In this document: positions 1 to 64,000 of the stretch, piece by piece
Layout of the letters: each line of letters begins with the position of its first letter
Position numbering within the stretch: the first letter of the stretch is position 1
Assembly (NCBI RefSeq): GCF_009193325.2
Contig: NZ_CP059856.1
Coordinates: forward strand, 4,960,001-5,024,000
Length of the DNA stretch: 64,000 bases
From: Bacteroides zhangwenhongii
Lineage (GTDB): Bacteria > Bacteroidota > Bacteroidia > Bacteroidales > Bacteroidaceae
Reading direction: 5' to 3'
Program-made: the position numbers and the translations under genes
The notes under the pieces: model-generated
The model's database searches: none
Told to the model about the DNA's origin: nothing
The model's input: the letters and a program-made list of their open reading frames with translations, nothing else

Positions 1-1
1 G

Positions 2-115
2 ACAATAAACAGGAAGCCGATTGCCGACTGGTTCAGGGAGCAATGGCACAGGCTTAGATATGGAGCAAGAGTGCCGCAACAGGAAGAAAGAAAAAGTAGA
101 GGATTCAAATTATAA
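2..115 (+). CDS. C-terminal end of a probable mobilization (relaxase-like) protein, cut by the window edge
   Basis: An open frame runs from the window edge to a TAA at 113-115 and gives 37 residues with a basic, aromatic tail (contains ADWFREQWHRL and ends SRGFKL). This tail style and the position just before cfxA fit the mobA end of Tn4555-like mobilizable elements, where cfxA lies near the mobilization gene. That link is recalled from knowledge of the element and was not checked by alignment. A strong terminator hairpin follows, so transcription stops before the opposing cfxA gene. It could equally be another DNA-processing protein of the same element. Confidence 0.45.
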   Translation, partial: TINRKPIADWFREQWHRLRYGARVPQQEERKSRGFKL

Positions 116-134
116 TAGAAGCAATTTGATTAGT

Positions 135-176
135 AATCTAAAAGCACTCCGATAACGATTAGAGTGCTTTTAGATT
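135..176. terminator. Bidirectional terminator between mob remnant and cfxA
   Basis: A perfect 15-bp inverted repeat (135-149 and 162-176, 12-nt loop) with A-rich and T-rich outer arms lies between the convergent mobilization-gene end and cfxA. It can stop transcription in both directions. Confidence 0.85.
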
Positions 177-207
177 GTTTATCATTAATTATCAAAGCAA
201 GTGCAGT

Positions 208-1173
208 TTAAGATTTTACTGAAGTTTGCATTAATAAAGAATATACTACAGCTGATATATGCGCAACATATTGTGACGCTTGTGATTCATTTCCCTTGAA
301 ATCCTTAACAAATACCGCTAAGGTATAACTGATATTATTAGGCAGACATATATAGGCAACATCATTGTGAGCTGCAAGAACACCATTTTCATTAACATCA
401 CCTGAACCTGTCTTATGCGCTATAACAACCCCTTCTTTATCAAGAAGTGGAGCTGCTATCCTATCTACACCTGTTTTGCATTCTTTTAACGTATTCTTAA
501 TGAAACTTTGTTTCTCATCATCGATAAGACCTTCAGTAAACAAACGATTCATCAACATTGCAGCACCAAGAGGAGATGTATAGTTAGAGTAAGCCTTGTT
601 ATGGTCAGCCGACATTTCCTCTTCCGTATAAGCTATCTGAAAACTTGAACGAGGAATGAGTGTGGCTATAAAACTATCTGTTTGAGCGACATTAACCATA
701 TCCTTAAACATAAGGTTGCTTGCATTGTTGTCACTCTGAGTAAGAGTATAACGCAGCAAATCTCTCACTGTCAATGATATGACTGGCCCTGAATAATCTT
801 TCAGCATAGGACTCCAAGTCTTTGGGTCAAGTTTATCCCTATTTATATTTACTAAGGTATCAAGTGAAATTCCTTTATTGTCAAAGTCATTACAAAGAGC
901 TAATGCCTGATGAACCTTAAACACACTCATCATAGGATAAACACTCTTATTATTGACCTTAACCGTATCTCTGTTATTAACAATAACCGCCACACCAATT
1001 TCGCCAGGACAAGCTGAGACAATTTGAGAAATGCTATCAGTCAAAACATTTGTTAAAGGAGGATTTGCGCTATCTTTTGTCGCTGATTTATGGAACAATG
1101 AAAATACCAAGATGAAAATGCAAACTAAAGCTATACTCAAAACTACGATTTGTTTTTTTCTGTTTTTTTCCAT
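208..1173 (-). CDS. cfxA: CfxA-family class A beta-lactamase
   Basis: This 321-residue periplasmic enzyme hydrolyses penicillins and cephalosporins. The start is the ATG at 1173, giving MEKNRKKQIV and a hydrophobic signal segment at about 8-27; the frame stays open 10 codons further upstream but that does not match the known CfxA start. The catalytic SxxK motif is S83-V-F-K86, the SDN motif is at 147-149 and KTG is at 254-256. Residue 259 is Asp, directly after KTGSG, and residue 296 is Glu; both are positions where described CfxA variants differ, so the allele should be typed rather than assumed. The gene is a recognised passenger of Tn4555-like elements. Upstream lies an IS transposase, and insertion elements there are reported to influence cfxA expression. 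Confidence 0.95.
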   Translation of the reverse strand: MEKNRKKQIVVLSIALVCIFILVFSLFHKSATKDSANPPLTNVLTDSISQIVSACPGEIGVAVIVNNRDTVKVNNKSVYPMMSVFKVHQALALCNDFDNKGISLDTLVNINRDKLDPKTWSPMLKDYSGPVISLTVRDLLRYTLTQSDNNASNLMFKDMVNVAQTDSFIATLIPRSSFQIAYTEEEMSADHNKAYSNYTSPLGAAMLMNRLFTEGLIDDEKQSFIKNTLKECKTGVDRIAAPLLDKEGVVIAHKTGSGDVNENGVLAAHNDVAYICLPNNISYTLAVFVKDFKGNESQASQYVAHISAVVYSLLMQTSVKS

Positions 1174-1270
1174 GTTTATATTATTTATGGTGAGTTCTAT
1201 CAATTCAATTTATCCTCTTGTATCAGACAGCAGAACTCTTTAACTGCCCAATTTGTGAGCTTTAGTCTTG

Positions 1271-1278
1271 CAAATTTA
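1271..1278 (-). promoter_or_regulatory. Candidate -7 box for cfxA
   Basis: On the minus strand this reads TAAATTTG, a match to the Bacteroides -7 box, about 100 bp before the cfxA start. No TTTG is seen at the expected -33 spacing; a run of nine C lies there instead (1293-1301). The call is therefore weak. Confidence 0.35.
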
Positions 1279-1302
1279 GCGAATATTTTCTACCCCCCCC
1301 CG

Positions 1303-1339
1303 ATTTTTACAATAATTAACTTGTGTTTGTTGTAAAAAT
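1303..1339 (-). terminator. Hairpin after the IS transposase
   Basis: A 10-bp perfect inverted repeat (1303-1312 and 1330-1339) follows the transposase stop. It probably ends the transposase transcript or forms part of the element end. The stem is AT-rich, so termination strength is uncertain. Confidence 0.5.
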
Positions 1340-1357
1340 TGGATGTGCAGGCATAAT

Positions 1358-2419
1358 TCACCCCAACAACTCAGGTTTCAGCCTGATTATTTGCGTGTAA
1401 CGACTGATGTTATACACAAGACTGGTGAATGCTACATTGGCTTTAGCACGAATAAGCCCTACTGTACGCACCACAAGTCCACGCATGGTTTGTTCCTCAA
1501 ACCCGAATACATGCTCGACAAGGCAACGTGTCTTGGATTTTTTCCTATTGTCTGATTTCTGCTCCTTGGTAAGCGGACGGTTACGGTAGCCCTTTTCGCA
1601 AATTATCGGATTCATCTTATGCTGTTTTACAATCTCCTCTTGTCCGACATAACCGGCGTCCAAATACAAGTCCTTGCCTTCGTCTTTTTCATCCAGCAGT
1701 CCTTCAAAGCCTTTGGAATCATGCACTTCTGCCGACGTGGTATCATAAGAAAGTATGATCTTATTGCGTTTCTCAACTTTAGTATGCTGCTTGTAGCCGT
1801 AAAAAGTCTCATCACGCTTCTTTGTCCAGCGGGCATCTACATCCTTGTGGCACTTCTTGTGGGGATTGTCATTCCACAACTTATCACCCGCTCCCTGTTT
1901 TATCTGCTCATTTTCATCACGGGTGTTACGTTGGCGAGGGGCAATAACAAAACTGGCATCAATGATGCGACCCTCATTGAATTGCAGACCCTTACTTTCC
2001 ATGAAACTATGAAATTCCGAAAAAAGCTTGTCATAAACGCCTGTATTTGTCAGGAGTTCGCGATACTTCCACACCGTCTTCTCGTCAGGAACATCGTCAA
2101 CACATTCAATACCAAGAAACTTGCGGAAACTCGTACGGTCAACTATCTGATACTCTATCTGATGGTCACTCAAACCATAATAACGCTGAAGAAACAAGAC
2201 CTTGAACATCAGCACACAGTCTATCGGCGGACGACCGGCATTACTTTTGCGCTCTCCGGTAAAAAGGGCTGATTCAAGAGTAGGACGAAAGATCTCAAAA
2301 TCAACATACTGAGACAACACTTCAAGAGGATTGCCCATTTCATTCAAACGCAATTCACGATTCTCTGACTCAAATAGTTGATTATAACGAAGCTTACGGT
2401 ATCGGGATAACTTGTTCAT
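1358..2419 (-). CDS. IS5-family transposase
   Basis: This DDE transposase of 353 residues would cut and paste its own insertion sequence. The start chosen is the ATG at 2419 (MNKLSRYRKL); the frame extends 17 codons further but that stretch looks like leader. The N-terminal part has the helix-rich region usual in IS5 transposases (GRPPIDCVLMFKVL, YGLSDHQIEYQI). The catalytic core includes the first Asp at GRIIDASF, the second in LYLDAGYVGQ and the final Glu in RCLVEHVFGFEEQ. The frame is intact, so the element may still be active. It is oriented like cfxA and lies just upstream of it, so it could supply or alter cfxA transcription. Confidence 0.85.
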   Translation of the reverse strand: MNKLSRYRKLRYNQLFESENRELRLNEMGNPLEVLSQYVDFEIFRPTLESALFTGERKSNAGRPPIDCVLMFKVLFLQRYYGLSDHQIEYQIVDRTSFRKFLGIECVDDVPDEKTVWKYRELLTNTGVYDKLFSEFHSFMESKGLQFNEGRIIDASFVIAPRQRNTRDENEQIKQGAGDKLWNDNPHKKCHKDVDARWTKKRDETFYGYKQHTKVEKRNKIILSYDTTSAEVHDSKGFEGLLDEKDEGKDLYLDAGYVGQEEIVKQHKMNPIICEKGYRNRPLTKEQKSDNRKKSKTRCLVEHVFGFEEQTMRGLVVRTVGLIRAKANVAFTSLVYNISRYTQIIRLKPELLG

Positions 2420-2540
2420 TATAAAATTCTTATTTTCTGCAAATTTACGCTCTTGGAACCATATAAACAACTGTACTACAATATTTTAATTTATAGAACT
2501 CCTCTTATATTTGTTTGACGAGAATATCTTTATTTGCCGA

Positions 2541-2548
2541 CAAAGGTA
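2541..2548 (-). promoter_or_regulatory. -7 promoter box reading into the IS transposase
   Basis: The minus strand reads TACCTTTG, an exact Bacteroides -7 box, about 120 bp before the transposase start. No clear -33 TTTG is seen, so it is a candidate only. Confidence 0.4.
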
Positions 2549-2595
2549 CATAACTTTACGGAAAAATATGTTTCTAAAATATATAAATAGACAGC

Positions 2596-2617
2596 TGTGG
2601 GGAAAATGTGGGGAAAA
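2596..2617 (+). repeat. Two tandem 11-bp repeats near the mobile-element end
   Basis: TGTGGGGAAAA occurs twice head to tail (2596-2606 and 2607-2617), a period of about one helical turn. Such repeats near element ends often serve as arm-type binding sites for tyrosine recombinases. No integrase gene is in view, so this role is inferred. Confidence 0.55.
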
Positions 2618-2629
2618 ATTAGATAATTA

Positions 2630-2667
2630 AAAAGGCTAAATGACTGGAAATAATCACTTAGCCTTTT
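2630..2667. terminator. Hairpin near the mobile-element end
   Basis: A perfect 10-bp inverted repeat (2630-2639 and 2658-2667) with A-rich and T-rich outer arms is a bidirectional terminator. The Abi gene remnant begins right after it, so it probably marks the last feature of the integrated element. Confidence 0.6.
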
Positions 2668-2669
2668 AA

Positions 2670-2969
2670 TCCGTACCCAGACCCGTACTTCGTAATTGCT
2701 GCGCCCATCATTCAAGACTGTCAAATCGGGTCTTTCCTGTCAAGCCAATGATGCCTATGCGTATGCCAAACACATGGATTACGGATTTCTCGTTCCGTGA
2801 ACAAACACTTTATCCGCAACTCTGCTATGTGGTGTATTGGCTTAACTCCATTTCTATGGGCAACACTTTTGTTGCAGATTTCAAGCAGCTTTTATCGAAA
2901 TACCCATCAGTAAGAACTCGTTTATTAGGCTTTCCTCATAATTGGGAACAAGAGCCTTTGTGGAGATAA
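2670..2969 (+). pseudogene. C-terminal remnant of an Abi_2-family abortive-infection protein
   Basis: The open frame after the stop at 2667-2669 carries the Abi_2 signature RNCCAHHSRLSNR, starting at about 2691, and the C-terminal block FPHNWEQEPLWR before a TAA at 2967-2969. About 90 residues remain of a family that is usually about 300 long. The 5' two thirds are missing and the break coincides with the hairpin and repeats of the element end. Abi_2 proteins are linked to phage exclusion. The coding frame is otherwise clean, so the truncation looks recent. It may be the target gene of the integration or a damaged passenger. Confidence 0.75.
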
Positions 2970-3349
2970 AATAATTGCCCTGTTTCTTAAAAAGCACTGG
3001 GGCAAACCAGCTCCGTCTTTAATTGTTTCCAATAAATGGATTGTTTCAAGCCCCTATAGAAAGAGAACAAAAATTCCTGTGTGAAAATTAATCTACGACA
3101 AGGAGCAAGCAAGGAGCAATATCAAACAAAAATCAATACCTTTGCAGTACATATGAGATAGACCAAAACAAAAGTGGAATATCGGAAACGAATAGCAAGG
3201 AAAAGAGAAGAAACGACCCAAGTTGATGTCCTTTTTGAGTTAATAATCAATAAAAGCGTTAAATCTTCACCTTTTAGAATGTGCAATTAAAAATAACAAC
3301 CATATTTCTGACTTATTATCTATAAAATATTGAGTAATAATCGGTTGTA
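2970..3349. other. Gene-free junction region with paired 9-bp repeats and an orphan promoter box
   Basis: No coding frame is convincing here. AAGGAGCAA occurs twice with an 11-bp period (3101-3109 and 3112-3120). A -7-like TACCTTTG is at 3137-3144 on the plus strand but no gene follows it. The region separates the Abi remnant from the DUF4832 remnant and probably holds the other side of a mobile-element deletion scar. Confidence 0.5.
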
Positions 3350-3616
3350 AATACTGCCTTTGCATTATTTGACCAGCAAGGGAATCTTGTACAAACATGG
3401 GTAGATGGCAGTGCCGAACCTTCGGACTGGCTACATAATGAAAAACATTCTTATACTTATTCTATTTCTTTGGCTGATGTACCCAAAGGTACTTATCAGT
3501 GGGCAGTGGCTATTGTTGACCAAACTAAAAATCAGCAACCGGGAATAAAATTAGCAGTCAGAGACAGAGAAAAGAAGAATGATTGGATTTTGCTTAATGA
3601 TATAATTATTCAATAA
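3350..3616 (+). pseudogene. C-terminal remnant of a DUF4832-type protein
   Basis: An open frame without a start codon runs from a stop at 3347-3349 to TAA at 3614-3616. From about 3371 the sequence is protein-like (DQQGNLVQTWVDGSAEPSDW, then SISLADVPKGTYQWAVAIVD). This looks like the final beta-sandwich of DUF4832 proteins found in Bacteroides glycan loci. The homology call is by eye and moderately sure. The 5' bulk of the gene is gone and the left side joins mobile-element-like DNA. Only 57 bp separate it from the GH20 start, so the two were probably one operon. Confidence 0.6.
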
Positions 3617-3673
3617 ATAAAAAACGAGATGGAGAGTCATCGTATTTTCCATCTCTCTAAAAAACACAACTGT

Positions 3674-5242
3674 ATGAGAATACCATATATATTCATTTTC
3701 CTACTAATAGCAAATGTTTTTCTATTTCCTATTAAAGCGGCGGATAACATTCGTTTCATACCACAGCCTGCTGAGATTTTGATGCAATCCGGCACATTCA
3801 GACTGGATGGTTCAGCTACCATTTCGTTTTCGAAAGAATTAAACAAGGAAGTATCTTTACTAAAGAACTATTTACATGAATTAGGGTTGACTGCAGCACT
3901 ATCTATGGATAAATCTGACGCAATGATTCAGCTACAGCTATCCGAAACTGTTCTTCCTGCACATAAAGAAGGATATATCCTGCAAATTTCAAATCGAAAT
4001 ATACAGATTAAATCGTCTTCGGCTACCGGCATATTTTATGGTATCCAAACACTAAGACAACTCGTTGAAAAATATCCGAACCGGATACTTCCCCAATTAA
4101 CTATTACCGATTATCCAGCTTTCAGTTGGAGAGCTCTCATGTTGGATGAAGCACGCTATTTCAAAGGAAAAGAAGTGGTATGCCGCTTACTTGACCAAAT
4201 GGCCTATCTGAAAATGAATACATTCCATTGGCACTTGACCGATGATCAAGGTTGGCGGATAGAGATAAAGAAATTTCCAAAACTTACCGAAATCGGTTCT
4301 CATCGTGCTTCCAGCGAAATAAATCATTTTGGAAGTGATGTATTTGATAGCAAACCACACAGCGGATATTATACTCAAAAAGAGATAAAGGAAATTATTG
4401 AATATGCCTATGAGCGACATATTAATATTATTCCGGAAATTGAGATGCCCGGACATGCTAGTGCTGCTATCGCTTCTTATCCATGGCTAGGAACAAAGAA
4501 CACGCCTATTAGTGTACCGGGAAAATTCGGCGTTCATTATAATGTATACAATATAGCCGACCCTAAGGTAGTGAATGCACTAAAGGATATTCTAAGCGAA
4601 GTCATTGAACTGTTTCCTTCTCCGGTTATTCACATTGGAGGTGACGAGGTAAAATATAATCATTGGAAGGAATCTTCTGTAATACAAGCCTATATGCAAA
4701 AATATGCACTACAAACACCAGCTGAGTTACAGGTGCATTTCACTAATGGAATTTCAAACTGGTTGTCCTCCAAAGGAAAAAGAATGATGGGATGGAATGA
4801 AATCACTGGTAACAAACTTCACGAATACCAGTCTTCCACAGACACTGCCGTTCAAAATGAGAAATTAGCAAAGAATGCTATTGTACATTGTTGGAAAGGT
4901 GATTATTCTTTGATTAAAGAAACCATTGAAAAAGGATATGATATAGTAAATGCTTATCATGAATATACTTACCTCGATTATAGTTATGAAAAGATTCCAT
5001 TAAAAAAAGCATATCAGTTTAATCCGATACCCGAGGGGTTGACATCTGAACAACGTAACCATGTGTTAGGTATCAGTTGCCAGATGTGGGGAGAATTTAC
5101 TCCGACCGTAGAAAGTATGAATCGATTGCTCTTTCCTAGAATAGCAGCGTATGCAGAAACCGGATGGTGTCAGGAGAAGAATAAGAATTATCAAATGTTT
5201 TCAAAAGCATTAGAAAATGATAAGAAACTTCAGATAAAATAA
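3674..5242 (+). CDS. GH20 beta-N-acetylhexosaminidase
   Basis: This 522-residue secreted enzyme removes terminal beta-linked GlcNAc or GalNAc from glycans. The ATG at 3674 is chosen because it gives a clean signal peptide (MRIPYIFIFLLIANVFLFPI); an ATG at 3629 would add 15 polar residues. After a GH20b N-terminal domain (about 25-145) comes the barrel, starting around DYPAFSWRALMLDEAR. The catalytic pair is D324-E325 in HIGGDEV, and HWHLTDDQGWRIE is the usual substrate-site block. The gene is complete, but its presumed upstream partner is a remnant and its native promoter may be lost. It faces the SASA esterase gene tail to tail. Confidence 0.92.
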   Translation: MRIPYIFIFLLIANVFLFPIKAADNIRFIPQPAEILMQSGTFRLDGSATISFSKELNKEVSLLKNYLHELGLTAALSMDKSDAMIQLQLSETVLPAHKEGYILQISNRNIQIKSSSATGIFYGIQTLRQLVEKYPNRILPQLTITDYPAFSWRALMLDEARYFKGKEVVCRLLDQMAYLKMNTFHWHLTDDQGWRIEIKKFPKLTEIGSHRASSEINHFGSDVFDSKPHSGYYTQKEIKEIIEYAYERHINIIPEIEMPGHASAAIASYPWLGTKNTPISVPGKFGVHYNVYNIADPKVVNALKDILSEVIELFPSPVIHIGGDEVKYNHWKESSVIQAYMQKYALQTPAELQVHFTNGISNWLSSKGKRMMGWNEITGNKLHEYQSSTDTAVQNEKLAKNAIVHCWKGDYSLIKETIEKGYDIVNAYHEYTYLDYSYEKIPLKKAYQFNPIPEGLTSEQRNHVLGISCQMWGEFTPTVESMNRLLFPRIAAYAETGWCQEKNKNYQMFSKALENDKKLQIK

Positions 5243-5271
5243 ATCCATGCAAGATACACCGCATCTGCAAC

Positions 5272-5345
5272 CATCCTACACCACTATCCTACACCCTATT
5301 AATATACTAGTATTCAGCAATATAAGGTGCGATTGGTGTAGGATG
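5272..5345. terminator. Inverted repeat between convergent GH20 and SASA genes
   Basis: A perfect 12-bp inverted repeat (5272-5283 and 5334-5345) has a 50-nt spacer. ATCCTACACC is also repeated directly at 5286-5295. The long loop makes a classical terminator uncertain, but the place between convergent genes fits one. Confidence 0.4.
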
Positions 5346-5419
5346 ACAGATGATTTGTCTATTCAAATGCATAAGAGAATAAGGAAACAGAAGATACTAA
5401 ATATAAGTAACGCCAAAAG

Positions 5420-6871
5420 CTATTCTTCTATCTCCCAAGTATCAGTCCTGAATGAGGAAACAGGTATGCCATAACGACTGTAAAGTGTCCCTTTCTCATA
5501 ATTTCGAAAACAATAGCGGACTGCCACAGGAAAAGGAACTTTGTCACAACTCACCTCCAGACGTCCTGTGTATTTTTCAATTTGTGCAGTAGCGGGATAA
5601 AAGACACGATCATCTCCAGCCACTTGCACACCTGAGAAAGTAGCCCCCAACGGCGCAAGTCCTTCGATACCGCAATCAAAAGTGAGGTATGCTTTACCTT
5701 CACTCACTTCCATTGATTGGCAAACAGGCGTGTCCGGCACAAATCCCCCGAACCCGTAACTGCCGGAAAGAGCCAGCAACGCCAACCGCTCCCCCACTCT
5801 ACGTTTCCGAGCCGGATGAATACAGTCACGATCTCCAATATCCATCGTTACCACCATATTGCAGTTCGGAATCTCTTTTAGGTTTTGCAACTGAGCCTCA
5901 CGTAACAAGGCACTCCCGACCAGTTCTTCACCTTCGTATGCGAAAGGAGCAATCTGCACATAATAAAACGGTAACTCACCTTGCCCCCACTTCTCACGCA
6001 ACATCTTGGCAAAGGCTGGATGTAACTTACGATATAAACCGGGATTTTTGCGGTTGGATTCACCCTGATACCACAGAAATCCTTTGATGGTATACCGTTC
6101 GGCAGGAGCAATCATAGCATTGTAAAGCATACAAGGCTGATATTTCGGATGTTCAATAAATGCTGTATCGTCAAGAAAAGCAAGATCGAAGGTGTCGAAA
6201 GAAGTTAACGTCTCACGGTTCATCCAAGCTTGAATAGCCGTTCCACCCCACGAGGAAATGATAATGCCGACAGGCACATCAAGTACTTCCTGAAGATAGT
6301 TTGCAAAGAAATAAGCGGTTGCGCTGGTTTCCGCAACTACCTCCGGAGTATTTTTCAACCAACGTGCCTGACACTCTTTCTGTGGCGTCCGCGCCCCTTC
6401 CTGCCCAATAGTACAAATCCGTATAGGCCGTGAGGGACGGGCATGAACAATCATATCCACCGCTTCATCAATAGGTTGGTTGGCTTTTCCTTTTAACGGC
6501 ATTTCCATATTTGACTGACCGGCACAAAACCACACTTCACCAATAAGGATACCATGAAGCGTCAATGTTTCTTCCTCATTCAAGCCCGTTTCACGTTCGC
6601 TGAAACGAATGGAATAAGGACCACCGGCTACTGGTGTTTGTAGCTTCACACGCCATGCACCCGTCGCATCGGTACGGGCTGCGTACGTTTTCTTATCCCA
6701 AGAGGGACAGATAAATACCGTTTCGCCAGATGACGCCACACCCCAAATTTGTACCTCTGTCTGCTGTTGCAAAACCATATTATCGGTAAAGAGGGAAGAT
6801 AAAACGACTTTAGCAGGTACGTTTATCACACCCAATATCATTCCTATAAAAATAAATATCCTTCGCATCAT
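5420..6871 (-). CDS. SASA-family sialate O-acetylesterase-like enzyme
   Basis: The 483-residue exported esterase probably removes O-acetyl groups from sugars such as sialic acids so that glycosidases can act. The start at 6871 is set by the ATGA overlap with the stop of the GH65 gene; a longer frame exists but would bury the signal peptide MMRRIFIFIGMILGV. The serine nucleophile motif is CAGQSNMEM with S120. A second family block, FLWYQGESN, comes mid-protein, and the DCIHP block near residue 350 carries the likely catalytic Asp/His. It is the last gene of the PUL, translationally coupled to GH65. The true acetylated substrate cannot be read from sequence; other carbohydrate acetyl esters are possible. 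Confidence 0.85.
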   Translation of the reverse strand: MMRRIFIFIGMILGVINVPAKVVLSSLFTDNMVLQQQTEVQIWGVASSGETVFICPSWDKKTYAARTDATGAWRVKLQTPVAGGPYSIRFSERETGLNEEETLTLHGILIGEVWFCAGQSNMEMPLKGKANQPIDEAVDMIVHARPSRPIRICTIGQEGARTPQKECQARWLKNTPEVVAETSATAYFFANYLQEVLDVPVGIIISSWGGTAIQAWMNRETLTSFDTFDLAFLDDTAFIEHPKYQPCMLYNAMIAPAERYTIKGFLWYQGESNRKNPGLYRKLHPAFAKMLREKWGQGELPFYYVQIAPFAYEGEELVGSALLREAQLQNLKEIPNCNMVVTMDIGDRDCIHPARKRRVGERLALLALSGSYGFGGFVPDTPVCQSMEVSEGKAYLTFDCGIEGLAPLGATFSGVQVAGDDRVFYPATAQIEKYTGRLEVSCDKVPFPVAVRYCFRNYEKGTLYSRYGIPVSSFRTDTWEIEE

Positions 6872-8925
6872 TTGATCGTATAATTTTTCTTTTCCTTTCC
6901 TATGCCTTTCAAGGTAATTGATTTCCAAGCGTCAGGAAGCGTTCCTTTTCCGGCAACAATCCCTTTATCCGTAATATCCAGTCCGCCAAATCCCATCAAT
7001 ACCGACTGCAACACACCGCCAGCCCCTGTCAGGAAATAGGGATTCGTACCACCGTCAAATTCAGCTATCACCCGGAATGGCGGATTCAGATTGGGACAAT
7101 AGGAATCCCTAAAATAATGCCATGCACGTTCACGATCTCCCAATCGAGTAAACAAAATGGAGTAAATGGACTTCGACATGGCAGGTGTTTTCTTTCTCGG
7201 AACAGTCTGAAGATAGTATTCGAGATCTTTTCGAATTTGCTCTTTATCCGTAACAAGCTTTAAAGGGAAAGCCAACAGGCAAACATCGGCCTGCTTCGTT
7301 ATAGCTCCGTCATACGTATCATGTTCTGCCGTTACTCCATTGGCCAGTTGCCGGAAACGGAGTTTTCCCGCAACAGTCGCCCACATCGGGTCAGATTTCA
7401 TATTCAGCAGTTTGGCAGCTTTGCAGGCAGCTTCCAAAGTAGATTTTGCGACACCGTTTGTATAAGCATTATTATTCACGTTCTTTCCCCCTTGAGGATT
7501 CTGATTCCATTCATCCGCTCCAATCACATTCCTGATTTCATACTCTCCTGCTTCATTCGGTTCCGAACGGCTCACCCAATAATCGGCAGCGGCACTAATG
7601 ATGGGAAATCCCTTTTGGCGAAGCCATTCCAAATCCTGCACCACTGAATAATATTGCCAGGTTGCCATAGCCACATCCCCTGTAATATGATTTTCGAAAG
7701 GACCATAGATGTTGGTTACCGTATTATCCTCGTTTCCCTTATCACTACTTTCCCATGGATACATTGCTCCTTTGTAACCGTGCATAAAAGCATTATGCTT
7801 GGCTGCGTCCAGACGTTGATAACGATACTCTATCATTGATTCCGCCAATTCGGGATGAAGTAGTAACAAAGCCGGAAAAATCCACGTATCAGCATCCCAA
7901 AACACGTGTCCGTTATAGCCGAAGCCCGAAAGTCCCATCGGAGAACAGGACAATCCCGAGCCTTCACGCACAAAAGCATACGTATGATAAAGCATACTGT
8001 GAATATCCTGTTGCGACTGAAGATCGCCCTCAATCACTATATCACTTTCCCAAAGTTTACCCCATGCAGCCTCGTGCTTACTCCACAATCGTTCGACACC
8101 TTCTATCGCAGCAAATGCCGTCAGCCGTTCCACCTCATTCCTGACATCGGCATGAGTGACAGAGGAAAGCGTCGTCCCTATAATCGAAAAAGTGTAGGGT
8201 TGACCTGCCTGTAAACGGACCGTAAACTCTTGCGTATGTACCCCGACTCCCCGTGCACTTCGATGACAGACTTCCGGACGAGGAAAGGAGTCATCGAAGA
8301 CAAACGACGAACAAGCCCCGATTTCAAATTCCCGGACCGGAGATTTTGCTACCGACGTGCAGAGGTCAATCGCTGTCTTTCCATTGAAAATCCGGTTGTA
8401 ATATTCCTGCGGATTACGCAGTGACTCATGTACCATCATTATATTCGCTACGGATACTTCTATGTTTTCTTTCGGAATGATCTGCACACGCAACAAACAT
8501 GAATAAGGCAAATGACGCAATGATGTATATTGATATTCAACACGGGCCAGTGATTTATAATCAAATTCTCCACAAAACACTCCCCGACGCATATCCAAAG
8601 TCTGTTTGTAACCGGATATCTGGGAAGCCCTCACCGTAGAGCCGTTTATCTGCAATTCCGTATCAAGCATATTGATGCCATGCAGGAAATTGTTGACTCT
8701 CCCTTTACCATAGATATCATAAACTCCTCCCAACACGACGCGGGAAATCTTCAAAGGTTCGGGAGAAGAGACTAACCCCAACATTCCATTAGCTACAGTT
8801 ATTCCATAATAAGATTGGGGGTCAATTTGTTCTGCAGTAATTTTCCAGACATCTTGTGCGGACATACCGATAAATGGGCACAACCCGCTCAACAGCAGTA
8901 ATATTAAAAAGTTTCTTTTTCTCAT
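6868..8925 (-). CDS. GH65-family glycoside hydrolase or phosphorylase
   Basis: The 685-residue protein has a signal peptide (LILLLLSGLCPFIGMSA) and the GH65 layout: N-terminal beta-sandwich, then an (alpha/alpha)6 barrel from about 300. The barrel shows GYNGHVFWDADTWIFP and the acid block GADEWNQN with E472 as probable general acid, followed by NNNAYTNG. GH65 members act on alpha-glucosides such as trehalose, kojibiose or nigerose; the family also holds the glucosidase for glucosyl-galactosyl-hydroxylysine of collagen. Export to the periplasm favours a hydrolase over a phosphorylase, which is an inference. It sits between the PKD lipoprotein and the SASA esterase, 121 bp after a strong hairpin. 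Substrate is not settled. Confidence 0.85.
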   Translation of the reverse strand: MRKRNFLILLLLSGLCPFIGMSAQDVWKITAEQIDPQSYYGITVANGMLGLVSSPEPLKISRVVLGGVYDIYGKGRVNNFLHGINMLDTELQINGSTVRASQISGYKQTLDMRRGVFCGEFDYKSLARVEYQYTSLRHLPYSCLLRVQIIPKENIEVSVANIMMVHESLRNPQEYYNRIFNGKTAIDLCTSVAKSPVREFEIGACSSFVFDDSFPRPEVCHRSARGVGVHTQEFTVRLQAGQPYTFSIIGTTLSSVTHADVRNEVERLTAFAAIEGVERLWSKHEAAWGKLWESDIVIEGDLQSQQDIHSMLYHTYAFVREGSGLSCSPMGLSGFGYNGHVFWDADTWIFPALLLLHPELAESMIEYRYQRLDAAKHNAFMHGYKGAMYPWESSDKGNEDNTVTNIYGPFENHITGDVAMATWQYYSVVQDLEWLRQKGFPIISAAADYWVSRSEPNEAGEYEIRNVIGADEWNQNPQGGKNVNNNAYTNGVAKSTLEAACKAAKLLNMKSDPMWATVAGKLRFRQLANGVTAEHDTYDGAITKQADVCLLAFPLKLVTDKEQIRKDLEYYLQTVPRKKTPAMSKSIYSILFTRLGDRERAWHYFRDSYCPNLNPPFRVIAEFDGGTNPYFLTGAGGVLQSVLMGFGGLDITDKGIVAGKGTLPDAWKSITLKGIGKEKKNYTIK

Positions 8926-8967
8926 TTTATCTGTATTTTATAAGCCTCTTATGAATGCATAGCCAGT

Positions 8968-9011
8968 CTTTTCTCATCGGAGCAAGGCAAAACCCGCTCC
9001 GATGAGAAAAG
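8968..9011. terminator. Strong intra-operon hairpin between PKD lipoprotein and GH65
   Basis: A perfect 16-bp inverted repeat (8968-8983 and 8996-9011) with a 12-nt loop lies inside the PUL between two same-strand genes. No long T tract follows on the minus strand, so it may attenuate or protect RNA ends instead of terminating fully. Confidence 0.65.
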
Positions 9012-9047
9012 AAACATGCTAACTAAAAGTCTGTATGGATAAAAAAA

Positions 9048-10901
9048 CTAATACATATATCCGCTCTTACCCGGATTACCGCCCATCTGCGACCACGCAT
9101 TGGCTGCATAACCTGTCGCTGCGCCTTCAACAGCAAATAGGGTCGGCTTTCCGTCCAGCATACCGGTCACATAGATAACACCATCTGGAGAGATGGTCGG
9201 AGAAGACTTCAATTCTGTACCCAATTGAAGTGAAGCTATCGCCTGTCCGGTACTTGGTTCGAGTTTCACAAGTGAGCCTTTATCCGTATCATTATAATAA
9301 ATGTATCCTTCATTATCTATAGCCGGAACACCATAAGCAGTACCTGCTACTGCCGTTTCCCAAAGGATGGAGCCGGTAGAAGAAATCGCACTTATATATT
9401 GGTCCGTAGCAACGTACACCACTCCCTTAGCATCGACTACCAAGCCATAACCAGTTTGTTTGTTACTTCCTTTGACAGCCGTATACCACTCAGGCGTAGG
9501 CACCGCCCCTTCGATCGTCTTCTTTGTATCATAACAATAAACCAACGCTTGCGTATCAGTTGTCGATAATTTAGCTCCCAGATTGTGACAAAGGACATAG
9601 ACTTTTCCATCTGCGCCAACAGCTAACTGACTTCCATTAGGCTGATCGCTTGGAGCATAGTCCTGTTCATTGGTCGATTTATTCCAACTACCACCATTCG
9701 GGAAAAATATATGAGTACCGTATGAACGACCTCCACTCTGACCAGTATTGACAAGTATCCTGCCATCTTTCAATCCGACACAGCCACCGTAGGTTCCGGA
9801 AGATGTTTTTTCGGCATACTTCAAACTACCGGATGTCTTATCATAAATACGAAAATGCTTACCATCGGTACTTGGAGCTGAATTTGTCAAAATCATCACG
9901 TATCGGTCTGTAACCACCGGAGCACCGAATGGACGCATACTCGACTTAGCCCCAATCGGAGTAAACCATTTCTGCACACCTCCATCCGCACCACCTGCAA
10001 TAGCATAAAGACTGGCTGACTTATTTTTGTCTGCAGCAGAAGTGTTATCCCCGACAGCCACATAAACCGTTCCATCAGAGTCAACAGAAGGAGTCGGATG
10101 CTGATAGGAAGAACCTCTATTAGGTTCATTATTCTGTCCGCAATCAAATTTCCAAAGTTGGTCACCAGACTTAGAGAAACAAACCAGATTGTAATTGCTG
10201 GATGAAACATAAACATACTGCCCATCCGAACTTGTTGCCGGCGAAGTATGTATAACCGTTCCCTGCTCATCATACGGATGTGACCACAACACACCAAGAC
10301 TACCGGCACTCTTGGCTACCTCTACTGTAACCGTTTTGGTATCTTTCCGTTTCTTATTATCCGTTACAGTCAGTGAAACGTTAATTTTCCCATGCGAGCC
10401 AAAAGTTATTTTCGGGTTTTCTTCCGTTGAAAGAATAGCCCCGAACGTCCACTCTCTCGCAACAATCTCACGTCCTTCCACTACTTTCGACTGGTCGGTA
10501 AAGGTAATTTCCTCACCTGCCACAATCTGTTCGGGCGACCAGCTAAAATCGGCAATGGGACGGATACCGTCATCTATTATCTTTATTGTCTTTTCAAAAA
10601 CCGACTTGATAGCTCCACGATCTGACGTAACAGTCAAGCGAAACAAGTATTCCCCTCCTTCATTCACATAAAACGGCGCAGGAGAAGCCAGGTCATACAT
10701 CACCTTACCCATAAACTCCCATTTGCAGACTGCAATCTGGGCGTTTCCGGCTGTCGAGGTATTCGTAAGAGTTATCTGGTCGCCAATCTCATAAGATTCC
10801 TTGTCTGTGGTAAATCCGGCCTGTACCCAAGATTCATCATCAGGAGCACAGCCTGTCAACAAACAGATTGCAGCGACTACTACATATAATATTCTTTTCA
10901 T
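9048..10901 (-). CDS. Surface lipoprotein with PKD-like domains and a PQQ-type beta-propeller
   Basis: The 617-residue protein starts with a lipoprotein signal ending LLTGC. Two PKD-like immunoglobulin folds follow at about 28-112 and 113-197 (for example PIADFSWSPEQIVAGEEITF and VSLTVTDNKK). From about 205 to the end come repeated blades such as SPATSSDGQYVYVSSSNYNL, TPSVDSDGTVYVAVGDN and SPTISPDGVIYVTG, typical of a PQQ-like propeller. No catalytic residues are evident. By position after SusC, SusD and the EEP protein it is most likely a surface glycan-binding or scaffold protein. An enzymatic lyase or glycosidase role cannot be excluded. Confidence 0.85.
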   Translation of the reverse strand: MKRILYVVVAAICLLTGCAPDDESWVQAGFTTDKESYEIGDQITLTNTSTAGNAQIAVCKWEFMGKVMYDLASPAPFYVNEGGEYLFRLTVTSDRGAIKSVFEKTIKIIDDGIRPIADFSWSPEQIVAGEEITFTDQSKVVEGREIVAREWTFGAILSTEENPKITFGSHGKINVSLTVTDNKKRKDTKTVTVEVAKSAGSLGVLWSHPYDEQGTVIHTSPATSSDGQYVYVSSSNYNLVCFSKSGDQLWKFDCGQNNEPNRGSSYQHPTPSVDSDGTVYVAVGDNTSAADKNKSASLYAIAGGADGGVQKWFTPIGAKSSMRPFGAPVVTDRYVMILTNSAPSTDGKHFRIYDKTSGSLKYAEKTSSGTYGGCVGLKDGRILVNTGQSGGRSYGTHIFFPNGGSWNKSTNEQDYAPSDQPNGSQLAVGADGKVYVLCHNLGAKLSTTDTQALVYCYDTKKTIEGAVPTPEWYTAVKGSNKQTGYGLVVDAKGVVYVATDQYISAISSTGSILWETAVAGTAYGVPAIDNEGYIYYNDTDKGSLVKLEPSTGQAIASLQLGTELKSSPTISPDGVIYVTGMLDGKPTLFAVEGAATGYAANAWSQMGGNPGKSGYMY

Positions 10902-10933
10902 TGCGTTTCTGTAATTTTAATATGAACAATTCA

Positions 10934-11851
10934 TCACTTTACATATTCCAATTTGCCGATGATAGGATAATGATCGGAGATATAGGTGATTTTTTCGTAG
11001 ACTTTATCTATCGTTTCAAACTTCAAAGGCTTGAAACCGGTACAGAATATATGGTCTACGATATAAGGAGTAGCTGTTCCGAATCCTGTATATGAGTGTT
11101 TCGAGTCGGTGACCGGAGCCGACAAGCGTACGTTAGTCATAAACTTTTTAACTCCGTCAAAAATATCACTGTCAATCTGTTTATTAAAGTCAGCTGTCAA
11201 CAACATCGGCAAGTTTTCGGGATTCAGTTCCGACATTTTACTTATAATCACTTCCATCGACTTGACCGGTGCCACTTTAGACCCCACATCAATATGAGTG
11301 TTAATAAAGAAGAATCTCTTACCGGAAGCAAGGTGTTTGAAAACTGCCCATGTGGCAACACGGGGAACGGTGCTGTCCCACCCCTGAGAAGCCGCAACAT
11401 CCGGTGTCTCGGAAAGCCAGAAACACCCCCAATCGATCAACTCAACTGCTTTTTTCCGATAAAAGATAGGAACAAATTCATCCGTGTTGGAATTATTGTT
11501 ACGACGCCCCTTGCCTATATATGCATAGTCTTTCCAATTATCTTCCAACCATTTCAGTTGTGGAGGACGAGCTTCCTGTACGCCTATCACTGTCGGCCTT
11601 TGTTCGGCAATCATCGGTATGAAAGCAGCTTTACGGACATCCCAAGCTTTATCCTCTTTATCATTGGCATTATAATAACGTATATTGAACGACATAATCT
11701 TGATCTGATTGTCATTCAAAGAGGGATCTTCTTCTTTGACCGTTTCAGGGTCTCTATAAAACTCGGAATAATCGGGGGCGGTATTACTACATCCGCCTAA
11801 TGCTATAAAATAAATAGCAACCACAGGCAATATTTGGCTAAATTTCATCAT
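10934..11851 (-). CDS. Endonuclease/exonuclease/phosphatase (EEP)-family lipoprotein
   Basis: The 305-residue protein has a lipobox (FIALGGC) and an EEP fold: IKIMSFNIRYYN at about 50, the metal-binding Glu in VIGVQEARP, FINTHIDVG, LLTADFN and the final catalytic ISDHYP block. EEP enzymes cut phosphodiesters or phosphomonoesters with a divalent metal. Being membrane-anchored outside the cytoplasm, its target is unlikely to be cellular DNA; a phosphorylated glycan or lipid head group is more plausible, by inference. It is the third gene of the PUL, 18 bp after susD. Two ATG codons are adjacent at the start; the first is listed. Confidence 0.85.
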   Translation of the reverse strand: MMKFSQILPVVAIYFIALGGCSNTAPDYSEFYRDPETVKEEDPSLNDNQIKIMSFNIRYYNANDKEDKAWDVRKAAFIPMIAEQRPTVIGVQEARPPQLKWLEDNWKDYAYIGKGRRNNNSNTDEFVPIFYRKKAVELIDWGCFWLSETPDVAASQGWDSTVPRVATWAVFKHLASGKRFFFINTHIDVGSKVAPVKSMEVIISKMSELNPENLPMLLTADFNKQIDSDIFDGVKKFMTNVRLSAPVTDSKHSYTGFGTATPYIVDHIFCTGFKPLKFETIDKVYEKITYISDHYPIIGKLEYVK

Positions 11852-11869
11852 AGTAAATCTTTTATTATT

Positions 11870-13666
11870 TTAATTCCAATTCGGGTTTTGTGAAAGTTTA
11901 TATCCGGCACTTTCATAGTCACGGATTACTTGTGCCGGAATAGGATAGAGATATTGACGGTCATCACTATACCAGATGCGGTTTCCCGTACCGGGATTGT
12001 ATTGCAAATCATAACCACCGGCAGGAGCCGTAGTAACGTAGAGTCCTGTTTCATTTTTCACGTTGACCGTTTTACAGTCTTTATTAGACGACTGTGTACC
12101 GTTGTCGGTAAAATAACAATCCGGAGTACCATCACCATTCAAGTCAATATCCGTATTCAATGCAGTGATGTGCATCCCCGTCCAAGGAAGTTGTTCAATC
12201 AACTCACCGCATTTCCAACGACGTAGATCATTAAATCTCATTCCTTCCGCTACCAATTCTATAGCACGCTCACGACGGATTTCCAACAATACAGGATCTG
12301 CGACATCCGGATAGAACGTTTGCTGCAAATAAGTATCTGCGGTTGTAGGCAGTTTTTCCGTTCCGCCTGTGATCCCCGCACGCCGACGCAAAGCACCGAT
12401 AGTATTGTTCCAATCAGTATCAGTAAGTTTCCTCAGTTCAGCCTGTGCTTCGGCATAGTTGAGCAAGACTTCGGCATACCGCAGCAACGGAATACTGTTG
12501 TTATTCTTTTCATTATTATCATACTTAGTATCATCAAGCGAATACTTTATCACATGATAACCGGTCAGGCAAACTGTCATATCGGCTACAGTCGCTTTTC
12601 CATCCCGTTTGAAATCCAATCCACGAACCGTCTGAGCCAACCGCAAGTCACGGTCTTTCATTTCTGCAGCAAAGCTTTTAGTTTCATAACCGGTTCCGGA
12701 AGTGAACGGAGTACCGTCCAAATTCAGATATGTATTGACAAACGGGCGAACCAGGCTCCAACCTTTACCATACGAAAGAGAGTTATACCAGTAGTTTTGG
12801 GTTCCGTAGATACCCGATGCACTATTGGCGCATACCGCCAAAATGATTTCCGATGTTATCGGGGTCTCCAGGTAGAATAAATCACGGTAAGCTCCTTTTG
12901 TACCTGTCGCCATATTCAATGATAGTCCGCTATTATCCATCACCAGCTTGGCAGCACCAGCAGCCTGCGCGTAGAGTTCTTCCGCAGTAATTTCGAGCCC
13001 TGTGAGTTTATGATAACGACGAAAAGCGGCTTCGAACAGACATACACGGGATTTGAGTGCGGCGGCTGCCCACTTAGTCAACGTAGAACTGTTGACGGAA
13101 GAAGTTGCCTGAATATGTTCATAAGCAAAATCCAAGTCTTCAATCATGTTCCGGATAATAACGTCGCGGCTATCACGTTCTTTATACATGATATCATACT
13201 GATAGGACTGGATTTCACTACCAAACCAAGGAATTTCTCCGTATTGGGTCAACTTATTGTAATAGAACCAAGCACGGAACCAACGGGCAATACCCAAATA
13301 ATTATCACGGGTAGCAGCATCTACCGTACATTCCTTTGAATGACAGCCGTCAATAAAATAATTGATGTTCCGAAGCGTACCCCAACTCCAACTGGTAGCT
13401 GTCTCCGCATTATATGCATTCTGCTGTATAAATACATCTGTCTGCCGGACAGCAGCAATATCACACATTTCGTCTTGATTGTAACCCGTAGAGAGTGTTG
13501 GTAATGCCCGGTAGAAAGAATAGGCATAGAGACGCAACCCCGACTCGCTACCGAAAATCATAGCTTTGTCAGCCTCCACCTGCATCGTCTCGGTCAAGTC
13601 ACAACTTCCCAATAATAGCGTAGCACAGAGAAGTAGGATAGTACGTATATTACTTATTTTTTTCAT
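11870..13666 (-). CDS. SusD-like glycan-binding lipoprotein
   Basis: This 598-residue outer-membrane lipoprotein (LLLGSC lipobox) would bind oligosaccharides at the cell surface and pass them to its SusC partner. It has the SusD layout: N-terminal helical TPR-like region with NINYFIDGCH and RAWFYYNKLTQYGEIPW, and the C-terminal RagB/SusD block with LLRYAEVLLNYAEAQAEL, RRERAIELVAEGMRFNDLRRWK and the closing YLYPIP. The gene follows susC by 17 bp, and the two are surely co-translated. Family length is about 500-650, so it is full length. Confidence 0.95.
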   Translation of the reverse strand: MKKISNIRTILLLCATLLLGSCDLTETMQVEADKAMIFGSESGLRLYAYSFYRALPTLSTGYNQDEMCDIAAVRQTDVFIQQNAYNAETATSWSWGTLRNINYFIDGCHSKECTVDAATRDNYLGIARWFRAWFYYNKLTQYGEIPWFGSEIQSYQYDIMYKERDSRDVIIRNMIEDLDFAYEHIQATSSVNSSTLTKWAAAALKSRVCLFEAAFRRYHKLTGLEITAEELYAQAAGAAKLVMDNSGLSLNMATGTKGAYRDLFYLETPITSEIILAVCANSASGIYGTQNYWYNSLSYGKGWSLVRPFVNTYLNLDGTPFTSGTGYETKSFAAEMKDRDLRLAQTVRGLDFKRDGKATVADMTVCLTGYHVIKYSLDDTKYDNNEKNNNSIPLLRYAEVLLNYAEAQAELRKLTDTDWNNTIGALRRRAGITGGTEKLPTTADTYLQQTFYPDVADPVLLEIRRERAIELVAEGMRFNDLRRWKCGELIEQLPWTGMHITALNTDIDLNGDGTPDCYFTDNGTQSSNKDCKTVNVKNETGLYVTTAPAGGYDLQYNPGTGNRIWYSDDRQYLYPIPAQVIRDYESAGYKLSQNPNWN

Positions 13667-13683
13667 ATCTTCTTTATTTCCAT

Positions 13684-16600
13684 TTAGTAAGTGATAGATA
13701 TTCCTAAACTGAGATTCCGCATCGTCGGATAGTTAAAACCATCCCCCTTTGATCCGGAGGTAAGGTCGGTATCCGATCCTTTCGTAACAACCGTCACATC
13801 ATAATCTTTCGTGTGGCGATAGAGTGGAGACCACGACCATAAATTTTCACCCGAGAAGTAAACGGAAACTTTAGAGAAACCTGCTTTTGCGATCCACTTC
13901 CTTGGCAGGTTATAACCGAACTGCAGATTTTTAAGCCGGAAATAAGATACATCCTGCAAGTAGCGTGTATTAGCCGTACCTTTATACAACGGATTATAAT
14001 AGCCCGAATAGCGAGGTAAATAGGCATCCGGCCGATCTTTTGTCCAATAATTGTTCAAATGCCATAACGGAACCTGATTGTAAGGGCGGTTGTATTGTCC
14101 CCAGAAAGAACTTTCACCGCTGGGATACCAATTTTGTTTCCCCACACCATCAAACATGGCTGACAAGAAGAAATTATTCCAGTCGGCACTGAGCGAGATT
14201 GTGTATATGTAACGGGGTTCAGTGTTCCCTATAACCTTCCGGTCCCCCGGCGAGTCTACCGTATTAGCCCCATTATCAATAGTGCCTGTATTATTCAAGT
14301 CTTCGAAGCGCATATCACCCGGATAAGTGATGTAATTGACAGATGTCTGCATCAGATTGTTTTTGTAGCCCTTTCCGTCAAAGGCTGCATCAATTTCTTC
14401 CTGAGACTGGAACAAGCCATTACAAACAAAGCCCCAAATTTCACCAATACGTTGGCCAACATAGTAATCATCGAGGTCACGTTTTGGATTATTGTATTTA
14501 TCTATCACCGAATGATAGTCGGCAAGGGTTGCCTTAACACCGAAACTGAATGGTTTGCCCGCTAAACGGAACGAATCATTATACCCCAATGAAATTTCAT
14601 AACCGTAGGTACTCATATCGGCATAGTTTCCTTTGGGTGATGACGCTCCGAACGTATCGGGAAGCGTCGGACCCACCGTATACATATTAACAGTCTTACG
14701 TACATAATAATCGGCGGACAGCGTAATCTTGTTGTTCCAAAACCCTAAATCAATACCTGCGTCTATGGTTCGTGAAGTCTCCCAACCGATATTATCTGGG
14801 ATTTGATCCGGATTGAGCGTATAACGTAGTTGCGCCTTACCGTCCAGGTAACGTCCCTCACTCGAAGAGCCGGTAGTAGAATAAGTCTTCAATGTGAACT
14901 TTTCCAGATAAGAATACGGTTTCACATTGCTATTCCCTAATGCACCATAAGAGACACGCAGTTTTCCATTGGAGATAATATCAGGATTTACTTTCCAGAA
15001 CTTTTCTTCCGAAAAACGCCATGCTGCCGAAGCCGAAGGGAAAAATCCCCATTGCGAGTTGTTGGGAAACTTCGACGAGCCGTCGTAACGTCCGTTCACC
15101 TCGAATAGATAACGGTTATCATAAGAATAGTTCAACCGGAAAAATGCCCCGGCGTATCGCCAACGGTTACCATCACTTTTTATAGACATATTGTCTCCCA
15201 TAGCAAAGTTGATATTTTCCACATCAGGCATTAACAATCCATTCCGCTCCGAAGAGATTGCTTTATAATCCTGTTGTTCATAGTTATATCCAACCAAAGC
15301 TTTCACATAATGTTTGCCTGCAAATGTATTCTCATATTCAGCATACACATTGGTGGATATATAAGTGGTCTGTTGCACTTTCTCCGACATTTCATCATCG
15401 GTCTCCGGTGTTCCCAAATACTTAATTACCCCTTCATAATCGCTATACGGGACAGCAGTTGTTTTCTTATCCTCTATAAAATCTTTTGTACGAAAAGAAA
15501 AGTCACCCGTAAACCGCAATTTATTGTCCAGCAGCGTTACGTTCAGGGTAGTTGTATTCTTTAAAGTTTTCGTCGTACGCTTTATCCAGTTGTCCCCCGT
15601 CACTAATCCGCCAACAGAACGCGCTCCGGAATGGGTTAAAGTTCCGTCAGGATTAAAAATCGGCTCGGACGGATGCCCTTCCATATTGATACCTTTCCAT
15701 ACCAGACCTTCATTCTGTCCGATGTACCCTAGCGGTTGAGAATATTTGTCATGAGTATAATCTATATTATTAGAAATTTTCAACCAATCGAATACTTGTG
15801 CACTGACTTTGGTACGCATATTCATTGTACGGTAGGTGTCCGAGTTATAATTGAACAGACCATCGTAATCGTACAAACGGGCGGAAGTGTAGTAACTGAT
15901 TTTTCCATTAGAACCACTAATGGATACGTTATGTGACTGAGCAAATGTGTGGTCTTTATAAAGCGCATCATAATAATCTTCATTTCCATAATATGTGTAC
16001 TTGCCGTCAGGTCCCACTGCTGTCTGTAATGTGTTGCCCGCTAATTTCCTCTGCCGGAAAGTTTCCAGCCATTCTTTTGAAAAAGGCTGCGACTTATTAA
16101 TACTGGTAGGTTCTATCCCGCGATAATTAAATTCTGCCTCACGGAACAGATATGCCCAAACATAACCATCGTCGACCACATCCGGCACTGCATACGGAGT
16201 TTCATAAGAAAAGTTCCCCGTATAATTGATAGTGAACTTATCTTTTTGCTTCGAGGGATCTTTCGTTGTAATCAAGACAACGCCATACGGAGCACGTGAA
16301 CCGTATATGGCCGCCGAAGCTGCATCTTTCAATACGGACACACTTTCTATATCATTCGGGTTCAGCATGGCCGGATCGCCTTCTACACCGTCTATCAGGA
16401 CTAATGCACTGCCACCTGCTCCGATGGATGTCACACCACGGATATTATACGAAGCTGACTGATTAGGCTTACCGTCGGCAAGCGAAATATTCAAATTAGG
16501 GACAGCTCCTTGTAACATCTGTGTGACATTGGCCACCGGACGATTTTCAAATACATCTGATGATACATTCTCTACCGCACCTGTCAAGTTTATCTTTTTT

Positions 16601-17193
16601 TGCGTACTAAACCCAACCACAACCACCTCATCCAGTGCCTGCGTATCATCTTTCAACGTGATTATCAAGCTGCTCCGATTCTTCACACTGACATCTTGTG
16701 TTTGATAACCGATATAGGAAATTTCCAATATTGCATCCGGTGATACTTCCAACGAGAATCTTGCATCCAAATCGGTTGCCGTTCCGTTGGAACTTCCCTT
16801 TTCTTTCACTGTGGCACCAATAATGGGTTCACCGTTCATATCATTCACAATACCTGTAATCCGATGTTTTTTATTGTCTTTTGAAGTATTCTGACGGGAT
16901 TGTCCTTTCTGAACTATTATATTTTTACCCTTTATCTCATAGACAACATTTTGTCCGTACAAAATCTGATCGACAGCTTCATTCAACTGTTTTGCCTCTA
17001 CACTCACAATCCTTCGGGTATCCAGATCACCGACCTTATATACGAAAGAATATCCGCTCTTATTTTTCAATTGAGTCATCGCCTCCTTCACCGAAACGTT
17101 ATTCATTTTCAATGAAATAGCTTGGGCCAGCATTGCTACGTTAAGGCAAAAGAGAGCCACGACCATTAATATGGCCTTCTTCCTGTAATTCAT
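13684..17193 (-). CDS. SusC-like TonB-dependent outer-membrane transporter with STN signalling domain
   Basis: The 1169-residue transporter imports oligosaccharides bound by SusD. After a signal peptide it carries a secretin/TonB N-terminal (STN) domain at about 26-95 (LKMNNVSVKEAMTQLKNKSG), a carboxypeptidase-regulatory-like beta-sandwich at about 110-190, then the plug (LDEVVVVGFSTQKK and the IRGVTSIG block) and a 22-strand barrel. The STN domain is what ECF/FecR-controlled transporters use to signal substrate arrival. The neighbouring fecR and sigma genes match this. The upstream intergenic region carries an opposing small-RNA candidate. Confidence 0.96.
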   Translation of the reverse strand: MNYRKKAILMVVALFCLNVAMLAQAISLKMNNVSVKEAMTQLKNKSGYSFVYKVGDLDTRRIVSVEAKQLNEAVDQILYGQNVVYEIKGKNIIVQKGQSRQNTSKDNKKHRITGIVNDMNGEPIIGATVKEKGSSNGTATDLDARFSLEVSPDAILEISYIGYQTQDVSVKNRSSLIITLKDDTQALDEVVVVGFSTQKKINLTGAVENVSSDVFENRPVANVTQMLQGAVPNLNISLADGKPNQSASYNIRGVTSIGAGGSALVLIDGVEGDPAMLNPNDIESVSVLKDAASAAIYGSRAPYGVVLITTKDPSKQKDKFTINYTGNFSYETPYAVPDVVDDGYVWAYLFREAEFNYRGIEPTSINKSQPFSKEWLETFRQRKLAGNTLQTAVGPDGKYTYYGNEDYYDALYKDHTFAQSHNVSISGSNGKISYYTSARLYDYDGLFNYNSDTYRTMNMRTKVSAQVFDWLKISNNIDYTHDKYSQPLGYIGQNEGLVWKGINMEGHPSEPIFNPDGTLTHSGARSVGGLVTGDNWIKRTTKTLKNTTTLNVTLLDNKLRFTGDFSFRTKDFIEDKKTTAVPYSDYEGVIKYLGTPETDDEMSEKVQQTTYISTNVYAEYENTFAGKHYVKALVGYNYEQQDYKAISSERNGLLMPDVENINFAMGDNMSIKSDGNRWRYAGAFFRLNYSYDNRYLFEVNGRYDGSSKFPNNSQWGFFPSASAAWRFSEEKFWKVNPDIISNGKLRVSYGALGNSNVKPYSYLEKFTLKTYSTTGSSSEGRYLDGKAQLRYTLNPDQIPDNIGWETSRTIDAGIDLGFWNNKITLSADYYVRKTVNMYTVGPTLPDTFGASSPKGNYADMSTYGYEISLGYNDSFRLAGKPFSFGVKATLADYHSVIDKYNNPKRDLDDYYVGQRIGEIWGFVCNGLFQSQEEIDAAFDGKGYKNNLMQTSVNYITYPGDMRFEDLNNTGTIDNGANTVDSPGDRKVIGNTEPRYIYTISLSADWNNFFLSAMFDGVGKQNWYPSGESSFWGQYNRPYNQVPLWHLNNYWTKDRPDAYLPRYSGYYNPLYKGTANTRYLQDVSYFRLKNLQFGYNLPRKWIAKAGFSKVSVYFSGENLWSWSPLYRHTKDYDVTVVTKGSDTDLTSGSKGDGFNYPTMRNLSLGISITY

Positions 17194-17254
17194 AAAATAA
17201 ACAAATTATTTAATTAAAACTCGAATAACCCGTTTTAAAAGAGATGTATTTTGC

Positions 17255-17262
17255 TAACTTTG
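17255..17262 (+). promoter_or_regulatory. -7 box of the antisense small-RNA candidate
   Basis: TAACTTTG matches TAnnTTTG. A TTTT at 17233-17236 lies 18 bp upstream, an imperfect -33 element. Transcription would run away from susC, toward the 3' end of fecR. Confidence 0.5.
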
Positions 17263-17268
17263 CACCAT

Positions 17269-17352
17269 CTCTCTTGAAAACATATTCACACTTGAAAGTT
17301 GTTGAAAAGGAGATTCAGGGGCCGGAAGATGTTCGAGATCTTCCGGTTTTTT
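17269..17352 (+). ncRNA. Candidate cis-antisense small RNA upstream of susC (DonS-like position)
   Basis: A plus-strand promoter box (17255-17262) is followed about 85 nt later by a textbook terminator: 9-bp perfect stem (17322-17330 and 17338-17346), 7-nt loop and six T. The RNA lies opposite the fecR-susC intergenic leader. In B. fragilis, small RNAs such as DonS occupy the same spot, antisense between the anti-sigma gene and susC, and repress the locus; similar RNAs are reported for other ECF-controlled PULs. The size (about 84 nt) fits. Start site is inferred from the -7 box. Expression has not been shown here. Confidence 0.65.
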
Positions 17353-17464
17353 ATATTTTCTCTCCTTTCATTTCGATAAAGACTATTCAGTATTATTTTC
17401 CTTACTCATATTCTTAAATTTACAAGGTTAAACAATCATAGTATTATAAATCTCTGGTAACCGG

Positions 17465-18478
17465 TTAATAGATAGTTATATTGCGCTCTTCAATTTTATA
17501 TTGTATTTTCTCTGTAGATGCTAACGCATCCAATACTTCCTGAATGCCTTGCTCCCGACGGACGAAGTTACCGTAGAACCGGAATTTATTTAATGAATCA
17601 TTAGCTATGTGGATATTCACATTGTAGCTACGTTCCAATTCTTTCACAATATCCGGTAAAAGTTCTTCATCAAAAAACAGATAACCGTCCGTCCATTGCG
17701 AAGCATTGGAAGCCGTTACCGACTCTACTTTCATAAGCCCGTTCGACTTATCTAACACGGCTCTTTCATTAGGGACAAGATAAGTTTCCTTCTCACTTTT
17801 CAGTAAGTTATTCAACGCTACCCTGCCTTCCAGCAAAGAAACGACAACTTCATGATCTTCAGAATAATTGCGGAAATTGAATTTTGTGCCTAATACTTGC
17901 AACTGTAAATCTCTGGTCTTAACGGAAAAAGGCAGTTTCTCATTCCGCCGGACTTCAAAATATCCTTCGCCTTCTAATTCTACTTTACGGTTATCTACCC
18001 CGAAGCCTTGTGAATAGATTATTCGTGAACCTGCATTCAGCCATACCAATGTACCATCAGGCAAATAAAGTTTGGTCTTCGATCCTAAAGGAGCTTCTAC
18101 GGATATATCTGCAAAAGTGTCTTTTACATTCACTCCTCCCTGCCAATATGAGAAGCATCCTACTGCAAGTATGAGTGCGATAATCGCGGCATAACGCCAC
18201 AACGTCGACAAACGGAATTCCCGGCGAGGAGCTTTCTCCACTTGCTTCCGGCTCCCGATACGATTCCTAAATGTATCGAATGCCTTGTCTTTATTGTATT
18301 TCGACGCGGCTTCACGGCTCACGGCAGAGAACCAGACTTCCCGTTGCTGAATAAAATAATCCTCATTTTCAGGTGATGCAGCTATCCATGCTTTCAGTTC
18401 GGCTAAAGCATTTTTGTCCAAACCTTCGGTCAGATAGGTTGCAATCAATTCATCAATATGTTTCTTTTCTTCTTCCAT
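17465..18478 (-). CDS. FecR-family anti-sigma factor
   Basis: The 337-residue inner-membrane protein holds the cognate ECF sigma factor inactive until the SusC signalling domain contacts its periplasmic part. It has a cytoplasmic N-terminal region of about 90 residues (LIATYLTEGLDKNALAELKAW), one membrane segment at about 92-110 (YAAIIALILAVGCFSYW), then the FecR domain (VEAPLGSKTKLYLPDGTLVWLNAGSR) and the DUF4974 C-terminal domain ending KIQYKIEERNITIY. It lies 70 bp downstream of the sigma gene, and 271 bp before susC. Confidence 0.95.
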   Translation of the reverse strand: MEEEKKHIDELIATYLTEGLDKNALAELKAWIAASPENEDYFIQQREVWFSAVSREAASKYNKDKAFDTFRNRIGSRKQVEKAPRREFRLSTLWRYAAIIALILAVGCFSYWQGGVNVKDTFADISVEAPLGSKTKLYLPDGTLVWLNAGSRIIYSQGFGVDNRKVELEGEGYFEVRRNEKLPFSVKTRDLQLQVLGTKFNFRNYSEDHEVVVSLLEGRVALNNLLKSEKETYLVPNERAVLDKSNGLMKVESVTASNASQWTDGYLFFDEELLPDIVKELERSYNVNIHIANDSLNKFRFYGNFVRREQGIQEVLDALASTEKIQYKIEERNITIY

Positions 18479-18548
18479 TTTTCTGCATTCTATAAAGGAG
18501 ACAGTAGATTTTTAATTGAGGGTAGTCAAAATATGACCTTTTTCGTTT

Positions 18549-19154
18549 TTACCCGAAAAAAAATAAAAGTAGAGTAATCAGATATTTACTCAGATTCTTT
18601 TGTAAAGATGCTAATGCATTCTTTATATGATACTTAACCGTATTGACAGAGATACCCAACTCTTGAGAAATTTCTTCGTATGATTTTCCTTCAAAACGAC
18701 TCTTATCGAATACGCGACGACACTCGTCCGGCAATTTATCAATGGCTTTATATATTTCCTCTTCCAGTTCACGTTCCAACAATGTTCCCAACGGATGCGA
18801 ATCGGATATCATCATTTTATCGTCTGTTATCTCATCGGGCATTAGAGATGAAAACGAAATCTCACGCTTTTCCCATTCTGAATTAAGATAGTTAATACAA
18901 CGGTTACGGACGGCTCTCAACAAATAGCTACGGATGGAAACGGAAATCTCCAGCGTTTCACGAATCTCCCATAAATGAAAAATTGTATCCCCAACGATGG
19001 TTTCCGCAAGAAAGTGATCTTTCACATAGCCATTTGCGACATGACACAGCAGGGCATAATGACGGTCATAGATGTATTGATAGGCATCTTCATTGCCTGT
19101 CTTCAACTGCTCCACTATTAAAGTTTCAGTATGCTCCATAAATGTATTAGTCAA
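18549..19154 (-). CDS. ECF RNA polymerase sigma factor of the PUL
   Basis: The 201-residue sigma factor has region 2 with AYQYIYDRHYALLCHVANGYV and SIRSYLLRAVRNRCINYL, and region 4 with IDKLPDECRRVFDKSRFEGKSYEEISQELGIS cut by the usual turn and followed by VNTVKYHIKNAL. This is the Bacteroides sigma-70 family I type found with FecR and SusC. It should direct transcription of susC and genes after it once released. An in-frame ATG five codons later could also start. A -7 box lies at 19165-19172. Confidence 0.95.
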   Translation of the reverse strand: MTNTFMEHTETLIVEQLKTGNEDAYQYIYDRHYALLCHVANGYVKDHFLAETIVGDTIFHLWEIRETLEISVSIRSYLLRAVRNRCINYLNSEWEKREISFSSLMPDEITDDKMMISDSHPLGTLLERELEEEIYKAIDKLPDECRRVFDKSRFEGKSYEEISQELGISVNTVKYHIKNALASLQKNLSKYLITLLLFFFG

Positions 19155-19164
19155 GTTAATGGCA

Positions 19165-19172
19165 CAAATTTA
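19165..19172 (-). promoter_or_regulatory. Candidate -7 box for the ECF sigma gene
   Basis: The minus strand reads TAAATTTG directly before the sigma gene. The distance to the listed ATG is only about 10 bp, which favours the later in-frame ATG at 19139 if this box is used. No good -33 was seen. Confidence 0.35.
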
Positions 19173-19285
19173 GAGAATTTGTCGCAAACGACCTAATTAT
19201 CTATATTGATATATCTGCCGGACACTTCAACTAGAAAAATAAAGAAAAAAATTATCTCCGAATAACTATATATGGAATAAAAAGT

Positions 19286-19293
19286 TATTTTTG
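19286..19293 (+). promoter_or_regulatory. -7 box for the SLC13 transporter
   Basis: TATTTTTG matches TAnnTTTG and lies 33 bp before the ATG at 19327. No TTTG at proper -33 spacing. Confidence 0.5.
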
Positions 19294-19326
19294 CACCGTT
19301 TTTTAATTTTATCTTAATCTAATATT

Positions 19327-20841
19327 ATGTACAAGATTTTTCACGGCTTTCATTTAGTGGAAGCTTATCAGGATTTGAAAAAAGCCAAACGGTTGGCAAA
19401 AAACCGGACAGTAACCCGATGCATAAAGTTAACCGTGGCTATTACTCTCTCCCTTATTTTATGGTTCCTCCCTATTGATACATTTGGAATAGAAGGATTA
19501 ACCGTCATAGAACAAAGACTTATTTCCATCTTTATTTTTGCCACACTGATGTGGGTATTCGAAGCTATCCCCGCATGGACAACCTCCGTATTGATTGTTG
19601 TATTACTATTACTTACCGTTTCAGACAGTAGCTTATGGTTCCTCACGCAAAATATTTCAGCTGATGAGTTAGGGCAGACAGTCAAATATAAGTCCATTAT
19701 GCACTGCTTTGCCGATCCTATCATTATGTTATTTATAGGTGGGTTCATACTTGCCATCGCAGCAACCAAAAGCGGACTGGACGTATTGTTGGCACGTGTC
19801 ATGCTGCGACCTTTCGGAACACAGTCACGCTATGTACTATTAGGATTCATTCTCGTTACGGCCGCCTTCTCTATGTTCCTTAGCAATACAGCTACAGCTG
19901 CCATGATGCTCACTTTCCTTACTCCTGTATTAAAAGTACTGCCAGCAGACGGTAAGGGGAAAATAGGACTGGCCATGGCTATTCCTGTAGCGGCCAATGT
20001 AGGCGGTATGGGAACTCCTATCGGTACACCACCTAACGCCATTGCTTTAAAATACCTGAATGATCCGGAAGGGCTGAACCTGAACATCGGTTTTGGAGAA
20101 TGGATGAGTTTTATGTTGCCTTATACCATTATTGTATTGTTTATTGCGTGGTTTATTCTCTTAAGACTATTCCCTTTTAAACAAAAAAACATTGAATTAC
20201 AAATCGAAGGCGAAGCCAAAAAAGACTGGCGTTCCATTGTAGTTTATATTACTTTCGCTATCACTGTCGTCCTATGGATGTTTGACAAAGTGACAGGAGT
20301 GAATTCCAATGTTGTAGCCATGATTCCAGTAGCCGTATTCTGTATAACAGGGGTTATCACCAAACGTGACCTGGAAGAAATCAGTTGGAGTGTACTCTGG
20401 ATGGTAGCCGGTGGGTTCGCACTGGGTGTTGCCCTACAAGAAACAGGACTGGCCAAACATATGATTGAAGCTATTCCCTTCAACACATGGCCTCCTGTAC
20501 TAATGATTGTCGGCTCCGGACTGATTTGTTATGCCATGGCAAATTTCATCTCGCATACGGCTACTGCGGCATTGCTAGTCCCTATTCTTGCTATTGCGGG
20601 AAGCAGTATGCGTGAAAACCTATTTTCATTAGGTGGAGTCGAAACTTTATTGATCGGGGTAGCAATCGGGTCATCATTAGCAATGATATTGCCCATCAGT
20701 ACTCCTCCCAACGCACTGGCACATGCTACAGGTATGATTCAACAGAAGGATATGGAAAAAGTCGGTATCATTATGGGAATTATCGGACTAATACTGGGAT
20801 ATACCATGTTGATTATACTTGGCTCCAATAAATTGCTATAA
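19327..20841 (+). CDS. SLC13 (DASS) family sodium/anion symporter
   Basis: The 504-residue membrane protein likely imports dicarboxylates, citrate or sulfate with sodium. Many hydrophobic segments are visible (about 11-12), starting with VAITLSLILWFLPI after a 30-residue charged N-terminus. It has the duplicated family signatures: SNTATAAMMLTF with PVAANVGGMGTPIGTPPNAIAL in the first half, and SHTATAALLVPI with PISTPPNALAHATG in the second, which form the sodium and substrate sites. It stands alone between a divergent sigma gene and a convergent phosphatase gene. Which anion it carries cannot be told. Confidence 0.93.
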   Translation: MYKIFHGFHLVEAYQDLKKAKRLAKNRTVTRCIKLTVAITLSLILWFLPIDTFGIEGLTVIEQRLISIFIFATLMWVFEAIPAWTTSVLIVVLLLLTVSDSSLWFLTQNISADELGQTVKYKSIMHCFADPIIMLFIGGFILAIAATKSGLDVLLARVMLRPFGTQSRYVLLGFILVTAAFSMFLSNTATAAMMLTFLTPVLKVLPADGKGKIGLAMAIPVAANVGGMGTPIGTPPNAIALKYLNDPEGLNLNIGFGEWMSFMLPYTIIVLFIAWFILLRLFPFKQKNIELQIEGEAKKDWRSIVVYITFAITVVLWMFDKVTGVNSNVVAMIPVAVFCITGVITKRDLEEISWSVLWMVAGGFALGVALQETGLAKHMIEAIPFNTWPPVLMIVGSGLICYAMANFISHTATAALLVPILAIAGSSMRENLFSLGGVETLLIGVAIGSSLAMILPISTPPNALAHATGMIQQKDMEKVGIIMGIIGLILGYTMLIILGSNKLL

Positions 20842-20863
20842 ATAATTTCTTTTCCATAAAGAT

Positions 20864-20897
20864 AAGCCCTGCAAGAAAAAACATTCTTACAGGGCTT
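20864..20897. terminator. Terminator between SLC13 and MINPP-like genes
   Basis: An 8-bp GC-rich stem (20864-20871 and 20890-20897) extends inward with AAGAA/TTCTT and ends in a T run. It lies between convergent genes and serves both. Confidence 0.8.
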
Positions 20898-20904
20898 TTT
20901 GGGG

Positions 20905-22191
20905 TTAATCTATCTCGTTTAGAGAATTAGAAAGTATCTTTTTTGACATCATTATTCGCTGTTCAAAATATTTGCGGACTTCTTCCCACTGATAATACGG
21001 GAAACGAGATGTTGCCACCGGAATAGCTACTTCTTTTTCATTCAAAAGTATTTTAATCCAGACCAGACCGTTTTGATCATGATAAAGAACCCATTGCACG
21101 TTGGCAGCCATGGGAGCAATCTCATAATCTTTCCAATAAATGGATACAGAATCGGACGTCGTTATCTGTATGTCAGTTTTCCCTATCCCCATCAAAGCCA
21201 CCAAAGGGATAACAGTTTCCGCATGGGCAAAACGGAGATTTACCCGGTTATCTGATTGACCGTGAATTACCCTTTCTGTAGTTTGAATGAACTCAGAAAG
21301 TAACGGCCACGCAATTGCAACCGGCAGCATTCCTCCTACCGGTGCCGCACTTTTAGTCATATATTGCCGTAAATTTTGCGTTTGCCAATAATTGTACCAT
21401 TCCTTATTTCTAAAAAGGTCTTTCATATCAAAAGGTAAGCCCGTATCAGGAAGGATTGCCGCTATTGAAAACAAAGCCATGACAAATTCCCGGCTTTCCA
21501 ATTCTGTTTCTTGCCCCAAAGTAAGAAAAATTCTTTTCATGACAGGAGTAACCGTCATTTTATCCCGGACAAATGATTCATACAATGGAATCCAATCTCC
21601 TTTCTCTTTATAATGAATATAAGGTTTGTTCAAATCGAAAAAACGGAGAAGAGTATTATATTGCTCCCCTGCACTTTGCCGTATGACCAGTGAGGAATCG
21701 CACTTCTTCATACTGGAAAGAAAAACATCCATACTGTTGATGCAACGAGGAACGTAGGTAGCTATGGCTTCAATCCGAGCCGAATCTACGAATAGTTCCG
21801 GATAACGTGATAACATACGTTCTGCTATTTCTTTTTGCTCCTGTTCTCCTATTGGCGACAACTTTCCCCATTGATCCTTAAAATTGTTGGACAGTTGTAA
21901 TATCGTAGCAAGTAGTTCCAGTCCTTTTGCAGTCAATCTTTTCTCCTGCTTCGCCAGTATAAGCCCATTTCTAACTTTCTCTAACGCTTTTCCTGAAGTT
22001 GGAAATCGTGCTCCATGTCTTCCCAAATGGTTAATATAAAAAGGAACCATACCCTCATGATTTAAAATGGGAAGTTCCTTTATTGAAGGGTATGGCATGG
22101 CCGTACCTGCATATTTCTGAATTTCACTTTGTCCAAGTAGAGAAGCAACAGGGAAAAGTAGAACAGCTAAAAATATCATTATCGTTTTCAT
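20905..22191 (-). CDS. Histidine-type phosphatase, MINPP-like
   Basis: The 428-residue exported phosphatase has the RHGARFP motif of branch-2 histidine acid phosphatases (nucleophilic His, about residue 58) and the proton-donor motif FAHAETVIPL with HAE. This is the multiple inositol polyphosphate phosphatase pattern seen in gut Bacteroides enzymes that degrade phytate. The start at 22191 (MKTIMIFLAVLLFPVASLLG) gives a signal peptide; the longer frame is leader. It lies 71 bp downstream of the hybrid regulator gene on the same strand, so may be co-transcribed. Substrate could be phytate or a phosphorylated glycan. Confidence 0.85.
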   Translation of the reverse strand: MKTIMIFLAVLLFPVASLLGQSEIQKYAGTAMPYPSIKELPILNHEGMVPFYINHLGRHGARFPTSGKALEKVRNGLILAKQEKRLTAKGLELLATILQLSNNFKDQWGKLSPIGEQEQKEIAERMLSRYPELFVDSARIEAIATYVPRCINSMDVFLSSMKKCDSSLVIRQSAGEQYNTLLRFFDLNKPYIHYKEKGDWIPLYESFVRDKMTVTPVMKRIFLTLGQETELESREFVMALFSIAAILPDTGLPFDMKDLFRNKEWYNYWQTQNLRQYMTKSAAPVGGMLPVAIAWPLLSEFIQTTERVIHGQSDNRVNLRFAHAETVIPLVALMGIGKTDIQITTSDSVSIYWKDYEIAPMAANVQWVLYHDQNGLVWIKILLNEKEVAIPVATSRFPYYQWEEVRKYFEQRIMMSKKILSNSLNEID

Positions 22192-22262
22192 CCGGCATAA
22201 TTTGTTTCTATTTGCAACACATAACAACCAGAGATAAAATAATGTTTATTCTCTCCCATATA

Positions 22263-25200
22263 CTATTCCATATCATCAGTTGTCGAAGAAGACACCTCTT
22301 TCCCCACTTCTGCATACTTGCTTGGACTTACATCATAATACTTTTTAAATACTTCACGGAAGTATTTGACATCCGAGAATCCAACAATATCAGCAACCTC
22401 CGTTACTGTATGTTCACCCTGTTTTAGCAATTGTGCAGCATATTGCAAACGTATCATCCGGATATAATCAGCCGGGGCATAACCGGTCAATATCTTTAAT
22501 TTATTGTAGAAACTCGTACGGCTCATATGATGCTGACTACTAAGCATCTCCACATTAAAGTCCGAATCCCCCATGTTCTTCTCGATACATTCCTTAACTG
22601 AAGCTATAAATTTCCAATCCAAGGTATTGGAGCAATTAGCTGGCAAATCCTCTTCTTCATCTTCAATACTATTATAAACATGACGAAGCAAAGCGCGATT
22701 CGCAAGTATGTTTTTTATAGTAACCTTGAGTATTCCCACACTAAAAGGTTTGGTGATATAAGCATCTGCTCCTATTTCCAGTCCTCCGAGTATATCTTTC
22801 TCATCCCCTAGCGCGGTCAGCAAAATAACTGGAATATGAGACATCTCAATATCAGTCTTTATAATTGAACATAGTTTATCCCCACTCATCTCCGGCATCA
22901 TTATGTCAGATATGACAAGATCCGGATTAAATTCCCGTATAATGACAAGTGCGTCCTTTCCATTAGAACAAGACTGAACGTTATAACTAGCAGTAAGCAT
23001 ACCAACAAGATAATTGCGCAATTCATCATTATCTTCTACTACTAAAACACGTTGTGAAGATTTATTCATCTGTGAAGATTTCGTGGTCGGCAAGTTCGAG
23101 ACTTCACCCGACACGATAGTTTCCGGACATTCATCCATCTCTTTAGGAGAAATGAATTTAGCTTTACGAAAATGTTTATTTCCTTTCGGAAACATTATCC
23201 GCACACAAGTTCCTTGCTGCTCGGCACTTTGAATTTGGATCTTTCCCTTATGCAACCGGACCAGTTTGTATACCAGCATAAGTCCGATTCCACTGCCCGT
23301 CACTTTCAGATTGACAACATTACTGCCCCTGAAATAGTTCTTAAACAAGTTCTTTTGCTCACATGAAGGAATACCGATTCCCGTATCTTTTACCTCAATG
23401 CTCCAAGTGGTCCCTTCCTCAGAAGCATAAATACACACGCTACCGTTTTCCGGTGTGTATTTCAATGCATTGGATAAAATATTTTTCAGAATGGACCCCA
23501 TCTTATCACTATCAAACCATACATTCAGATAGTCAAAGTTGCTTTCATAAACAAATCTGATATGTTTCATTTCGGCATATTTGCGGAAAGTGGCACAAAC
23601 ATTATTCATATAGGAGTTCAACTCATATTCAGAGACGTAAAGGGTAGAAGAATAAACATCGATTCGCTCAAAGTTTATCAGATTGGTCGTCAGTTGAAGC
23701 AATGTATCCACATTTCTAAGAGCCATATTCATATGTGGCAACGCTTTTTCAGCCACCAAATGATTTTCTACAACTTCCTCCAACGGTGCTTTTATCAATG
23801 TAAGCGGCGTACGTATGTCGTGGGCCGTATTAACAAAGAACCGTGTCTTCTCATCCGATATCTTCTTTTGTTTGTGCAACATGATAATACGGAATATGAT
23901 AATCATAACCAGCACCAACAGAATTGCATACCCCACCATGGCCCACACACTAGCCCATACCGGAGGCGTAATAACAATCTGAATACTCCTCGTCTCATAA
24001 GTTTTATATTTCTCCTCATTAGATATGGCGCGAATCTGTAACGTGTAACTGCCGGGAGGCAAATTCCTGACAAGAATTCGATTATCATAGCTCGGACGGC
24101 TCCATTCTTTATGATAACCGTCAATTTTCCATGAGTAAAGAATATTGGAAGGATAATCATAATTGATAGAAGCTACATCAAGGGAGAATGTGTTTTGTCC
24201 GTAGGCTAATTCCAACCGGTCAGTTTCATCAATATCCTGCTTCAAAGGAGATCCATCATCACCCGGATATACAGGATGATAGGCTATCATAAAGTCACGT
24301 AGTAATAAACGCGAATAACGGGGCTCCGGTATCTGTATATCTGTCGAAAACCTAACAGCACCATCATTACCTCCAAAAACAAGCGTACTATTACTATAAG
24401 CAGTAGCAGAGCCTGCATTAAAATTAACACTCATCAATCCTTGCTCCCGCGTCCAGTTGCGAAAAGAATGTTCCTCGGGAGAATAGATCGTAATGCCGTT
24501 CTCCGTCCCCATCAAGAGTTTACCGTCCTGACGTGGAAGAATCGTATAAATATTGTCGGAAATCAACGCGCAATTGTCAGTTCGGTACTGATGCACAAAT
24601 TTTCCTTTATTGCTATCATAAACCAGAAGTCCAGCTCCACGAGTGCCAATGTACAAAATGCCGTCTTCTCTTTGACATAATGCACATATATAAAGAGATT
24701 CAATGGGCAGGTCAATGTACTGATAAATTCCAGATTGCTTATCAAGCTGATAGAGCCCCATTCTTGTACCAATCCACATCCGCCGGACATCCTTCTCCAA
24801 AATGGTAGTAATGGAGCTTATTCCTGAATACAAACGCACACTTTTACTCTCAAGATTGATGCGTTTCAAATGATAATATCCACCGGACCAAATATCACCG
24901 TTAGAATCTTTTTTAATATCAAAAATATATTGGTCAGGACGTATTCCCGCAATAGAAGCAGGAGAAAAACAACTTATTTTAAACCCCTTTTTTTCTATCT
25001 TATAAATATTGGAGGTAAAACCACCAGCCCATATCACACCTGGAGAGACCTCACAGAGTGCTAAAAAGATATGATTCTCATCTTCCATGGCCGGATCAAA
25101 CGAACTTACAAAAGAGCGCCATTCTTTTGTTTTAGTCTGATAGAGACTGATACCATTACTGGTTGCGAACCAAAGATCACCGTCACTATCCTCCATCACG

Positions 25201-26264
25201 TCATGTACTTGATCGTTCACCAAAGACCGGTTGTTGCCGAGGGAATGTTTTATAAGGTCATAACTCTGATAACGATTATTACGGATTGTGATACCTGTGG
25301 GATAATTGGCAAGCCAAATACGCTCTTCTTCATCCACATAAATGTCATTGATATTGTTTCCATTCATCCCATTATAGCTACTATAATCAGCTGTTATATA
25401 GGGTTCACTCATGGCTGTATTCACATCCAGTTTGTATACCCCTTTTCCACCTGTGGCTATCAGAAGTTCATGAGCGTTCAAAGCTACAATTTGGTTAACC
25501 TCTACATTATTGGGGGATTGACAAGGAATGATTTTTCCTGTTCCAACCATGTCATATATAAGTATTCCCTCTTTGTAGGTTCCCACAAACAGCTGTTGTG
25601 AAACGGCATGATAATAAAGCTCATGTACAGGTGCAGCAATACCTTTCACTACTTCATCAGCAACCAACTTCAGTTCGTCCCCTTCCACTCTAACACGAAA
25701 CAAACCGCTTCCCGTACCGATAAAAAACTGGTTACTATCCGTCTGTTCAATAACAGTTATTTCCTCATGAACCGGCATTGACAAATGTAGTGTTTTTCCT
25801 GTACGGATATCATACCAAGTAAGGGCGTCTTTATAACATAGCCAAATATGGTCATTCCTATCCAAATAACCGTAATTAAGAAACGCCTGCGACTTATTTC
25901 TAATCAGCTCCGGATGTACATATGTCAAGTCGAACTTATCATGTTTCGAATCATACTTGAAAATCCTTCCTTTTTGACCAATCACCCATAAGACATCCTC
26001 TCTATCCATATAGAGCCAACTCAAGGCAATCCGCGAATCCAACTTCATGCTATCGTCTGAAAAGGTGTAATGCTTGATATGTTTGCCATCGTAACGGTCG
26101 ACCCCTTCTTGGGTCAAAAACCACATATATCCTCTTCGGTCTTTCTGGATATGGTATATTTTCTGATTATTCAAACCATCTTCCAGTCCTATGTACTTAT
26201 AAATCTGCCCTTTGCTTACAGTAGCATTAATGAAAAGGAGTATAAACAACAAAAGCCTTTTCAT
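22263..26264 (-). CDS. Hybrid two-component system regulator (sensor kinase fused to AraC DNA-binding domain)
   Basis: This 1333-residue protein senses a glycan fragment in the periplasm and switches on target genes directly. Order: signal peptide (MKRLLLFILLFINATVS), two seven-blade Reg_prop propellers (to about 690), Y_Y_Y domain (about 690-765), membrane helix (about 775-797), HisKA with H815 in NTAHDIRTPLTL, HATPase (DTGIGIPS, GSGIGLML), receiver with D1120 in VISDIMMPEMSG, and AraC-type HTH at the C-terminus (DYIRMIRLQYAAQLL). The start at 26264 is chosen for the signal peptide; ATGs at 26282 and 26300 are alternatives. Its neighbours are GH92 (upstream) and MINPP (downstream), probable targets. 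Confidence 0.95.
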   Translation of the reverse strand: MKRLLLFILLFINATVSKGQIYKYIGLEDGLNNQKIYHIQKDRRGYMWFLTQEGVDRYDGKHIKHYTFSDDSMKLDSRIALSWLYMDREDVLWVIGQKGRIFKYDSKHDKFDLTYVHPELIRNKSQAFLNYGYLDRNDHIWLCYKDALTWYDIRTGKTLHLSMPVHEEITVIEQTDSNQFFIGTGSGLFRVRVEGDELKLVADEVVKGIAAPVHELYYHAVSQQLFVGTYKEGILIYDMVGTGKIIPCQSPNNVEVNQIVALNAHELLIATGGKGVYKLDVNTAMSEPYITADYSSYNGMNGNNINDIYVDEEERIWLANYPTGITIRNNRYQSYDLIKHSLGNNRSLVNDQVHDVMEDSDGDLWFATSNGISLYQTKTKEWRSFVSSFDPAMEDENHIFLALCEVSPGVIWAGGFTSNIYKIEKKGFKISCFSPASIAGIRPDQYIFDIKKDSNGDIWSGGYYHLKRINLESKSVRLYSGISSITTILEKDVRRMWIGTRMGLYQLDKQSGIYQYIDLPIESLYICALCQREDGILYIGTRGAGLLVYDSNKGKFVHQYRTDNCALISDNIYTILPRQDGKLLMGTENGITIYSPEEHSFRNWTREQGLMSVNFNAGSATAYSNSTLVFGGNDGAVRFSTDIQIPEPRYSRLLLRDFMIAYHPVYPGDDGSPLKQDIDETDRLELAYGQNTFSLDVASINYDYPSNILYSWKIDGYHKEWSRPSYDNRILVRNLPPGSYTLQIRAISNEEKYKTYETRSIQIVITPPVWASVWAMVGYAILLVLVMIIIFRIIMLHKQKKISDEKTRFFVNTAHDIRTPLTLIKAPLEEVVENHLVAEKALPHMNMALRNVDTLLQLTTNLINFERIDVYSSTLYVSEYELNSYMNNVCATFRKYAEMKHIRFVYESNFDYLNVWFDSDKMGSILKNILSNALKYTPENGSVCIYASEEGTTWSIEVKDTGIGIPSCEQKNLFKNYFRGSNVVNLKVTGSGIGLMLVYKLVRLHKGKIQIQSAEQQGTCVRIMFPKGNKHFRKAKFISPKEMDECPETIVSGEVSNLPTTKSSQMNKSSQRVLVVEDNDELRNYLVGMLTASYNVQSCSNGKDALVIIREFNPDLVISDIMMPEMSGDKLCSIIKTDIEMSHIPVILLTALGDEKDILGGLEIGADAYITKPFSVGILKVTIKNILANRALLRHVYNSIEDEEEDLPANCSNTLDWKFIASVKECIEKNMGDSDFNVEMLSSQHHMSRTSFYNKLKILTGYAPADYIRMIRLQYAAQLLKQGEHTVTEVADIVGFSDVKYFREVFKKYYDVSPSKYAEVGKEVSSSTTDDME

Positions 26265-26311
26265 TTTTACAAAACGATTCATGTCTTCACAAATATTCAA
26301 AAAATACTCTG

Positions 26312-26343
26312 CAAAAATATGAAAAATTTAATAAAAACGCAAT
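26312..26343 (-). promoter_or_regulatory. Promoter of the hybrid regulator gene
   Basis: The minus strand has -7 TATTTTTG (26312-26319) and a -33-like ATTG (26340-26343) with a 20-bp spacer. The transcription start would fall near 26305, which supports a start codon at 26282 or 26264. Confidence 0.55.
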
Positions 26344-26460
26344 ACTACGAATGTATTCATACTCAACTGATAATTAAAATTAATCCTCATGTATCCAGAT
26401 TGAGGAAGCTATCCCAAATACAAAAAATAATCACCCAATAACTATACAGAAACACATTTA

Positions 26461-28653
26461 TCATTTCATTTTATACACCAGTGTACCACCTTTTACAATA
26501 TCTTCGTGTGAGATTGTTTTCTTCGTATAAGGTTCACCGTTCAATGTAATACTATCTACATATTTATGTTCTTCCGATAAATTCTCTGCAATGATTGTGA
26601 ATGTCTTGCCATCGGCCAAATGCAAGGTCATTTTGGGTAATTGTGGAGCACCGAATACATATTCTGCACTCACCGGATCTACCGGATAGAATCCCATCGC
26701 ACTAAGCATATACCAGGCAGACATCTGTCCGCAATCATCGTTTCCACAAAGTCCATCAGGTTTGTTCTTGTATTGAGTATCGAATATTTCACAAACCAGT
26801 TCTTGTGTACGTTCCGGACGACCTGCCAGTGCATATAAATAAGTTACATGATGACTAGGCTCATTACCATGAGCATACTGACCGATCAGTCCGGTTACAT
26901 CTGACAGACTTTCGCCTTCCAACTTAACGGTAAACAATGAATCTAACTTATTCAGGAAAGGCACTTCACCACCAAACAAACTGATCAGTCCCGGTACATC
27001 ATGTTGTACATGCCAAGTATATTGCCATGCATTTCCTTCTGTATAATCTCCACCGATACTTTCAGAATGTCCTAACGCACTTGGATTAAATGGAGCCTTC
27101 CAAGTTCCGTCAGCCTTACGGGGACGCATGAACTTCGTCTGCGGATCGAACAAATTTTTATAATAATCAGCACGCTTTGCAAAATATGCCGCATCTTCCT
27201 CTTTACCCATACGACGTGCCATATCGGCAGCTGCATAATCATCATATACCGACTCTAAAGTAGAAGATACAGATTCAGCTTTTATCAGGTCTGTCGGGAA
27301 ATAGCCATATCTTGTATAAACTTCCCAATTGGATTTCAACGGATGAGACACCGTCTGCGTCTTCTTTATTATATTGAAAGCACGTTCAGCATCAAAGCCA
27401 CGGAATCCTTTACGATAGGCTTCGGCAATGACTGATACACCATGATTACCAATCATACAGAAATTCTCTTTACCCCATAATCCCCAAATAGGCAAGAAAC
27501 CCTGCACTTCACCTTGTTCGATCAACGAATTGACAAAACCATCCACACGTTCGGGGATCACTAATGTATAGAACGGATGGGCAGCACGATAGGTATCCCA
27601 CAAAGAGAAGGTAGAATAGAAAGCACCCGTTCCCGCTTTTACTATTGAATCGGCAGCGTTGCGATACATACCGTCTACATCCGAAATCTGGTTAGGCTGA
27701 ATCAATGCATGATAGAAACAGGTGTAGAAATTTGTCTTTTCATCATCCGTACCGTCTATGTCAATACGACTCAAATAATTATTCCATTCATCATGAGCGG
27801 CAGTTTTCACTCCCTCAAAATCCCAAGCGGGAATTTCCGCCTCCAAGTTCTTTCTGGCACCTTCTATACCGGTAGTGGAAAGGGCTACTTTCATCATCAG
27901 CTCATCTCCCGGTTGCATATCGAAAGTCGCAATGATGCGTTTTCCTTTTTCTGTCTTTCCCATCGGCAGGTAAAGCGAATCGACTACCGGACGATTGAAT
28001 TTCATGATAAAGAAATAATCCTGATCCACCCATACTGTGTTATTGACGTACCCGGTCAGTGTCTGCGCATCTTCCCAGTTTACTTCACAACTGTTGACCT
28101 GTGAGTGATATTGTTCTTCTCTCCATGCAGGACCATGCTGCAAGTCTATCAGAATAGAAGCGGAATCGGCTTTATGATAAGTATAACGGTGAAGGGCTGC
28201 ATGGATAGAAGCGGTCAGCTCCGCTTTCACTTGAGGATCGGAAAGTTCAACTGTATAATAACCCGGAGTAGCAGCTTCCTTATCTTTAGAGAAGCGGCTA
28301 CGATAAGCATCCCATGCACGAGTACGTGTACCCGTTACCGGCATGACGAGAATGTCTCCCAAGTCCATACATCCGGTTCCATTCAGATGTGTCTGTGTAA
28401 ATCCCCATGCCAGAGAATCTTCATAAACATATTCCGAACAGTACCGCCAACCGACTGCTCCCGTCACGGGGCTAGTCTGTATCATTCCGAAAGGGCAACA
28501 GGCTCCGGGAAAGGTATGCCCATTATCAGCGGCACCAATAAAAGTATTAACGTACTGAGTATAATCCTTGACTTCCTGTTTTTCTGTTGGTGTACAAGAA
28601 TACAAAAACAAGCTTGTTAAAGCTATAGCCATAAAGGGTGCTTTTCTTTTCAT
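26461..28653 (-). CDS. GH92 alpha-mannosidase lipoprotein
   Basis: The 730-residue enzyme is an exo-acting, calcium-dependent alpha-mannosidase, most likely alpha-1,2. It has a lipobox (LFLYSC), the N-terminal beta-sandwich starting YVNTFIGAADNGHTFPGA, and the (alpha/alpha)6 domain with the acid block GDYTEGNAWQYTW, the YAHGNEPSHH block that in characterised alpha-1,2-mannosidases binds the leaving mannose, and the base block GNDDCGQMSAWY. Length is normal for the family. No mannan-type SusCD lies nearby, so the enzyme may serve a distant locus. It is transcribed toward the hybrid regulator. Confidence 0.95.
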   Translation of the reverse strand: MKRKAPFMAIALTSLFLYSCTPTEKQEVKDYTQYVNTFIGAADNGHTFPGACCPFGMIQTSPVTGAVGWRYCSEYVYEDSLAWGFTQTHLNGTGCMDLGDILVMPVTGTRTRAWDAYRSRFSKDKEAATPGYYTVELSDPQVKAELTASIHAALHRYTYHKADSASILIDLQHGPAWREEQYHSQVNSCEVNWEDAQTLTGYVNNTVWVDQDYFFIMKFNRPVVDSLYLPMGKTEKGKRIIATFDMQPGDELMMKVALSTTGIEGARKNLEAEIPAWDFEGVKTAAHDEWNNYLSRIDIDGTDDEKTNFYTCFYHALIQPNQISDVDGMYRNAADSIVKAGTGAFYSTFSLWDTYRAAHPFYTLVIPERVDGFVNSLIEQGEVQGFLPIWGLWGKENFCMIGNHGVSVIAEAYRKGFRGFDAERAFNIIKKTQTVSHPLKSNWEVYTRYGYFPTDLIKAESVSSTLESVYDDYAAADMARRMGKEEDAAYFAKRADYYKNLFDPQTKFMRPRKADGTWKAPFNPSALGHSESIGGDYTEGNAWQYTWHVQHDVPGLISLFGGEVPFLNKLDSLFTVKLEGESLSDVTGLIGQYAHGNEPSHHVTYLYALAGRPERTQELVCEIFDTQYKNKPDGLCGNDDCGQMSAWYMLSAMGFYPVDPVSAEYVFGAPQLPKMTLHLADGKTFTIIAENLSEEHKYVDSITLNGEPYTKKTISHEDIVKGGTLVYKMK

Positions 28654-28697
28654 GGTAAATATAATGTTAAGTTAATGTCGCATTAAAAGTAATGTTG

Positions 28698-28705
28698 CAA
28701 AAATA
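28698..28705 (-). promoter_or_regulatory. Candidate -7 box for GH92
   Basis: The minus strand reads TATTTTTG 45 bp before the GH92 ATG. No clear -33 element, as expected if an activator such as the hybrid regulator is needed. Confidence 0.45.
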
Positions 28706-28845
28706 AAGAATTATTCCCATTTAGGAAGACAGGATACAGACAAATATACTTAAATTTCAAAGGATAGAAACTCCGATTTATACAGATTCATTGTGATAAA
28801 ACAAAAATTCGCACGACTTATTGAATAAATATCAACTCAATTATT

Positions 28846-28853
28846 TATCTTTG
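28846..28853 (+). promoter_or_regulatory. -7 box for the sppA-lpxK-punA-thiL operon
   Basis: TATCTTTG is a strong -7 box 39 bp before the sppA ATG; a TTG at 28821-28823 lies slightly too far upstream for a perfect -33. Confidence 0.55.
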
Positions 28854-28892
28854 TTAGCTTAATAACAAGCTGGCGAAAAAACAATTAGTATA

Positions 28893-30671
28893 ATGAAAGA
28901 TTTCTTGAAATTTACACTTGCCACAGTGACAGGTATCATTTTGTCAAGTATTGTATTATTTATAATCAGCATGGTAACGCTGTTTGGTATCATGGCTGCT
29001 TCGGATACGGAAACGATAGTCAAAAAGAACTCCGTTATGATACTCGACCTGAACGGAACGTTGGTGGAACGCACACAAGAAGACCCACTAGGCATTTTAT
29101 CACAGTTGTTCAACGACGATTCCAACACGTATGGACTGGACGACATTCTTTCGTCTATCAAGAAAGCTAAAGAAAATGAGGATATCAAAGGGATTTATCT
29201 GCAGGCAAATTCGTTGGGGACATCATACGCTTCTCTACAAGAGATTCGTAATGCGCTGCTCGACTTCAAGGAAAGTGGCAAATTTGTCATCGCTTATGCC
29301 GACTCTTACACTCAAGGGCTTTATTATCTTTCCAGTGCAGCCGACAAGGTTCTGCTAAATCCTAAAGGAATGATTGAATGGCGGGGTATTGCCTCCACCC
29401 CTTTGTTCTACAAAGACTTATTGCAGAAAATTGGAGTAGAAATGCAAGTATTCAAGGTAGGAACATACAAATCCGCCGTAGAGCCGTTCACCGCTACAGA
29501 GATGAGTCCGGCTAACCGTGAACAGGTCACGGCATTTATCAATTCTATCTGGAGCCAAGTTACCGAAGGCGTTTCCGCTTCCCGAAATATTCCCATAGAT
29601 TCATTAAATGCCTATGCCGACCGTATGTTAATGTTCTATCCGGCAGAAGAGAGCGTCAGATGTGGATTGGCCGATACGTTGGTTTATCGCAATGATGTAC
29701 GCGATTACCTTAAAAGGTTGGTAGATATGGACGAAGACGACAATCTTTCTTTATTAGGATTGGGTGATATGATAAACGTAAGGAAAAATGTACCGAAAGA
29801 TAAAAGCGGGAATATTATAGCTGTTTATTATGCCAGTGGTGAAATTACAGATTATCCGGGCTCTGCAACTTCAGAAGAGGGTATTGTCGGCTCCAAAGTC
29901 ATTCGCGACCTTCGCAAGCTGAAAGAAAATGATGATGTGAAAGCCGTTGTTCTCCGCGTCAATTCACCGGGTGGCAGTGCTTTTGCTTCCGAGCAAATCT
30001 GGTATGCGGTGAAAGAACTGAAAACAAAGAAGCCGGTAATTGTTTCCATGAGTGACTATGCCGCATCAGGAGGCTATTACATTTCTTGTGGTGCCGACAC
30101 AATCGTAGCAGAGCCAACAACGCTGACCGGTTCCATCGGAATCTTCGGTATGGTTCCCAATGTAAAAGAATTGACCGATAAAATCGGTTTAAGCTATGAT
30201 GTAGTGAAAACGAATAAATATGCGGATTTCGGCAATATCATGCGTCCGTTCAGCGAAGGTGAAAAAGCATTGCTCCAAATGATGGTAGCCGAAGGATACG
30301 ACACTTTCATAACCCGATGTGCCGAAGGACGCCATACAACCAAAGAGGCAATAGAAAAGATCGCTGAAGGTCGTGTATGGACAGGTGAGGCCGCCAAAGA
30401 ACTGGGATTAGTAGATGAATTGGGGGGAATCGATAAAGCATTGGAGATTGCTGTTGCCAAAGCCGGAGTCGGAGGATACACCATTGTGTCTTATCCGGAG
30501 AAAAAAGACGTATTGTCTTCTCTGCTTGATACGAAGCCGACTAATTACGTAGAATCACAATTACTGAAAAGTAAGTTAGGCGAATATTACCGGCAATTCG
30601 GTCTGCTAACGAACCTGAAAGAACAATCTATGATTCAGGCACGTGTTCCGTTTGAACTGAATATTAAATAA
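28893..30671 (+). CDS. sppA: Signal peptide peptidase SppA, long (67K) type
   Basis: The 592-residue inner-membrane serine protease degrades signal peptides left after secretion. One N-terminal membrane helix (about 8-35) is followed by two tandem peptidase S49 domains. The catalytic Lys is K193 in GTYKSAVEPF, from the first domain; the Ser is S362 in VNSPGGSAFASE, from the second, as in the E. coli enzyme. It is first in a tight operon with lpxK (9-bp gap). Confidence 0.95.
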   Translation: MKDFLKFTLATVTGIILSSIVLFIISMVTLFGIMAASDTETIVKKNSVMILDLNGTLVERTQEDPLGILSQLFNDDSNTYGLDDILSSIKKAKENEDIKGIYLQANSLGTSYASLQEIRNALLDFKESGKFVIAYADSYTQGLYYLSSAADKVLLNPKGMIEWRGIASTPLFYKDLLQKIGVEMQVFKVGTYKSAVEPFTATEMSPANREQVTAFINSIWSQVTEGVSASRNIPIDSLNAYADRMLMFYPAEESVRCGLADTLVYRNDVRDYLKRLVDMDEDDNLSLLGLGDMINVRKNVPKDKSGNIIAVYYASGEITDYPGSATSEEGIVGSKVIRDLRKLKENDDVKAVVLRVNSPGGSAFASEQIWYAVKELKTKKPVIVSMSDYAASGGYYISCGADTIVAEPTTLTGSIGIFGMVPNVKELTDKIGLSYDVVKTNKYADFGNIMRPFSEGEKALLQMMVAEGYDTFITRCAEGRHTTKEAIEKIAEGRVWTGEAAKELGLVDELGGIDKALEIAVAKAGVGGYTIVSYPEKKDVLSSLLDTKPTNYVESQLLKSKLGEYYRQFGLLTNLKEQSMIQARVPFELNIK

Positions 30672-30680
30672 AGCGCAAAC

Positions 30681-31811
30681 ATGGACGATCACTTTATCAA
30701 GATACATAAATGGCTTTATCCTGCCTCCTGGCTCTATGGAATGGCGGTAAGGGTGAGAAACAAGCTTTTTGACTGGAATTTTTTCCAATCAAAGAATTTC
30801 GATATACCTGTCATCAGTGTAGGTAATCTAGCCGTAGGAGGAACAGGAAAAACTCCCCACACCGAATATCTGATAAAGCTTCTTTGTAATCAATATAATG
30901 TAGCTGTATTGAGTCGGGGATATAAACGGCACACGAAAGGTTATGTGCTTGCCATTCCGGAAAGTACAGCAGAAAGTATCGGTGATGAGCCTTACCAGAT
31001 ACATCAGAAGTTTCCATCCGTCACAGTAGCGGTCGATGAAAAACGTTGTCATGGCATAGAGGAGTTGCTTGCATTGGAAAAGCCTTCAATAGATGTCATC
31101 CTGCTGGATGACGCTTTCCAGCACCGTTATGTCAAGCCGGGAATGAGCATCCTATTAACAGATTATCATCGCTTATTCTGTGATGACACATTACTTCCCG
31201 CAGGTAGGTTACGTGAGCCTGTCGGCGGCAAAAACCGGGCACAAATCGTCATTGTGACCAAATGTCCGCAGGATATCAAGCCCATTGATTACAATATTAT
31301 CGCAAAACGTCTGAACCTTTATCCCTACCAGCAGTTATTCTTTTCTTCGTTCCGATATGGTAATCTGCAACCGGTATTTCCAGCCCAGATAACGGATGCA
31401 GAGATGGCTTTGGTGAACAAAGAGATTCCATTATCCGCATTAACGGATACGAATGTATTATTGATGACCGGTATCGCTTCACCCGTTTCTATCCTCGAAA
31501 AGCTGAAAGACAGTGCAAAGCAGATAGATTTATTGGAGTTCAATGATCATCACGATTTCAGTAGCCGGGATATGCAGCGTATCAAAGAACGGTTCAATGA
31601 ACTGAAAGGAGAACATCGGTTGATTATCACTACCGAGAAGGATGCGACACGCCTGATCAATCATCCGGCTTTGGACGAGGCTTTAAAACCATATATCTAT
31701 GCCTTGCCTATTGAAATAGAGATTTTACAGAATCAACAAGATAAATTTAACCAACATATTATCGATTATGTTAGAGAAAATACAAGAAACCGCAGCTTAT
31801 CTGAAAGGTAA
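30681..31811 (+). CDS. lpxK: Tetraacyldisaccharide 4'-kinase
   Basis: LpxK phosphorylates the 4' position of the lipid A precursor disaccharide at the inner membrane. The 376-residue protein has the family's hydrophobic N-terminal helix (WLYPASWLYGMAVRVRN), P-loop VGNLAVGGTGKTPH at about 47-60 and the DDAFQHR block near 138 that carries the catalytic Asp. The 3' end overlaps punA by 44 nt, so the two are coupled. Confidence 0.95.
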   Translation: MDDHFIKIHKWLYPASWLYGMAVRVRNKLFDWNFFQSKNFDIPVISVGNLAVGGTGKTPHTEYLIKLLCNQYNVAVLSRGYKRHTKGYVLAIPESTAESIGDEPYQIHQKFPSVTVAVDEKRCHGIEELLALEKPSIDVILLDDAFQHRYVKPGMSILLTDYHRLFCDDTLLPAGRLREPVGGKNRAQIVIVTKCPQDIKPIDYNIIAKRLNLYPYQQLFFSSFRYGNLQPVFPAQITDAEMALVNKEIPLSALTDTNVLLMTGIASPVSILEKLKDSAKQIDLLEFNDHHDFSSRDMQRIKERFNELKGEHRLIITTEKDATRLINHPALDEALKPYIYALPIEIEILQNQQDKFNQHIIDYVRENTRNRSLSER

Positions 31812-32577
31812 GATGCATACCAGTCCCGAAACCGCCATCATACTTGGCACCGGGCTTGGCAGTCTGGCCAATGAAATTACCGAGAAGTATGAAATCAATT
31901 ATTCGGATATCCCGAACTTTCCGGTATCTACGGTCGAAGGGCACAGTGGCAAACTGATCTTCGGCAAACTTGGCAATAAAGATATTATGGCCATGCAAGG
32001 TCGTTTCCACTATTATGAAGGTTATTCTATGAAGGAAGTAACTTTCCCTGTACGTGTAATGCGTGAATTGGGTATCAAAACCTTGTTTGTATCTAATGCG
32101 AGTGGTGGTACCAATGCAGATTTCGAAATCGGTGACTTGATGATTATTACTGACCATATCAATTATTTCCCCGAACATCCGCTTCGCGGAAAGAATATTC
32201 CTTATGGTCCCCGTTTCCCGGATATGAGTGAAGCATACAGTAAAGAACTGATTCGTAAAGCGGACGAGATTGCTAAAGAAAAAGGAATCAAAGTTCAGCA
32301 TGGAGTGTATATCGGTACACAAGGTCCTACTTTTGAGACTCCTGCCGAATATAAGCTATTCCACATTCTCGGTGCTGACGCTGTAGGCATGTCCACCGTT
32401 CCGGAGGTGATTGTAGCCAATCATTGCGGTATCAAAGTATTCGGTATTTCTGTCATTACCGATTTGGGAGTAGAAGGGAAAATCGTTGAAGTAACGCACG
32501 AAGAAGTTCAGAAAGCTGCCGACGCCGCTCAACCGAAAATGACTACAATCATGCGTGAACTTATTAACCGTGCCTAA
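31768..32577 (+). CDS. punA: Purine nucleoside phosphorylase
   Basis: The 269-residue trimeric-type enzyme splits inosine and guanosine with phosphate to free base and ribose-1-phosphate, for purine salvage. Visible motifs: phosphate-binding GTGLGSLA at about 27-34, GRFHYYEGYSM, SNASGGTN, and the base-site block GTQGPTFETPAEY with VGMSTVPEV. The start overlaps lpxK by 44 nt; the next in-frame ATG (31813) would remove the overlap but also the first helix found in the family. Followed by thiL after 18 bp. Confidence 0.93.
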   Translation: MLEKIQETAAYLKGKMHTSPETAIILGTGLGSLANEITEKYEINYSDIPNFPVSTVEGHSGKLIFGKLGNKDIMAMQGRFHYYEGYSMKEVTFPVRVMRELGIKTLFVSNASGGTNADFEIGDLMIITDHINYFPEHPLRGKNIPYGPRFPDMSEAYSKELIRKADEIAKEKGIKVQHGVYIGTQGPTFETPAEYKLFHILGADAVGMSTVPEVIVANHCGIKVFGISVITDLGVEGKIVEVTHEEVQKAADAAQPKMTTIMRELINRA

Positions 32578-32595
32578 ACAACTATCCCGAATTAT

Positions 32596-33630
32596 ATGAG
32601 AACTGAAATAGCATCTCTCGGTGAGTTCGGCCTGATAGACCGTCTCACCGGAGGAATCGAACTGAAAAATGAATCCAGCAAATATGGAGTGGGCGACGAC
32701 GCTGCCGTTCTCTCCTACTCTTCCGAAAAGCAGGTGTTGATAACCACAGACCTGCTTCTGGAAGGCGTACATTTTGACTTGACATACGTTCCTTTGAAAC
32801 ATTTAGGATATAAGGCTGCCATAGTCAATTTTTCCGATATCTATGCCATGAATGGCACTCCCCGACAGATAACAGTATCACTCGGTCTCTCTAAGCGTTT
32901 CAGCGTAGAAGATATGGATGAGCTTTATTCGGGTATCCGACTTGCGTGTCAGCAATACAATGTCGACATTGTCGGAGGGGATACGACTTCTTCCCTCACC
33001 GGACTTACCATCAGCATAACCTGTATTGGTGATGCAGACAAAGATAAAGTTGTATACCGCAACGGGGCTAAAGAAACAGATTTGATTTGTGTCAGTGGAG
33101 ATTTGGGAGCCGCCTACATGGGATTACAACTATTGGAACGGGAAAAAAATGTTTTGAAAGGCGAAAAGGACATACAACCTGATTTCTCCGGCAAAGAATA
33201 TTTATTGGAGCGTCAGTTAAAACCGGAAGCCCGCAAAGACATCATTGAGAAACTTGCTTCTGCAAATATTGTCCCGACCTCCATGATGGACATCTCTGAC
33301 GGTCTATCTTCGGAGCTTATGCATATATGCAAACAAAGTAATGTCGGCTGCCGTGTTTACGAAGAACACATCCCTATCGATTATCAAACAGCTGTTATGG
33401 CTGAAGAATTCAATATGAATTTGACTACATGTGCTATGAATGGAGGTGAAGATTATGAACTTCTCTTCACCGTACCTATCGCCGACCACGAGAAGGTTTC
33501 GCAAATGGAAGGTGTCCGTCTCATAGGTCATATCACCAAAACGGAACTAGGTTGTGCATTGATTACCCGCGATGGACAAGAATTTGAATTAAAAGCACAA
33601 GGATGGAATCCATTAAAGGAGGAGAAATAA
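32596..33630 (+). CDS. thiL: Thiamine-monophosphate kinase
   Basis: ThiL phosphorylates thiamine monophosphate to the active diphosphate cofactor. The 344-residue protein shows the PurM-like fold: GVGDDAAVL near 33-41, TTDLLLEGVHFDL, the metal-binding GGDTTSS at about 130, MDISDGLSSEL and NGGEDYELLFTV. Complete, last gene of the operon, followed by a terminator. Confidence 0.95.
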   Translation: MRTEIASLGEFGLIDRLTGGIELKNESSKYGVGDDAAVLSYSSEKQVLITTDLLLEGVHFDLTYVPLKHLGYKAAIVNFSDIYAMNGTPRQITVSLGLSKRFSVEDMDELYSGIRLACQQYNVDIVGGDTTSSLTGLTISITCIGDADKDKVVYRNGAKETDLICVSGDLGAAYMGLQLLEREKNVLKGEKDIQPDFSGKEYLLERQLKPEARKDIIEKLASANIVPTSMMDISDGLSSELMHICKQSNVGCRVYEEHIPIDYQTAVMAEEFNMNLTTCAMNGGEDYELLFTVPIADHEKVSQMEGVRLIGHITKTELGCALITRDGQEFELKAQGWNPLKEEK

Positions 33631-33669
33631 GAAACCTCTGTATATAACAAAATTATTTTCATTCCATAT

Positions 33670-33707
33670 AACACTGATAATAAGGTTACTAACTTTTTAT
33701 CAGTGTT
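33670..33707 (+). terminator. Terminator of the sppA-thiL operon
   Basis: An 11-bp perfect stem (33670-33680 and 33697-33707) is followed by a T run, 39 bp after the thiL stop. Confidence 0.85.
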
Positions 33708-33723
33708 TTTTATTTCCAGAAGA

Positions 33724-33754
33724 TTTGTGTATTCCAAAAGTTTCACTACCTTTG
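33724..33754 (+). promoter_or_regulatory. Promoter of tRNA-Phe
   Basis: TTTG (33724-33727), a 19-bp spacer and TACCTTTG (33747-33754) form a perfect Bacteroides promoter 42 bp before the tRNA. Confidence 0.85.
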
Positions 33755-33795
33755 CAACCGCAAAAGAGAAATAACTGAATCAAGTTAACTATCTT

Positions 33796-33868
33796 GGTGT
33801 CATAGCTCAGTTGGTAGAGCAAAGGACTGAAAATCCTTGTGTCCCCGGTTCGATTCCTGGTGACACCA
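33796..33868 (+). tRNA. tRNA-Phe (anticodon GAA)
   Basis: The 73-nt gene folds into a full cloverleaf: acceptor stem GGTGTCA with TGACACC, D arm AGCTCAGTTGGTAGAGC, anticodon loop CTGAAAA giving GAA, and T arm with GGTTCGATTCC. CCA is not encoded. It has its own promoter and terminator. No integrated element is attached to its 3' end. Confidence 0.97.
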
Positions 33869-33892
33869 CTTTTAAAAGACTTCAAATTTGAT

Positions 33893-33924
33893 AAATCCTT
33901 GAAAATTAAATATTTCAAGGATTT
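33893..33924 (+). terminator. Terminator of tRNA-Phe
   Basis: A perfect 12-bp stem (33893-33904 and 33913-33924), 8-nt loop and following T-rich stretch lie 25 bp after the tRNA. Confidence 0.85.
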
Positions 33925-33983
33925 TCTTTTTCCTCAAGCTCCCACATTTTCAGCAAAACAGAAATCAAATATTAAGAAAAAAT

Positions 33984-34023
33984 AAAGAGCAAGTTCCTCT
34001 TGAAAAGGAAAGCTTGCTCTTTT
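33984..34023. terminator. Terminator of the cold-shock gene, bidirectional
   Basis: A 10-bp stem (33984-33993 and 34013-34022) with inner pairing of TCCT and AGGA has A and T runs on its two sides. It lies 64 bp beyond the stop of the cold-shock-domain gene. Confidence 0.8.
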
Positions 34024-34086
34024 GTAGGTCACCCCCAAATGGTGTTTATCGAATATTCCTAATTACAAGTTGGGAAAGATAAAGTT

Positions 34087-34533
34087 TTACTGCTTTTCCA
34101 AGCAAATATTAACCGCATTCATCCCTTTCACTCCACGTTCCAAATCGAATGTCACAATATCATTTTCGGCAATACCTGGTGCAGCATTGTTCACGTGAAA
34201 AAAGTACTTATCAACTCCTGAAAGGTCCTTTATAAAGCCAAAGCCTCTCGATTCATTAAAGAATTCAACTCGACCTTTCAAAATTACCGGCTCTGTTTCC
34301 TCTTTCTTTGGAGTTGCTATGATTATTTCATCCGGATTAATTTCCTCCTTTTTAATATCATCAGTGGGCGGAATTGAAGTTATCATTCCATTCTCGTCTA
34401 CATAAGCAATCATATCATCGAAACTACTGGTACCTGATAATTTTCTGCTTTCTTTCTTCTTGAGTTTTTCTTCCCGTTTAGCGAGTCTTTTCTTTTCATT
34501 TTCACGTTTACCAACTGTCATGGATTTTGCCAT
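34087..34533 (-). CDS. Cold-shock-domain RNA-binding protein with charged N-terminal extension
   Basis: The 148-residue protein ends in a cold-shock domain (about 83-148) with the RNP-1 motif ESRGFGFIKD and RNP-2-like KYFFHVNNA. The first 30 residues are very basic (KRENEKKRLAKREEKLKKKESRK), probably an RNA-contacting tail; a mostly polar linker follows. It lies 54 bp downstream of the DEAD helicase gene on the same strand, fitting a role in unwinding RNA at low temperature. The domain is standard; the tail is the form common in Bacteroides. Confidence 0.9.
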   Translation of the reverse strand: MAKSMTVGKRENEKKRLAKREEKLKKKESRKLSGTSSFDDMIAYVDENGMITSIPPTDDIKKEEINPDEIIIATPKKEETEPVILKGRVEFFNESRGFGFIKDLSGVDKYFFHVNNAAPGIAENDIVTFDLERGVKGMNAVNICLEKQ

Positions 34534-34587
34534 AGAATCTATATTTAATTTAATATTTATATTTTAAAGGATTATAATTCGCTGATT

Positions 34588-35712
34588 TCAAATAGCAAAA
34601 TCAGCTTTATTCAGTTTCTTTCCTGTCAATTTTTGAATGTCATTAACCAATTTCCGTTCTTCCTGCGAGCAAAACGTAAGTGCTGTACCTTCATTTCCAG
34701 CTCTTCCCGTACGACCGATACGATGTACATAAGTTTCGGGAACATCAGGAAGATCATAATTAATAACCAACGGCAATTCATTAATATCAATACCCCTGGA
34801 AGCAATATCGGTAGCCACCATTACTTTCGTCTTCCCCGATTTAAAGTTCCCCAATGCAGACTGTCTCGCTGCTTGGCTTTTGTTTCCGTGAATAGCCTGA
34901 CTTCCAATCCCTGCCTTACCTAATATTCTAACAATTTTATCAGCATTATGCTTTGTTCGTGAAAAGATGAGCACAGACTGGTCTTCCGCCTTTTGCAGAA
35001 TCGAAATTAATAGCTGGCTTTTTTCCTTCTTCTCCACAAAATAAATAATTTGCTTGATTGAATCTACTGTTGATGACTTCGGCGTTATATAAATCTTCAC
35101 CGGATTTTTCAATAACGACTTTGTCAAAGCAATAATACTATCCGGCATTGTTGCTGAAAAAAACAGCGTTTGCTTTTCTTTCGGAAGTTTCGGCAATATT
35201 CGCTTGATATCATGTATAAAACCCATATCGAGCATACGATCTGCCTCATCAAGCACAAAATATTCTATATTAGCCAGATGGATATACCCTTGATTCATCA
35301 AATCAAGCAAGCGGCCCGGAGTTGCCACTAGAATATCAATTCCTTTGTGTAACATATCAATCTGAGGACGTTGATTCACACCACCAAAAATAACTCCATG
35401 ACGCACATGGGTATATTTTGAATAATCATCAATGCACTCACTGATTTGCAAAGCAAGCTCACGGGTAGGCGTTAATATCAGCGCTTTGATACCCCGACGT
35501 TTATCTGTCTCTTTATTTGCCTGCAAATGCTGGATAATAGGAATTGCAAACGAAGCGGTCTTTCCTGTTCCTGTTTGCGCACAACCTAATATATCTCTTT
35601 TCGCCAATGCGGCAGGAATTGCTTTTTCTTGAATAGATGTTGGGACAGTATATCCTTTTTCTTCAATTGCTTTTAAAATCGGTTCGATTATATTTAAATC
35701 TCTAAATGTCAT
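34588..35712 (-). CDS. DEAD-box RNA helicase
   Basis: The 374-residue ATP-dependent helicase has all core motifs: Q motif with PTSIQEKAIP, motif I AQTGTGKT, Ia PTRELALQ, II VLDEADRMLD, III SAT, V VATDIASRGID and VI HRIGRTGRAG. It is short, with almost no C-terminal extension, so substrate choice depends on partners. Near-neighbour genes for a CSD and an RRM protein suggest a cold-shock RNA-remodelling group (compare RhlE). Confidence 0.95.
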   Translation of the reverse strand: MTFRDLNIIEPILKAIEEKGYTVPTSIQEKAIPAALAKRDILGCAQTGTGKTASFAIPIIQHLQANKETDKRRGIKALILTPTRELALQISECIDDYSKYTHVRHGVIFGGVNQRPQIDMLHKGIDILVATPGRLLDLMNQGYIHLANIEYFVLDEADRMLDMGFIHDIKRILPKLPKEKQTLFFSATMPDSIIALTKSLLKNPVKIYITPKSSTVDSIKQIIYFVEKKEKSQLLISILQKAEDQSVLIFSRTKHNADKIVRILGKAGIGSQAIHGNKSQAARQSALGNFKSGKTKVMVATDIASRGIDINELPLVINYDLPDVPETYVHRIGRTGRAGNEGTALTFCSQEERKLVNDIQKLTGKKLNKADFAI

Positions 35713-35916
35713 AAATAGAATTTTTTAAAATTTGTAGTAAAGCCTAATAATTCTTCTTTAGACATGAAAAGATCAGGATTTAGGATATCCTTATTGCACT
35801 ACACGGAGGAGTGAGAATTAGCAGAACTTAATTGTTAGATGATTTTCTTTTCCGGCTATCCGTTTTTATAAAAGCCTCCGCAGATAAATCATAAAGGCGG
35901 ATACAAAGACTTTATA

Positions 35917-35949
35917 GAAAGCAGAAGAAATATAAATTCTTCCGCTTTC
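35917..35949 (-). terminator. Terminator after the RRM gene
   Basis: A 13-bp stem with one mismatch (35917-35929 and 35937-35949) lies 15 bp beyond the RRM gene stop. The tail is only weakly T-rich. Confidence 0.6.
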
Positions 35950-35963
35950 CTAAAGTCCGGATA

Positions 35964-36263
35964 TTAATATCTTCTGGAGTTACTATAACCTCCGCGGCTT
36001 CCACCGTATGACGGTTTTTCAGCGCGAGGACGTGCAACGCTTACCGAAATAACCTTTTGGTCGTATTCAACGCCGTTTAATTCGTCTATTGCTTTTTGCC
36101 CTTCTTCATCACTTGTCATTTCCACGAAAGCGAATCCTCTGGACTTACCGGTTTCTCTATCCATAATAACTTTAGCTGAAGAAACTTCTCCAAACTCTGC
36201 AAATAAATTTGTTAAGTCCGCATCATTTGTGCGATAACTTAAACCTGCAATGTAAATGTTCAT
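35964..36263 (-). CDS. Single-RRM RNA-binding protein
   Basis: The 99-residue protein is one RNA recognition motif (about 1-80) with RNP-2 NIYIAGL and RNP-1 KSRGFAFVEM, followed by a glycine/serine/arginine tail (GGSRGGYSNSRRY). Such proteins are abundant in Bacteroidetes and in B. theta have been linked to RNA chaperone functions. It has a long leader of about 120 nt, consistent with post-transcriptional or cold control. Confidence 0.93.
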   Translation of the reverse strand: MNIYIAGLSYRTNDADLTNLFAEFGEVSSAKVIMDRETGKSRGFAFVEMTSDEEGQKAIDELNGVEYDQKVISVSVARPRAEKPSYGGSRGGYSNSRRY

Positions 36264-36390
36264 CTAAAAACTTTTATTAAAATAAATACTAAATTGGAGT
36301 GAGGAGGATAATTAAAGAAGAGGACTACTTACTAATATTATATTAAAAGAAGAACTATACGATAATAATTCGTAACTCAAACTCTGCGTA

Positions 36391-36398
36391 CAAAGGTA
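36391..36398 (-). promoter_or_regulatory. -7 box of the RRM gene with a long leader
   Basis: The minus strand reads TACCTTTG. Transcription would start near 36384, leaving a 5' UTR of about 120 nt. No clear -33 box. Confidence 0.55.
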
Positions 36399-36511
36399 AT
36401 GCAATAAATTAAATAAGTACGTTTACATCCATTCTTTTTTATAAGAAAGACGTTTATTATCATTTATTAGCACACAATTAGTGTCAAATGGAGAAATGCC
36501 ATAACCTTATT

Positions 36512-36543
36512 CTTGATATTTTATCACAATATGCCTACCTTTG
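36512..36543 (+). promoter_or_regulatory. Promoter of ung
   Basis: CTTG (36512-36515), a 20-bp spacer and TACCTTTG (36536-36543) lie 25 bp before the ung ATG. Confidence 0.65.
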
Positions 36544-36568
36544 TCATTGTACAATTTTTCAGTGACCA

Positions 36569-37231
36569 ATGAATGTCAAAATAGAAGAAAGTTGGAGACA
36601 ACAATTACAGGAAGAATTCAATAAACCATACTTTGAAAAGCTGGTTGCATTCGTCAAAAGTGAATATGAAAGGGCACATATCCTTCCTCTCGGACATCAA
36701 ATATTCCATGTATTCAATTCCTGCCCTTTCGAGAAAGTCAAAGTCGTTATTCTAGGACAAGATCCATACCCCAATCCGGGACAATATTATGGAATCTGCT
36801 TTTCCGTTCCGGATGGAGTAGCCATTCCCGGATCATTAGCCAATATTTTTAAAGAGATAAATCAAGACTTGGGAAAGCCAATCCCTACCTCCGGCAATTT
36901 GGACCGTTGGGTAACACAAGGGGTATTTCCCATGAATTCCGTTCTTACCGTACGTGCACACGAAACAGGTTCACACCGAAATATGGGATGGGAAATATTC
37001 ACAGACGCAGTTATCAGAAAGTTAAGTGATAAACGAGAAAATCTAGTTTTCATGCTTTGGGGAAGTTACGCAAAAGAGAAACTATCCTTGATAGATACCA
37101 ACAAGCATCTAGTATTGACAACTGTTCATCCATCTCCCCGTTCAGCGGAATATGGTTTCTTTGGCTGCAAACATTTTAGCAAAGCGAACGCTTTCTTACA
37201 GAGCAAGGGAATAAAGGAGATAGATTGGTAA
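36569..37231 (+). CDS. ung: Uracil-DNA glycosylase, family 1
   Basis: Ung removes uracil from DNA to start base-excision repair. The 220-residue protein has the water-activating motif GQDPYPNPGQ at about 64, uracil-stacking Phe in ICFSVP, NSVLTVRAHETGSH and the DNA-intercalating loop HPSPRSAEYGF. Full length and standalone. Confidence 0.96.
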   Translation: MNVKIEESWRQQLQEEFNKPYFEKLVAFVKSEYERAHILPLGHQIFHVFNSCPFEKVKVVILGQDPYPNPGQYYGICFSVPDGVAIPGSLANIFKEINQDLGKPIPTSGNLDRWVTQGVFPMNSVLTVRAHETGSHRNMGWEIFTDAVIRKLSDKRENLVFMLWGSYAKEKLSLIDTNKHLVLTTVHPSPRSAEYGFFGCKHFSKANAFLQSKGIKEIDW

Positions 37232-37352
37232 ATATATGATCCCCTAAACTACGTTTACAGAATGAAAAGTAAGATAATACTTAAAATATTGATAAATAAC
37301 TGAAAGGTAAGTACCTAAACCCTTACTTTTTCTGTTATAATCAATTTTTACA

Positions 37353-38072
37353 TTACCGACTGATTGATATTTCCCCATTTACTCCTAACCCAAACAATGC
37401 AAAATCCCCCAAACAAGGATCATCAGGAAATACCTCTGCCAAAGCAACAGTAATCTGACGGGCATTCTTCAAAGAGAAAGTTTCCGAATCCGTCAAATTT
37501 AAATAATGAGCTACCCGGCAAACATGTGTATCTAAAGGAACGATCAGATCTTTTTGGTCGAAACTATCCCAGATTCCAAAATCGACTTCCGAATCCCGAC
37601 GAATCATCCAACGCAAAAACATATTCAGTTTTTTCTGTGGACTTTTTGCAGAAACCTCAAGAAAAGCACATAACTTTTCCATCGGTATTCCGGTATACAC
37701 ATTTAAAGCTTCCTCTAAACTGTCAAAACAGGAGTAAGCTGTATACAAACGCTGAAAATATCCATAAAAATCATCATATGACAGCATTCGATAAAAACTA
37801 TTCTTCACTCCCGCAGGGAAATCGTCCTTCCAACGGCATGATAATACATATCGGTAAGGCGAATCCCCCATTAATCCATGTAGCTCCTCTGCTTTCTTCC
37901 GTATCTGCTTACGATTACCAAAACTCATTATCGCCGTCAGCAGACCGCTAATTTCAATGTCCTGTTTCAGTGTGTAACGATGAGGGAACTGCACCGGATC
38001 ACTTTCTATAAAACCGGCACAATGATAAATTTCCGCACACATCAATAGCTTGTTCTTTATATCTTCAGTCAT
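37353..38072 (-). CDS. TIGR02757 (DUF2400) family protein
   Basis: The 239-residue protein matches a family of unknown role related to helix-hairpin-helix DNA glycosylases. Recognisable blocks: SDPVQFPHRYTLKQDIEISGLL cut here into DPVQFPHRY and EISGLLTAIMSFGNR, RWMIRRDSEVDFGIW, and IVPLDTHVCRVAHYL with the conserved Asp. A DNA-repair role is plausible but unproven. It converges on ung and its start is close to the urea-transporter wreck. Confidence 0.8.
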   Translation of the reverse strand: MTEDIKNKLLMCAEIYHCAGFIESDPVQFPHRYTLKQDIEISGLLTAIMSFGNRKQIRKKAEELHGLMGDSPYRYVLSCRWKDDFPAGVKNSFYRMLSYDDFYGYFQRLYTAYSCFDSLEEALNVYTGIPMEKLCAFLEVSAKSPQKKLNMFLRWMIRRDSEVDFGIWDSFDQKDLIVPLDTHVCRVAHYLNLTDSETFSLKNARQITVALAEVFPDDPCLGDFALFGLGVNGEISISR

Positions 38073-38106
38073 TTCAAAGTCATCCGTTTATTATCACAAC
38101 AATTTT

Positions 38107-38378
38107 TCAGGCAACTTTCTGCTTAGCAGGAAACAGGGTAAGCAACAGATACCGTATTCCTATCGTAATCCATACAGAAAGAACAAACGGAGCAGTCAGT
38201 GTAGTAATCCCGACATTCATTCCCAAAAGTTGAAGAAAAACAGATAATAACACAGAGAATACGGCATACACTCCCCCGCTCCATGTCTTGTCTCCCAAAG
38301 CAATGCCCCCGACAGTGCATTATTCTGAAACATCACCTGACCCACTCCCCGTCCCAATATAAGCAAAAATTTACCCAT
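38107..38378 (-). pseudogene. Urea transporter (SLC14-like) pseudogene with internal deletion
   Basis: Two pieces in different frames are joined. From the ATG at 38378 the frame reads GRGVGQVMFQNNALSG, the start of bacterial urea transporters. The downstream frame reads GGIALGDKTWSGG, then VYAVFSVLLSVFLQLLG and ITTLTAPFVLSVWITIG, the C-terminal half-repeat. The usual product is about 280-300 residues; only about 90 codons remain. The join is near 38300-38310 at a G run, so a large in-gene deletion has removed the middle and shifted the frame. No functional transporter can be made. Confidence 0.75.
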
Positions 38379-38482
38379 AAATTTCTTCTTAATCTATTAA
38401 GCAATTATAACTCGAAGGCAAAAGTATATATATTTTATCTATCACACATAATAAACAGACATTTTTATACATTCATTATACG

Positions 38483-38519
38483 TTAAAAGAGTTGCCCTAT
38501 TATTGAGCAACTCTTTTAA
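38483..38519. terminator. Hairpin after the winged-helix gene
   Basis: A perfect 13-bp stem (38483-38495 and 38507-38519) with an 11-nt loop and A/T-rich outer arms lies 107 bp beyond the winged-helix gene stop, facing the urea-transporter wreck. Confidence 0.7.
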
Positions 38520-38625
38520 ATATAAAACTTCTTAAGTTCAAACTTAACTTGTGATACCTTATACGGACATATTCTTACTGATAAGTTAACGGAACTTCAA
38601 AGATATTCACTCACAAAACCTGCTA

Positions 38626-38850
38626 TTATCCAAAGCTGAAGGGAAAAGCGCTCTCATCAGATAAAGCAATTAATCCATTTTTCCGTTGGATACAAATTTT
38701 GTTCTCTCGTGCCAACCAACCGGCGGCCAATGCTGTACTTTCTACGCTTAGGTTTAATCTTCTCGCCAATTCAGGTATTGAAATTTCACCAATTTCTTTC
38801 AGGGCATACCAGACCTTTCCGGCATTGTTCCCTACAATTGTTTTATCCAT
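38626..38850 (-). CDS. Small winged helix-turn-helix protein (DUF2582 type)
   Basis: The 74-residue protein is a lone winged-helix domain: GKVWYALKEIGEISIPELARR, then LNLSVESTALAAGWLARE as the recognition region, and the wing KICIQRKNGLIALSD. The family is common in Bacteroidetes. It may bind DNA as a dimer or modulate another regulator; no target is apparent. Confidence 0.8.
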   Translation of the reverse strand: MDKTIVGNNAGKVWYALKEIGEISIPELARRLNLSVESTALAAGWLARENKICIQRKNGLIALSDESAFPFSFG

Positions 38851-39129
38851 GGCTATTTTTATTAATAATTCGGTTACAATATAGTCATTTTAATAATAGT
38901 TTATAACAAAACTAACTTTTTTATTTTAGTTTTTGACATTATTTAAAACAAGAAAATCAATTTCTCAATTAACGGTTAAAAAATCGGTCATAGTTCACAC
39001 CATAACACCACTGTAAGGTACATTATATATCAAAATAAATTCTCAAAACAAGTATAGGGCAACCATAGAAAGAAAATAGAAAGTTGACATTTCCGCAATA
39101 TCGGACAAGTCATTTCGCTTTTTTACCAA

Positions 39130-39137
39130 TACCTTTG
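39130..39137 (+). promoter_or_regulatory. -7 box of the AraC/GyrI regulator
   Basis: TACCTTTG lies inside the longest open frame but 25 bp before the ATG at 39162. It argues that the shorter protein is the real one. Confidence 0.6.
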
Positions 39138-39161
39138 CGAAGTGAAATACCAAAATTAGTT

Positions 39162-40019
39162 ATGCAACAGAAAAAAACAACGAAAGAGGAATATCAAAAG
39201 TGCGTAAATGTTGTAGTGGAATACATCATCCAACATTTAGGAGAAGATATTGATTTAAAATCTCTGGCCAGAATTTCAAACTTTTCTCCTTTTTACTTTC
39301 ACCGGATCATGAAAGCTTTTCTCGGTGAACCGATTGGTACGTTTATTGTCCGGACGCGGACAGAAGCTGCCGCACGCCTACTCCGCTACTCGGATATTCC
39401 GATTGCTGACATCGCCTACCGGATTGGTTACGCATCCCCTTCTTCATTATCGAAAGTGTTCAAGCAATTTTATGGCATTTCACCTTTAGAATATAGAAAC
39501 AATAAAAACTTTGTAATTATGAAACCAGCGATTATCAGGCCAGACCTGGAACTAAAAAAAGAGATCAGAAATGTCTCCGAACGGAATGTGATTTATATCC
39601 GCCTTACAGGCGACTACAAACTGAATGATTATGGTGGCACTTGGGGCCGTTTATTCCAATTCATCAAAGAACAAAAACTGCCGATGGGAGATTTCAGCCC
39701 GCTTTGCATCTACCACGATGATCCGAAAGTGACGCCAGCCGAGAAACTGCGTACAGATGTATGCATGGTAATGCCTGTAAAGGTTGCCCCCAAAAGTGAT
39801 GTGGGATTCAAGGTTATCCCAGCCGGACGTTATGCTATTTTCCTTTATAAAGGCCCGTATGACAATCTGCAAGCTGTGTACGATACGATTTACGGAAAGT
39901 ATCTGCCCGAAATGGAATGTACGATACGTGATGAAGCCAGTGCTGAACGCTATCTGAACAATCCATGTGACACTCCCCCCGAAGAGTTGTTGACGGAGAT
40001 CTATATTCCGGTAGAATAA
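39162..40019 (+). CDS. AraC-family regulator with GyrI-like effector domain
   Basis: The 285-residue protein has the two-HTH AraC domain at its N-terminus (about 10-105; LKSLARISNFSPFYFHRIM and IADIAYRIGYASPSSLSKVF) and a GyrI-like small-molecule-binding domain at the C-terminus (about 125-285). This order is like Rob and SoxS-related multidrug regulators. The start was moved to 39162 because a promoter box overlaps the longer frame. No efflux gene is adjacent; targets unknown. Confidence 0.9.
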   Translation: MQQKKTTKEEYQKCVNVVVEYIIQHLGEDIDLKSLARISNFSPFYFHRIMKAFLGEPIGTFIVRTRTEAAARLLRYSDIPIADIAYRIGYASPSSLSKVFKQFYGISPLEYRNNKNFVIMKPAIIRPDLELKKEIRNVSERNVIYIRLTGDYKLNDYGGTWGRLFQFIKEQKLPMGDFSPLCIYHDDPKVTPAEKLRTDVCMVMPVKVAPKSDVGFKVIPAGRYAIFLYKGPYDNLQAVYDTIYGKYLPEMECTIRDEASAERYLNNPCDTPPEELLTEIYIPVE

Positions 40020-40037
40020 TCCGGATAAGGGGACGAA

Positions 40038-40069
40038 GGAACAGCAGTCACTTCCAGACAGGCTGTTCC
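40038..40069. terminator. Terminator between convergent AraC/GyrI and VOC genes
   Basis: An 8-bp stem (40038-40045 and 40062-40069) extended by purine/pyrimidine arms lies between the two gene ends. Confidence 0.6.
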
Positions 40070-40083
40070 CTCTTCCCTACCTG

Positions 40084-40455
40084 TTATTTTTCAGCATAGA
40101 CGCCAATCCTGTTTCCTTCACTATCCGTGAATACGGCAAACCATCCTTTATCGTCTGCCTCAATCTTTGTTTTGGGAATGACAACTTTCCCTCCTTTCAG
40201 AAGCACTTTTTCCAACGTTTGTTCAATATCCTCACAGTTGAAATGGATAAGTACGCCATGCGTTGAAGGAAGAAAGTCGAAATTTGAAGCATAAGAAATA
40301 GCACCGACGGTTTCACCTTCTTCCGTAAAACAAGCCATTTTCTCTGTTTCACATTCAAAAGTCGGAAGTTGCACACCCAACACGGTTTCGTAAAAATCGA
40401 CAGCCCGACGGAAATCGGTAGCAGGAATCTCAAAAAATGCAATTAATTTTTTCAT
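40084..40455 (-). CDS. VOC (glyoxalase-fold) family protein
   Basis: The 123-residue protein has the two beta-alpha-beta-beta-beta modules of the vicinal oxygen chelate fold: FFEIPATDFRRAVDFYETVLG at the start split as IPATDFRRAVDFYE, and VLIHFNCEDIEQTLEKVL with the end block FAVFTDSEGNRIGVYA. Possible roles are isomerase, dioxygenase or drug binding. It lies 94 bp downstream of an AraC regulator gene on the same strand. Confidence 0.85.
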   Translation of the reverse strand: MKKLIAFFEIPATDFRRAVDFYETVLGVQLPTFECETEKMACFTEEGETVGAISYASNFDFLPSTHGVLIHFNCEDIEQTLEKVLLKGGKVVIPKTKIEADDKGWFAVFTDSEGNRIGVYAEK

Positions 40456-40501
40456 TTCGTTTCTTTTTTATGGTTACTACTAAGCCTTTGCAAAGACATT
40501 G

Positions 40502-40509
40502 CAAAAGTA
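40502..40509 (-). promoter_or_regulatory. -7 box for the VOC gene
   Basis: The minus strand reads TACTTTTG 46 bp before the VOC ATG, so the gene can be transcribed apart from the AraC gene. Confidence 0.45.
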
Positions 40510-40549
40510 GGGTAACACGAGGAAGCCCGATAGGAAAAAAGAGACATCT

Positions 40550-41353
40550 TTAGAGTTCTGAGAAATAATCGGAATAAGGGGCGCATACAGAAAGATACTC
40601 CGCAGGGGTATAACCGGAAAAGAGTTTGAATTCCTTTATCATGTGAGACTGATCGGAAAAGCCACATTCATAAGCCACTTGTACAAAAGGAATCGTAGCA
40701 TCCTGTTGCAGCATGGATAACGCCCGTTGCATACGGATAATACGAATAAATTCCTTGGGAGTAGTGCCGACATAATCGGCGAAGATACGCCCAAACTGCT
40801 TACTGCTCAAACAGGCTGTTTCCGACAAATGAGAAATATTGATTTGCGGCCGGAGGTTTATTTCATGAAAGACAGCAGACATCCGCTTGAGATTATACTC
40901 GGGAAGAGTGTATAAACGACGAAGAAAAAACTGCTCTATCAACCGAATACAAACTGCATTATCAGAAGCATCCGTGACCTGTTTCACTAAATCCGACAGT
41001 TCTACATCTTCCATCGCATCGGTATCTACAGTCTGCCCACGGAACAAATGACTGGGTATATGAAACAATGCTTTTACCGCATAAGGTTGAAAAACAACAG
41101 TAATCATCTCTATCCTGCCTGTAGACATCACATCCGAGAAACCGACCGATTGTCCGGAAATAAAGGATTGGGGTTGCAGCTCCGACTCACCCAACAAAAG
41201 AAGTTGTTTCCCTTTATGGAATACCAGTTGCATGCAGCCAATAGGCAGAGTCCGTTCGGAGACAGGAGCTATTGAGTCGTCTTGCAATATCCAATAATGC
41301 CGTATATAGGGAGCCAGTGCAAAACAGGGTTTTATCAGTTGAAATGATTGCAT
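40550..41353 (-). CDS. AraC-family regulator with DUF6597-type sensor domain
   Basis: The 267-residue protein has an N-terminal beta-rich sensor region (about 1-140; PYIRHYWILQDD, GFSDVMSTG) and a C-terminal AraC domain (INISHLSETACLSSKQFGRIF and FVQVAYECGFSDQSHMIKEF). It may regulate the VOC gene next to it. Ligand unknown. Confidence 0.88.
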   Translation of the reverse strand: MQSFQLIKPCFALAPYIRHYWILQDDSIAPVSERTLPIGCMQLVFHKGKQLLLLGESELQPQSFISGQSVGFSDVMSTGRIEMITVVFQPYAVKALFHIPSHLFRGQTVDTDAMEDVELSDLVKQVTDASDNAVCIRLIEQFFLRRLYTLPEYNLKRMSAVFHEINLRPQINISHLSETACLSSKQFGRIFADYVGTTPKEFIRIIRMQRALSMLQQDATIPFVQVAYECGFSDQSHMIKEFKLFSGYTPAEYLSVCAPYSDYFSEL

Positions 41354-41440
41354 ATAACAAAGATATTATTTCTTAATCCAAATGCAAAAGTAAAACTCCT
41401 GTTTAAAAGGGGATAGTAAAAAAAGGACTTCTTTACTTAA

Positions 41441-41495
41441 TAAAAAAAGCATCCTCTGCTTGAAGAAGCATGATTGCAACTCATTCAAACAGAGG
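41441..41495 (-). terminator. Terminator of the DUF3829 gene
   Basis: A 12-bp stem with one mismatch (41453-41464 and 41484-41495) is followed on the minus strand by a run of seven T (41442-41448), just past the gene stop. Confidence 0.75.
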
Positions 41496-41504
41496 AAGAA
41501 TTCT

Positions 41505-42374
41505 TTAGATAACGGAAAGTCCATATTCGTAGGCTTCCGACATCGCATTGTAATCTGCATCGGAATATGCGCCTTTGTCTCTTGCTTTCTGCATATCTTT
41601 CATAAACGATTCCACAGAAGACAGGAAGCTATAATAATTCTTTTGCTCTTCATCATAGCCTGTGACAGCAGGAAGTTTCTTTGCAGCTTCGAGTTCTTTC
41701 TTCAATTCTGCCATCTTCACATCAATGCGAGCACCCTCCAGTACATGTTTGCGAGAATAAAGATTCATTATGCTTTGCACAGTGCCGGACATCTTACGCA
41801 TAGCCATGATTTGATCTTTCAACGGTTCGTCGGCAAGAAGTTCTTTTTCAGCCTGTTCCGTGAGAGGGCTTAGAATATCAAAAATCACTTGTTTATATTC
41901 GGACATTTCTACACTTAGCCGATAGTTTTCATCCAAGAGCTTGCCAGCCTTGGCTGTCTCTTTGGCCTGCTTGTAAGAGAGAAACTTATTAAAATTATCA
42001 TAGAATTGCGCCCGTGCACTGAAAAGTCCTCTATAACTCTGCTTCAGATTCTGACGGACTTGTATATTAAAGTAATCTCCCGGATCCATCAATTCCGCAG
42101 TGTCTCTGGCAGATACTTCAGGCGGTGCTATCGGAGATACTTCAGGAACTTTTCCTGTCTGTTCCATATATCCCAAGACCGCATTTACGTCTTTTGCATT
42201 AGCTACATGCCTCAACACGATGAGCGATGTATGATAATAGTTTATCACTTTACTGGCATTATCCAATTCCTCCGGAGTGACGGAGGACGCAGCCTGTTTC
42301 TTGTTTCCTCCCGAACAGGAAACCATTAAGAAAGCACCTATCAGTGCTCCAAACAATAAGATATTCTTCTTCAT
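41505..42374 (-). CDS. DUF3829-type lipoprotein
   Basis: The 289-residue protein has a lipobox (FLMVSC) and a long all-helical body with KVINYYHTSLIVL near the start and charged heptad-like stretches such as KMAELKKELEAAKKL. This matches YiiG-like DUF3829 lipoproteins, whose role is not known. Its upstream region carries an 8-bp inverted repeat (42405-42412 and 42428-42435) and is then interrupted by an IS4-type element, which could affect its promoter. Confidence 0.75.
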   Translation of the reverse strand: MKKNILLFGALIGAFLMVSCSGGNKKQAASSVTPEELDNASKVINYYHTSLIVLRHVANAKDVNAVLGYMEQTGKVPEVSPIAPPEVSARDTAELMDPGDYFNIQVRQNLKQSYRGLFSARAQFYDNFNKFLSYKQAKETAKAGKLLDENYRLSVEMSEYKQVIFDILSPLTEQAEKELLADEPLKDQIMAMRKMSGTVQSIMNLYSRKHVLEGARIDVKMAELKKELEAAKKLPAVTGYDEEQKNYYSFLSSVESFMKDMQKARDKGAYSDADYNAMSEAYEYGLSVI

Positions 42375-42491
42375 AATAATGGTTAGTTTATTGAGTCTTT
42401 CGTACTATAACAATAAAAATCGTTTTTTGTTATAGACAAACAATGCATATTCGAAAAGTGTTCTCTATATGATATTAACTTAAAACACTAG

Positions 42492-43795
42492 TGTCCCATT
42501 AAAATTGGGACAAATTAAAAATTAAATAAACTTGGCCCATTTGGTCCGAATCGTTCTTTGTCATTTTGAAATTTAGTTTTATCAAAGAGGTCTCTCAGAT
42601 GAGTTTTATCAGTCAATGAGATGCTCAATATTTGTAGCACTTCGTATGTACTTCTATCCAGTTGCATATCGTGTTGAATGATTGCCACCAAACAGTAAGT
42701 GCATATTGCAGCATATATCTGTATTCGAACAGCATTCTCTGTAGTCCCCCAAAATCTTTTGATTTTAAGGTGCTGCTTTAGCCACTTGAAAAACAGCTCT
42801 ACCTGCCAACGATTTTTATAAAGTTCAGCAACTTGAAGTGCAGATATATGCATGGCATTGGTTATGAATGTAAATTCTCGTTCTTGTTCTTCATCCCAAT
42901 ATTTAACCAATCTAAGTGGCTCCGGATAATATTGTTTAGGATAGAATCCAGTTAGAAGTATGCTCGCGTCTGAAAACACATTCTTAGGCAGCCTACGTTT
43001 CCATTTGATGGATTTGTACCCGAGGTTCTTTTTTGCTCTGACAACGAAGTAGGCTTCAATCTGATGAATCTTATACAGCATCTTGAAGTTGTTATAACCG
43101 CGGTCAAAGATGTAATAAGAGCCTGGTTCATAAGGAATCTCATTCATTACTTTAGAATCGTGTACGGATGCTTCCGTGATATGAAAGAATGCAGGTATCT
43201 GTGTTTCTATATCATATAATGTATGCACTTTGATACCACCTTTCTTCTTGCGGAATTTAGCCCACCAAAAGACTGAAAGGCACAGGTCAATAGTTGTCGA
43301 ATCGAAAGCATAAACGTTGCCACCAAGTTTGAAAATATGAGTAACACGCTTTTCTCGTGCTTCGCTAACTAGGTAGTAAGCGTATTCTTCAAAGATATGA
43401 TAGTCCCTATCTTGATTTGCTCGTGCCAGCGATGACTTTGATACGTTTTTACCCATTCCTAAATGATAACATTTGGAATGATGGGCTTCAAGCGCAACTA
43501 TTAAATCTCGCAGACTTTCACGATTAGAAAGTTGACCGAACATCAAAGCAAGTAGTTGATTCCAGCAGGTGAAATGCTTCACATATTTGTCGCCATCATA
43601 CTTGGCAACAATGCGGTTAAACTTACTTCGATTCAGAAACGAAGCCAACTGAGCAAAAACGTATTTGTCTTGGAACATGTGCTATCAGATTAATCTGATA
43701 CAAAGCTACGAATTCAAGTCCGTTCGCTCGAAAAACCTCTGTAACTAACTAAATTTCAAATATTTCAAAGAACTATTTTAGATTTTAATGGGACA
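42492..43795 (-). mobile_element. IS4-family insertion sequence, complete
   Basis: Perfect 14-bp terminal inverted repeats (TGTCCCATTAAAAT at 42492-42505 and its complement at 43782-43795) bound a 1304-bp element holding one transposase gene. Inside the left end a 7-bp hairpin can block read-through. No matching target duplication is flush with these ends. It separates the DUF3829 and cupin genes, which were probably divergent neighbours. Confidence 0.9.
42515..43678 (-). CDS. IS4-family transposase
   Basis: The 387-residue DDE enzyme has a DUF4372-type N-terminus (FAQLASFLNRSKFNRIV), first Asp in YAFDSTTIDL, second in YYIFDRGYNNF and the IS4 signature Y-(2)-R-(3)-E-(6)-K in YKNRWQVELFFKWLKQHLK. 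Intact frame and intact ends suggest recent or still active transposition. Confidence 0.93.
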   Translation of the reverse strand: MFQDKYVFAQLASFLNRSKFNRIVAKYDGDKYVKHFTCWNQLLALMFGQLSNRESLRDLIVALEAHHSKCYHLGMGKNVSKSSLARANQDRDYHIFEEYAYYLVSEAREKRVTHIFKLGGNVYAFDSTTIDLCLSVFWWAKFRKKKGGIKVHTLYDIETQIPAFFHITEASVHDSKVMNEIPYEPGSYYIFDRGYNNFKMLYKIHQIEAYFVVRAKKNLGYKSIKWKRRLPKNVFSDASILLTGFYPKQYYPEPLRLVKYWDEEQEREFTFITNAMHISALQVAELYKNRWQVELFFKWLKQHLKIKRFWGTTENAVRIQIYAAICTYCLVAIIQHDMQLDRSTYEVLQILSISLTDKTHLRDLFDKTKFQNDKERFGPNGPSLFNF

Positions 43796-43821
43796 GCAAT
43801 GAACTTAAAAATAAAACAAAT

Positions 43822-44148
43822 ATGGAACAATCATTTCAAAAAGGAGTTGTGCTCCATTTGGCTTCTCTCATTGAATATACTGAAGGAGGCGTTATCAGCA
43901 AACAGTTAATCAAAAGTCCGGCAGGAAATATCACTTTATTTTCTTTCGACAAAGGAGAAGGGTTAAGCGAACATCGTGCCCCGTTTGATGCGCTCGTGCA
44001 GGTATTGGAAGGGGTAGCGAATATTACTGTAAACGGAACTCTGTTCACCGTAAAAGCAGGAGAAAGTATCGTATTTCCGGCGAATGCGCCGCATGCCCTT
44101 ACAGCAGTGGAGAGATTTAAGATGCTGTTGACTATGATTAAGGAATAA
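43822..44148 (+). CDS. Cupin-domain protein
   Basis: The 108-residue protein is a single cupin barrel: motif 1 around GEGLSEHRAPFDALVQVLEG and motif 2 around GESIVFPANAPHALTA, with the conserved metal-binding His residues (first motif reduced to one His plus Glu). Small cupins bind metals or sugars. Its ATG is only 26 bp from the IS end, so its native promoter is probably displaced. Confidence 0.85.
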   Translation: MEQSFQKGVVLHLASLIEYTEGGVISKQLIKSPAGNITLFSFDKGEGLSEHRAPFDALVQVLEGVANITVNGTLFTVKAGESIVFPANAPHALTAVERFKMLLTMIKE

Positions 44149-44167
44149 ACAATCATAGTGTATAAAA

Positions 44168-44239
44168 ACAAAAAATGGCTACTCATCACGAGCAACCAAT
44201 CTTTTGTTAACCTTAAATCTAATACTTATGAAAAAAACA
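44168..44239 (-). ncRNA. Candidate small RNA, repeat copy 1
   Basis: A perfect promoter on the minus strand (below) is followed by about 40 nt of leader and a terminator hairpin (44177-44184 and 44190-44197, 5-nt loop) with a U-rich tail. The leader contains TTAGATTTAAGGTTAACA, shared exactly with copy 2 at 45430-45496. The stems of the two copies differ but keep pairing, including a T.G to C-G change, so the hairpin is under selection. In the other direction it can end transcription from the cupin gene. Confidence 0.7.
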
Positions 44240-44244
44240 CTGTA

Positions 44245-44275
44245 CAAAGGTACCATATTTCAGGTAAATAGCAAA
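44245..44275 (-). promoter_or_regulatory. Promoter of small-RNA copy 1
   Basis: On the minus strand: TTTG (44272-44275), 19-bp spacer, TACCTTTG (44245-44252). Confidence 0.75.
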
Positions 44276-44459
44276 TTCTAGAGCCTAAACAGCCCATATT
44301 ATAACAGGGTTTAATACTCTGGGAAGCGTATTAACATTTCAGACTTCACACGTTAACATTTAACATATTCATTCACACAAGTTACTTCTTGGGTAAGTAA
44401 GAATACAAAAAAGAGGGAATCATTGAAACAACATCGTCTTTTTTTTGTAACTTTGAACT

Positions 44460-45398
44460 ATGATAATCAGTGCCAGCCGCCGGACAGATATTCCGGCATT
44501 CTATTCCCAGTGGTTTTTCAACCGGATTAAAGAAGGATATGTATTAGTGCCCAATCCATATCATCCGAAAATGATTAGCAAGATCTCTCTATCTCCTGCT
44601 GTAGTAGATTGCTTTGTTTTCTGGACCAAGAACCCGGCACCTATGCTCAACCAACTGGAGAAATTGCAGGATTACAACTATTACTTCCAATTTACACTTA
44701 ACCCCTACGGAGAAAAGCTGGAAAATCATTTGCCCTCCATCGATAAACGAATGGATACCTTTAAAAAGCTGGCTGATAAAATCGGCAGGGAAAGGGTGAT
44801 CTGGAGATATGATCCGATACTGACGAACGAGGAATATAATGTTTCTTTCCACCAGGAAGCATTTGCCCGGATTGCCGACGGGCTCAAAGACCACACTGCC
44901 AAATGTATGCTGGGATTCATAGATCATTACCAGCATATCCGGAACTCTGTACGGTCATTCAACATCCATCCGCTAACTCAAGAGGAAATAGAAGAAATGG
45001 CTGTCTCCTTTAAAAAAACAATCGACGTTTATCCCGACATACAGCTGGATACTTGTACTGTAAAAGTGGATTTAAGACATTTAGGTATTCCGAGTGGCCT
45101 GTGTATTGATAAGGATCTGATAGAAAAGATCATCGGTTATCCTATCCTCGCCCAAAAGGATAAAAACCAGCGTAACATCTGCAACTGCATTGAAAGCATT
45201 GATATCGGAACTTATGAAAGTTGCCTGAACGGATGTATTTATTGTTATGCCATCAAAGGCAATTATAACACGGCAGTATATAATAGGAGGAAACATGATA
45301 AAAACTCACCGCTACTCATCGGCCATTTATCCGAAGATGATATCGTAAAGGAACGGGAGATGAAAAGCCTGCGGGATAACCAATATTCGTTGTTTTAA
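44460..45398 (+). CDS. DUF1848 family protein with cysteine cluster
   Basis: The 312-residue protein begins MIISASRRTDIPAFYSQWF, the family hallmark, and has VFWTKNPAPML and RYDPILTNEEYN in the middle. Near the C-terminus a cysteine group (CNCIESIDIG, then CLNGCIYCYA) resembles a radical-SAM/iron-sulfur binding site but placed at the end. The family may be divergent SPL-like radical enzymes; function is unproven. It is a single gene framed by two copies of the small-RNA repeat. Confidence 0.85.
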   Translation: MIISASRRTDIPAFYSQWFFNRIKEGYVLVPNPYHPKMISKISLSPAVVDCFVFWTKNPAPMLNQLEKLQDYNYYFQFTLNPYGEKLENHLPSIDKRMDTFKKLADKIGRERVIWRYDPILTNEEYNVSFHQEAFARIADGLKDHTAKCMLGFIDHYQHIRNSVRSFNIHPLTQEEIEEMAVSFKKTIDVYPDIQLDTCTVKVDLRHLGIPSGLCIDKDLIEKIIGYPILAQKDKNQRNICNCIESIDIGTYESCLNGCIYCYAIKGNYNTAVYNRRKHDKNSPLLIGHLSEDDIVKEREMKSLRDNQYSLF

Positions 45399-45429
45399 TC
45401 TCTTCGGTCTACAGTTGACTTACAGGCAT

Positions 45430-45496
45430 AAAAAAAGGCTATCTATCCCAGACAGCCAATCTTTTGTTAACCTTAAATCTAATACTATGAAAAACA
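45430..45496 (-). ncRNA. Candidate small RNA, repeat copy 2
   Basis: Same structure as copy 1: perfect promoter, leader with TTAGATTTAAGGTTAACA and CATAGTATTAG, then hairpin (45437-45444 and 45450-45457, 5-nt loop) and seven U. The RNA would be about 67 nt. A tiny reading frame on the plus strand (from ATG at 45486) is probably chance. Confidence 0.7.
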
Positions 45497-45501
45497 CAGT
45501 A

Positions 45502-45532
45502 CAAAGATACGGACTTTTCGGTTATCTCCAAA
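45502..45532 (-). promoter_or_regulatory. Promoter of small-RNA copy 2
   Basis: On the minus strand: TTTG (45529-45532), 19-bp spacer, TATCTTTG (45502-45509). Confidence 0.75.
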
Positions 45533-45771
45533 TTTTGAGGCCAAAGCAGCGTATCTTATAACATGGTTTAATAGAATCAGAGCCGTATTAACAAATGAGT
45601 GGCCAGGCATTAACATTTAACAGTTTTCTTAAATAATCAGAGCGTAAAACTGGAAAAGATGCAAAAGTTTTCGAATCGAACACCTTATCTTATTAAAGAG
45701 AGTTTATGAGGGCTAACAAATTCCTCTGCCAGCTGTTTCTAAATAGAAGATAACCATCAAATTCCCATTAT

Positions 45772-46551
45772 ATGAACAGATTCGAAAATAAAGTAGTTGT
45801 CATCACCGGTGCCGCCGGTGGTATCGGCGAAGCAACCACACGCCGCATTGTCTCCGAAGGAGGCAAAGTAGTCATCGCTGACCATTCCGAGAAAAGAGCG
45901 GAGCAGCTTGCCAACGAACTCACGCACACAGGGGCTGACGTGCGTCATGTCTATTTCTCCGCCACCGAACTCCAGAGTTGCAAAGAATTGATTGATTTTT
46001 CCATGAATGAATATCAAAGAATAGACGTACTGATTAATAATGTAGGAGGAACTGATCCCAAACGTGACCTTAGCATCGAAAAGCTGGACATCAACTACTT
46101 TGACGAAGTATTCCATCTGAATCTCTGCTGCACGATGTATCTTTCCCAACAGGTCATTCCTATCATGACTGCCAATGGCGGCGGAAACATTGTCAACGTA
46201 GCTTCCATAAGCGGACTTACGGCTGATGCCAACGGCACTTTATACGGCGCCAGCAAAGCGGGTGTCATCAACCTGACGAAATATATCGCTACTCAAATGG
46301 GAAAGAAAAACATCCGTTGCAACGCCGTAGCTCCGGGACTGGTACTTACTCCCGCTGCATTGGACAACCTGAATGAGGATGTACGTAATATCTTCCTCGG
46401 TCAATGTGCCACTCCTTATCTGGGAGAACCGGAGGATGTTGCAGCTACCATCGCTTTTCTGGCTTCGAACGATGCCAGATACATCACCGGACAAACGATT
46501 GTGGTGGATGGCGGACTGACCGTTCATAATCCGACAGTGGCGTTATCATAA
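45772..46551 (+). CDS. Short-chain dehydrogenase/reductase
   Basis: The 259-residue NAD(P)-dependent oxidoreductase has the cofactor loop [10 protein letters not shown] at about 13-22, the NNVGG motif, catalytic Ser in VASISG, and YGASKAG with the YxxxK pair. It resembles 3-oxoacyl-ACP reductases and sugar or bile-acid dehydrogenases; substrate not assignable. It precedes a TetR gene by 137 bp and may be its target. Confidence 0.9.
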
Positions 46552-46651
46552 AACGACCGGATAACGTATTATCGGTAAAGATGATAGGTTATTAACCGGC
46601 AACCATTACAAAAAATAATCTCTTTTTCCTTGATGTTACCGATAGGAAACA

Positions 46652-46669
46652 TATCTTTGTGACCAGTCA
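46652..46669 (+). promoter_or_regulatory. TetR-gene promoter with overlapping palindrome
   Basis: A -7 box TATCTTTG (46652-46659) is directly followed by the palindromic TGACCAGTCA (46660-46669), a typical operator placement for TetR autoregulation. Confidence 0.55.
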
Positions 46670-46688
46670 GTAACAAAAGTATCAAAGT

Positions 46689-47294
46689 ATGGAAAAAGAG
46701 ATTACTAAAAACAGACAGGCTACGGAAATGACCCTGATTAAAGCCGTCAACGACATCATTGAAGAAAGCGGCTTCGAGGGGTTGGGCATCAATGCGGTAG
46801 CAGCCAAGGCCAAAGTTTCAAAAATGCTTATCTACCGTTATTTCAATTCGCTGGATGGACTGATAGCAGCCTACATTCAGCAGAACGACTATTGGATTAA
46901 TTTCGATGAAGAGTTACCGGATCAGGCTCATTTAGCCGCATTTATCAAGCAGATATTCAAAAGACAAATCATGCGGTTACGGGAGAATTATACATTGAAA
47001 CGCCTGTATCGCTGGGAACTGACAACGGACAATAAGTTTGTGAAAGAGTTGCGCAACAAACGGGAAGAGAAAGGAATCTGGCTGGTAGAGGCAGTCATCA
47101 AACTTTCAAAACATCCGAAAAAAGAGATTGCCGCTATGGCTTCCATCATCACCGCAGCCATCAGTTATCTGGCATTGCTCGAAGAAAACTGCCCGGTCTA
47201 CAACGGCCTCAAGATTCAGCAGGAAAGCGGCTGGGAGGAATTGGAAGAAGGCATCAATCTATTAGTAGACCTCTGGTTACAAAAACAACTCTAA
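46689..47294 (+). CDS. TetR-family transcriptional repressor
   Basis: The 201-residue protein has an N-terminal HTH (about 10-57; IIEESGFEGLGINAVAAKAKVSKML cut as GFEGLGINAVAAKAKVSK, then IYRYFNSLDGLI) and a helical ligand domain. The stop is 4 bp before the DUF2271 lipoprotein start, so they form an operon. Its own promoter carries a candidate operator. Confidence 0.92.
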   Translation: MEKEITKNRQATEMTLIKAVNDIIEESGFEGLGINAVAAKAKVSKMLIYRYFNSLDGLIAAYIQQNDYWINFDEELPDQAHLAAFIKQIFKRQIMRLRENYTLKRLYRWELTTDNKFVKELRNKREEKGIWLVEAVIKLSKHPKKEIAAMASIITAAISYLALLEENCPVYNGLKIQQESGWEELEEGINLLVDLWLQKQL

Positions 47295-47298
47295 TCAA

Positions 47299-48024
47299 AT
47301 GAATAAAATGACAATAATGGGAATATGGTTTCTTTCTCTATTGATAAATAGTGGATGCAACCGGGATTTAGTAGAATACGACAGTAACGATCTTAAAATA
47401 TCTATTGAAAAAGGGGAAGAGTGGTTGCATAATTTTCCTTTGTTTCTAGGCATCAACATCAAAAATCCGCCCCAGATTGCAATCTGGACTGAAGACATGG
47501 AAGGGAATTATCTGTCCACCGTGTATGTGACACACAAAATAGCCACTCAATCCTGGCAAGCCTCCGGCGGTAACCGCCGAAAGGAAGCGCTGCCGCATTG
47601 GTGTTATCAGCGGGGAATCCAATATGAAGACGGGTTATATCTTCCTAGCAAAAAGGAACCGTTGACGGACGGTATCAGCGGAGCTACTCCGAAAGGTAGT
47701 TTTAATGTGAAGATGTCGCCAACCGGAAAACAGAAGAAGTTTATAGTCAAAATTGAAATCAATCATTCTACAGATTTCAATGATGCATATCCGAAATCGG
47801 CCAAAGAAGGAGACGCCAATTACTCCGGTGGAAAAGAAGGGAGCGGACAGCCTGCCCTTGTCTACGCAGCAGAAGTGGATTTGACTTCCGGCAAGAAAGA
47901 ATTTACAGCCAAACTGATCGGACACAGCAGCCCGGATGGAAGTAATGGAGATCTTACCAGAGATACTTCTTCACTCACAACTGCATTGCATATCGTTAAA
48001 AGCATAACCGTGTATGTGCAATAG
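47299..48024 (+). CDS. DUF2271-type lipoprotein
   Basis: The 241-residue protein has a lipobox (LLINSGC) and a beta-rich domain with PQIAIWTEDMEGNYLSTVYV and SWQASGGNRRKEALPHW, matching the DUF2271 family. In other bacteria such proteins go with flavin- or heme-linked membrane enzymes, but no such partner is adjacent here. Tight link to TetR. Confidence 0.75.
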   Translation: MNKMTIMGIWFLSLLINSGCNRDLVEYDSNDLKISIEKGEEWLHNFPLFLGINIKNPPQIAIWTEDMEGNYLSTVYVTHKIATQSWQASGGNRRKEALPHWCYQRGIQYEDGLYLPSKKEPLTDGISGATPKGSFNVKMSPTGKQKKFIVKIEINHSTDFNDAYPKSAKEGDANYSGGKEGSGQPALVYAAEVDLTSGKKEFTAKLIGHSSPDGSNGDLTRDTSSLTTALHIVKSITVYVQ

Positions 48025-48068
48025 CAGCAGCTAACCATCGTATTATCAGACTCTATCCTTGCATCATT

Positions 48069-48599
48069 ATGAAGAAATTTATATTCATCTTTGCACTGCT
48101 ATCTTTCATTACTGTATGTGCCGACGGACAAACAGACAGCAGACGTCTCTCTTACACTACATATATCGGGACAGGTTTTTCTATGAATCAGCCTTCTTAC
48201 ACGCCTTTCAACTGGCAAATCGTCAGTCATTACCACATCAGTCAACGGTTTGCCATCGGTGCGGGCAGCGGACTTTCTGTTTACGAGAAGTTGCTTATCC
48301 CGCTTTATGCCAGTGCGCAATTTTATATAACGAAGCCCAGGAGACTGACTCCTTATCTGGAATGTCATATCGGTGGGTCTTTTGCCACAGACAGAGAAGC
48401 AAACGGAGGCTTTTACCTCTCTCCTTCCATCGGTGCACAATTCAAAGTCAACCGGAAAATTAAACTGAATTTGATGGCAGGTTATGAACTCCAGAAACTG
48501 GAACGGACAAAGAAACAGGAAGATCCGTATTTCCATACGACGTTTAAGGAAGAATTGTCGCACCATTCCATTACGCTGAAAATCGGCTTGACTTATTGA
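48069..48599 (+). CDS. Small outer-membrane beta-barrel-like protein
   Basis: The 176-residue protein has a signal peptide (FIFIFALLSFITVCADG) and alternating polar/hydrophobic strands (YTTYIGTGFSMNQP, FAIGAGSGLSVYEKL, IKLNLMAGYELQKL) ending in HSITLKIGLTY with the C-terminal aromatic typical of outer-membrane barrels of about eight strands. No specific family recognised. It is 44 bp after the DUF2271 gene. Confidence 0.75.
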   Translation: MKKFIFIFALLSFITVCADGQTDSRRLSYTTYIGTGFSMNQPSYTPFNWQIVSHYHISQRFAIGAGSGLSVYEKLLIPLYASAQFYITKPRRLTPYLECHIGGSFATDREANGGFYLSPSIGAQFKVNRKIKLNLMAGYELQKLERTKKQEDPYFHTTFKEELSHHSITLKIGLTY

Positions 48600-48768
48600 G
48601 GTAAGTATAATAAGAGATAAGGAATTTGCCATTGCGAACAGAATATATATTCAGATCCTGGCTTTATTCCCCTCGAATAAAAAAAGGCATAATTATTAAT
48701 GATTAAGTCGTTATATTATTCAACAAATACTAACTTTACGACGTTATAAAATATAAAGAGCGAACGAA

Positions 48769-49935
48769 ATGATTGTTAAGACATTACTAGATACCGATCT
48801 TTATAAGTTTACCACATCGTATGCTTATATCAAACTGTTTCCCTATGCAATGGGCACGTTTAGTTTCAACGACCGGAATGAAACTCAATATACCGAAGAT
48901 TTCCTGAAGGCACTCAAGACAGAGATTAAGAATCTTAGTCAGTTGAGATTTACGGAAGAGGAGCTGGAATATATGACGAAAAACTGCAGATTCCTTCCGA
49001 GGGTCTATTGGGAGTGGTTATCTTCTTTTCGTTTCGACCCGAATAAGATTGATATTCATCTGGATGAAGCCTGTCATCTTCACATTGAGGTGACTGATTT
49101 GCTCTATAAAGTGACGCTGTATGAAGTGCCTTTGCTCGCGATTGTCTCTGAAATCAAAAACCGTTTCTTTGGCAATGTAGCAGACATGAACGAGATTCTT
49201 TGCAAGCTGTCAGAGAAAATAGAATTATCGAATCAACATCAGCTCCGCTTTTCCGAATTCGGCACACGGAGAAGATTCTCCATTGATGTGCAGGAAACGG
49301 TTATCAAGAAGCTGAATGAGACGGCACATTATTGCACCGGAACTTCCAACTGTAACTTTGCAATGAAATATGGAATGAAAATGATGGGGACTCATCCACA
49401 TGAATGGTTTATGTTTCACGGAGCACAGTTCGGATATAAACATGCCAACTATATGGCACTCGAAAACTGGGTGAATGTTTATGACGGGGATTTGGGTATC
49501 GCACTTTCCGATACATATACTTCCGGTATCTTCCTTAGTAACCTTAGCCGCAAACAGGCTAAACTATTTGACGGAGTGCGTTGCGATTCCGGTAATGAGT
49601 TTGAGTTTATCGACAAGCTGGTTGCCCGTTATAAAGAGTTGGGAATTGATGCGACGACCAAAACCATCGTTTTCAGCAATGCCCTCGACTTTACAAAGGC
49701 ATTGGATATTCAGGAATACTGCCAGAACAAAATACGCTGCTCTTTCGGAATCGGTACCAACCTTACCAATGATACCGGATTCGAGCCTTCGAACATCGTG
49801 ATGAAACTGACACAATGTAAGATGAATGTCAATCAGGAATGGAGAGAATGTATCAAACTGTCTGATGATGAAGGAAAACATACCGGCAGCCTTGAAGAGG
49901 TACAGGCTTGCCTGTATGAGTTGAGACTCAACTAA
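48769..49935 (+). CDS. pncB: Nicotinate phosphoribosyltransferase
   Basis: PncB makes nicotinate mononucleotide for NAD salvage. The 388-residue protein begins LLDTDLYKFTTSYAYIK split as LLDTDLYKFT, and carries FGTRRRFS, TSNCNFAMKYGMKMMGTHPHEW cut as GTHPHEW with the phosphorylated His, and VRCDSGNEFEF. Complete. Its stop is one base from the end of the convergent higA gene, with no terminator between. Confidence 0.95.
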   Translation: MIVKTLLDTDLYKFTTSYAYIKLFPYAMGTFSFNDRNETQYTEDFLKALKTEIKNLSQLRFTEEELEYMTKNCRFLPRVYWEWLSSFRFDPNKIDIHLDEACHLHIEVTDLLYKVTLYEVPLLAIVSEIKNRFFGNVADMNEILCKLSEKIELSNQHQLRFSEFGTRRRFSIDVQETVIKKLNETAHYCTGTSNCNFAMKYGMKMMGTHPHEWFMFHGAQFGYKHANYMALENWVNVYDGDLGIALSDTYTSGIFLSNLSRKQAKLFDGVRCDSGNEFEFIDKLVARYKELGIDATTKTIVFSNALDFTKALDIQEYCQNKIRCSFGIGTNLTNDTGFEPSNIVMKLTQCKMNVNQEWRECIKLSDDEGKHTGSLEEVQACLYELRLN

Positions 49936-49936
49936 A

Positions 49937-50251
49937 TTATAACAATGTTGCACATATTTTCCGTAAATTCTCCAAATGCGCCATCACATTCTTATCCTTT
50001 CGGGCAATTTGCATATTATATCTCGTCTGCATGTTCACCAGCAACTCCGCATTTATATCGGTAGCAGCTTCAATCAACAAAGCAAAATCCGTAGATACAG
50101 GACGACGCCCATTCAATATATCATTCAGCATCGTATACGACACTCCTACCACCTCTGCAAATCGTTTCTGCGATATTCCACGAGATTGTAATTCTTCTTT
50201 TATAATCTCTCCCGGATGTACTGGAACAAAAGAATACCCTAAATTAGACAT
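49937..50251 (-). CDS. higA: HigA-type antitoxin (XRE HTH)
   Basis: The 104-residue protein has the HigA signature VHPGEIIKEELQSRGISQ and an HTH (RFAEVVGVSYTMLNDILNGRRPVS). It would bind and block the HigB toxin and repress the pair's promoter. It follows the toxin gene by 7 bp, the reversed order typical of higBA. Confidence 0.9.
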   Translation of the reverse strand: MSNLGYSFVPVHPGEIIKEELQSRGISQKRFAEVVGVSYTMLNDILNGRRPVSTDFALLIEAATDINAELLVNMQTRYNMQIARKDKNVMAHLENLRKICATLL

Positions 50252-50258
50252 ACTATTC

Positions 50259-50576
50259 TTATTTATAATGATTCGTTATGTCGATTATAGAACAAATAGT
50301 TATGATGGGTTCGGAATCCGTAGTCGATATTTTAAATTCCAGCCGATATTGTTTATCGATCCGAATAGATGAAATACCTTTTTTAACTCCCGTCAAGACT
50401 TCATAATTCAACGAATTCAAAGGATAAAGTGCTTCTACATTCAACGCTTCAGCCAAAATGACAATTCGCTTCACATAATTCCTTATTACTTGAGGTTGAA
50501 AACGATGCTTCTTATCGCTACATTTACCTTCATAATAAAGTTCTGAAAGATATTCCTTTTCAAACTCAATAACCAT
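50259..50576 (-). CDS. higB: HigB-type (RelE/ParE superfamily) toxin
   Basis: The 105-residue protein has the HigB-like fold: IRNYVKRIVILAEALNVEALY, then GISSIRIDKQYRLEFKI cut as SIRIDKQYRLEF, and CSIIDITNHYK at the C-terminus. HigB toxins are ribosome-dependent mRNA interferases. The toxin gene comes first. A -7 box lies at 50599-50606. Confidence 0.85.
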   Translation of the reverse strand: MVIEFEKEYLSELYYEGKCSDKKHRFQPQVIRNYVKRIVILAEALNVEALYPLNSLNYEVLTGVKKGISSIRIDKQYRLEFKISTTDSEPIITICSIIDITNHYK

Positions 50577-50598
50577 TTCTCTACTTATTACGACAGTA

Positions 50599-50606
50599 CA
50601 AAGATA
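50599..50606 (-). promoter_or_regulatory. -7 box of the higBA operon
   Basis: The minus strand reads TATCTTTG 22 bp before the toxin ATG. A T-rich/A-rich stretch lies upstream; no -33 at standard spacing. Confidence 0.55.
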
Positions 50607-50825
50607 GCAGTTTTTTTTCAGAATACACTAAAAAAGTGGATATAATGATAGCAATTCTATCAAACTTGGCCAAAGTCCGAAAGCTAGTAGATAAAACTTG
50701 CTATCACCTTAATCAACACAACTCTATTCATAGCAGTATTAATAAAAAAATGCTGCAGGTATGTTCTTATTCTATACTATCTGTGACTATAGTAATAAAA
50801 GCTATGGCAATCAGATCCAAACCTT

Positions 50826-51149
50826 TCAGGATTTGAATCCTTTCACTGCTCTTTCCAGTCTTTCCAGAGGTAATTCGCCGGATTGTCTCCAGAGCTGTTG
50901 TCCTTTTCTAAAAAGAATAAAGGTAGGAGTCGACTCAACCGTATAGAAATCTGTAAGGGCAGGTTCCTGGTCGATGTCTACCAATACCACTTCCAATGTT
51001 CCTTCCATCAGTTTCTTAAATTCTTCAACAACCGGTTTCATACGTTGGCAATGAGGACACCACGTTGCATAAAACTCTGCCATTACCCAATCACCGTTAG
51101 CCAGTTTCTCCTGATTTCTTTCTTCACGAGCTATTTTCTTTTCTTTCAT
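50826..51149 (-). CDS. Thioredoxin-family protein
   Basis: The 107-residue protein is a cytoplasmic thioredoxin fold with active site ATWCPHC (about 28-34) and cis-Pro loop VESTPTFILF. The WCPHC centre differs from WCGPC of classical thioredoxin and is more oxidising in character. Start at 51149 (MKEKKIAREE); the long upstream extension is not protein-like. It follows the Nim-like gene by 95 bp on the same strand. Confidence 0.9.
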   Translation of the reverse strand: MKEKKIAREERNQEKLANGDWVMAEFYATWCPHCQRMKPVVEEFKKLMEGTLEVVLVDIDQEPALTDFYTVESTPTFILFRKGQQLWRQSGELPLERLERAVKGFKS

Positions 51150-51244
51150 ACGAATATCTCCTTTTTTATTAATTATTATCAACTTAACAATATCAGGAGA
51201 AATATAGTTTAGAAAAGTAGCAAGGTTACACACTAATTAAAGAA

Positions 51245-51727
51245 TCAAACCCGTTTACATTTGCCCGACCAGTTATCAATATCCAGACGAATGATCTCCG
51301 TGCGATGGAAAGACTTCTCCGCATACTTCATTCCTACCACTTTATCTTCCGGAGAGAGTTTATCCAACAGCAGTTCAAGCGCCTTCATCCGTTCGGCTTC
51401 CGAAAGTCCAGTATGGGCTGTCCCTGTCAGTACAATACTCTCATACCCCGTCGTAAACTTGTCGGGAACAAGATGAGTGGCTCCTACCACACAAAAAGAA
51501 ACTCTCTCACAAGCAGAGATACAACGCAGTTTCTCTCCTTCGGGTGCACAATGAATATAAATAGAACGAGCACCATCCCACACATAATTGACAGGAATTC
51601 CATAACCGCCGCCTCCTACTGCCTGCATCGACAATATTCCGTATTCTGCAGTTTGTAATAAACGAAGAGCTTTTTCTTCTTCCAGCAGACGATCCTGGCG
51701 CCTGACGGGTTCATTTAAATATTTCAT
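51245..51727 (-). CDS. Nim-like / pyridoxamine-phosphate-oxidase-fold flavoprotein
   Basis: The 160-residue protein has a split-barrel FMN fold (ALRLLQTAEYGILSMQAV, GYGIPVNYVWDG, IYIHCAPEGEKLRCI, CVVGATHLVPDKFTTGYESIVL cut as FTTGYESIVLTGTA). The family includes NimA-type 5-nitroimidazole reductases, but chromosomal relatives are common in anaerobes and not proof of resistance. Start at 51727 fits the promoter at 51753-51785. Confidence 0.85.
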   Translation of the reverse strand: MKYLNEPVRRQDRLLEEEKALRLLQTAEYGILSMQAVGGGGYGIPVNYVWDGARSIYIHCAPEGEKLRCISACERVSFCVVGATHLVPDKFTTGYESIVLTGTAHTGLSEAERMKALELLLDKLSPEDKVVGMKYAEKSFHRTEIIRLDIDNWSGKCKRV

Positions 51728-51752
51728 TTTTACTATATAATTAATGACATTA

Positions 51753-51785
51753 CAAAGATATACAATATTCTTAATCGAAGACAAA
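51753..51785 (-). promoter_or_regulatory. Promoter of the Nim-like gene
   Basis: On the minus strand: TTTG (51782-51785), 21-bp spacer, TATCTTTG (51753-51760). The start site near 51746 excludes the longer frame. Confidence 0.65.
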
Positions 51786-51861
51786 TCCCCGTTTTAAAGA
51801 TAAGCATTGCACAAAAATGAAACTTTCGTGCAAAAAAGGAACATCTTATTTAATATTTATT

Positions 51862-51869
51862 TATCTTTG
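51862..51869 (+). promoter_or_regulatory. -7 box before the cobalamin riboswitch
   Basis: TATCTTTG lies just upstream of the aptamer. No good -33 TTTG; transcription would begin near 51876. Confidence 0.55.
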
Positions 51870-51879
51870 CCCCCCGAAA

Positions 51880-52056
51880 TGGTTCAGAATCCGTATCCAA
51901 CGGACGACGATTAATAGGGAATCGGGTGTAAGTCCCGGACAGTCCCGCTGCTGTGAAGCTCTGTTCAATGTCTTATAATTGAACTAATTTAACGCCACTG
52001 ATGTTAATCGGGAAGGCAAATAAGACAAGAGTCAGTCAGAAGACCTGCCATTTTGT
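51880..52056 (+). promoter_or_regulatory. Cobalamin (adenosylcobalamin-type) riboswitch
   Basis: The core AATCGGGTGTAAGTCCCGG, CAGTCCCGCTGCTGTGA and the B12 box AGTCAGAAGACCTGCC (52034-52049) are present in order and spacing. After the aptamer a hairpin with GCTC..CTCCT and AGGAG..GAGC arms (about 52063-52094) is the likely expression platform; it lacks a T run, which points to translational or non-classical control. The first gene after it starts at 52199. Confidence 0.93.
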
Positions 52057-52198
52057 GTAAGACGCTCCCCTCCTCGTGGGTTAGGAGAAAGAGCATCACT
52101 TGTTAAGCCCCAAATCAAAAAAATACTGTTTTTCGTCGGGTGGAGTATGTCCATTAGATAGGAAGACATTAATAAGTATGTACTTAATTGAAAAAAGT

Positions 52199-53710
52199 AT
52201 GATAAAAAAAATCTTAGTAGCCAATCGCGGTGAAATTGCCGTAAGGGTGATGCGCTCCTGCCGGGAGATGGAGATAACGAGTATCGCTATCTTTTCCGAA
52301 GCAGACCGGACCGCGAAGCACGTGCTTTATGCAGACGAAGCTTATTGCGTAGGGCCGGCAGCATCCAAAGAGAGTTATCTGAATATAGAAAAAATCATCG
52401 AAGTGGCGAAAGCAGCTCATGCGGACGCCATCCATCCGGGTTACGGCTTCTTGTCCGAGAATGCTACCTTCGCCCGTCGATGTCAGGAAGAAGGAATCAT
52501 CTTTATCGGACCTAATCCGGAAACAATGGAAGCCATGGGGGATAAAATTGCTGCCCGTATCAAAATGATCGAGGCGGGAGTACCCGTTGTTCCCGGCACA
52601 CAAGACAATTTGAAAAGTGTGGAAGAAGCCATAGAGCTTTGCAATAAGATCGGATATCCGGTGATGCTGAAAGCTTCTATGGGCGGTGGTGGAAAAGGTA
52701 TGCGCCTCATCCACAGTGCCGAAGAAGTGGAAGAAGCTTATACCACTGCCAAGAGCGAATCGTTGTCTTCCTTTGGCGACGACACGGTTTATCTGGAGAA
52801 GTTCGTTGAAGAGCCTCATCACATCGAGTTCCAGATTCTTGGTGACAAACATGGAAATGTCATTCATCTGTGCGAACGCGAATGTTCCGTGCAACGCCGT
52901 AACCAGAAAATCGTAGAGGAGACTCCTTCGGTTTTCGTCACTCCCGAACTGCGGAAAGATATGGGTGAAAAGGCGGTAGCTGCGGCTAAAGCGGTGAACT
53001 ATATCGGTGCGGGTACTATCGAATTTCTTGTTGACAAACACCGCAACTATTATTTCCTTGAGATGAACACCCGTTTACAGGTGGAGCATCCGATTACGGA
53101 AGAAGTGATTGGGGTAGATTTGGTGAAAGAGCAGATTAAAGTTGCCGACGGACAGGTGCTTCAACTGAAACAAGAAAATATTCAGCAACGCGGACACGCT
53201 ATTGAGTGTCGTATTTGTGCCGAAGATACAGAAATGAATTTCATGCCGAGCCCGGGCATCATCAAACAGATTACAGAGCCGAACAGTATCGGTGTACGTA
53301 TCGACAGTTATGTGTACGAGGGATATGAAATTCCAATCTACTACGACCCGATGATCGGTAAACTGATTGTATGGGCTACCAACCGCGAATACGCTATCGA
53401 GCGGATGCGCCGCGTACTCCACGAATATAAGTTGACCGGTGTGAAAAACAATATCAGCTATCTGCGTGCCATCATGGACACTCCCGATTTCGTGGAAGGT
53501 CACTATGACACAGGATTCATTGCCAAGAATGGCGAACACTTGAAACAATGTATCATGCGCACCAGCGAACGTGCTGAAAACATTGCCATGATTGCCGCAT
53601 ACATAGACTACCTGATGAATCTCGAAGAGAACAAAGGTGATGCAACGGATAACCGTCCTATCAGTAAATGGAAGGAATTCGGGTTGCACAAAGGTGTATT
53701 AAGAATCTAA
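52199..53710 (+). CDS. Biotin carboxylase subunit of an acyl-CoA carboxylase
   Basis: The 503-residue protein carboxylates biotin with ATP and bicarbonate. Domains: N-lobe (KKILVANRGEIAVRVMRSC), ATP-grasp with Gly loop KASMGGGGKGMRL, biotin/bicarbonate site CERECSVQRRNQK and MNTRLQVEHPITEE, and C-lobe. The start at 52199 gives the family N-terminus; a longer frame reaches back to 52100. It heads an operon with BCCP and carboxyltransferase and is about 140 bp after a B12 riboswitch. Confidence 0.95.
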   Translation: MIKKILVANRGEIAVRVMRSCREMEITSIAIFSEADRTAKHVLYADEAYCVGPAASKESYLNIEKIIEVAKAAHADAIHPGYGFLSENATFARRCQEEGIIFIGPNPETMEAMGDKIAARIKMIEAGVPVVPGTQDNLKSVEEAIELCNKIGYPVMLKASMGGGGKGMRLIHSAEEVEEAYTTAKSESLSSFGDDTVYLEKFVEEPHHIEFQILGDKHGNVIHLCERECSVQRRNQKIVEETPSVFVTPELRKDMGEKAVAAAKAVNYIGAGTIEFLVDKHRNYYFLEMNTRLQVEHPITEEVIGVDLVKEQIKVADGQVLQLKQENIQQRGHAIECRICAEDTEMNFMPSPGIIKQITEPNSIGVRIDSYVYEGYEIPIYYDPMIGKLIVWATNREYAIERMRRVLHEYKLTGVKNNISYLRAIMDTPDFVEGHYDTGFIAKNGEHLKQCIMRTSERAENIAMIAAYIDYLMNLEENKGDATDNRPISKWKEFGLHKGVLRI

Positions 53711-53733
53711 ATTATAACGCAGAGAATTCGATT

Positions 53734-54243
53734 ATGGAAATTCATATAGGAGACCGTGTGGCCGAAATAGAATTGGTCAGCAAAGAAGATAACAAAGTGG
53801 TACTCACCATTGACGGGAAGCCTTTCGAGGCTGATGTTGTGATGGCGGAAAACGGGACCTGCAACATTCTGATGGATGGCCGCAGTGCAAATGCCCAATT
53901 AATTCGACGTGAAAACGGGAAAAGCTATAAAGTAAACACTCATTATAGCAGTTTTAATGTCGAAATCGTAGACAGTCAAGCAAAATACCTGCGTATGCGC
54001 AAGAAAGGGGAAGCAGAACAAAACGACAGTATCATTTCCCCAATGCCGGGCAAAGTAGTAAAAATCCCCGTAACAGTAGGTCAGGAAATGAAAGCTGGAG
54101 ATACGGTTATCGTTATCGAAGCCATGAAGATGCAGAGCAACTACAAGGTAACTTCCGACTGCCGCATCAAAGAAATACTGGTCCGGGAAGGAGATAACAT
54201 CACCGGTGACCAGACATTAATAACTCTTGAAACAATCGATTAA
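53734..54243 (+). CDS. Biotin carboxyl carrier subunit
   Basis: The 169-residue protein carries biotin on Lys in the motif EAMKMQ (about residues 133-138) in a C-terminal biotinyl domain (about 98-169; ISPMPGKVVKIPVTVGQ). The N-terminal beta-rich part (about 1-90) resembles the BT linker domain of acyl-CoA carboxylases. It lies 23 bp after the carboxylase gene and 3 bp before the carboxyltransferase gene. Confidence 0.93.
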   Translation: MEIHIGDRVAEIELVSKEDNKVVLTIDGKPFEADVVMAENGTCNILMDGRSANAQLIRRENGKSYKVNTHYSSFNVEIVDSQAKYLRMRKKGEAEQNDSIISPMPGKVVKIPVTVGQEMKAGDTVIVIEAMKMQSNYKVTSDCRIKEILVREGDNITGDQTLITLETID

Positions 54244-54246
54244 AAA

Positions 54247-55782
54247 ATGGAAGAAAAAAATAAAGCATACGCCACGTTTGAAGAACGTGACCGCATCGCT
54301 TCACTCGGTGGAGGCGCTGCCAAAATAGAGAAACAACACGAAAGCGGGAAGATGACTGCCCGCGAACGTATCGATATGCTGTTGGACAAAGGTACATTTG
54401 TGGAACTGGACAAACTGATGGTTCATCGTTGCACCAACTACGGCATGGACAAGAATAAAATTCCGGGAGACGGTATCGTGTCAGGTTATGGAAAGATAGA
54501 CGGACGTCAGGTGTTCGTTTATGCCTATGACTTCACCGTTTACGGCGGTTCTCTATCGGCTTCCAACGCAAAAAAAATTGTAAAAGTCCAACAACTTGCC
54601 TTGAAGAACGGCGCTCCGATTATCGCCCTGAACGATTCAGGCGGCGCACGTATCCAGGAAGGCATCGAGAGCCTTTCCGGTTATGCGGACATCTTCTATC
54701 AGAACACGATGGCGAGCGGTGTGATTCCGCAGATTTCAGCTATTCTCGGTCCTTGTGCCGGAGGCGCCTGCTACTCTCCTGCCCTTACCGACTTTATATT
54801 TATGGTAAAAGAACAAAGCCATATGTTCGTGACCGGTCCCGATGTTGTGAAAACCGTCATTCATGAGGAAGTGAGCAAAGAAGAACTAGGTGGTGCTATG
54901 GCACATAGCAGTAAGAGCGGTGTTACTCATTTCATGTGCAACACGGAAGAAGAGCTACTGATGAGCATACGTGAGCTGCTTTCGTTCTTGCCTCAGAACA
55001 ATATGGACGAGACCAGAAAACAGAACTGTACAGATGAAATAAATCATGAAGACACCACTTTGGATACCATTGTCCCCACAGATCCGAATGTTCCGTATGA
55101 TATGAAAGATATTATCGAGCGAGTGGTAGACAACGGTTATTTCTTTGAAGTCATGCCGAACTTCGCCAAAAATATCATTATCGGTTTTGCTCGTCTGGCA
55201 GGACGTTCGGTAGGCATTGTCGCCAACCAACCCGCCTACCTTGCCGGAGTACTTGATATTGACGCCAGTGACAAAGCAAGTCGCTTCATCCGTTTCTGCG
55301 ATTGTTTCAATATCCCATTGATTACCTTTGAAGATGTTCCGGGATTCCTTCCGGGATATACACAGGAAAATAACGGCATTATCCGTCACGGAGCAAAAAT
55401 CGTTTATGCATTTGCGGAAGCTACCGTTCCCAAACTCACCGTCATTACCCGCAAAGCCTACGGTGGCGCTTACATCGTCATGAACTCCAAGCAGACAGGA
55501 GCCGATGTAAACTTCGCTTATCCAAGTGCCGAAATCGCAGTGATGGGAGCAGACGGTGCCATCAATATCTTGTTCCGTAAGGCTGACGAAGCAACGAAAG
55601 CTAAAGAGCTGGAAGCTTACAAAGAAAAATTCGCAACTCCTTATCAAGCTGCCGAATTGGGATATATTGACGAAATTATTTATCCGAGGCAGACTCGTAA
55701 ACGTCTGATTCAGGCACTGGAGATGACAGAAAATAAGATGCAGACAAATCCGCCTAAAAAACACGGTAATATGCCCTTATAA
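54247..55782 (+). CDS. Carboxyltransferase subunit of an acyl-CoA carboxylase (PccB-like)
   Basis: The 511-residue protein moves carboxyl from biotin to an acyl-CoA. It has the crotonase-fold halves with oxyanion sites in GARIQEGIESLSGY and LGPCAGGACYSPAL (first half) and FEDVPGFLPG and AYGGAYIVMNSK (second half). It resembles propionyl-CoA carboxylase beta and methylmalonyl-CoA carboxyltransferase. No membrane sodium-pump subunit is adjacent, so ATP-driven carboxylation or a transcarboxylase role is favoured. Confidence 0.93.
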   Translation: MEEKNKAYATFEERDRIASLGGGAAKIEKQHESGKMTARERIDMLLDKGTFVELDKLMVHRCTNYGMDKNKIPGDGIVSGYGKIDGRQVFVYAYDFTVYGGSLSASNAKKIVKVQQLALKNGAPIIALNDSGGARIQEGIESLSGYADIFYQNTMASGVIPQISAILGPCAGGACYSPALTDFIFMVKEQSHMFVTGPDVVKTVIHEEVSKEELGGAMAHSSKSGVTHFMCNTEEELLMSIRELLSFLPQNNMDETRKQNCTDEINHEDTTLDTIVPTDPNVPYDMKDIIERVVDNGYFFEVMPNFAKNIIIGFARLAGRSVGIVANQPAYLAGVLDIDASDKASRFIRFCDCFNIPLITFEDVPGFLPGYTQENNGIIRHGAKIVYAFAEATVPKLTVITRKAYGGAYIVMNSKQTGADVNFAYPSAEIAVMGADGAINILFRKADEATKAKELEAYKEKFATPYQAAELGYIDEIIYPRQTRKRLIQALEMTENKMQTNPPKKHGNMPL

Positions 55783-55819
55783 CAACTAGATAAGGTGCTG
55801 TGCAAGGCAGCACCAGCCC

Positions 55820-55875
55820 AACGGACTTACGGAATATCCTACTATCATATCAGGACTTTCGTAAGTCCGTTTTTT
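55820..55875 (+). terminator. Terminator of the carboxylase operon
   Basis: A perfect 12-bp stem (55820-55831 and 55860-55871) followed by a T run, 37 bp after the last stop. The loop is 28 nt. Confidence 0.85.
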
Positions 55876-55903
55876 ATTCCCGAAAGGTTCTTTCCGACCA
55901 ATA

Positions 55904-56102
55904 CCAAAAAACGGCACCTCGATTCACATCGCAGCACCGTCACAACACAAACACAAAATAAAACACGACAAAACTACTATGCAATCTTCCTGTTATGCCG
56001 GGGAGGCATATCTTGCTTGACTTATCTATATTCGCATACCCATAAGAAGCTTTATCAGGCGATTTGCATTATTATAACAAACAGTTATATGTTTTGTTCA
56101 TG
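55904..56102. repeat. Tandem-duplicated intergenic unit, left copy
   Basis: A unit of about 199 bp recurs with a 237-bp period (second copy 56141-56339) and only a few differences. At its left end a hairpin (55912-55918 with 55933-55939) borders six A, a terminator for minus-strand transcripts. No protein frame is shared convincingly. Confidence 0.85.
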
Positions 56103-56140
56103 AGAAATCAAAAAAAATAAGGGAACACAACCGGACATTA

Positions 56141-56339
56141 CTAAAAAACGGTACTCCGATTCACATCGCAGCACCGTCACAACACAAACACAAAATAAAA
56201 CACGACAAAACTACTATGCAATCTTCCTGTTATGCCGGGGAGGCATATCTTGCTTGACTTATCTATATTCGCATACCCATAAGAAGCTTTATCAGGTGAT
56301 TTGCATTATTAAAACAAGCAGTTATATGTTTTGTTCATA
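56141..56339. repeat. Tandem-duplicated intergenic unit, right copy
   Basis: The right copy carries the same terminator hairpin (56149-56155 with 56170-56176, tail 56143-56148) and the internal TATGCCggggaGGCATA hairpin. The minus strand has a -7-like TAGTTTTG within it. It sits directly after the amidase stop and may be its 3' UTR or a small-RNA gene. Confidence 0.85.
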
Positions 56340-56357
56340 AAAAACAGACTCTTCTAC

Positions 56358-57356
56358 TTATTTTTTCTCTTTATGATCCTTTAAAAAGCCCTCCATCAGC
56401 CATTTAGCCAATGCCTGTCGGTTGGAATTTATCACTAACCGGCGTTGATCGAAAGTATTTTGAATATTGCCCAACTCCACAAAGACAGAAACGGGAGTGG
56501 TACGGGAAAGCACATACAGATTACGACCACTCACAGTGCCGGAAAAGCCTCGGTTGGGCTGATGCTTATCATATTTCGATTCAAATGTATCTTTCATATT
56601 ATTCGCCAACCGTTTGCTATGCGCTTTCTTGTTCGAATGATAGAAAAAGACATCAGTTTGCTTTCCCTTGCTTCGACTATCCACATGGATAAAGATAGCC
56701 CTGCAATAGGCATAGTTTTTACGGTCTTTCTGATATAAAGCGTTGATCTTATTGCAACGCTGCTGAAGACGTTGTACCTGATTCAATGGAATCGGATCCC
56801 CCATACAAGTTTCGCGCTTACTGTTGGACAGATACGATTCATCACGAATTCCATCCTTGGCGTCCTGAATGATAATACGCACGTCAGCACCTTCCTGCAT
56901 CAGAACACGCGCCAGACGAAGAGCAATATCATATGCATATTCGTCTTCGTGAAGCTCATGCCTTCCTGCCCGTCCGATAGCTCCGGGATCGGGACCGCCA
57001 TGTCCGCTGACCACATAGAAACAAGCACCGGCAAGACGATTGGAAGTAACCTTGACATTTGCCAATTCCTTACCGAACAAAGGCTCGTTAATAGTAGTTC
57101 CCAAATTTGTGTTTTTTGATTTCTCTTTGGGAGGAATAATATAACTCACCCCTACTTTAAGTACATTCTTTTTCCCCAGTTTCTTTTTATTCAGCTCTAT
57201 AAAATCATCCATATATTTTTTTGGAGAACGGTTATGTCTCAATAGAAAAGCAGAGATACCCTCACCCGCCTTCGGAGTCGCTTTCTGCTGCGCCCAAAGT
57301 GCTGTTCCTGAGAAAAGAAAAGCTAAGAATAAAAGAATATAGAGTTTATTTTTCAT
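56358..57356 (-). CDS. N-acetylmuramoyl-L-alanine amidase (Amidase_3)
   Basis: The 332-residue exported zinc amidase cleaves the stem peptide from muramic acid in peptidoglycan. A signal peptide (LLFLAFLFSGTALWA) is followed by a LysM-like or linker region (about 30-100) and the catalytic domain: VVSGHGGPDPGAIG with zinc His, ELHEDEYAYDI with zinc Glu, FIHVDSR and VFVELGNIQN with the catalytic Glu. Standalone gene with the duplicated unit downstream. Confidence 0.9.
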   Translation of the reverse strand: MKNKLYILLFLAFLFSGTALWAQQKATPKAGEGISAFLLRHNRSPKKYMDDFIELNKKKLGKKNVLKVGVSYIIPPKEKSKNTNLGTTINEPLFGKELANVKVTSNRLAGACFYVVSGHGGPDPGAIGRAGRHELHEDEYAYDIALRLARVLMQEGADVRIIIQDAKDGIRDESYLSNSKRETCMGDPIPLNQVQRLQQRCNKINALYQKDRKNYAYCRAIFIHVDSRSKGKQTDVFFYHSNKKAHSKRLANNMKDTFESKYDKHQPNRGFSGTVSGRNLYVLSRTTPVSVFVELGNIQNTFDQRRLVINSNRQALAKWLMEGFLKDHKEKK

Positions 57357-57428
57357 ATCTGCACAATTATCTCCTTCATGTGACTATCATTTCACTCATA
57401 AACAGGACAAAAATACAATTATTTTCCC

Positions 57429-57436
57429 TACTTTTG
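57429..57436 (+). promoter_or_regulatory. -7 box for metY
   Basis: TACTTTTG lies 48 bp before the metY ATG. No clear -33. Confidence 0.45.
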
Positions 57437-57484
57437 CGCCATTAAAACATTTTTTGGAATAAATCACTAAAACCCGATAACATT

Positions 57485-58765
57485 ATGGCAAAACAATTCA
57501 AGCCCGAAACCCTGTGCGTACAGGCAGGGTGGACGCCTAAAAAGGGCGAACCACGCGTATTGCCCATCTATCAAAGTACAACTTTCAAATATGATACCAG
57601 CGAACAAATGGCCCGCCTTTTCGATTTGGAAGATAGCGGTTACTTTTATACACGACTGCAGAATCCGACAAATGACGCTGTTGCCGCCAAGATTGCCGCT
57701 CTCGAAGGTGGTGTAGCCGCCATGTTGACTTCCAGTGGTCAGGCAGCCAACTTTTACGCCATTTTCAATATTTGCCAGGCCGGAGATCATTTTGTTTGTT
57801 CTTCCGCTATTTACGGCGGTACTTTCAACCTGTTCGGCGTGACAATGAAAAAACTAGGCATAGACGTTACCTTCGTCAATCCGGACGCCAGCGAAGAAGA
57901 GATTTCCGCAGCCTTCCAGCCAAATACAAAAGCATTGTTCGGTGAAACTATTTCCAATCCTTCTCTCGAAGTGCTGGATATTGAGAAATTCGCCCGTATC
58001 GCTCACAGTCACGGAGTACCTTTGATTGTGGATAATACTTTCCCTACCCCCATCAACTGTCGCCCGTTCGAATGGGGTGCCGACATCGTTGTTCACTCCA
58101 CAACCAAATATATGGACGGACACGCTACCAGCGTAGGCGGTTGTGTAGTTGACAGCGGTAACTTCGACTGGGACGCTCATGCAGATAAATTTCCGGGCCT
58201 TTGTACCCCTGACGAATCCTACCACGGACTGACTTATACCAAAGCATTTGGCAAAGGCGCTTATATCACCAAAGCTACCGCACAACTGATGCGTGACTTG
58301 GGTAGCATCCAAAGCCCGCAAAATTCATTCTTATTGAATCTGGGACTCGAAACACTACACCTCCGTATGCCACAGCATTGCCGCAATGCGCAGAAAGTAG
58401 CCGAATACCTTTCCAAGAACGAGAAAGTGGCTTGGGTCAATTACTGTGGCCTGCCGGATAACAAATATTACGCTTTGGCACAAAAATATATGCCGAACGG
58501 TTCTTGTGGAGTAATCTCCTTCGGCCTGAAAGGGGGACGCGATGTTTCCATCAAGTTTATGGATTCACTGGAATTCATTGCTATCGTCACTCACGTTGCC
58601 GATGCACGTAGTTGCGTGCTCCATCCTGCAAGCCACACACATCGTCAGTTGTCGGACGAGCAGTTGATGGAAGCAGGTGTACGGCCTGACCTAATTCGTC
58701 TATCCGTAGGAATCGAAAACGCAGATGATATCATCGCGGATATTGAACAGGCATTGAACGCATAA
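57485..58765 (+). CDS. metY: O-acetylhomoserine sulfhydrylase (aminocarboxypropyltransferase)
   Basis: The 426-residue PLP enzyme makes homocysteine from O-acetylhomoserine and sulfide, for methionine synthesis. Visible: TLCVQAGWTPKKGEPRVLPIYQ at the start, cut as VQAGWTPKKGEPR, YTRLQNPTNDAV, ASGQAANF-like SSGQAANFYAIF, and the PLP Lys in HSTTKYMDGHA. Length matches the MetY branch. Monocistronic, ended by a very strong hairpin. Confidence 0.93.
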   Translation: MAKQFKPETLCVQAGWTPKKGEPRVLPIYQSTTFKYDTSEQMARLFDLEDSGYFYTRLQNPTNDAVAAKIAALEGGVAAMLTSSGQAANFYAIFNICQAGDHFVCSSAIYGGTFNLFGVTMKKLGIDVTFVNPDASEEEISAAFQPNTKALFGETISNPSLEVLDIEKFARIAHSHGVPLIVDNTFPTPINCRPFEWGADIVVHSTTKYMDGHATSVGGCVVDSGNFDWDAHADKFPGLCTPDESYHGLTYTKAFGKGAYITKATAQLMRDLGSIQSPQNSFLLNLGLETLHLRMPQHCRNAQKVAEYLSKNEKVAWVNYCGLPDNKYYALAQKYMPNGSCGVISFGLKGGRDVSIKFMDSLEFIAIVTHVADARSCVLHPASHTHRQLSDEQLMEAGVRPDLIRLSVGIENADDIIADIEQALNA

Positions 58766-58782
58766 ACATACCTAACAACCTA

Positions 58783-58853
58783 AAAAAAGAGCAGGTGTCA
58801 GAATTAAAACCAGCAATTGCCGGCTTTAATTATTCTGACACCTGCTCTTTTTT
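58783..58853. terminator. Long perfect terminator hairpin after metY
   Basis: A perfect 22-bp inverted repeat (58783-58804 and 58832-58853) with A6/T6 outer ends and a 27-nt loop that can pair further. It works in both directions, although the next gene is on the same strand. Confidence 0.9.
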
Positions 58854-58910
58854 GTTACATCAGTCGTAGTATCTGTTACATATTTGTTCCTCCATTTCCC
58901 TCTTCTTTTT

Positions 58911-58918
58911 TACCTTTG
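58911..58918 (+). promoter_or_regulatory. -7 box for the GH30 gene
   Basis: TACCTTTG lies 38 bp before the ATG at 58957. The bases after it include ACCAGTCA, also present after the TetR-gene -7 box at 46661-46668. Confidence 0.5.
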
Positions 58919-58956
58919 TCACCAGTCAACTAATAAATAACACTTTGAATAAAGAC

Positions 58957-60444
58957 ATGAGAAACATTGTAAAGAAAACCACTTTGGTAAGTAGTTTAGT
59001 CCTCGCACTATCAGCAAACTCCATGTATGCCCAATCTTTCGAATGGATCAGCAGTACGGAAGGTAACACCTGGCAAAAATCGAAAGCCAAGCTACAAACG
59101 AATGCCGCACAAACTCCCATATTGGATGTCAGCGGTTCGGAAGAAGGGACTGTTTTCAAAGCTTGGGGAACTTGCTTCAACGAATTAGGATGGGATGCAC
59201 TCAATATGCTTCCCCGTAAGGAACAGGAAACGATTCTTCACAAACTCTTCTCTCCCAAAGGAGAGCTGAGGTTCACAATGGGACGCTTTTCCATGAATGC
59301 CAACGACTATGCACGTGACTGGTACAGCTGTGACGAAGTGCCCGGTGATTTCCAATTAAAATACTTCAATATCAACCGTGACAAAACAACTTTGATTCCT
59401 TTTATCAAAGCCGCCCAACAGTATAATCCCAACATGACTTTCTGGATGTCCCCATGGTCACCCCCTTCATGGATGAAAATCAATCATTACTATTCGGTAC
59501 GCAGTGACCGTAATCAAAATCAAATGTCTCCCTTGTCGGATGTAGCCCTCTTTGAAGGCAGTAAAGAGAAAAACACGAAGGTTTTCCCGCAACAGCTAGC
59601 CGTGAATGATTATTTTATCCAAGACCCACGTTACCTGCAAACCTACGCCAATTACTTTTGCAAATTCATCGATGCTTACAAGCAACAAGGCATTGCCATT
59701 TCAATGGTGATGTTCCAAAATGAATCATGGAGCTACACCAACTATCCGGGTTGTGCATGGACGGCAGAAGGTATCATCCGTTTCAACACAGAATATCTCG
59801 CTCCTACCCTAAAGAAACAACATCCGGAAATTAAATTATACTTAGGAACAATCAACACCAACCGCTACGATGTTATCGATCAGGTCCTTTCTGATCCACG
59901 TATGCCGGAAACGATACAAGGCGTCGGTTTCCAATGGGAAGGCGGACAGATCTTACCGAAACTCCGTGCCAAATATCCGCAATATAAATATGTACAAACA
60001 GAAAGTGAATGCGGATGGGGCTCTTTTGATTGGAAAGCAGCCGAGCATACCTTCGGATTGATGAATCACTATCTGGGTAATGGTTGCGAAGAATATACTT
60101 TTTGGAACGCTATATTGTATGATGGTGGTTTCAGCGGATGGGGATGGAAACAAAACGCGTTAATCCATGTAGATTCAAAAGCAGGAACGGCAACCTATAC
60201 TCCTGAGTATTATGCAGTACAACATTACAGCCATTACATAACGCCCGGTTCAAAAATCTTAGCTTATAAAACCGGCAAAGAAGACAAAACTCCGGTACTT
60301 GTCGTTATGACTCCTCAAAAGAAACAAGTGGTTATAACCGGAAATTTCAACGAAAAAGCGAAAGATATAACCGTTAAATTAGGAAACCGCTATTTAAATA
60401 TCACTTTACAACCTCATTCACTGAATACTTTCGTAGAAAAATAG
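58957..60444 (+). CDS. GH30-family glycoside hydrolase
   Basis: The 495-residue secreted enzyme belongs to the glucosylceramidase-like GH30 family, acting on beta-linked glucosyl, xylosyl or 6-linked glucans. ATG 58957 replaces a TTG four codons earlier and gives a signal peptide (LVSSLVLALSANSMYA). Acid/base is E256 in MFQNESWSY; the nucleophile is in VQTESECGWG, probably E349 (E351 is an alternative). WMSPWSPPSWMK forms the substrate floor. Standalone, no SusCD nearby. Confidence 0.9.
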   Translation: MRNIVKKTTLVSSLVLALSANSMYAQSFEWISSTEGNTWQKSKAKLQTNAAQTPILDVSGSEEGTVFKAWGTCFNELGWDALNMLPRKEQETILHKLFSPKGELRFTMGRFSMNANDYARDWYSCDEVPGDFQLKYFNINRDKTTLIPFIKAAQQYNPNMTFWMSPWSPPSWMKINHYYSVRSDRNQNQMSPLSDVALFEGSKEKNTKVFPQQLAVNDYFIQDPRYLQTYANYFCKFIDAYKQQGIAISMVMFQNESWSYTNYPGCAWTAEGIIRFNTEYLAPTLKKQHPEIKLYLGTINTNRYDVIDQVLSDPRMPETIQGVGFQWEGGQILPKLRAKYPQYKYVQTESECGWGSFDWKAAEHTFGLMNHYLGNGCEEYTFWNAILYDGGFSGWGWKQNALIHVDSKAGTATYTPEYYAVQHYSHYITPGSKILAYKTGKEDKTPVLVVMTPQKKQVVITGNFNEKAKDITVKLGNRYLNITLQPHSLNTFVEK

Positions 60445-60462
60445 AAAAAGAGAATAAAAAAA

Positions 60463-60503
60463 ATACTCACTGCAATGAGATTCCCTCTCATCACAGTGAG
60501 TAT
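60463..60503. terminator. Terminator between GH30 and efflux genes
   Basis: A 10-bp outer stem (60463-60472 and 60494-60503) and a 6-bp inner stem (60475-60480 and 60486-60491), with A-rich upstream and TA-rich flank, separate convergent genes. Confidence 0.85.
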
Positions 60504-60530
60504 ACTTAAGACTTTAGAATAACAACCTCC

Positions 60531-61895
60531 TTACATCCGGCCTCCCCCCAACGCCTGATACAAAGTAATCATACCCTGGATTTCGGTAAAGCGATTGGCT
60601 ACTTGAGACAATTGTGCATTAAGCAACGTTTGTTGTGCAGTCAATACCTCCAGATAAGTGGTGTTGCCATGCTTCATCAAAAGACTTGTGCTCTTCGCGG
60701 CCGTCTGTAAGGAAGCTACTTGCTTATCATAGAAAACAGCCTTCTCACGAGCCGTCTGATACTGTACCAATGCTTCGTTCACCTCCACGCCCGCATTCAG
60801 TAAAGTCTGTTCAAAACTAAGGCGTGCTTCTTCCTGTTGTGCTTTCGCAATCTTGAGTTGTGCGATATTCAGTCCTTTATTAAACAAAGGCTGAGTCAGG
60901 GATGCTAAAGCAGAAGCAAGGAATTGCCCCGGATTGATAATCATGCTACCGGCACTGTTTGTCCACCCGGCACTACCACTCAAAGTGATGGAGGGATAGA
61001 AAGCAGCACGAGCTGCATTCGTTGTGTAGAAAGCCTGAGCCAATGAAAATTCCGCACTACGAACATCGGGGCGATTGGCAAGCATTTGCAAAGGAACACC
61101 TACTGAGAAGTTCTCCGGCAACCGCTGATTTCCCAGTTTTCCACGCTGAATCGCGTGAGGAGTTTCCGCCAATAACAACGCCAACGAGTTCTCAGCTTGA
61201 TTGATCTGCTCTTTCAGATCAAGCACAGTCGTACATATATTATAATAGGTAGCCTCTGTCTGCGCCAACCCGGCTTCAGTCACCATACCGGCATTTTTCA
61301 TGGCACGGGTAGTCCTCACACTTTCCTTCCAAGCCGCTTCGGTAGCAACAGCAATCTCATATTGCGAATCAAGCATTAGCAATGTATAATAGGCATTTGC
61401 CATAGCAGCCACCAATTGTGTTTTCACGGCCTGCTCATACTCCTTACTCTGTTCGTAGGCAGCTTTCGCACGACGTTTGGCTGTCGTTACCTTTCCAAAG
61501 ATATCCAACTCCCACGAAGCCGTGACAGGCAAAGAATAGGTCTGTGTGGCTTTCGCACGGTCTAAACTGCTGACAGCCCCTTCGGGCGCCAAAAACAGGG
61601 TAGGCAGATAAGACAATTTGGACGTCAAGAGTGAAGCTTCCGCTTCTTTCACACGCAGATGAGCCGTCTGCATATCTGTATTCCGCACCAAAGCCGAATC
61701 GATCAAAGTCTGCAAATACGGGTCGGTAAAAACCTCCCTCCACGAGAGGTTACCGAGGTTTGCCGTATCGGCGGCAGCGACTGGCTCACTACCATAAAGT
61801 CCCTCCGGAACTTCCGACACCGGTTTGTATTTATTGTAAATACCGCAACTGCTCAGTACCAGTGTTGCTACGGATAATATGATGATTTTTCTCAT
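60531..61895 (-). CDS. TolC-like outer-membrane efflux lipoprotein (NodT family)
   Basis: The 454-residue lipoprotein (LVLSSC) forms the outer-membrane duct of an RND pump. Two OEP repeats are seen, with AQTEATYYNICTTVLDLK, VPLQMLANRPDVRSAE and the second-half copy GNTTYLEVLTAQQTLLNAQL. The gene is 20 bp downstream of the RND gene, same strand. Confidence 0.93.
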   Translation of the reverse strand: MRKIIILSVATLVLSSCGIYNKYKPVSEVPEGLYGSEPVAAADTANLGNLSWREVFTDPYLQTLIDSALVRNTDMQTAHLRVKEAEASLLTSKLSYLPTLFLAPEGAVSSLDRAKATQTYSLPVTASWELDIFGKVTTAKRRAKAAYEQSKEYEQAVKTQLVAAMANAYYTLLMLDSQYEIAVATEAAWKESVRTTRAMKNAGMVTEAGLAQTEATYYNICTTVLDLKEQINQAENSLALLLAETPHAIQRGKLGNQRLPENFSVGVPLQMLANRPDVRSAEFSLAQAFYTTNAARAAFYPSITLSGSAGWTNSAGSMIINPGQFLASALASLTQPLFNKGLNIAQLKIAKAQQEEARLSFEQTLLNAGVEVNEALVQYQTAREKAVFYDKQVASLQTAAKSTSLLMKHGNTTYLEVLTAQQTLLNAQLSQVANRFTEIQGMITLYQALGGGRM

Positions 61896-61915
61896 ACTTT
61901 ACTTTTCTATTTGAG

Positions 61916-64000
61916 TTATTTATCTTCGTTAAACACACTGCGTTCCGCCAAGCTTCTTTCCTTCTCCAATTCTACTTGTTGATCCGCCTCCTCATACATC
62001 GGCTTACGGATTTTTTCCTGCAAGAACTCAAATGCAATGTAAAATACCGGGACTACAAACAATAATGCCAATGTACCCACAGCCATACCTCCTACGACAC
62101 CTGTACCCAATGATGAATTACCGTTAGCACCTGCACCGGAGGAGAACATCAACGGCAACATACCGAAAATCATCGTAAGAACTGTCATCAAGATAGGTCG
62201 CAAACGAGCTTGCGCCGCACTGTAGGCCGACTCGATAATTCCCATCCCTTTACGACGCCGTTCGATTGCGTACTCTGTAATCAGAATAGCCGTCTTCGCT
62301 AACAAACCGATCAACATAATCACACCCGTCTGGAGATAAATATTATTCTCCAAACCGAAAATCTTGGCAAAGAGGAAAGATCCCATCAAGCCGAACGGTA
62401 CGGAAAAGATAACGGCAAACGGTATCAGAAAGCTTTCATACAAACAAGCCAGAATAAGAAAGATCAAAACAATACAAATACCATACACAAAAAGCGTTTT
62501 TGCACCGCCACTGCCGGCCTCTTCACGCGCCATTCCTCCATACTCGTATCCGTATCCCATAGGCAAGGTCTGTTCGGCAACCTCATTAATGGCTTTCTGG
62601 ACCTCACCGGATGAGTATCCGGCAGCCGGATTCACGTTGGCTGTAATACTGCTATACAGGTTGAAGCGATTGGCAACTTCCGCTCCCATTACCTTCTTGA
62701 TCGTCACAAACTGGCTGACAGGAGCCATTTCGGTACCATTACGGACATACATATTCTTGAGTGCGTGCTCATCCAAGCGATACTCCGGTGAAGCCTGCAT
62801 CATAACACGATATACCTTACCGAACTGGTTATAGTTGGATATGTAAGCACCACCACAGTAACTACCCAGTGCATCCAATATCGTAGAGGGCGAAATACCT
62901 GCCCGCTTACACTTCGCCGGATCTACTTCTACCGACAGTTGGGGGAAGTTCATGGCGTAGGAAGTATATGCCATTGCCACTTCCGGACGCTGGTTCAACG
63001 CACCGAGGAACTTCATCGCATTGTTATAGAATGTAGTCATATCCCCACCAGTCTTATCCTGAAGGTTCAGCTCGATAGAGTTACCCATACCGTAGCCTGG
63101 AATCATACCCGGCTGGAAGCAGAAAATCTGTGCTTCTTTAATCATATAGAATTGTCCGTTCAGACGTGTCATCACCGCATCAGCCGTGTGTTCGCTGCCC
63201 TTACGTTCGCTCCAGTCCTTCAGACGGATAATAACCGTACCGTACGAAACACCCTGTCCGGCAATCAGTCCGTAGCCGGCGACAGTAGTATATTGTTTTA
63301 CCTCCGGAGTGCTCTTTATCACAGCTTCTACTTTATCGATTACTTTGTTGGTCTCTTCCAGCGTACTACCCGGTGCCACACTGACATTCACCATCATAAC
63401 TCCCTGATCTTCCTGAGGAACCAGACCGGTTTTGGTTGTTGACATCAGATAAACGAGCAAAGCTATACAGCAAACCAAAGAAGTCCACACCATCCAACGG
63501 TGGTGGATAAAGAACATCACTCCTTTCTTATATTTACCCAGCATAGCATTGTAAGAAGCATTATAAGCGGCACGCACACGTCCGTTGATACTTTTCGCGC
63601 TCTTAGTGCCCGAAGCCGGACGCATCATCATAGCGCACAATGCCGGACAAAGAGTCAAGGCGCAAATACAGGACAAGCCAACGGAAGTTGCCATAGTGAT
63701 ACCGAACTGCGTATAGAAGATACCGGAAGTACCGCCCATAAAAGTAACAGGGATAAATACCGCCATAAATACACACGTACAAGAGATTACCGCCATCGTC
63801 ACATCACTTAACGCATCTTTGGTGGCGAGATAAGGAGATGTGTAGCCGGAATCAAACTTTGCCTGCACTGCCTCTACCACTACAATAGCGTCATCAACTA
63901 CCGTACCGATGGCAAGCACCAGAGCGAAAAGCGTAAGAATGTTGATACTGAATCCGGCTGCCGTCAGACAGGCGAACGTACCGACCAAAGAGACAATGAT
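61916..64000 (-). CDS. RND multidrug efflux pump, inner-membrane subunit (partial)
   Basis: About 694 residues of the C-terminal two thirds of an AcrB-like HAE1 pump are inside the window; the 5' end lies beyond the right edge. Blocks seen: GTVVDDAIVVVEAVQ with the proton-relay Asp pair, FGITMATSVGLSCICALTLCPAL cut as LTLCPALCAMM, YGTVIIRLKDWSER, VGGMAVGTLALLFVVPVFY near the end. It pumps drugs, bile salts or dyes using the proton gradient. The periplasmic adaptor gene is probably just outside. Confidence 0.93.
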   Translation of the reverse strand: MIVSLVGTFACLTAAGFSINILTLFALVLAIGTVVDDAIVVVEAVQAKFDSGYTSPYLATKDALSDVTMAVISCTCVFMAVFIPVTFMGGTSGIFYTQFGITMATSVGLSCICALTLCPALCAMMMRPASGTKSAKSINGRVRAAYNASYNAMLGKYKKGVMFFIHHRWMVWTSLVCCIALLVYLMSTTKTGLVPQEDQGVMMVNVSVAPGSTLEETNKVIDKVEAVIKSTPEVKQYTTVAGYGLIAGQGVSYGTVIIRLKDWSERKGSEHTADAVMTRLNGQFYMIKEAQIFCFQPGMIPGYGMGNSIELNLQDKTGGDMTTFYNNAMKFLGALNQRPEVAMAYTSYAMNFPQLSVEVDPAKCKRAGISPSTILDALGSYCGGAYISNYNQFGKVYRVMMQASPEYRLDEHALKNMYVRNGTEMAPVSQFVTIKKVMGAEVANRFNLYSSITANVNPAAGYSSGEVQKAINEVAEQTLPMGYGYEYGGMAREEAGSGGAKTLFVYGICIVLIFLILACLYESFLIPFAVIFSVPFGLMGSFLFAKIFGLENNIYLQTGVIMLIGLLAKTAILITEYAIERRRKGMGIIESAYSAAQARLRPILMTVLTMIFGMLPLMFSSGAGANGNSSLGTGVVGGMAVGTLALLFVVPVFYIAFEFLQEKIRKPMYEEADQQVELEKERSLAERSVFNEDK

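Follow-up and report, generated by a model that had tools for sequence, protein, structure and literature searches.

A tandem pair of FopS small RNA genes in Bacteroides zhangwenhongii, and putative Cur boxes at promoters of the family

The window, i.e. the whole 64,000-nucleotide stretch of Bacteroides zhangwenhongii DNA that was analysed, carries two similar small-RNA units on its minus strand (Table 1), the extents of which were set by the Rfam covariance model RF04319 (BTncRNA_FopS). At both sites the order TTTG, 19 nt, TAnnTTTG, shared leader, hairpin and U run can be read directly, as the first-pass annotation had described it, and both copies have a canonical sigma-ABfr promoter, TTTG-N19-TAnnTTTG. 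The 5' leader is nearly invariant between them (TATTAGATTTAAGGTTAACAAAAGATTGG is common to both), and copy 2 has insertions in this leader (UUUUUUUCAUAAGUAUU) that fall inside the seed. The stem-loops, GGCTGTCTG-GGA-TAGATAGCC and GGTTGCTCG-TGA-TGAGTAGCC, contain the same hairpin that had been noted earlier as an 8-bp stem with a 5-nt loop, which is this one minus its innermost G.U pair. They differ by one one-sided change (C-G to T.G) and three two-sided changes. Pairing is kept in all four, and a fully paired stem (G.U allowed) is present in each of 111 FopS copies from 11 Bacteroides genomes, using a search that takes the best fully paired stem and hence leans towards pairing, which bears out the earlier idea of covarying terminator stems. 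There are 22 distinct stem-loops among these 111 copies; counted from the base, each of pairs 3 to 7 occurs as 3 to 5 different pair types.

Table 1. Features of the two small-RNA units and the gene between them (positions in the window)
Feature	Position	Strand	Description	Basis
FopS sRNA copy 1	45427..45497	-	about 71 nt; 5' seed and terminator hairpin	RF04319, 82.3 bits (gathering score 56)
-7 box, copy 1	45502..45509	-	TATCTTTG	sequence
-33 box, copy 1	45529..45532	-	TTTG, 19 nt from -7 box	sequence
Upstream element, copy 1	45556..45571	-	TTAAACCATGTTATAA at -74; class A, left half of Cur box only	exact match to TTAAWCNRTGTTATRA; position fixed across copies
FopS sRNA copy 2	44167..44240	-	about 74 nt	RF04319, 63.5 bits (gathering score 56)
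-7 box, copy 2	44245..44252	-	TACCTTTG	sequence
-33 box, copy 2	44272..44275	-	TTTG, 19 nt from -7 box	sequence
Upstream element, copy 2	44299..44314	-	TTAAACCCTGTTATAA at -74; class A	one mismatch to TTAAWCNRTGTTATRA
DUF1848 protein gene	44460..45398	+	between the two copies, outside the sRNA unit	PF08902, 349.6 bits

The two copies are also alike upstream of their promoters. Their identity is 67% over -120..-1 and falls to 38% over -160..-121, so that the figure of about 120 bp given previously for this homology is right; the maximum in 2000 random placements of 120 nt was 40%. The intrinsic hairpin and U run in each unit are what one would cite for regarding both as nothing but terminators or attenuators of neighbouring genes. 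However, each unit is served by a promoter of its own (spacing 19 nt), conservation extends well past the hairpin into the leader, and the neighbouring cupin and DUF1848 genes lie on the opposite strand, which makes this reading highly improbable. The same promoter and leader argue that the units are, as had been proposed, probably transcribed RNAs and not merely terminators.

The Rfam search that the first-pass annotation had suggested as a check matches both units to RF04319 above its gathering score (both >56 bits), copy 2 having the lowest score among the 12 over-cut-off copies of the genome. The GibS (RF04182) and BTnc231 (RF04180) models match both window copies as well, at E <0.01, the 5' part being common. 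Membership in either of these families, and not in FopS, would nevertheless have to be squared with scores of 48.0 and 41.5 bits against a GibS gathering score of 115, with 28.1 and 28.6 bits against a BTnc231 gathering score of 80.4, and with the presence in the genome of a separate GibS-like locus (L014, labelled GibS from its own sequence only) that has 48.3 bits to the FopS model; we regard it as improbable in the extreme. Both sites are almost certainly FopS genes, belonging to a paralogous trans-acting sRNA family. This identity settles what the window units are.

A copy 2-type FopS gene stands beside another FopS copy, 0.24 to 3.0 kb away, in five further stretches (G021, G012, G044, G030 and G014), all of which have a short-chain dehydrogenase gene. 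The DUF1848 gene is present in G021 and G012, as in the window, and was not found in the pair-bearing stretches of G044, G030 and G014; since the pair is kept there, it is independent of DUF1848, which was thus ruled out as part of the sRNA unit. In a sixth stretch, G017, the pair is weaker and the three neighbouring genes are all absent. Elsewhere in the window there are a transposase gene with DDE_Tnp_1 and DUF4372 domains at 42515-43678 (-), about 0.5 kb from FopS copy 2, two neighbouring Bacteroides-1 RNA copies (RF01694) at 55985-56069 and 56222-56306 (-), and a cobalamin riboswitch (RF00174, 92.2 bits) at 51863-52066 (+).

That the units belong to a multi-copy Bacteroides RNA family, as the first-pass annotation had it, stands: the window genome has 14 matches to the Rfam model, 12 over the cut-off and 2 below, and an over-cut-off match was found in 60 of 60 sampled genomes of the genus, its own included. 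B. thetaiotaomicron has 14 copies (RF04319 BTncRNA_FopS). Conservation of FopS was described within the Bacteroidaceae (PMC11697453), and its 19-base core is also found in Dysgonomonas, Barnesiella, Parabacteroides, Prevotella, Muribaculaceae and other Bacteroidales. There are at least 128 core copies in at least 119 Bacteroidales stretches; among those listed, a loose test finds a promoter at 122 of 128, and in 113 of 128 the seed is followed by a fully paired stem. The notion that these 19-mer matches are target mRNAs was dropped on the same counts. A peptide coded opposite the seed (ATGAAAAACAC...) found no support, the frames being mostly short (at most 93 aa among the matches listed) and unlike between copies. 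Matches to FopS on plasmids are probably pieces of chromosome, the one plasmid record examined having ordinary chromosomal genes.

Several copies deserve mention in their own right. One locus of the window genome (L011, G000:C1:3749222-3749291) and its relatives L293-L298 form a FopS class with a longer leader U tract (GTGATTTTTTTCATAG), without a Cur box, and in most cases with an upstream block of their own (like AACAGTGAAAATCAGTGAAAGAATT). Dysgonomonas sp. 521 has four FopS cores within 1.8 kb (L059, 3342-5135), and a Cur-type palindrome stands at the -33 position in all three whose upstream region is readable. Two further cores lie in a contig (L041) of an assembly titled 'Clostridium sp.', probably through an error of naming or binning.

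The role of the family had been given as unknown by the first-pass annotation, and here the published record says otherwise. FopS was described in 2025 as an RNA whose 5' end represses translation of SusC-like transporters, with RbpB as antagonist (PMC11697453). The B. thetaiotaomicron FopS RNAs are reported there to be RbpB-bound, induced by bile salts and to pair near the start codon; their transcription, RbpB binding and repression of the susC gene BT_3983 were shown, RNA-seq and northern evidence was published, and an unknown transcriptional regulator acting under bile salts was invoked (PMC11697453). By analogy, we infer that the window copies would act in the same way. Each FopS gene would be transcribed from its own sigma-ABfr-type promoter, with the hairpin ending transcription; the single-stranded 5' end (GUGUUUUUCAUAGUAUUAGAUUUAAGGUUAA in copy 1) would pair with translation initiation regions like ...UAAUACUAUGAAAA..., mostly of SusC-like genes, thereby blocking ribosome entry, and RbpB would counteract this block. 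A 20-base seed complement has 16 matches with at most 3 mismatches in the window genome, 12 of which lie in RNA genes (11 FopS and 1 GibS-like). The other four fall at the start codon of a SusD-like gene, at that of a SusC-like gene, at the start of a 37-aa frame and at a site without a start codon. A reversed control also gives four, placing their number at chance level, and it is only the identity of two of them (SusD-like and SusC-like) that agrees with the published targets. The copy 2 seed complement is absent from the 16 genome matches to this pattern (20 bases, at most 3 mismatches) which, together with the leader insertions inside its seed, suggests that its pairing may differ.

The element at -74 bears on how these genes may be controlled. 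The 16-base pattern TTAAWCNRTGTTATRA, with at most one mismatch, has nine matches in the window genome, each of which precedes a FopS gene by exactly 74 nt, against one match for the reversed pattern. Since it was drawn from that genome's own copies, the test is provided by ten other Bacteroides genomes, in which there are 121 matches; 32 of the 34 exact and 32 of the 87 one-mismatch matches lie 74-75 nt from a FopS gene. The remaining 57 compare with 65 matches for the reversed control, i.e. outside FopS promoters the pattern occurs at chance level. The element is present in 62 of the 99 over-cut-off FopS copies of these ten genomes. In many copies its right part completes a palindrome matching the core of the Cur/BT4338 consensus, wwwTATGTTnTAnAACATAwww (PMC3878776, PMC6989115). 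TTAA and GTTAA blocks stand further upstream, outside this palindrome, and a reading of the TTAA blocks as an OmpR-type direct repeat was set aside once the palindrome had matched the Cur consensus.

Among the 111 copies of the 11 Bacteroides genomes, the 16-base Cur core was found within 150 nt upstream in 31 at one mismatch or fewer and in 49 at two or fewer, always starting at -68/-69 (38 copies) or at -36/-35 (11 copies); the other 62 have no box at two mismatches or fewer. At the same two thresholds, upstream regions in which single bases had been shuffled gave 0.02 and 0.5 copies, and the reversed pattern 0 and 5. The TATGTTnTAnAACATA box is a feature of the family's promoters, in 49 of 111 copies and at two fixed positions, and is not complete in the window copies, which have 5 and 7 mismatches at the -68 position and its left half only. 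In the Bacteroidales set, which includes Bacteroides, has one contig equal in length to a contig of G039, partly overlaps the 11-genome set and is not wholly independent of it, the core was found in 42 of 124 usable copies among the matches listed (shuffled 0.6, reversed 0; four copies were left out as short or containing N), and 35 of 43 core matches, again among those listed, are at the same two positions. Genome-wide counts at two mismatches or fewer equal those of the control (64 against 62 per strand, and 13 against 13 for a related pattern), so what carries the argument is the constant placement at FopS and not abundance.

The exact core occurs at three places in the window genome, two of which are FopS promoters. 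The third (L185, G000:C1:1107123-1107138), the only one not at a FopS gene, is upstream of a 379-aa lipoprotein-like gene that looks epimerase-like by eye. As candidates for a Cur orthologue the same genome encodes three Crp-type regulators over the PF13545 cut-off, as judged by domain match, and one of them (L234) has a degenerate palindrome with 3 mismatches just upstream. The strong prediction that these promoter sequences allow is that Cur, the master regulator of carbohydrate use, controls transcription of many FopS genes via putative boxes centred at about -60 or -28. The Cur-site match at many FopS promoters looks new: the main text of the FopS paper does not mention Cur or BT4338, nor did we find the upstream element described there (PMC11697453), and none of the papers found on BT4338/Cur together with sRNAs deals with FopS, judging by title or the start of the abstract. 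The sRNAs induced under carbon limitation near BT4338 sites include BTnc140, BTnc195 and BTnc364 (PMC10294740).

According to thresholds that are this analysis's own, the 111 copies can be sorted into promoter classes. Class P comprises 11 copies, exactly one in each of the 11 genomes, in which the box lies over the -33 position, and that of the window genome has no TTTG there. Class B (38 copies) has its box centred at about -60, class A (25 copies, both window copies among them) has TTAAACC and the left half of the box, and 37 copies were classed as 'other', of which 10 show 3 mismatches where class B has its box. Classes A and B probably grade into each other, since a neighbour of the conserved pair in G030 (L217) combines TTAAACC with a class B box.

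Of the two possible signs of a Cur effect on FopS, we lean towards repression. If Cur represses FopS, glucose would silence Cur, raising FopS and lowering SusC translation, while carbon limitation would activate Cur and turn PULs on and FopS off. The boxes at the 49 Bacteroides and 42 Bacteroidales copies counted above (sets that overlap in part) are consistent with this, as is the class P box, since a protein bound there, over the -33 position, would be expected to stand in the way of polymerase. Repression would also fit published observations that FopS levels on high-mannose N-glycan are about 3-fold below those on glucose and are anticorrelated with those of GibS (PMC11697453), that GibS is highest on mucin and in starvation, conditions under which the Cur regulon undergoes strong changes (PMC10994844), and that Cur is silenced by glucose and fructose (PMC10294740), and 140 of 175 genes with Cur binding and changed expression are repressed (PMC6989115). 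However, class B boxes (about -60) are placed like the activating site at fusA2 (about -66 in two genomes, with the -7 box as read here), the window copies are without a full box and 62 of the 111 copies without any at two mismatches or fewer, and bile induction of FopS is outside its reach. We therefore hold repression tentatively, at slightly less than an even chance. The opposite sign, whereby Cur would activate FopS as an incoherent feed-forward brake on PULs under carbon limitation, could draw on the placement of the class B box upstream of a -33 box, as at fusA2, and on MasB as a precedent of a Cur-activated sRNA (PMC10994844), but published FopS levels drop on complex glycan relative to glucose (PMC11697453), and we consider activation rather unlikely.

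Sequences like the FopS seed are also found in phages; a phage copy of FopS has already been reported, and spread by phages suggested (PMC11697453). Four pattern scans of viral contigs yielded 55 stretches. Some have the usual promoter and resemble copies from a host or prophage, and L163, L164, L169, L175 and L184 have the 19-mer only, without the rest of the seed or the hairpin. In 21 stretches (L143, L145, L149, L150, L153, L159, L166-L168, L170, L172, L174, L177, L183, L314-L317, L319, L320 and L325) there is no promoter by the loose test and the seed follows the end of a frame of at least 60 aa by no more than 150 nt, a hairpin being found by a scripted test in 13 of them. They represent about 11 upstream contexts, counted by eye, and identical or related phages are represented more than once (L150, L168 and L183 resemble one another, and phrog_1221 is common to L316 and L319). 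We did not find this position of the seed behind phage genes described in the text of the FopS paper (PMC11697453).

An endolysin gene lies 0.8-3.5 kb upstream of the seed in L145, L150, L153, L165 and L315. The order endolysin, Rz-like spanin (a weak match, E 0.0007), seed, terminase is seen only in L165, which the loose promoter test flags and in which the seed also comes shortly behind phage genes; a terminase gene is near the seed in L166 too. In L314 the seed follows a tRNA-like sequence, as read by eye. Among 12 loci that encode a relative of the L172 protein (the query included), the seed is intact in 4, has an apparent one-base deletion (by eye) in 3, is degraded in 4 and absent from 1; it is not fixed within this phage family and its conservation is incomplete. 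In one phage record (H1) the FopS match lies about 1 kb from the record end, with no annotated gene beyond it, and may be host DNA.

Taken together, we think it somewhat more probable than the contrary that catabolite control in Bacteroides has FopS as its translational arm. Cur would act on FopS promoters via boxes in two fixed places, an arrangement found across Bacteroidales; most likely, preferred sugars would raise FopS and shut off SusC translation, and carbon limitation would lift this. Paralogues of different promoter classes, with the box over -33, with it at about -60, with half a box and with none, would respond differently, and phages would have acquired the seed and placed it behind genes of their own, in several cases near lysis genes, as an RNA 3' end that possibly silences SusC-like proteins in infection. 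If the copies with a box (classes P and B) are under the control of Cur, this regulator and the FopS/RbpB layer would form one carbohydrate-control circuit, and the FopS paralogues would not be merely redundant copies.

Compared with known systems, the window units share with published FopS (RF04319) the covariance-model match, seed, terminator, sigma-ABfr-type promoter and multi-copy nature, and no family-defining feature sets them apart. BTnc231 (RF04180) has a similar 5' end, and GibS (RF04182) has the 5' seed R1 in common with them, whereas FopS is without seed R2 and the GibS promoter is of another type (PMC11697453). MasB (BTnc201) is another RNA, and it provides a precedent for the control of an sRNA by Cur (PMC10994844).
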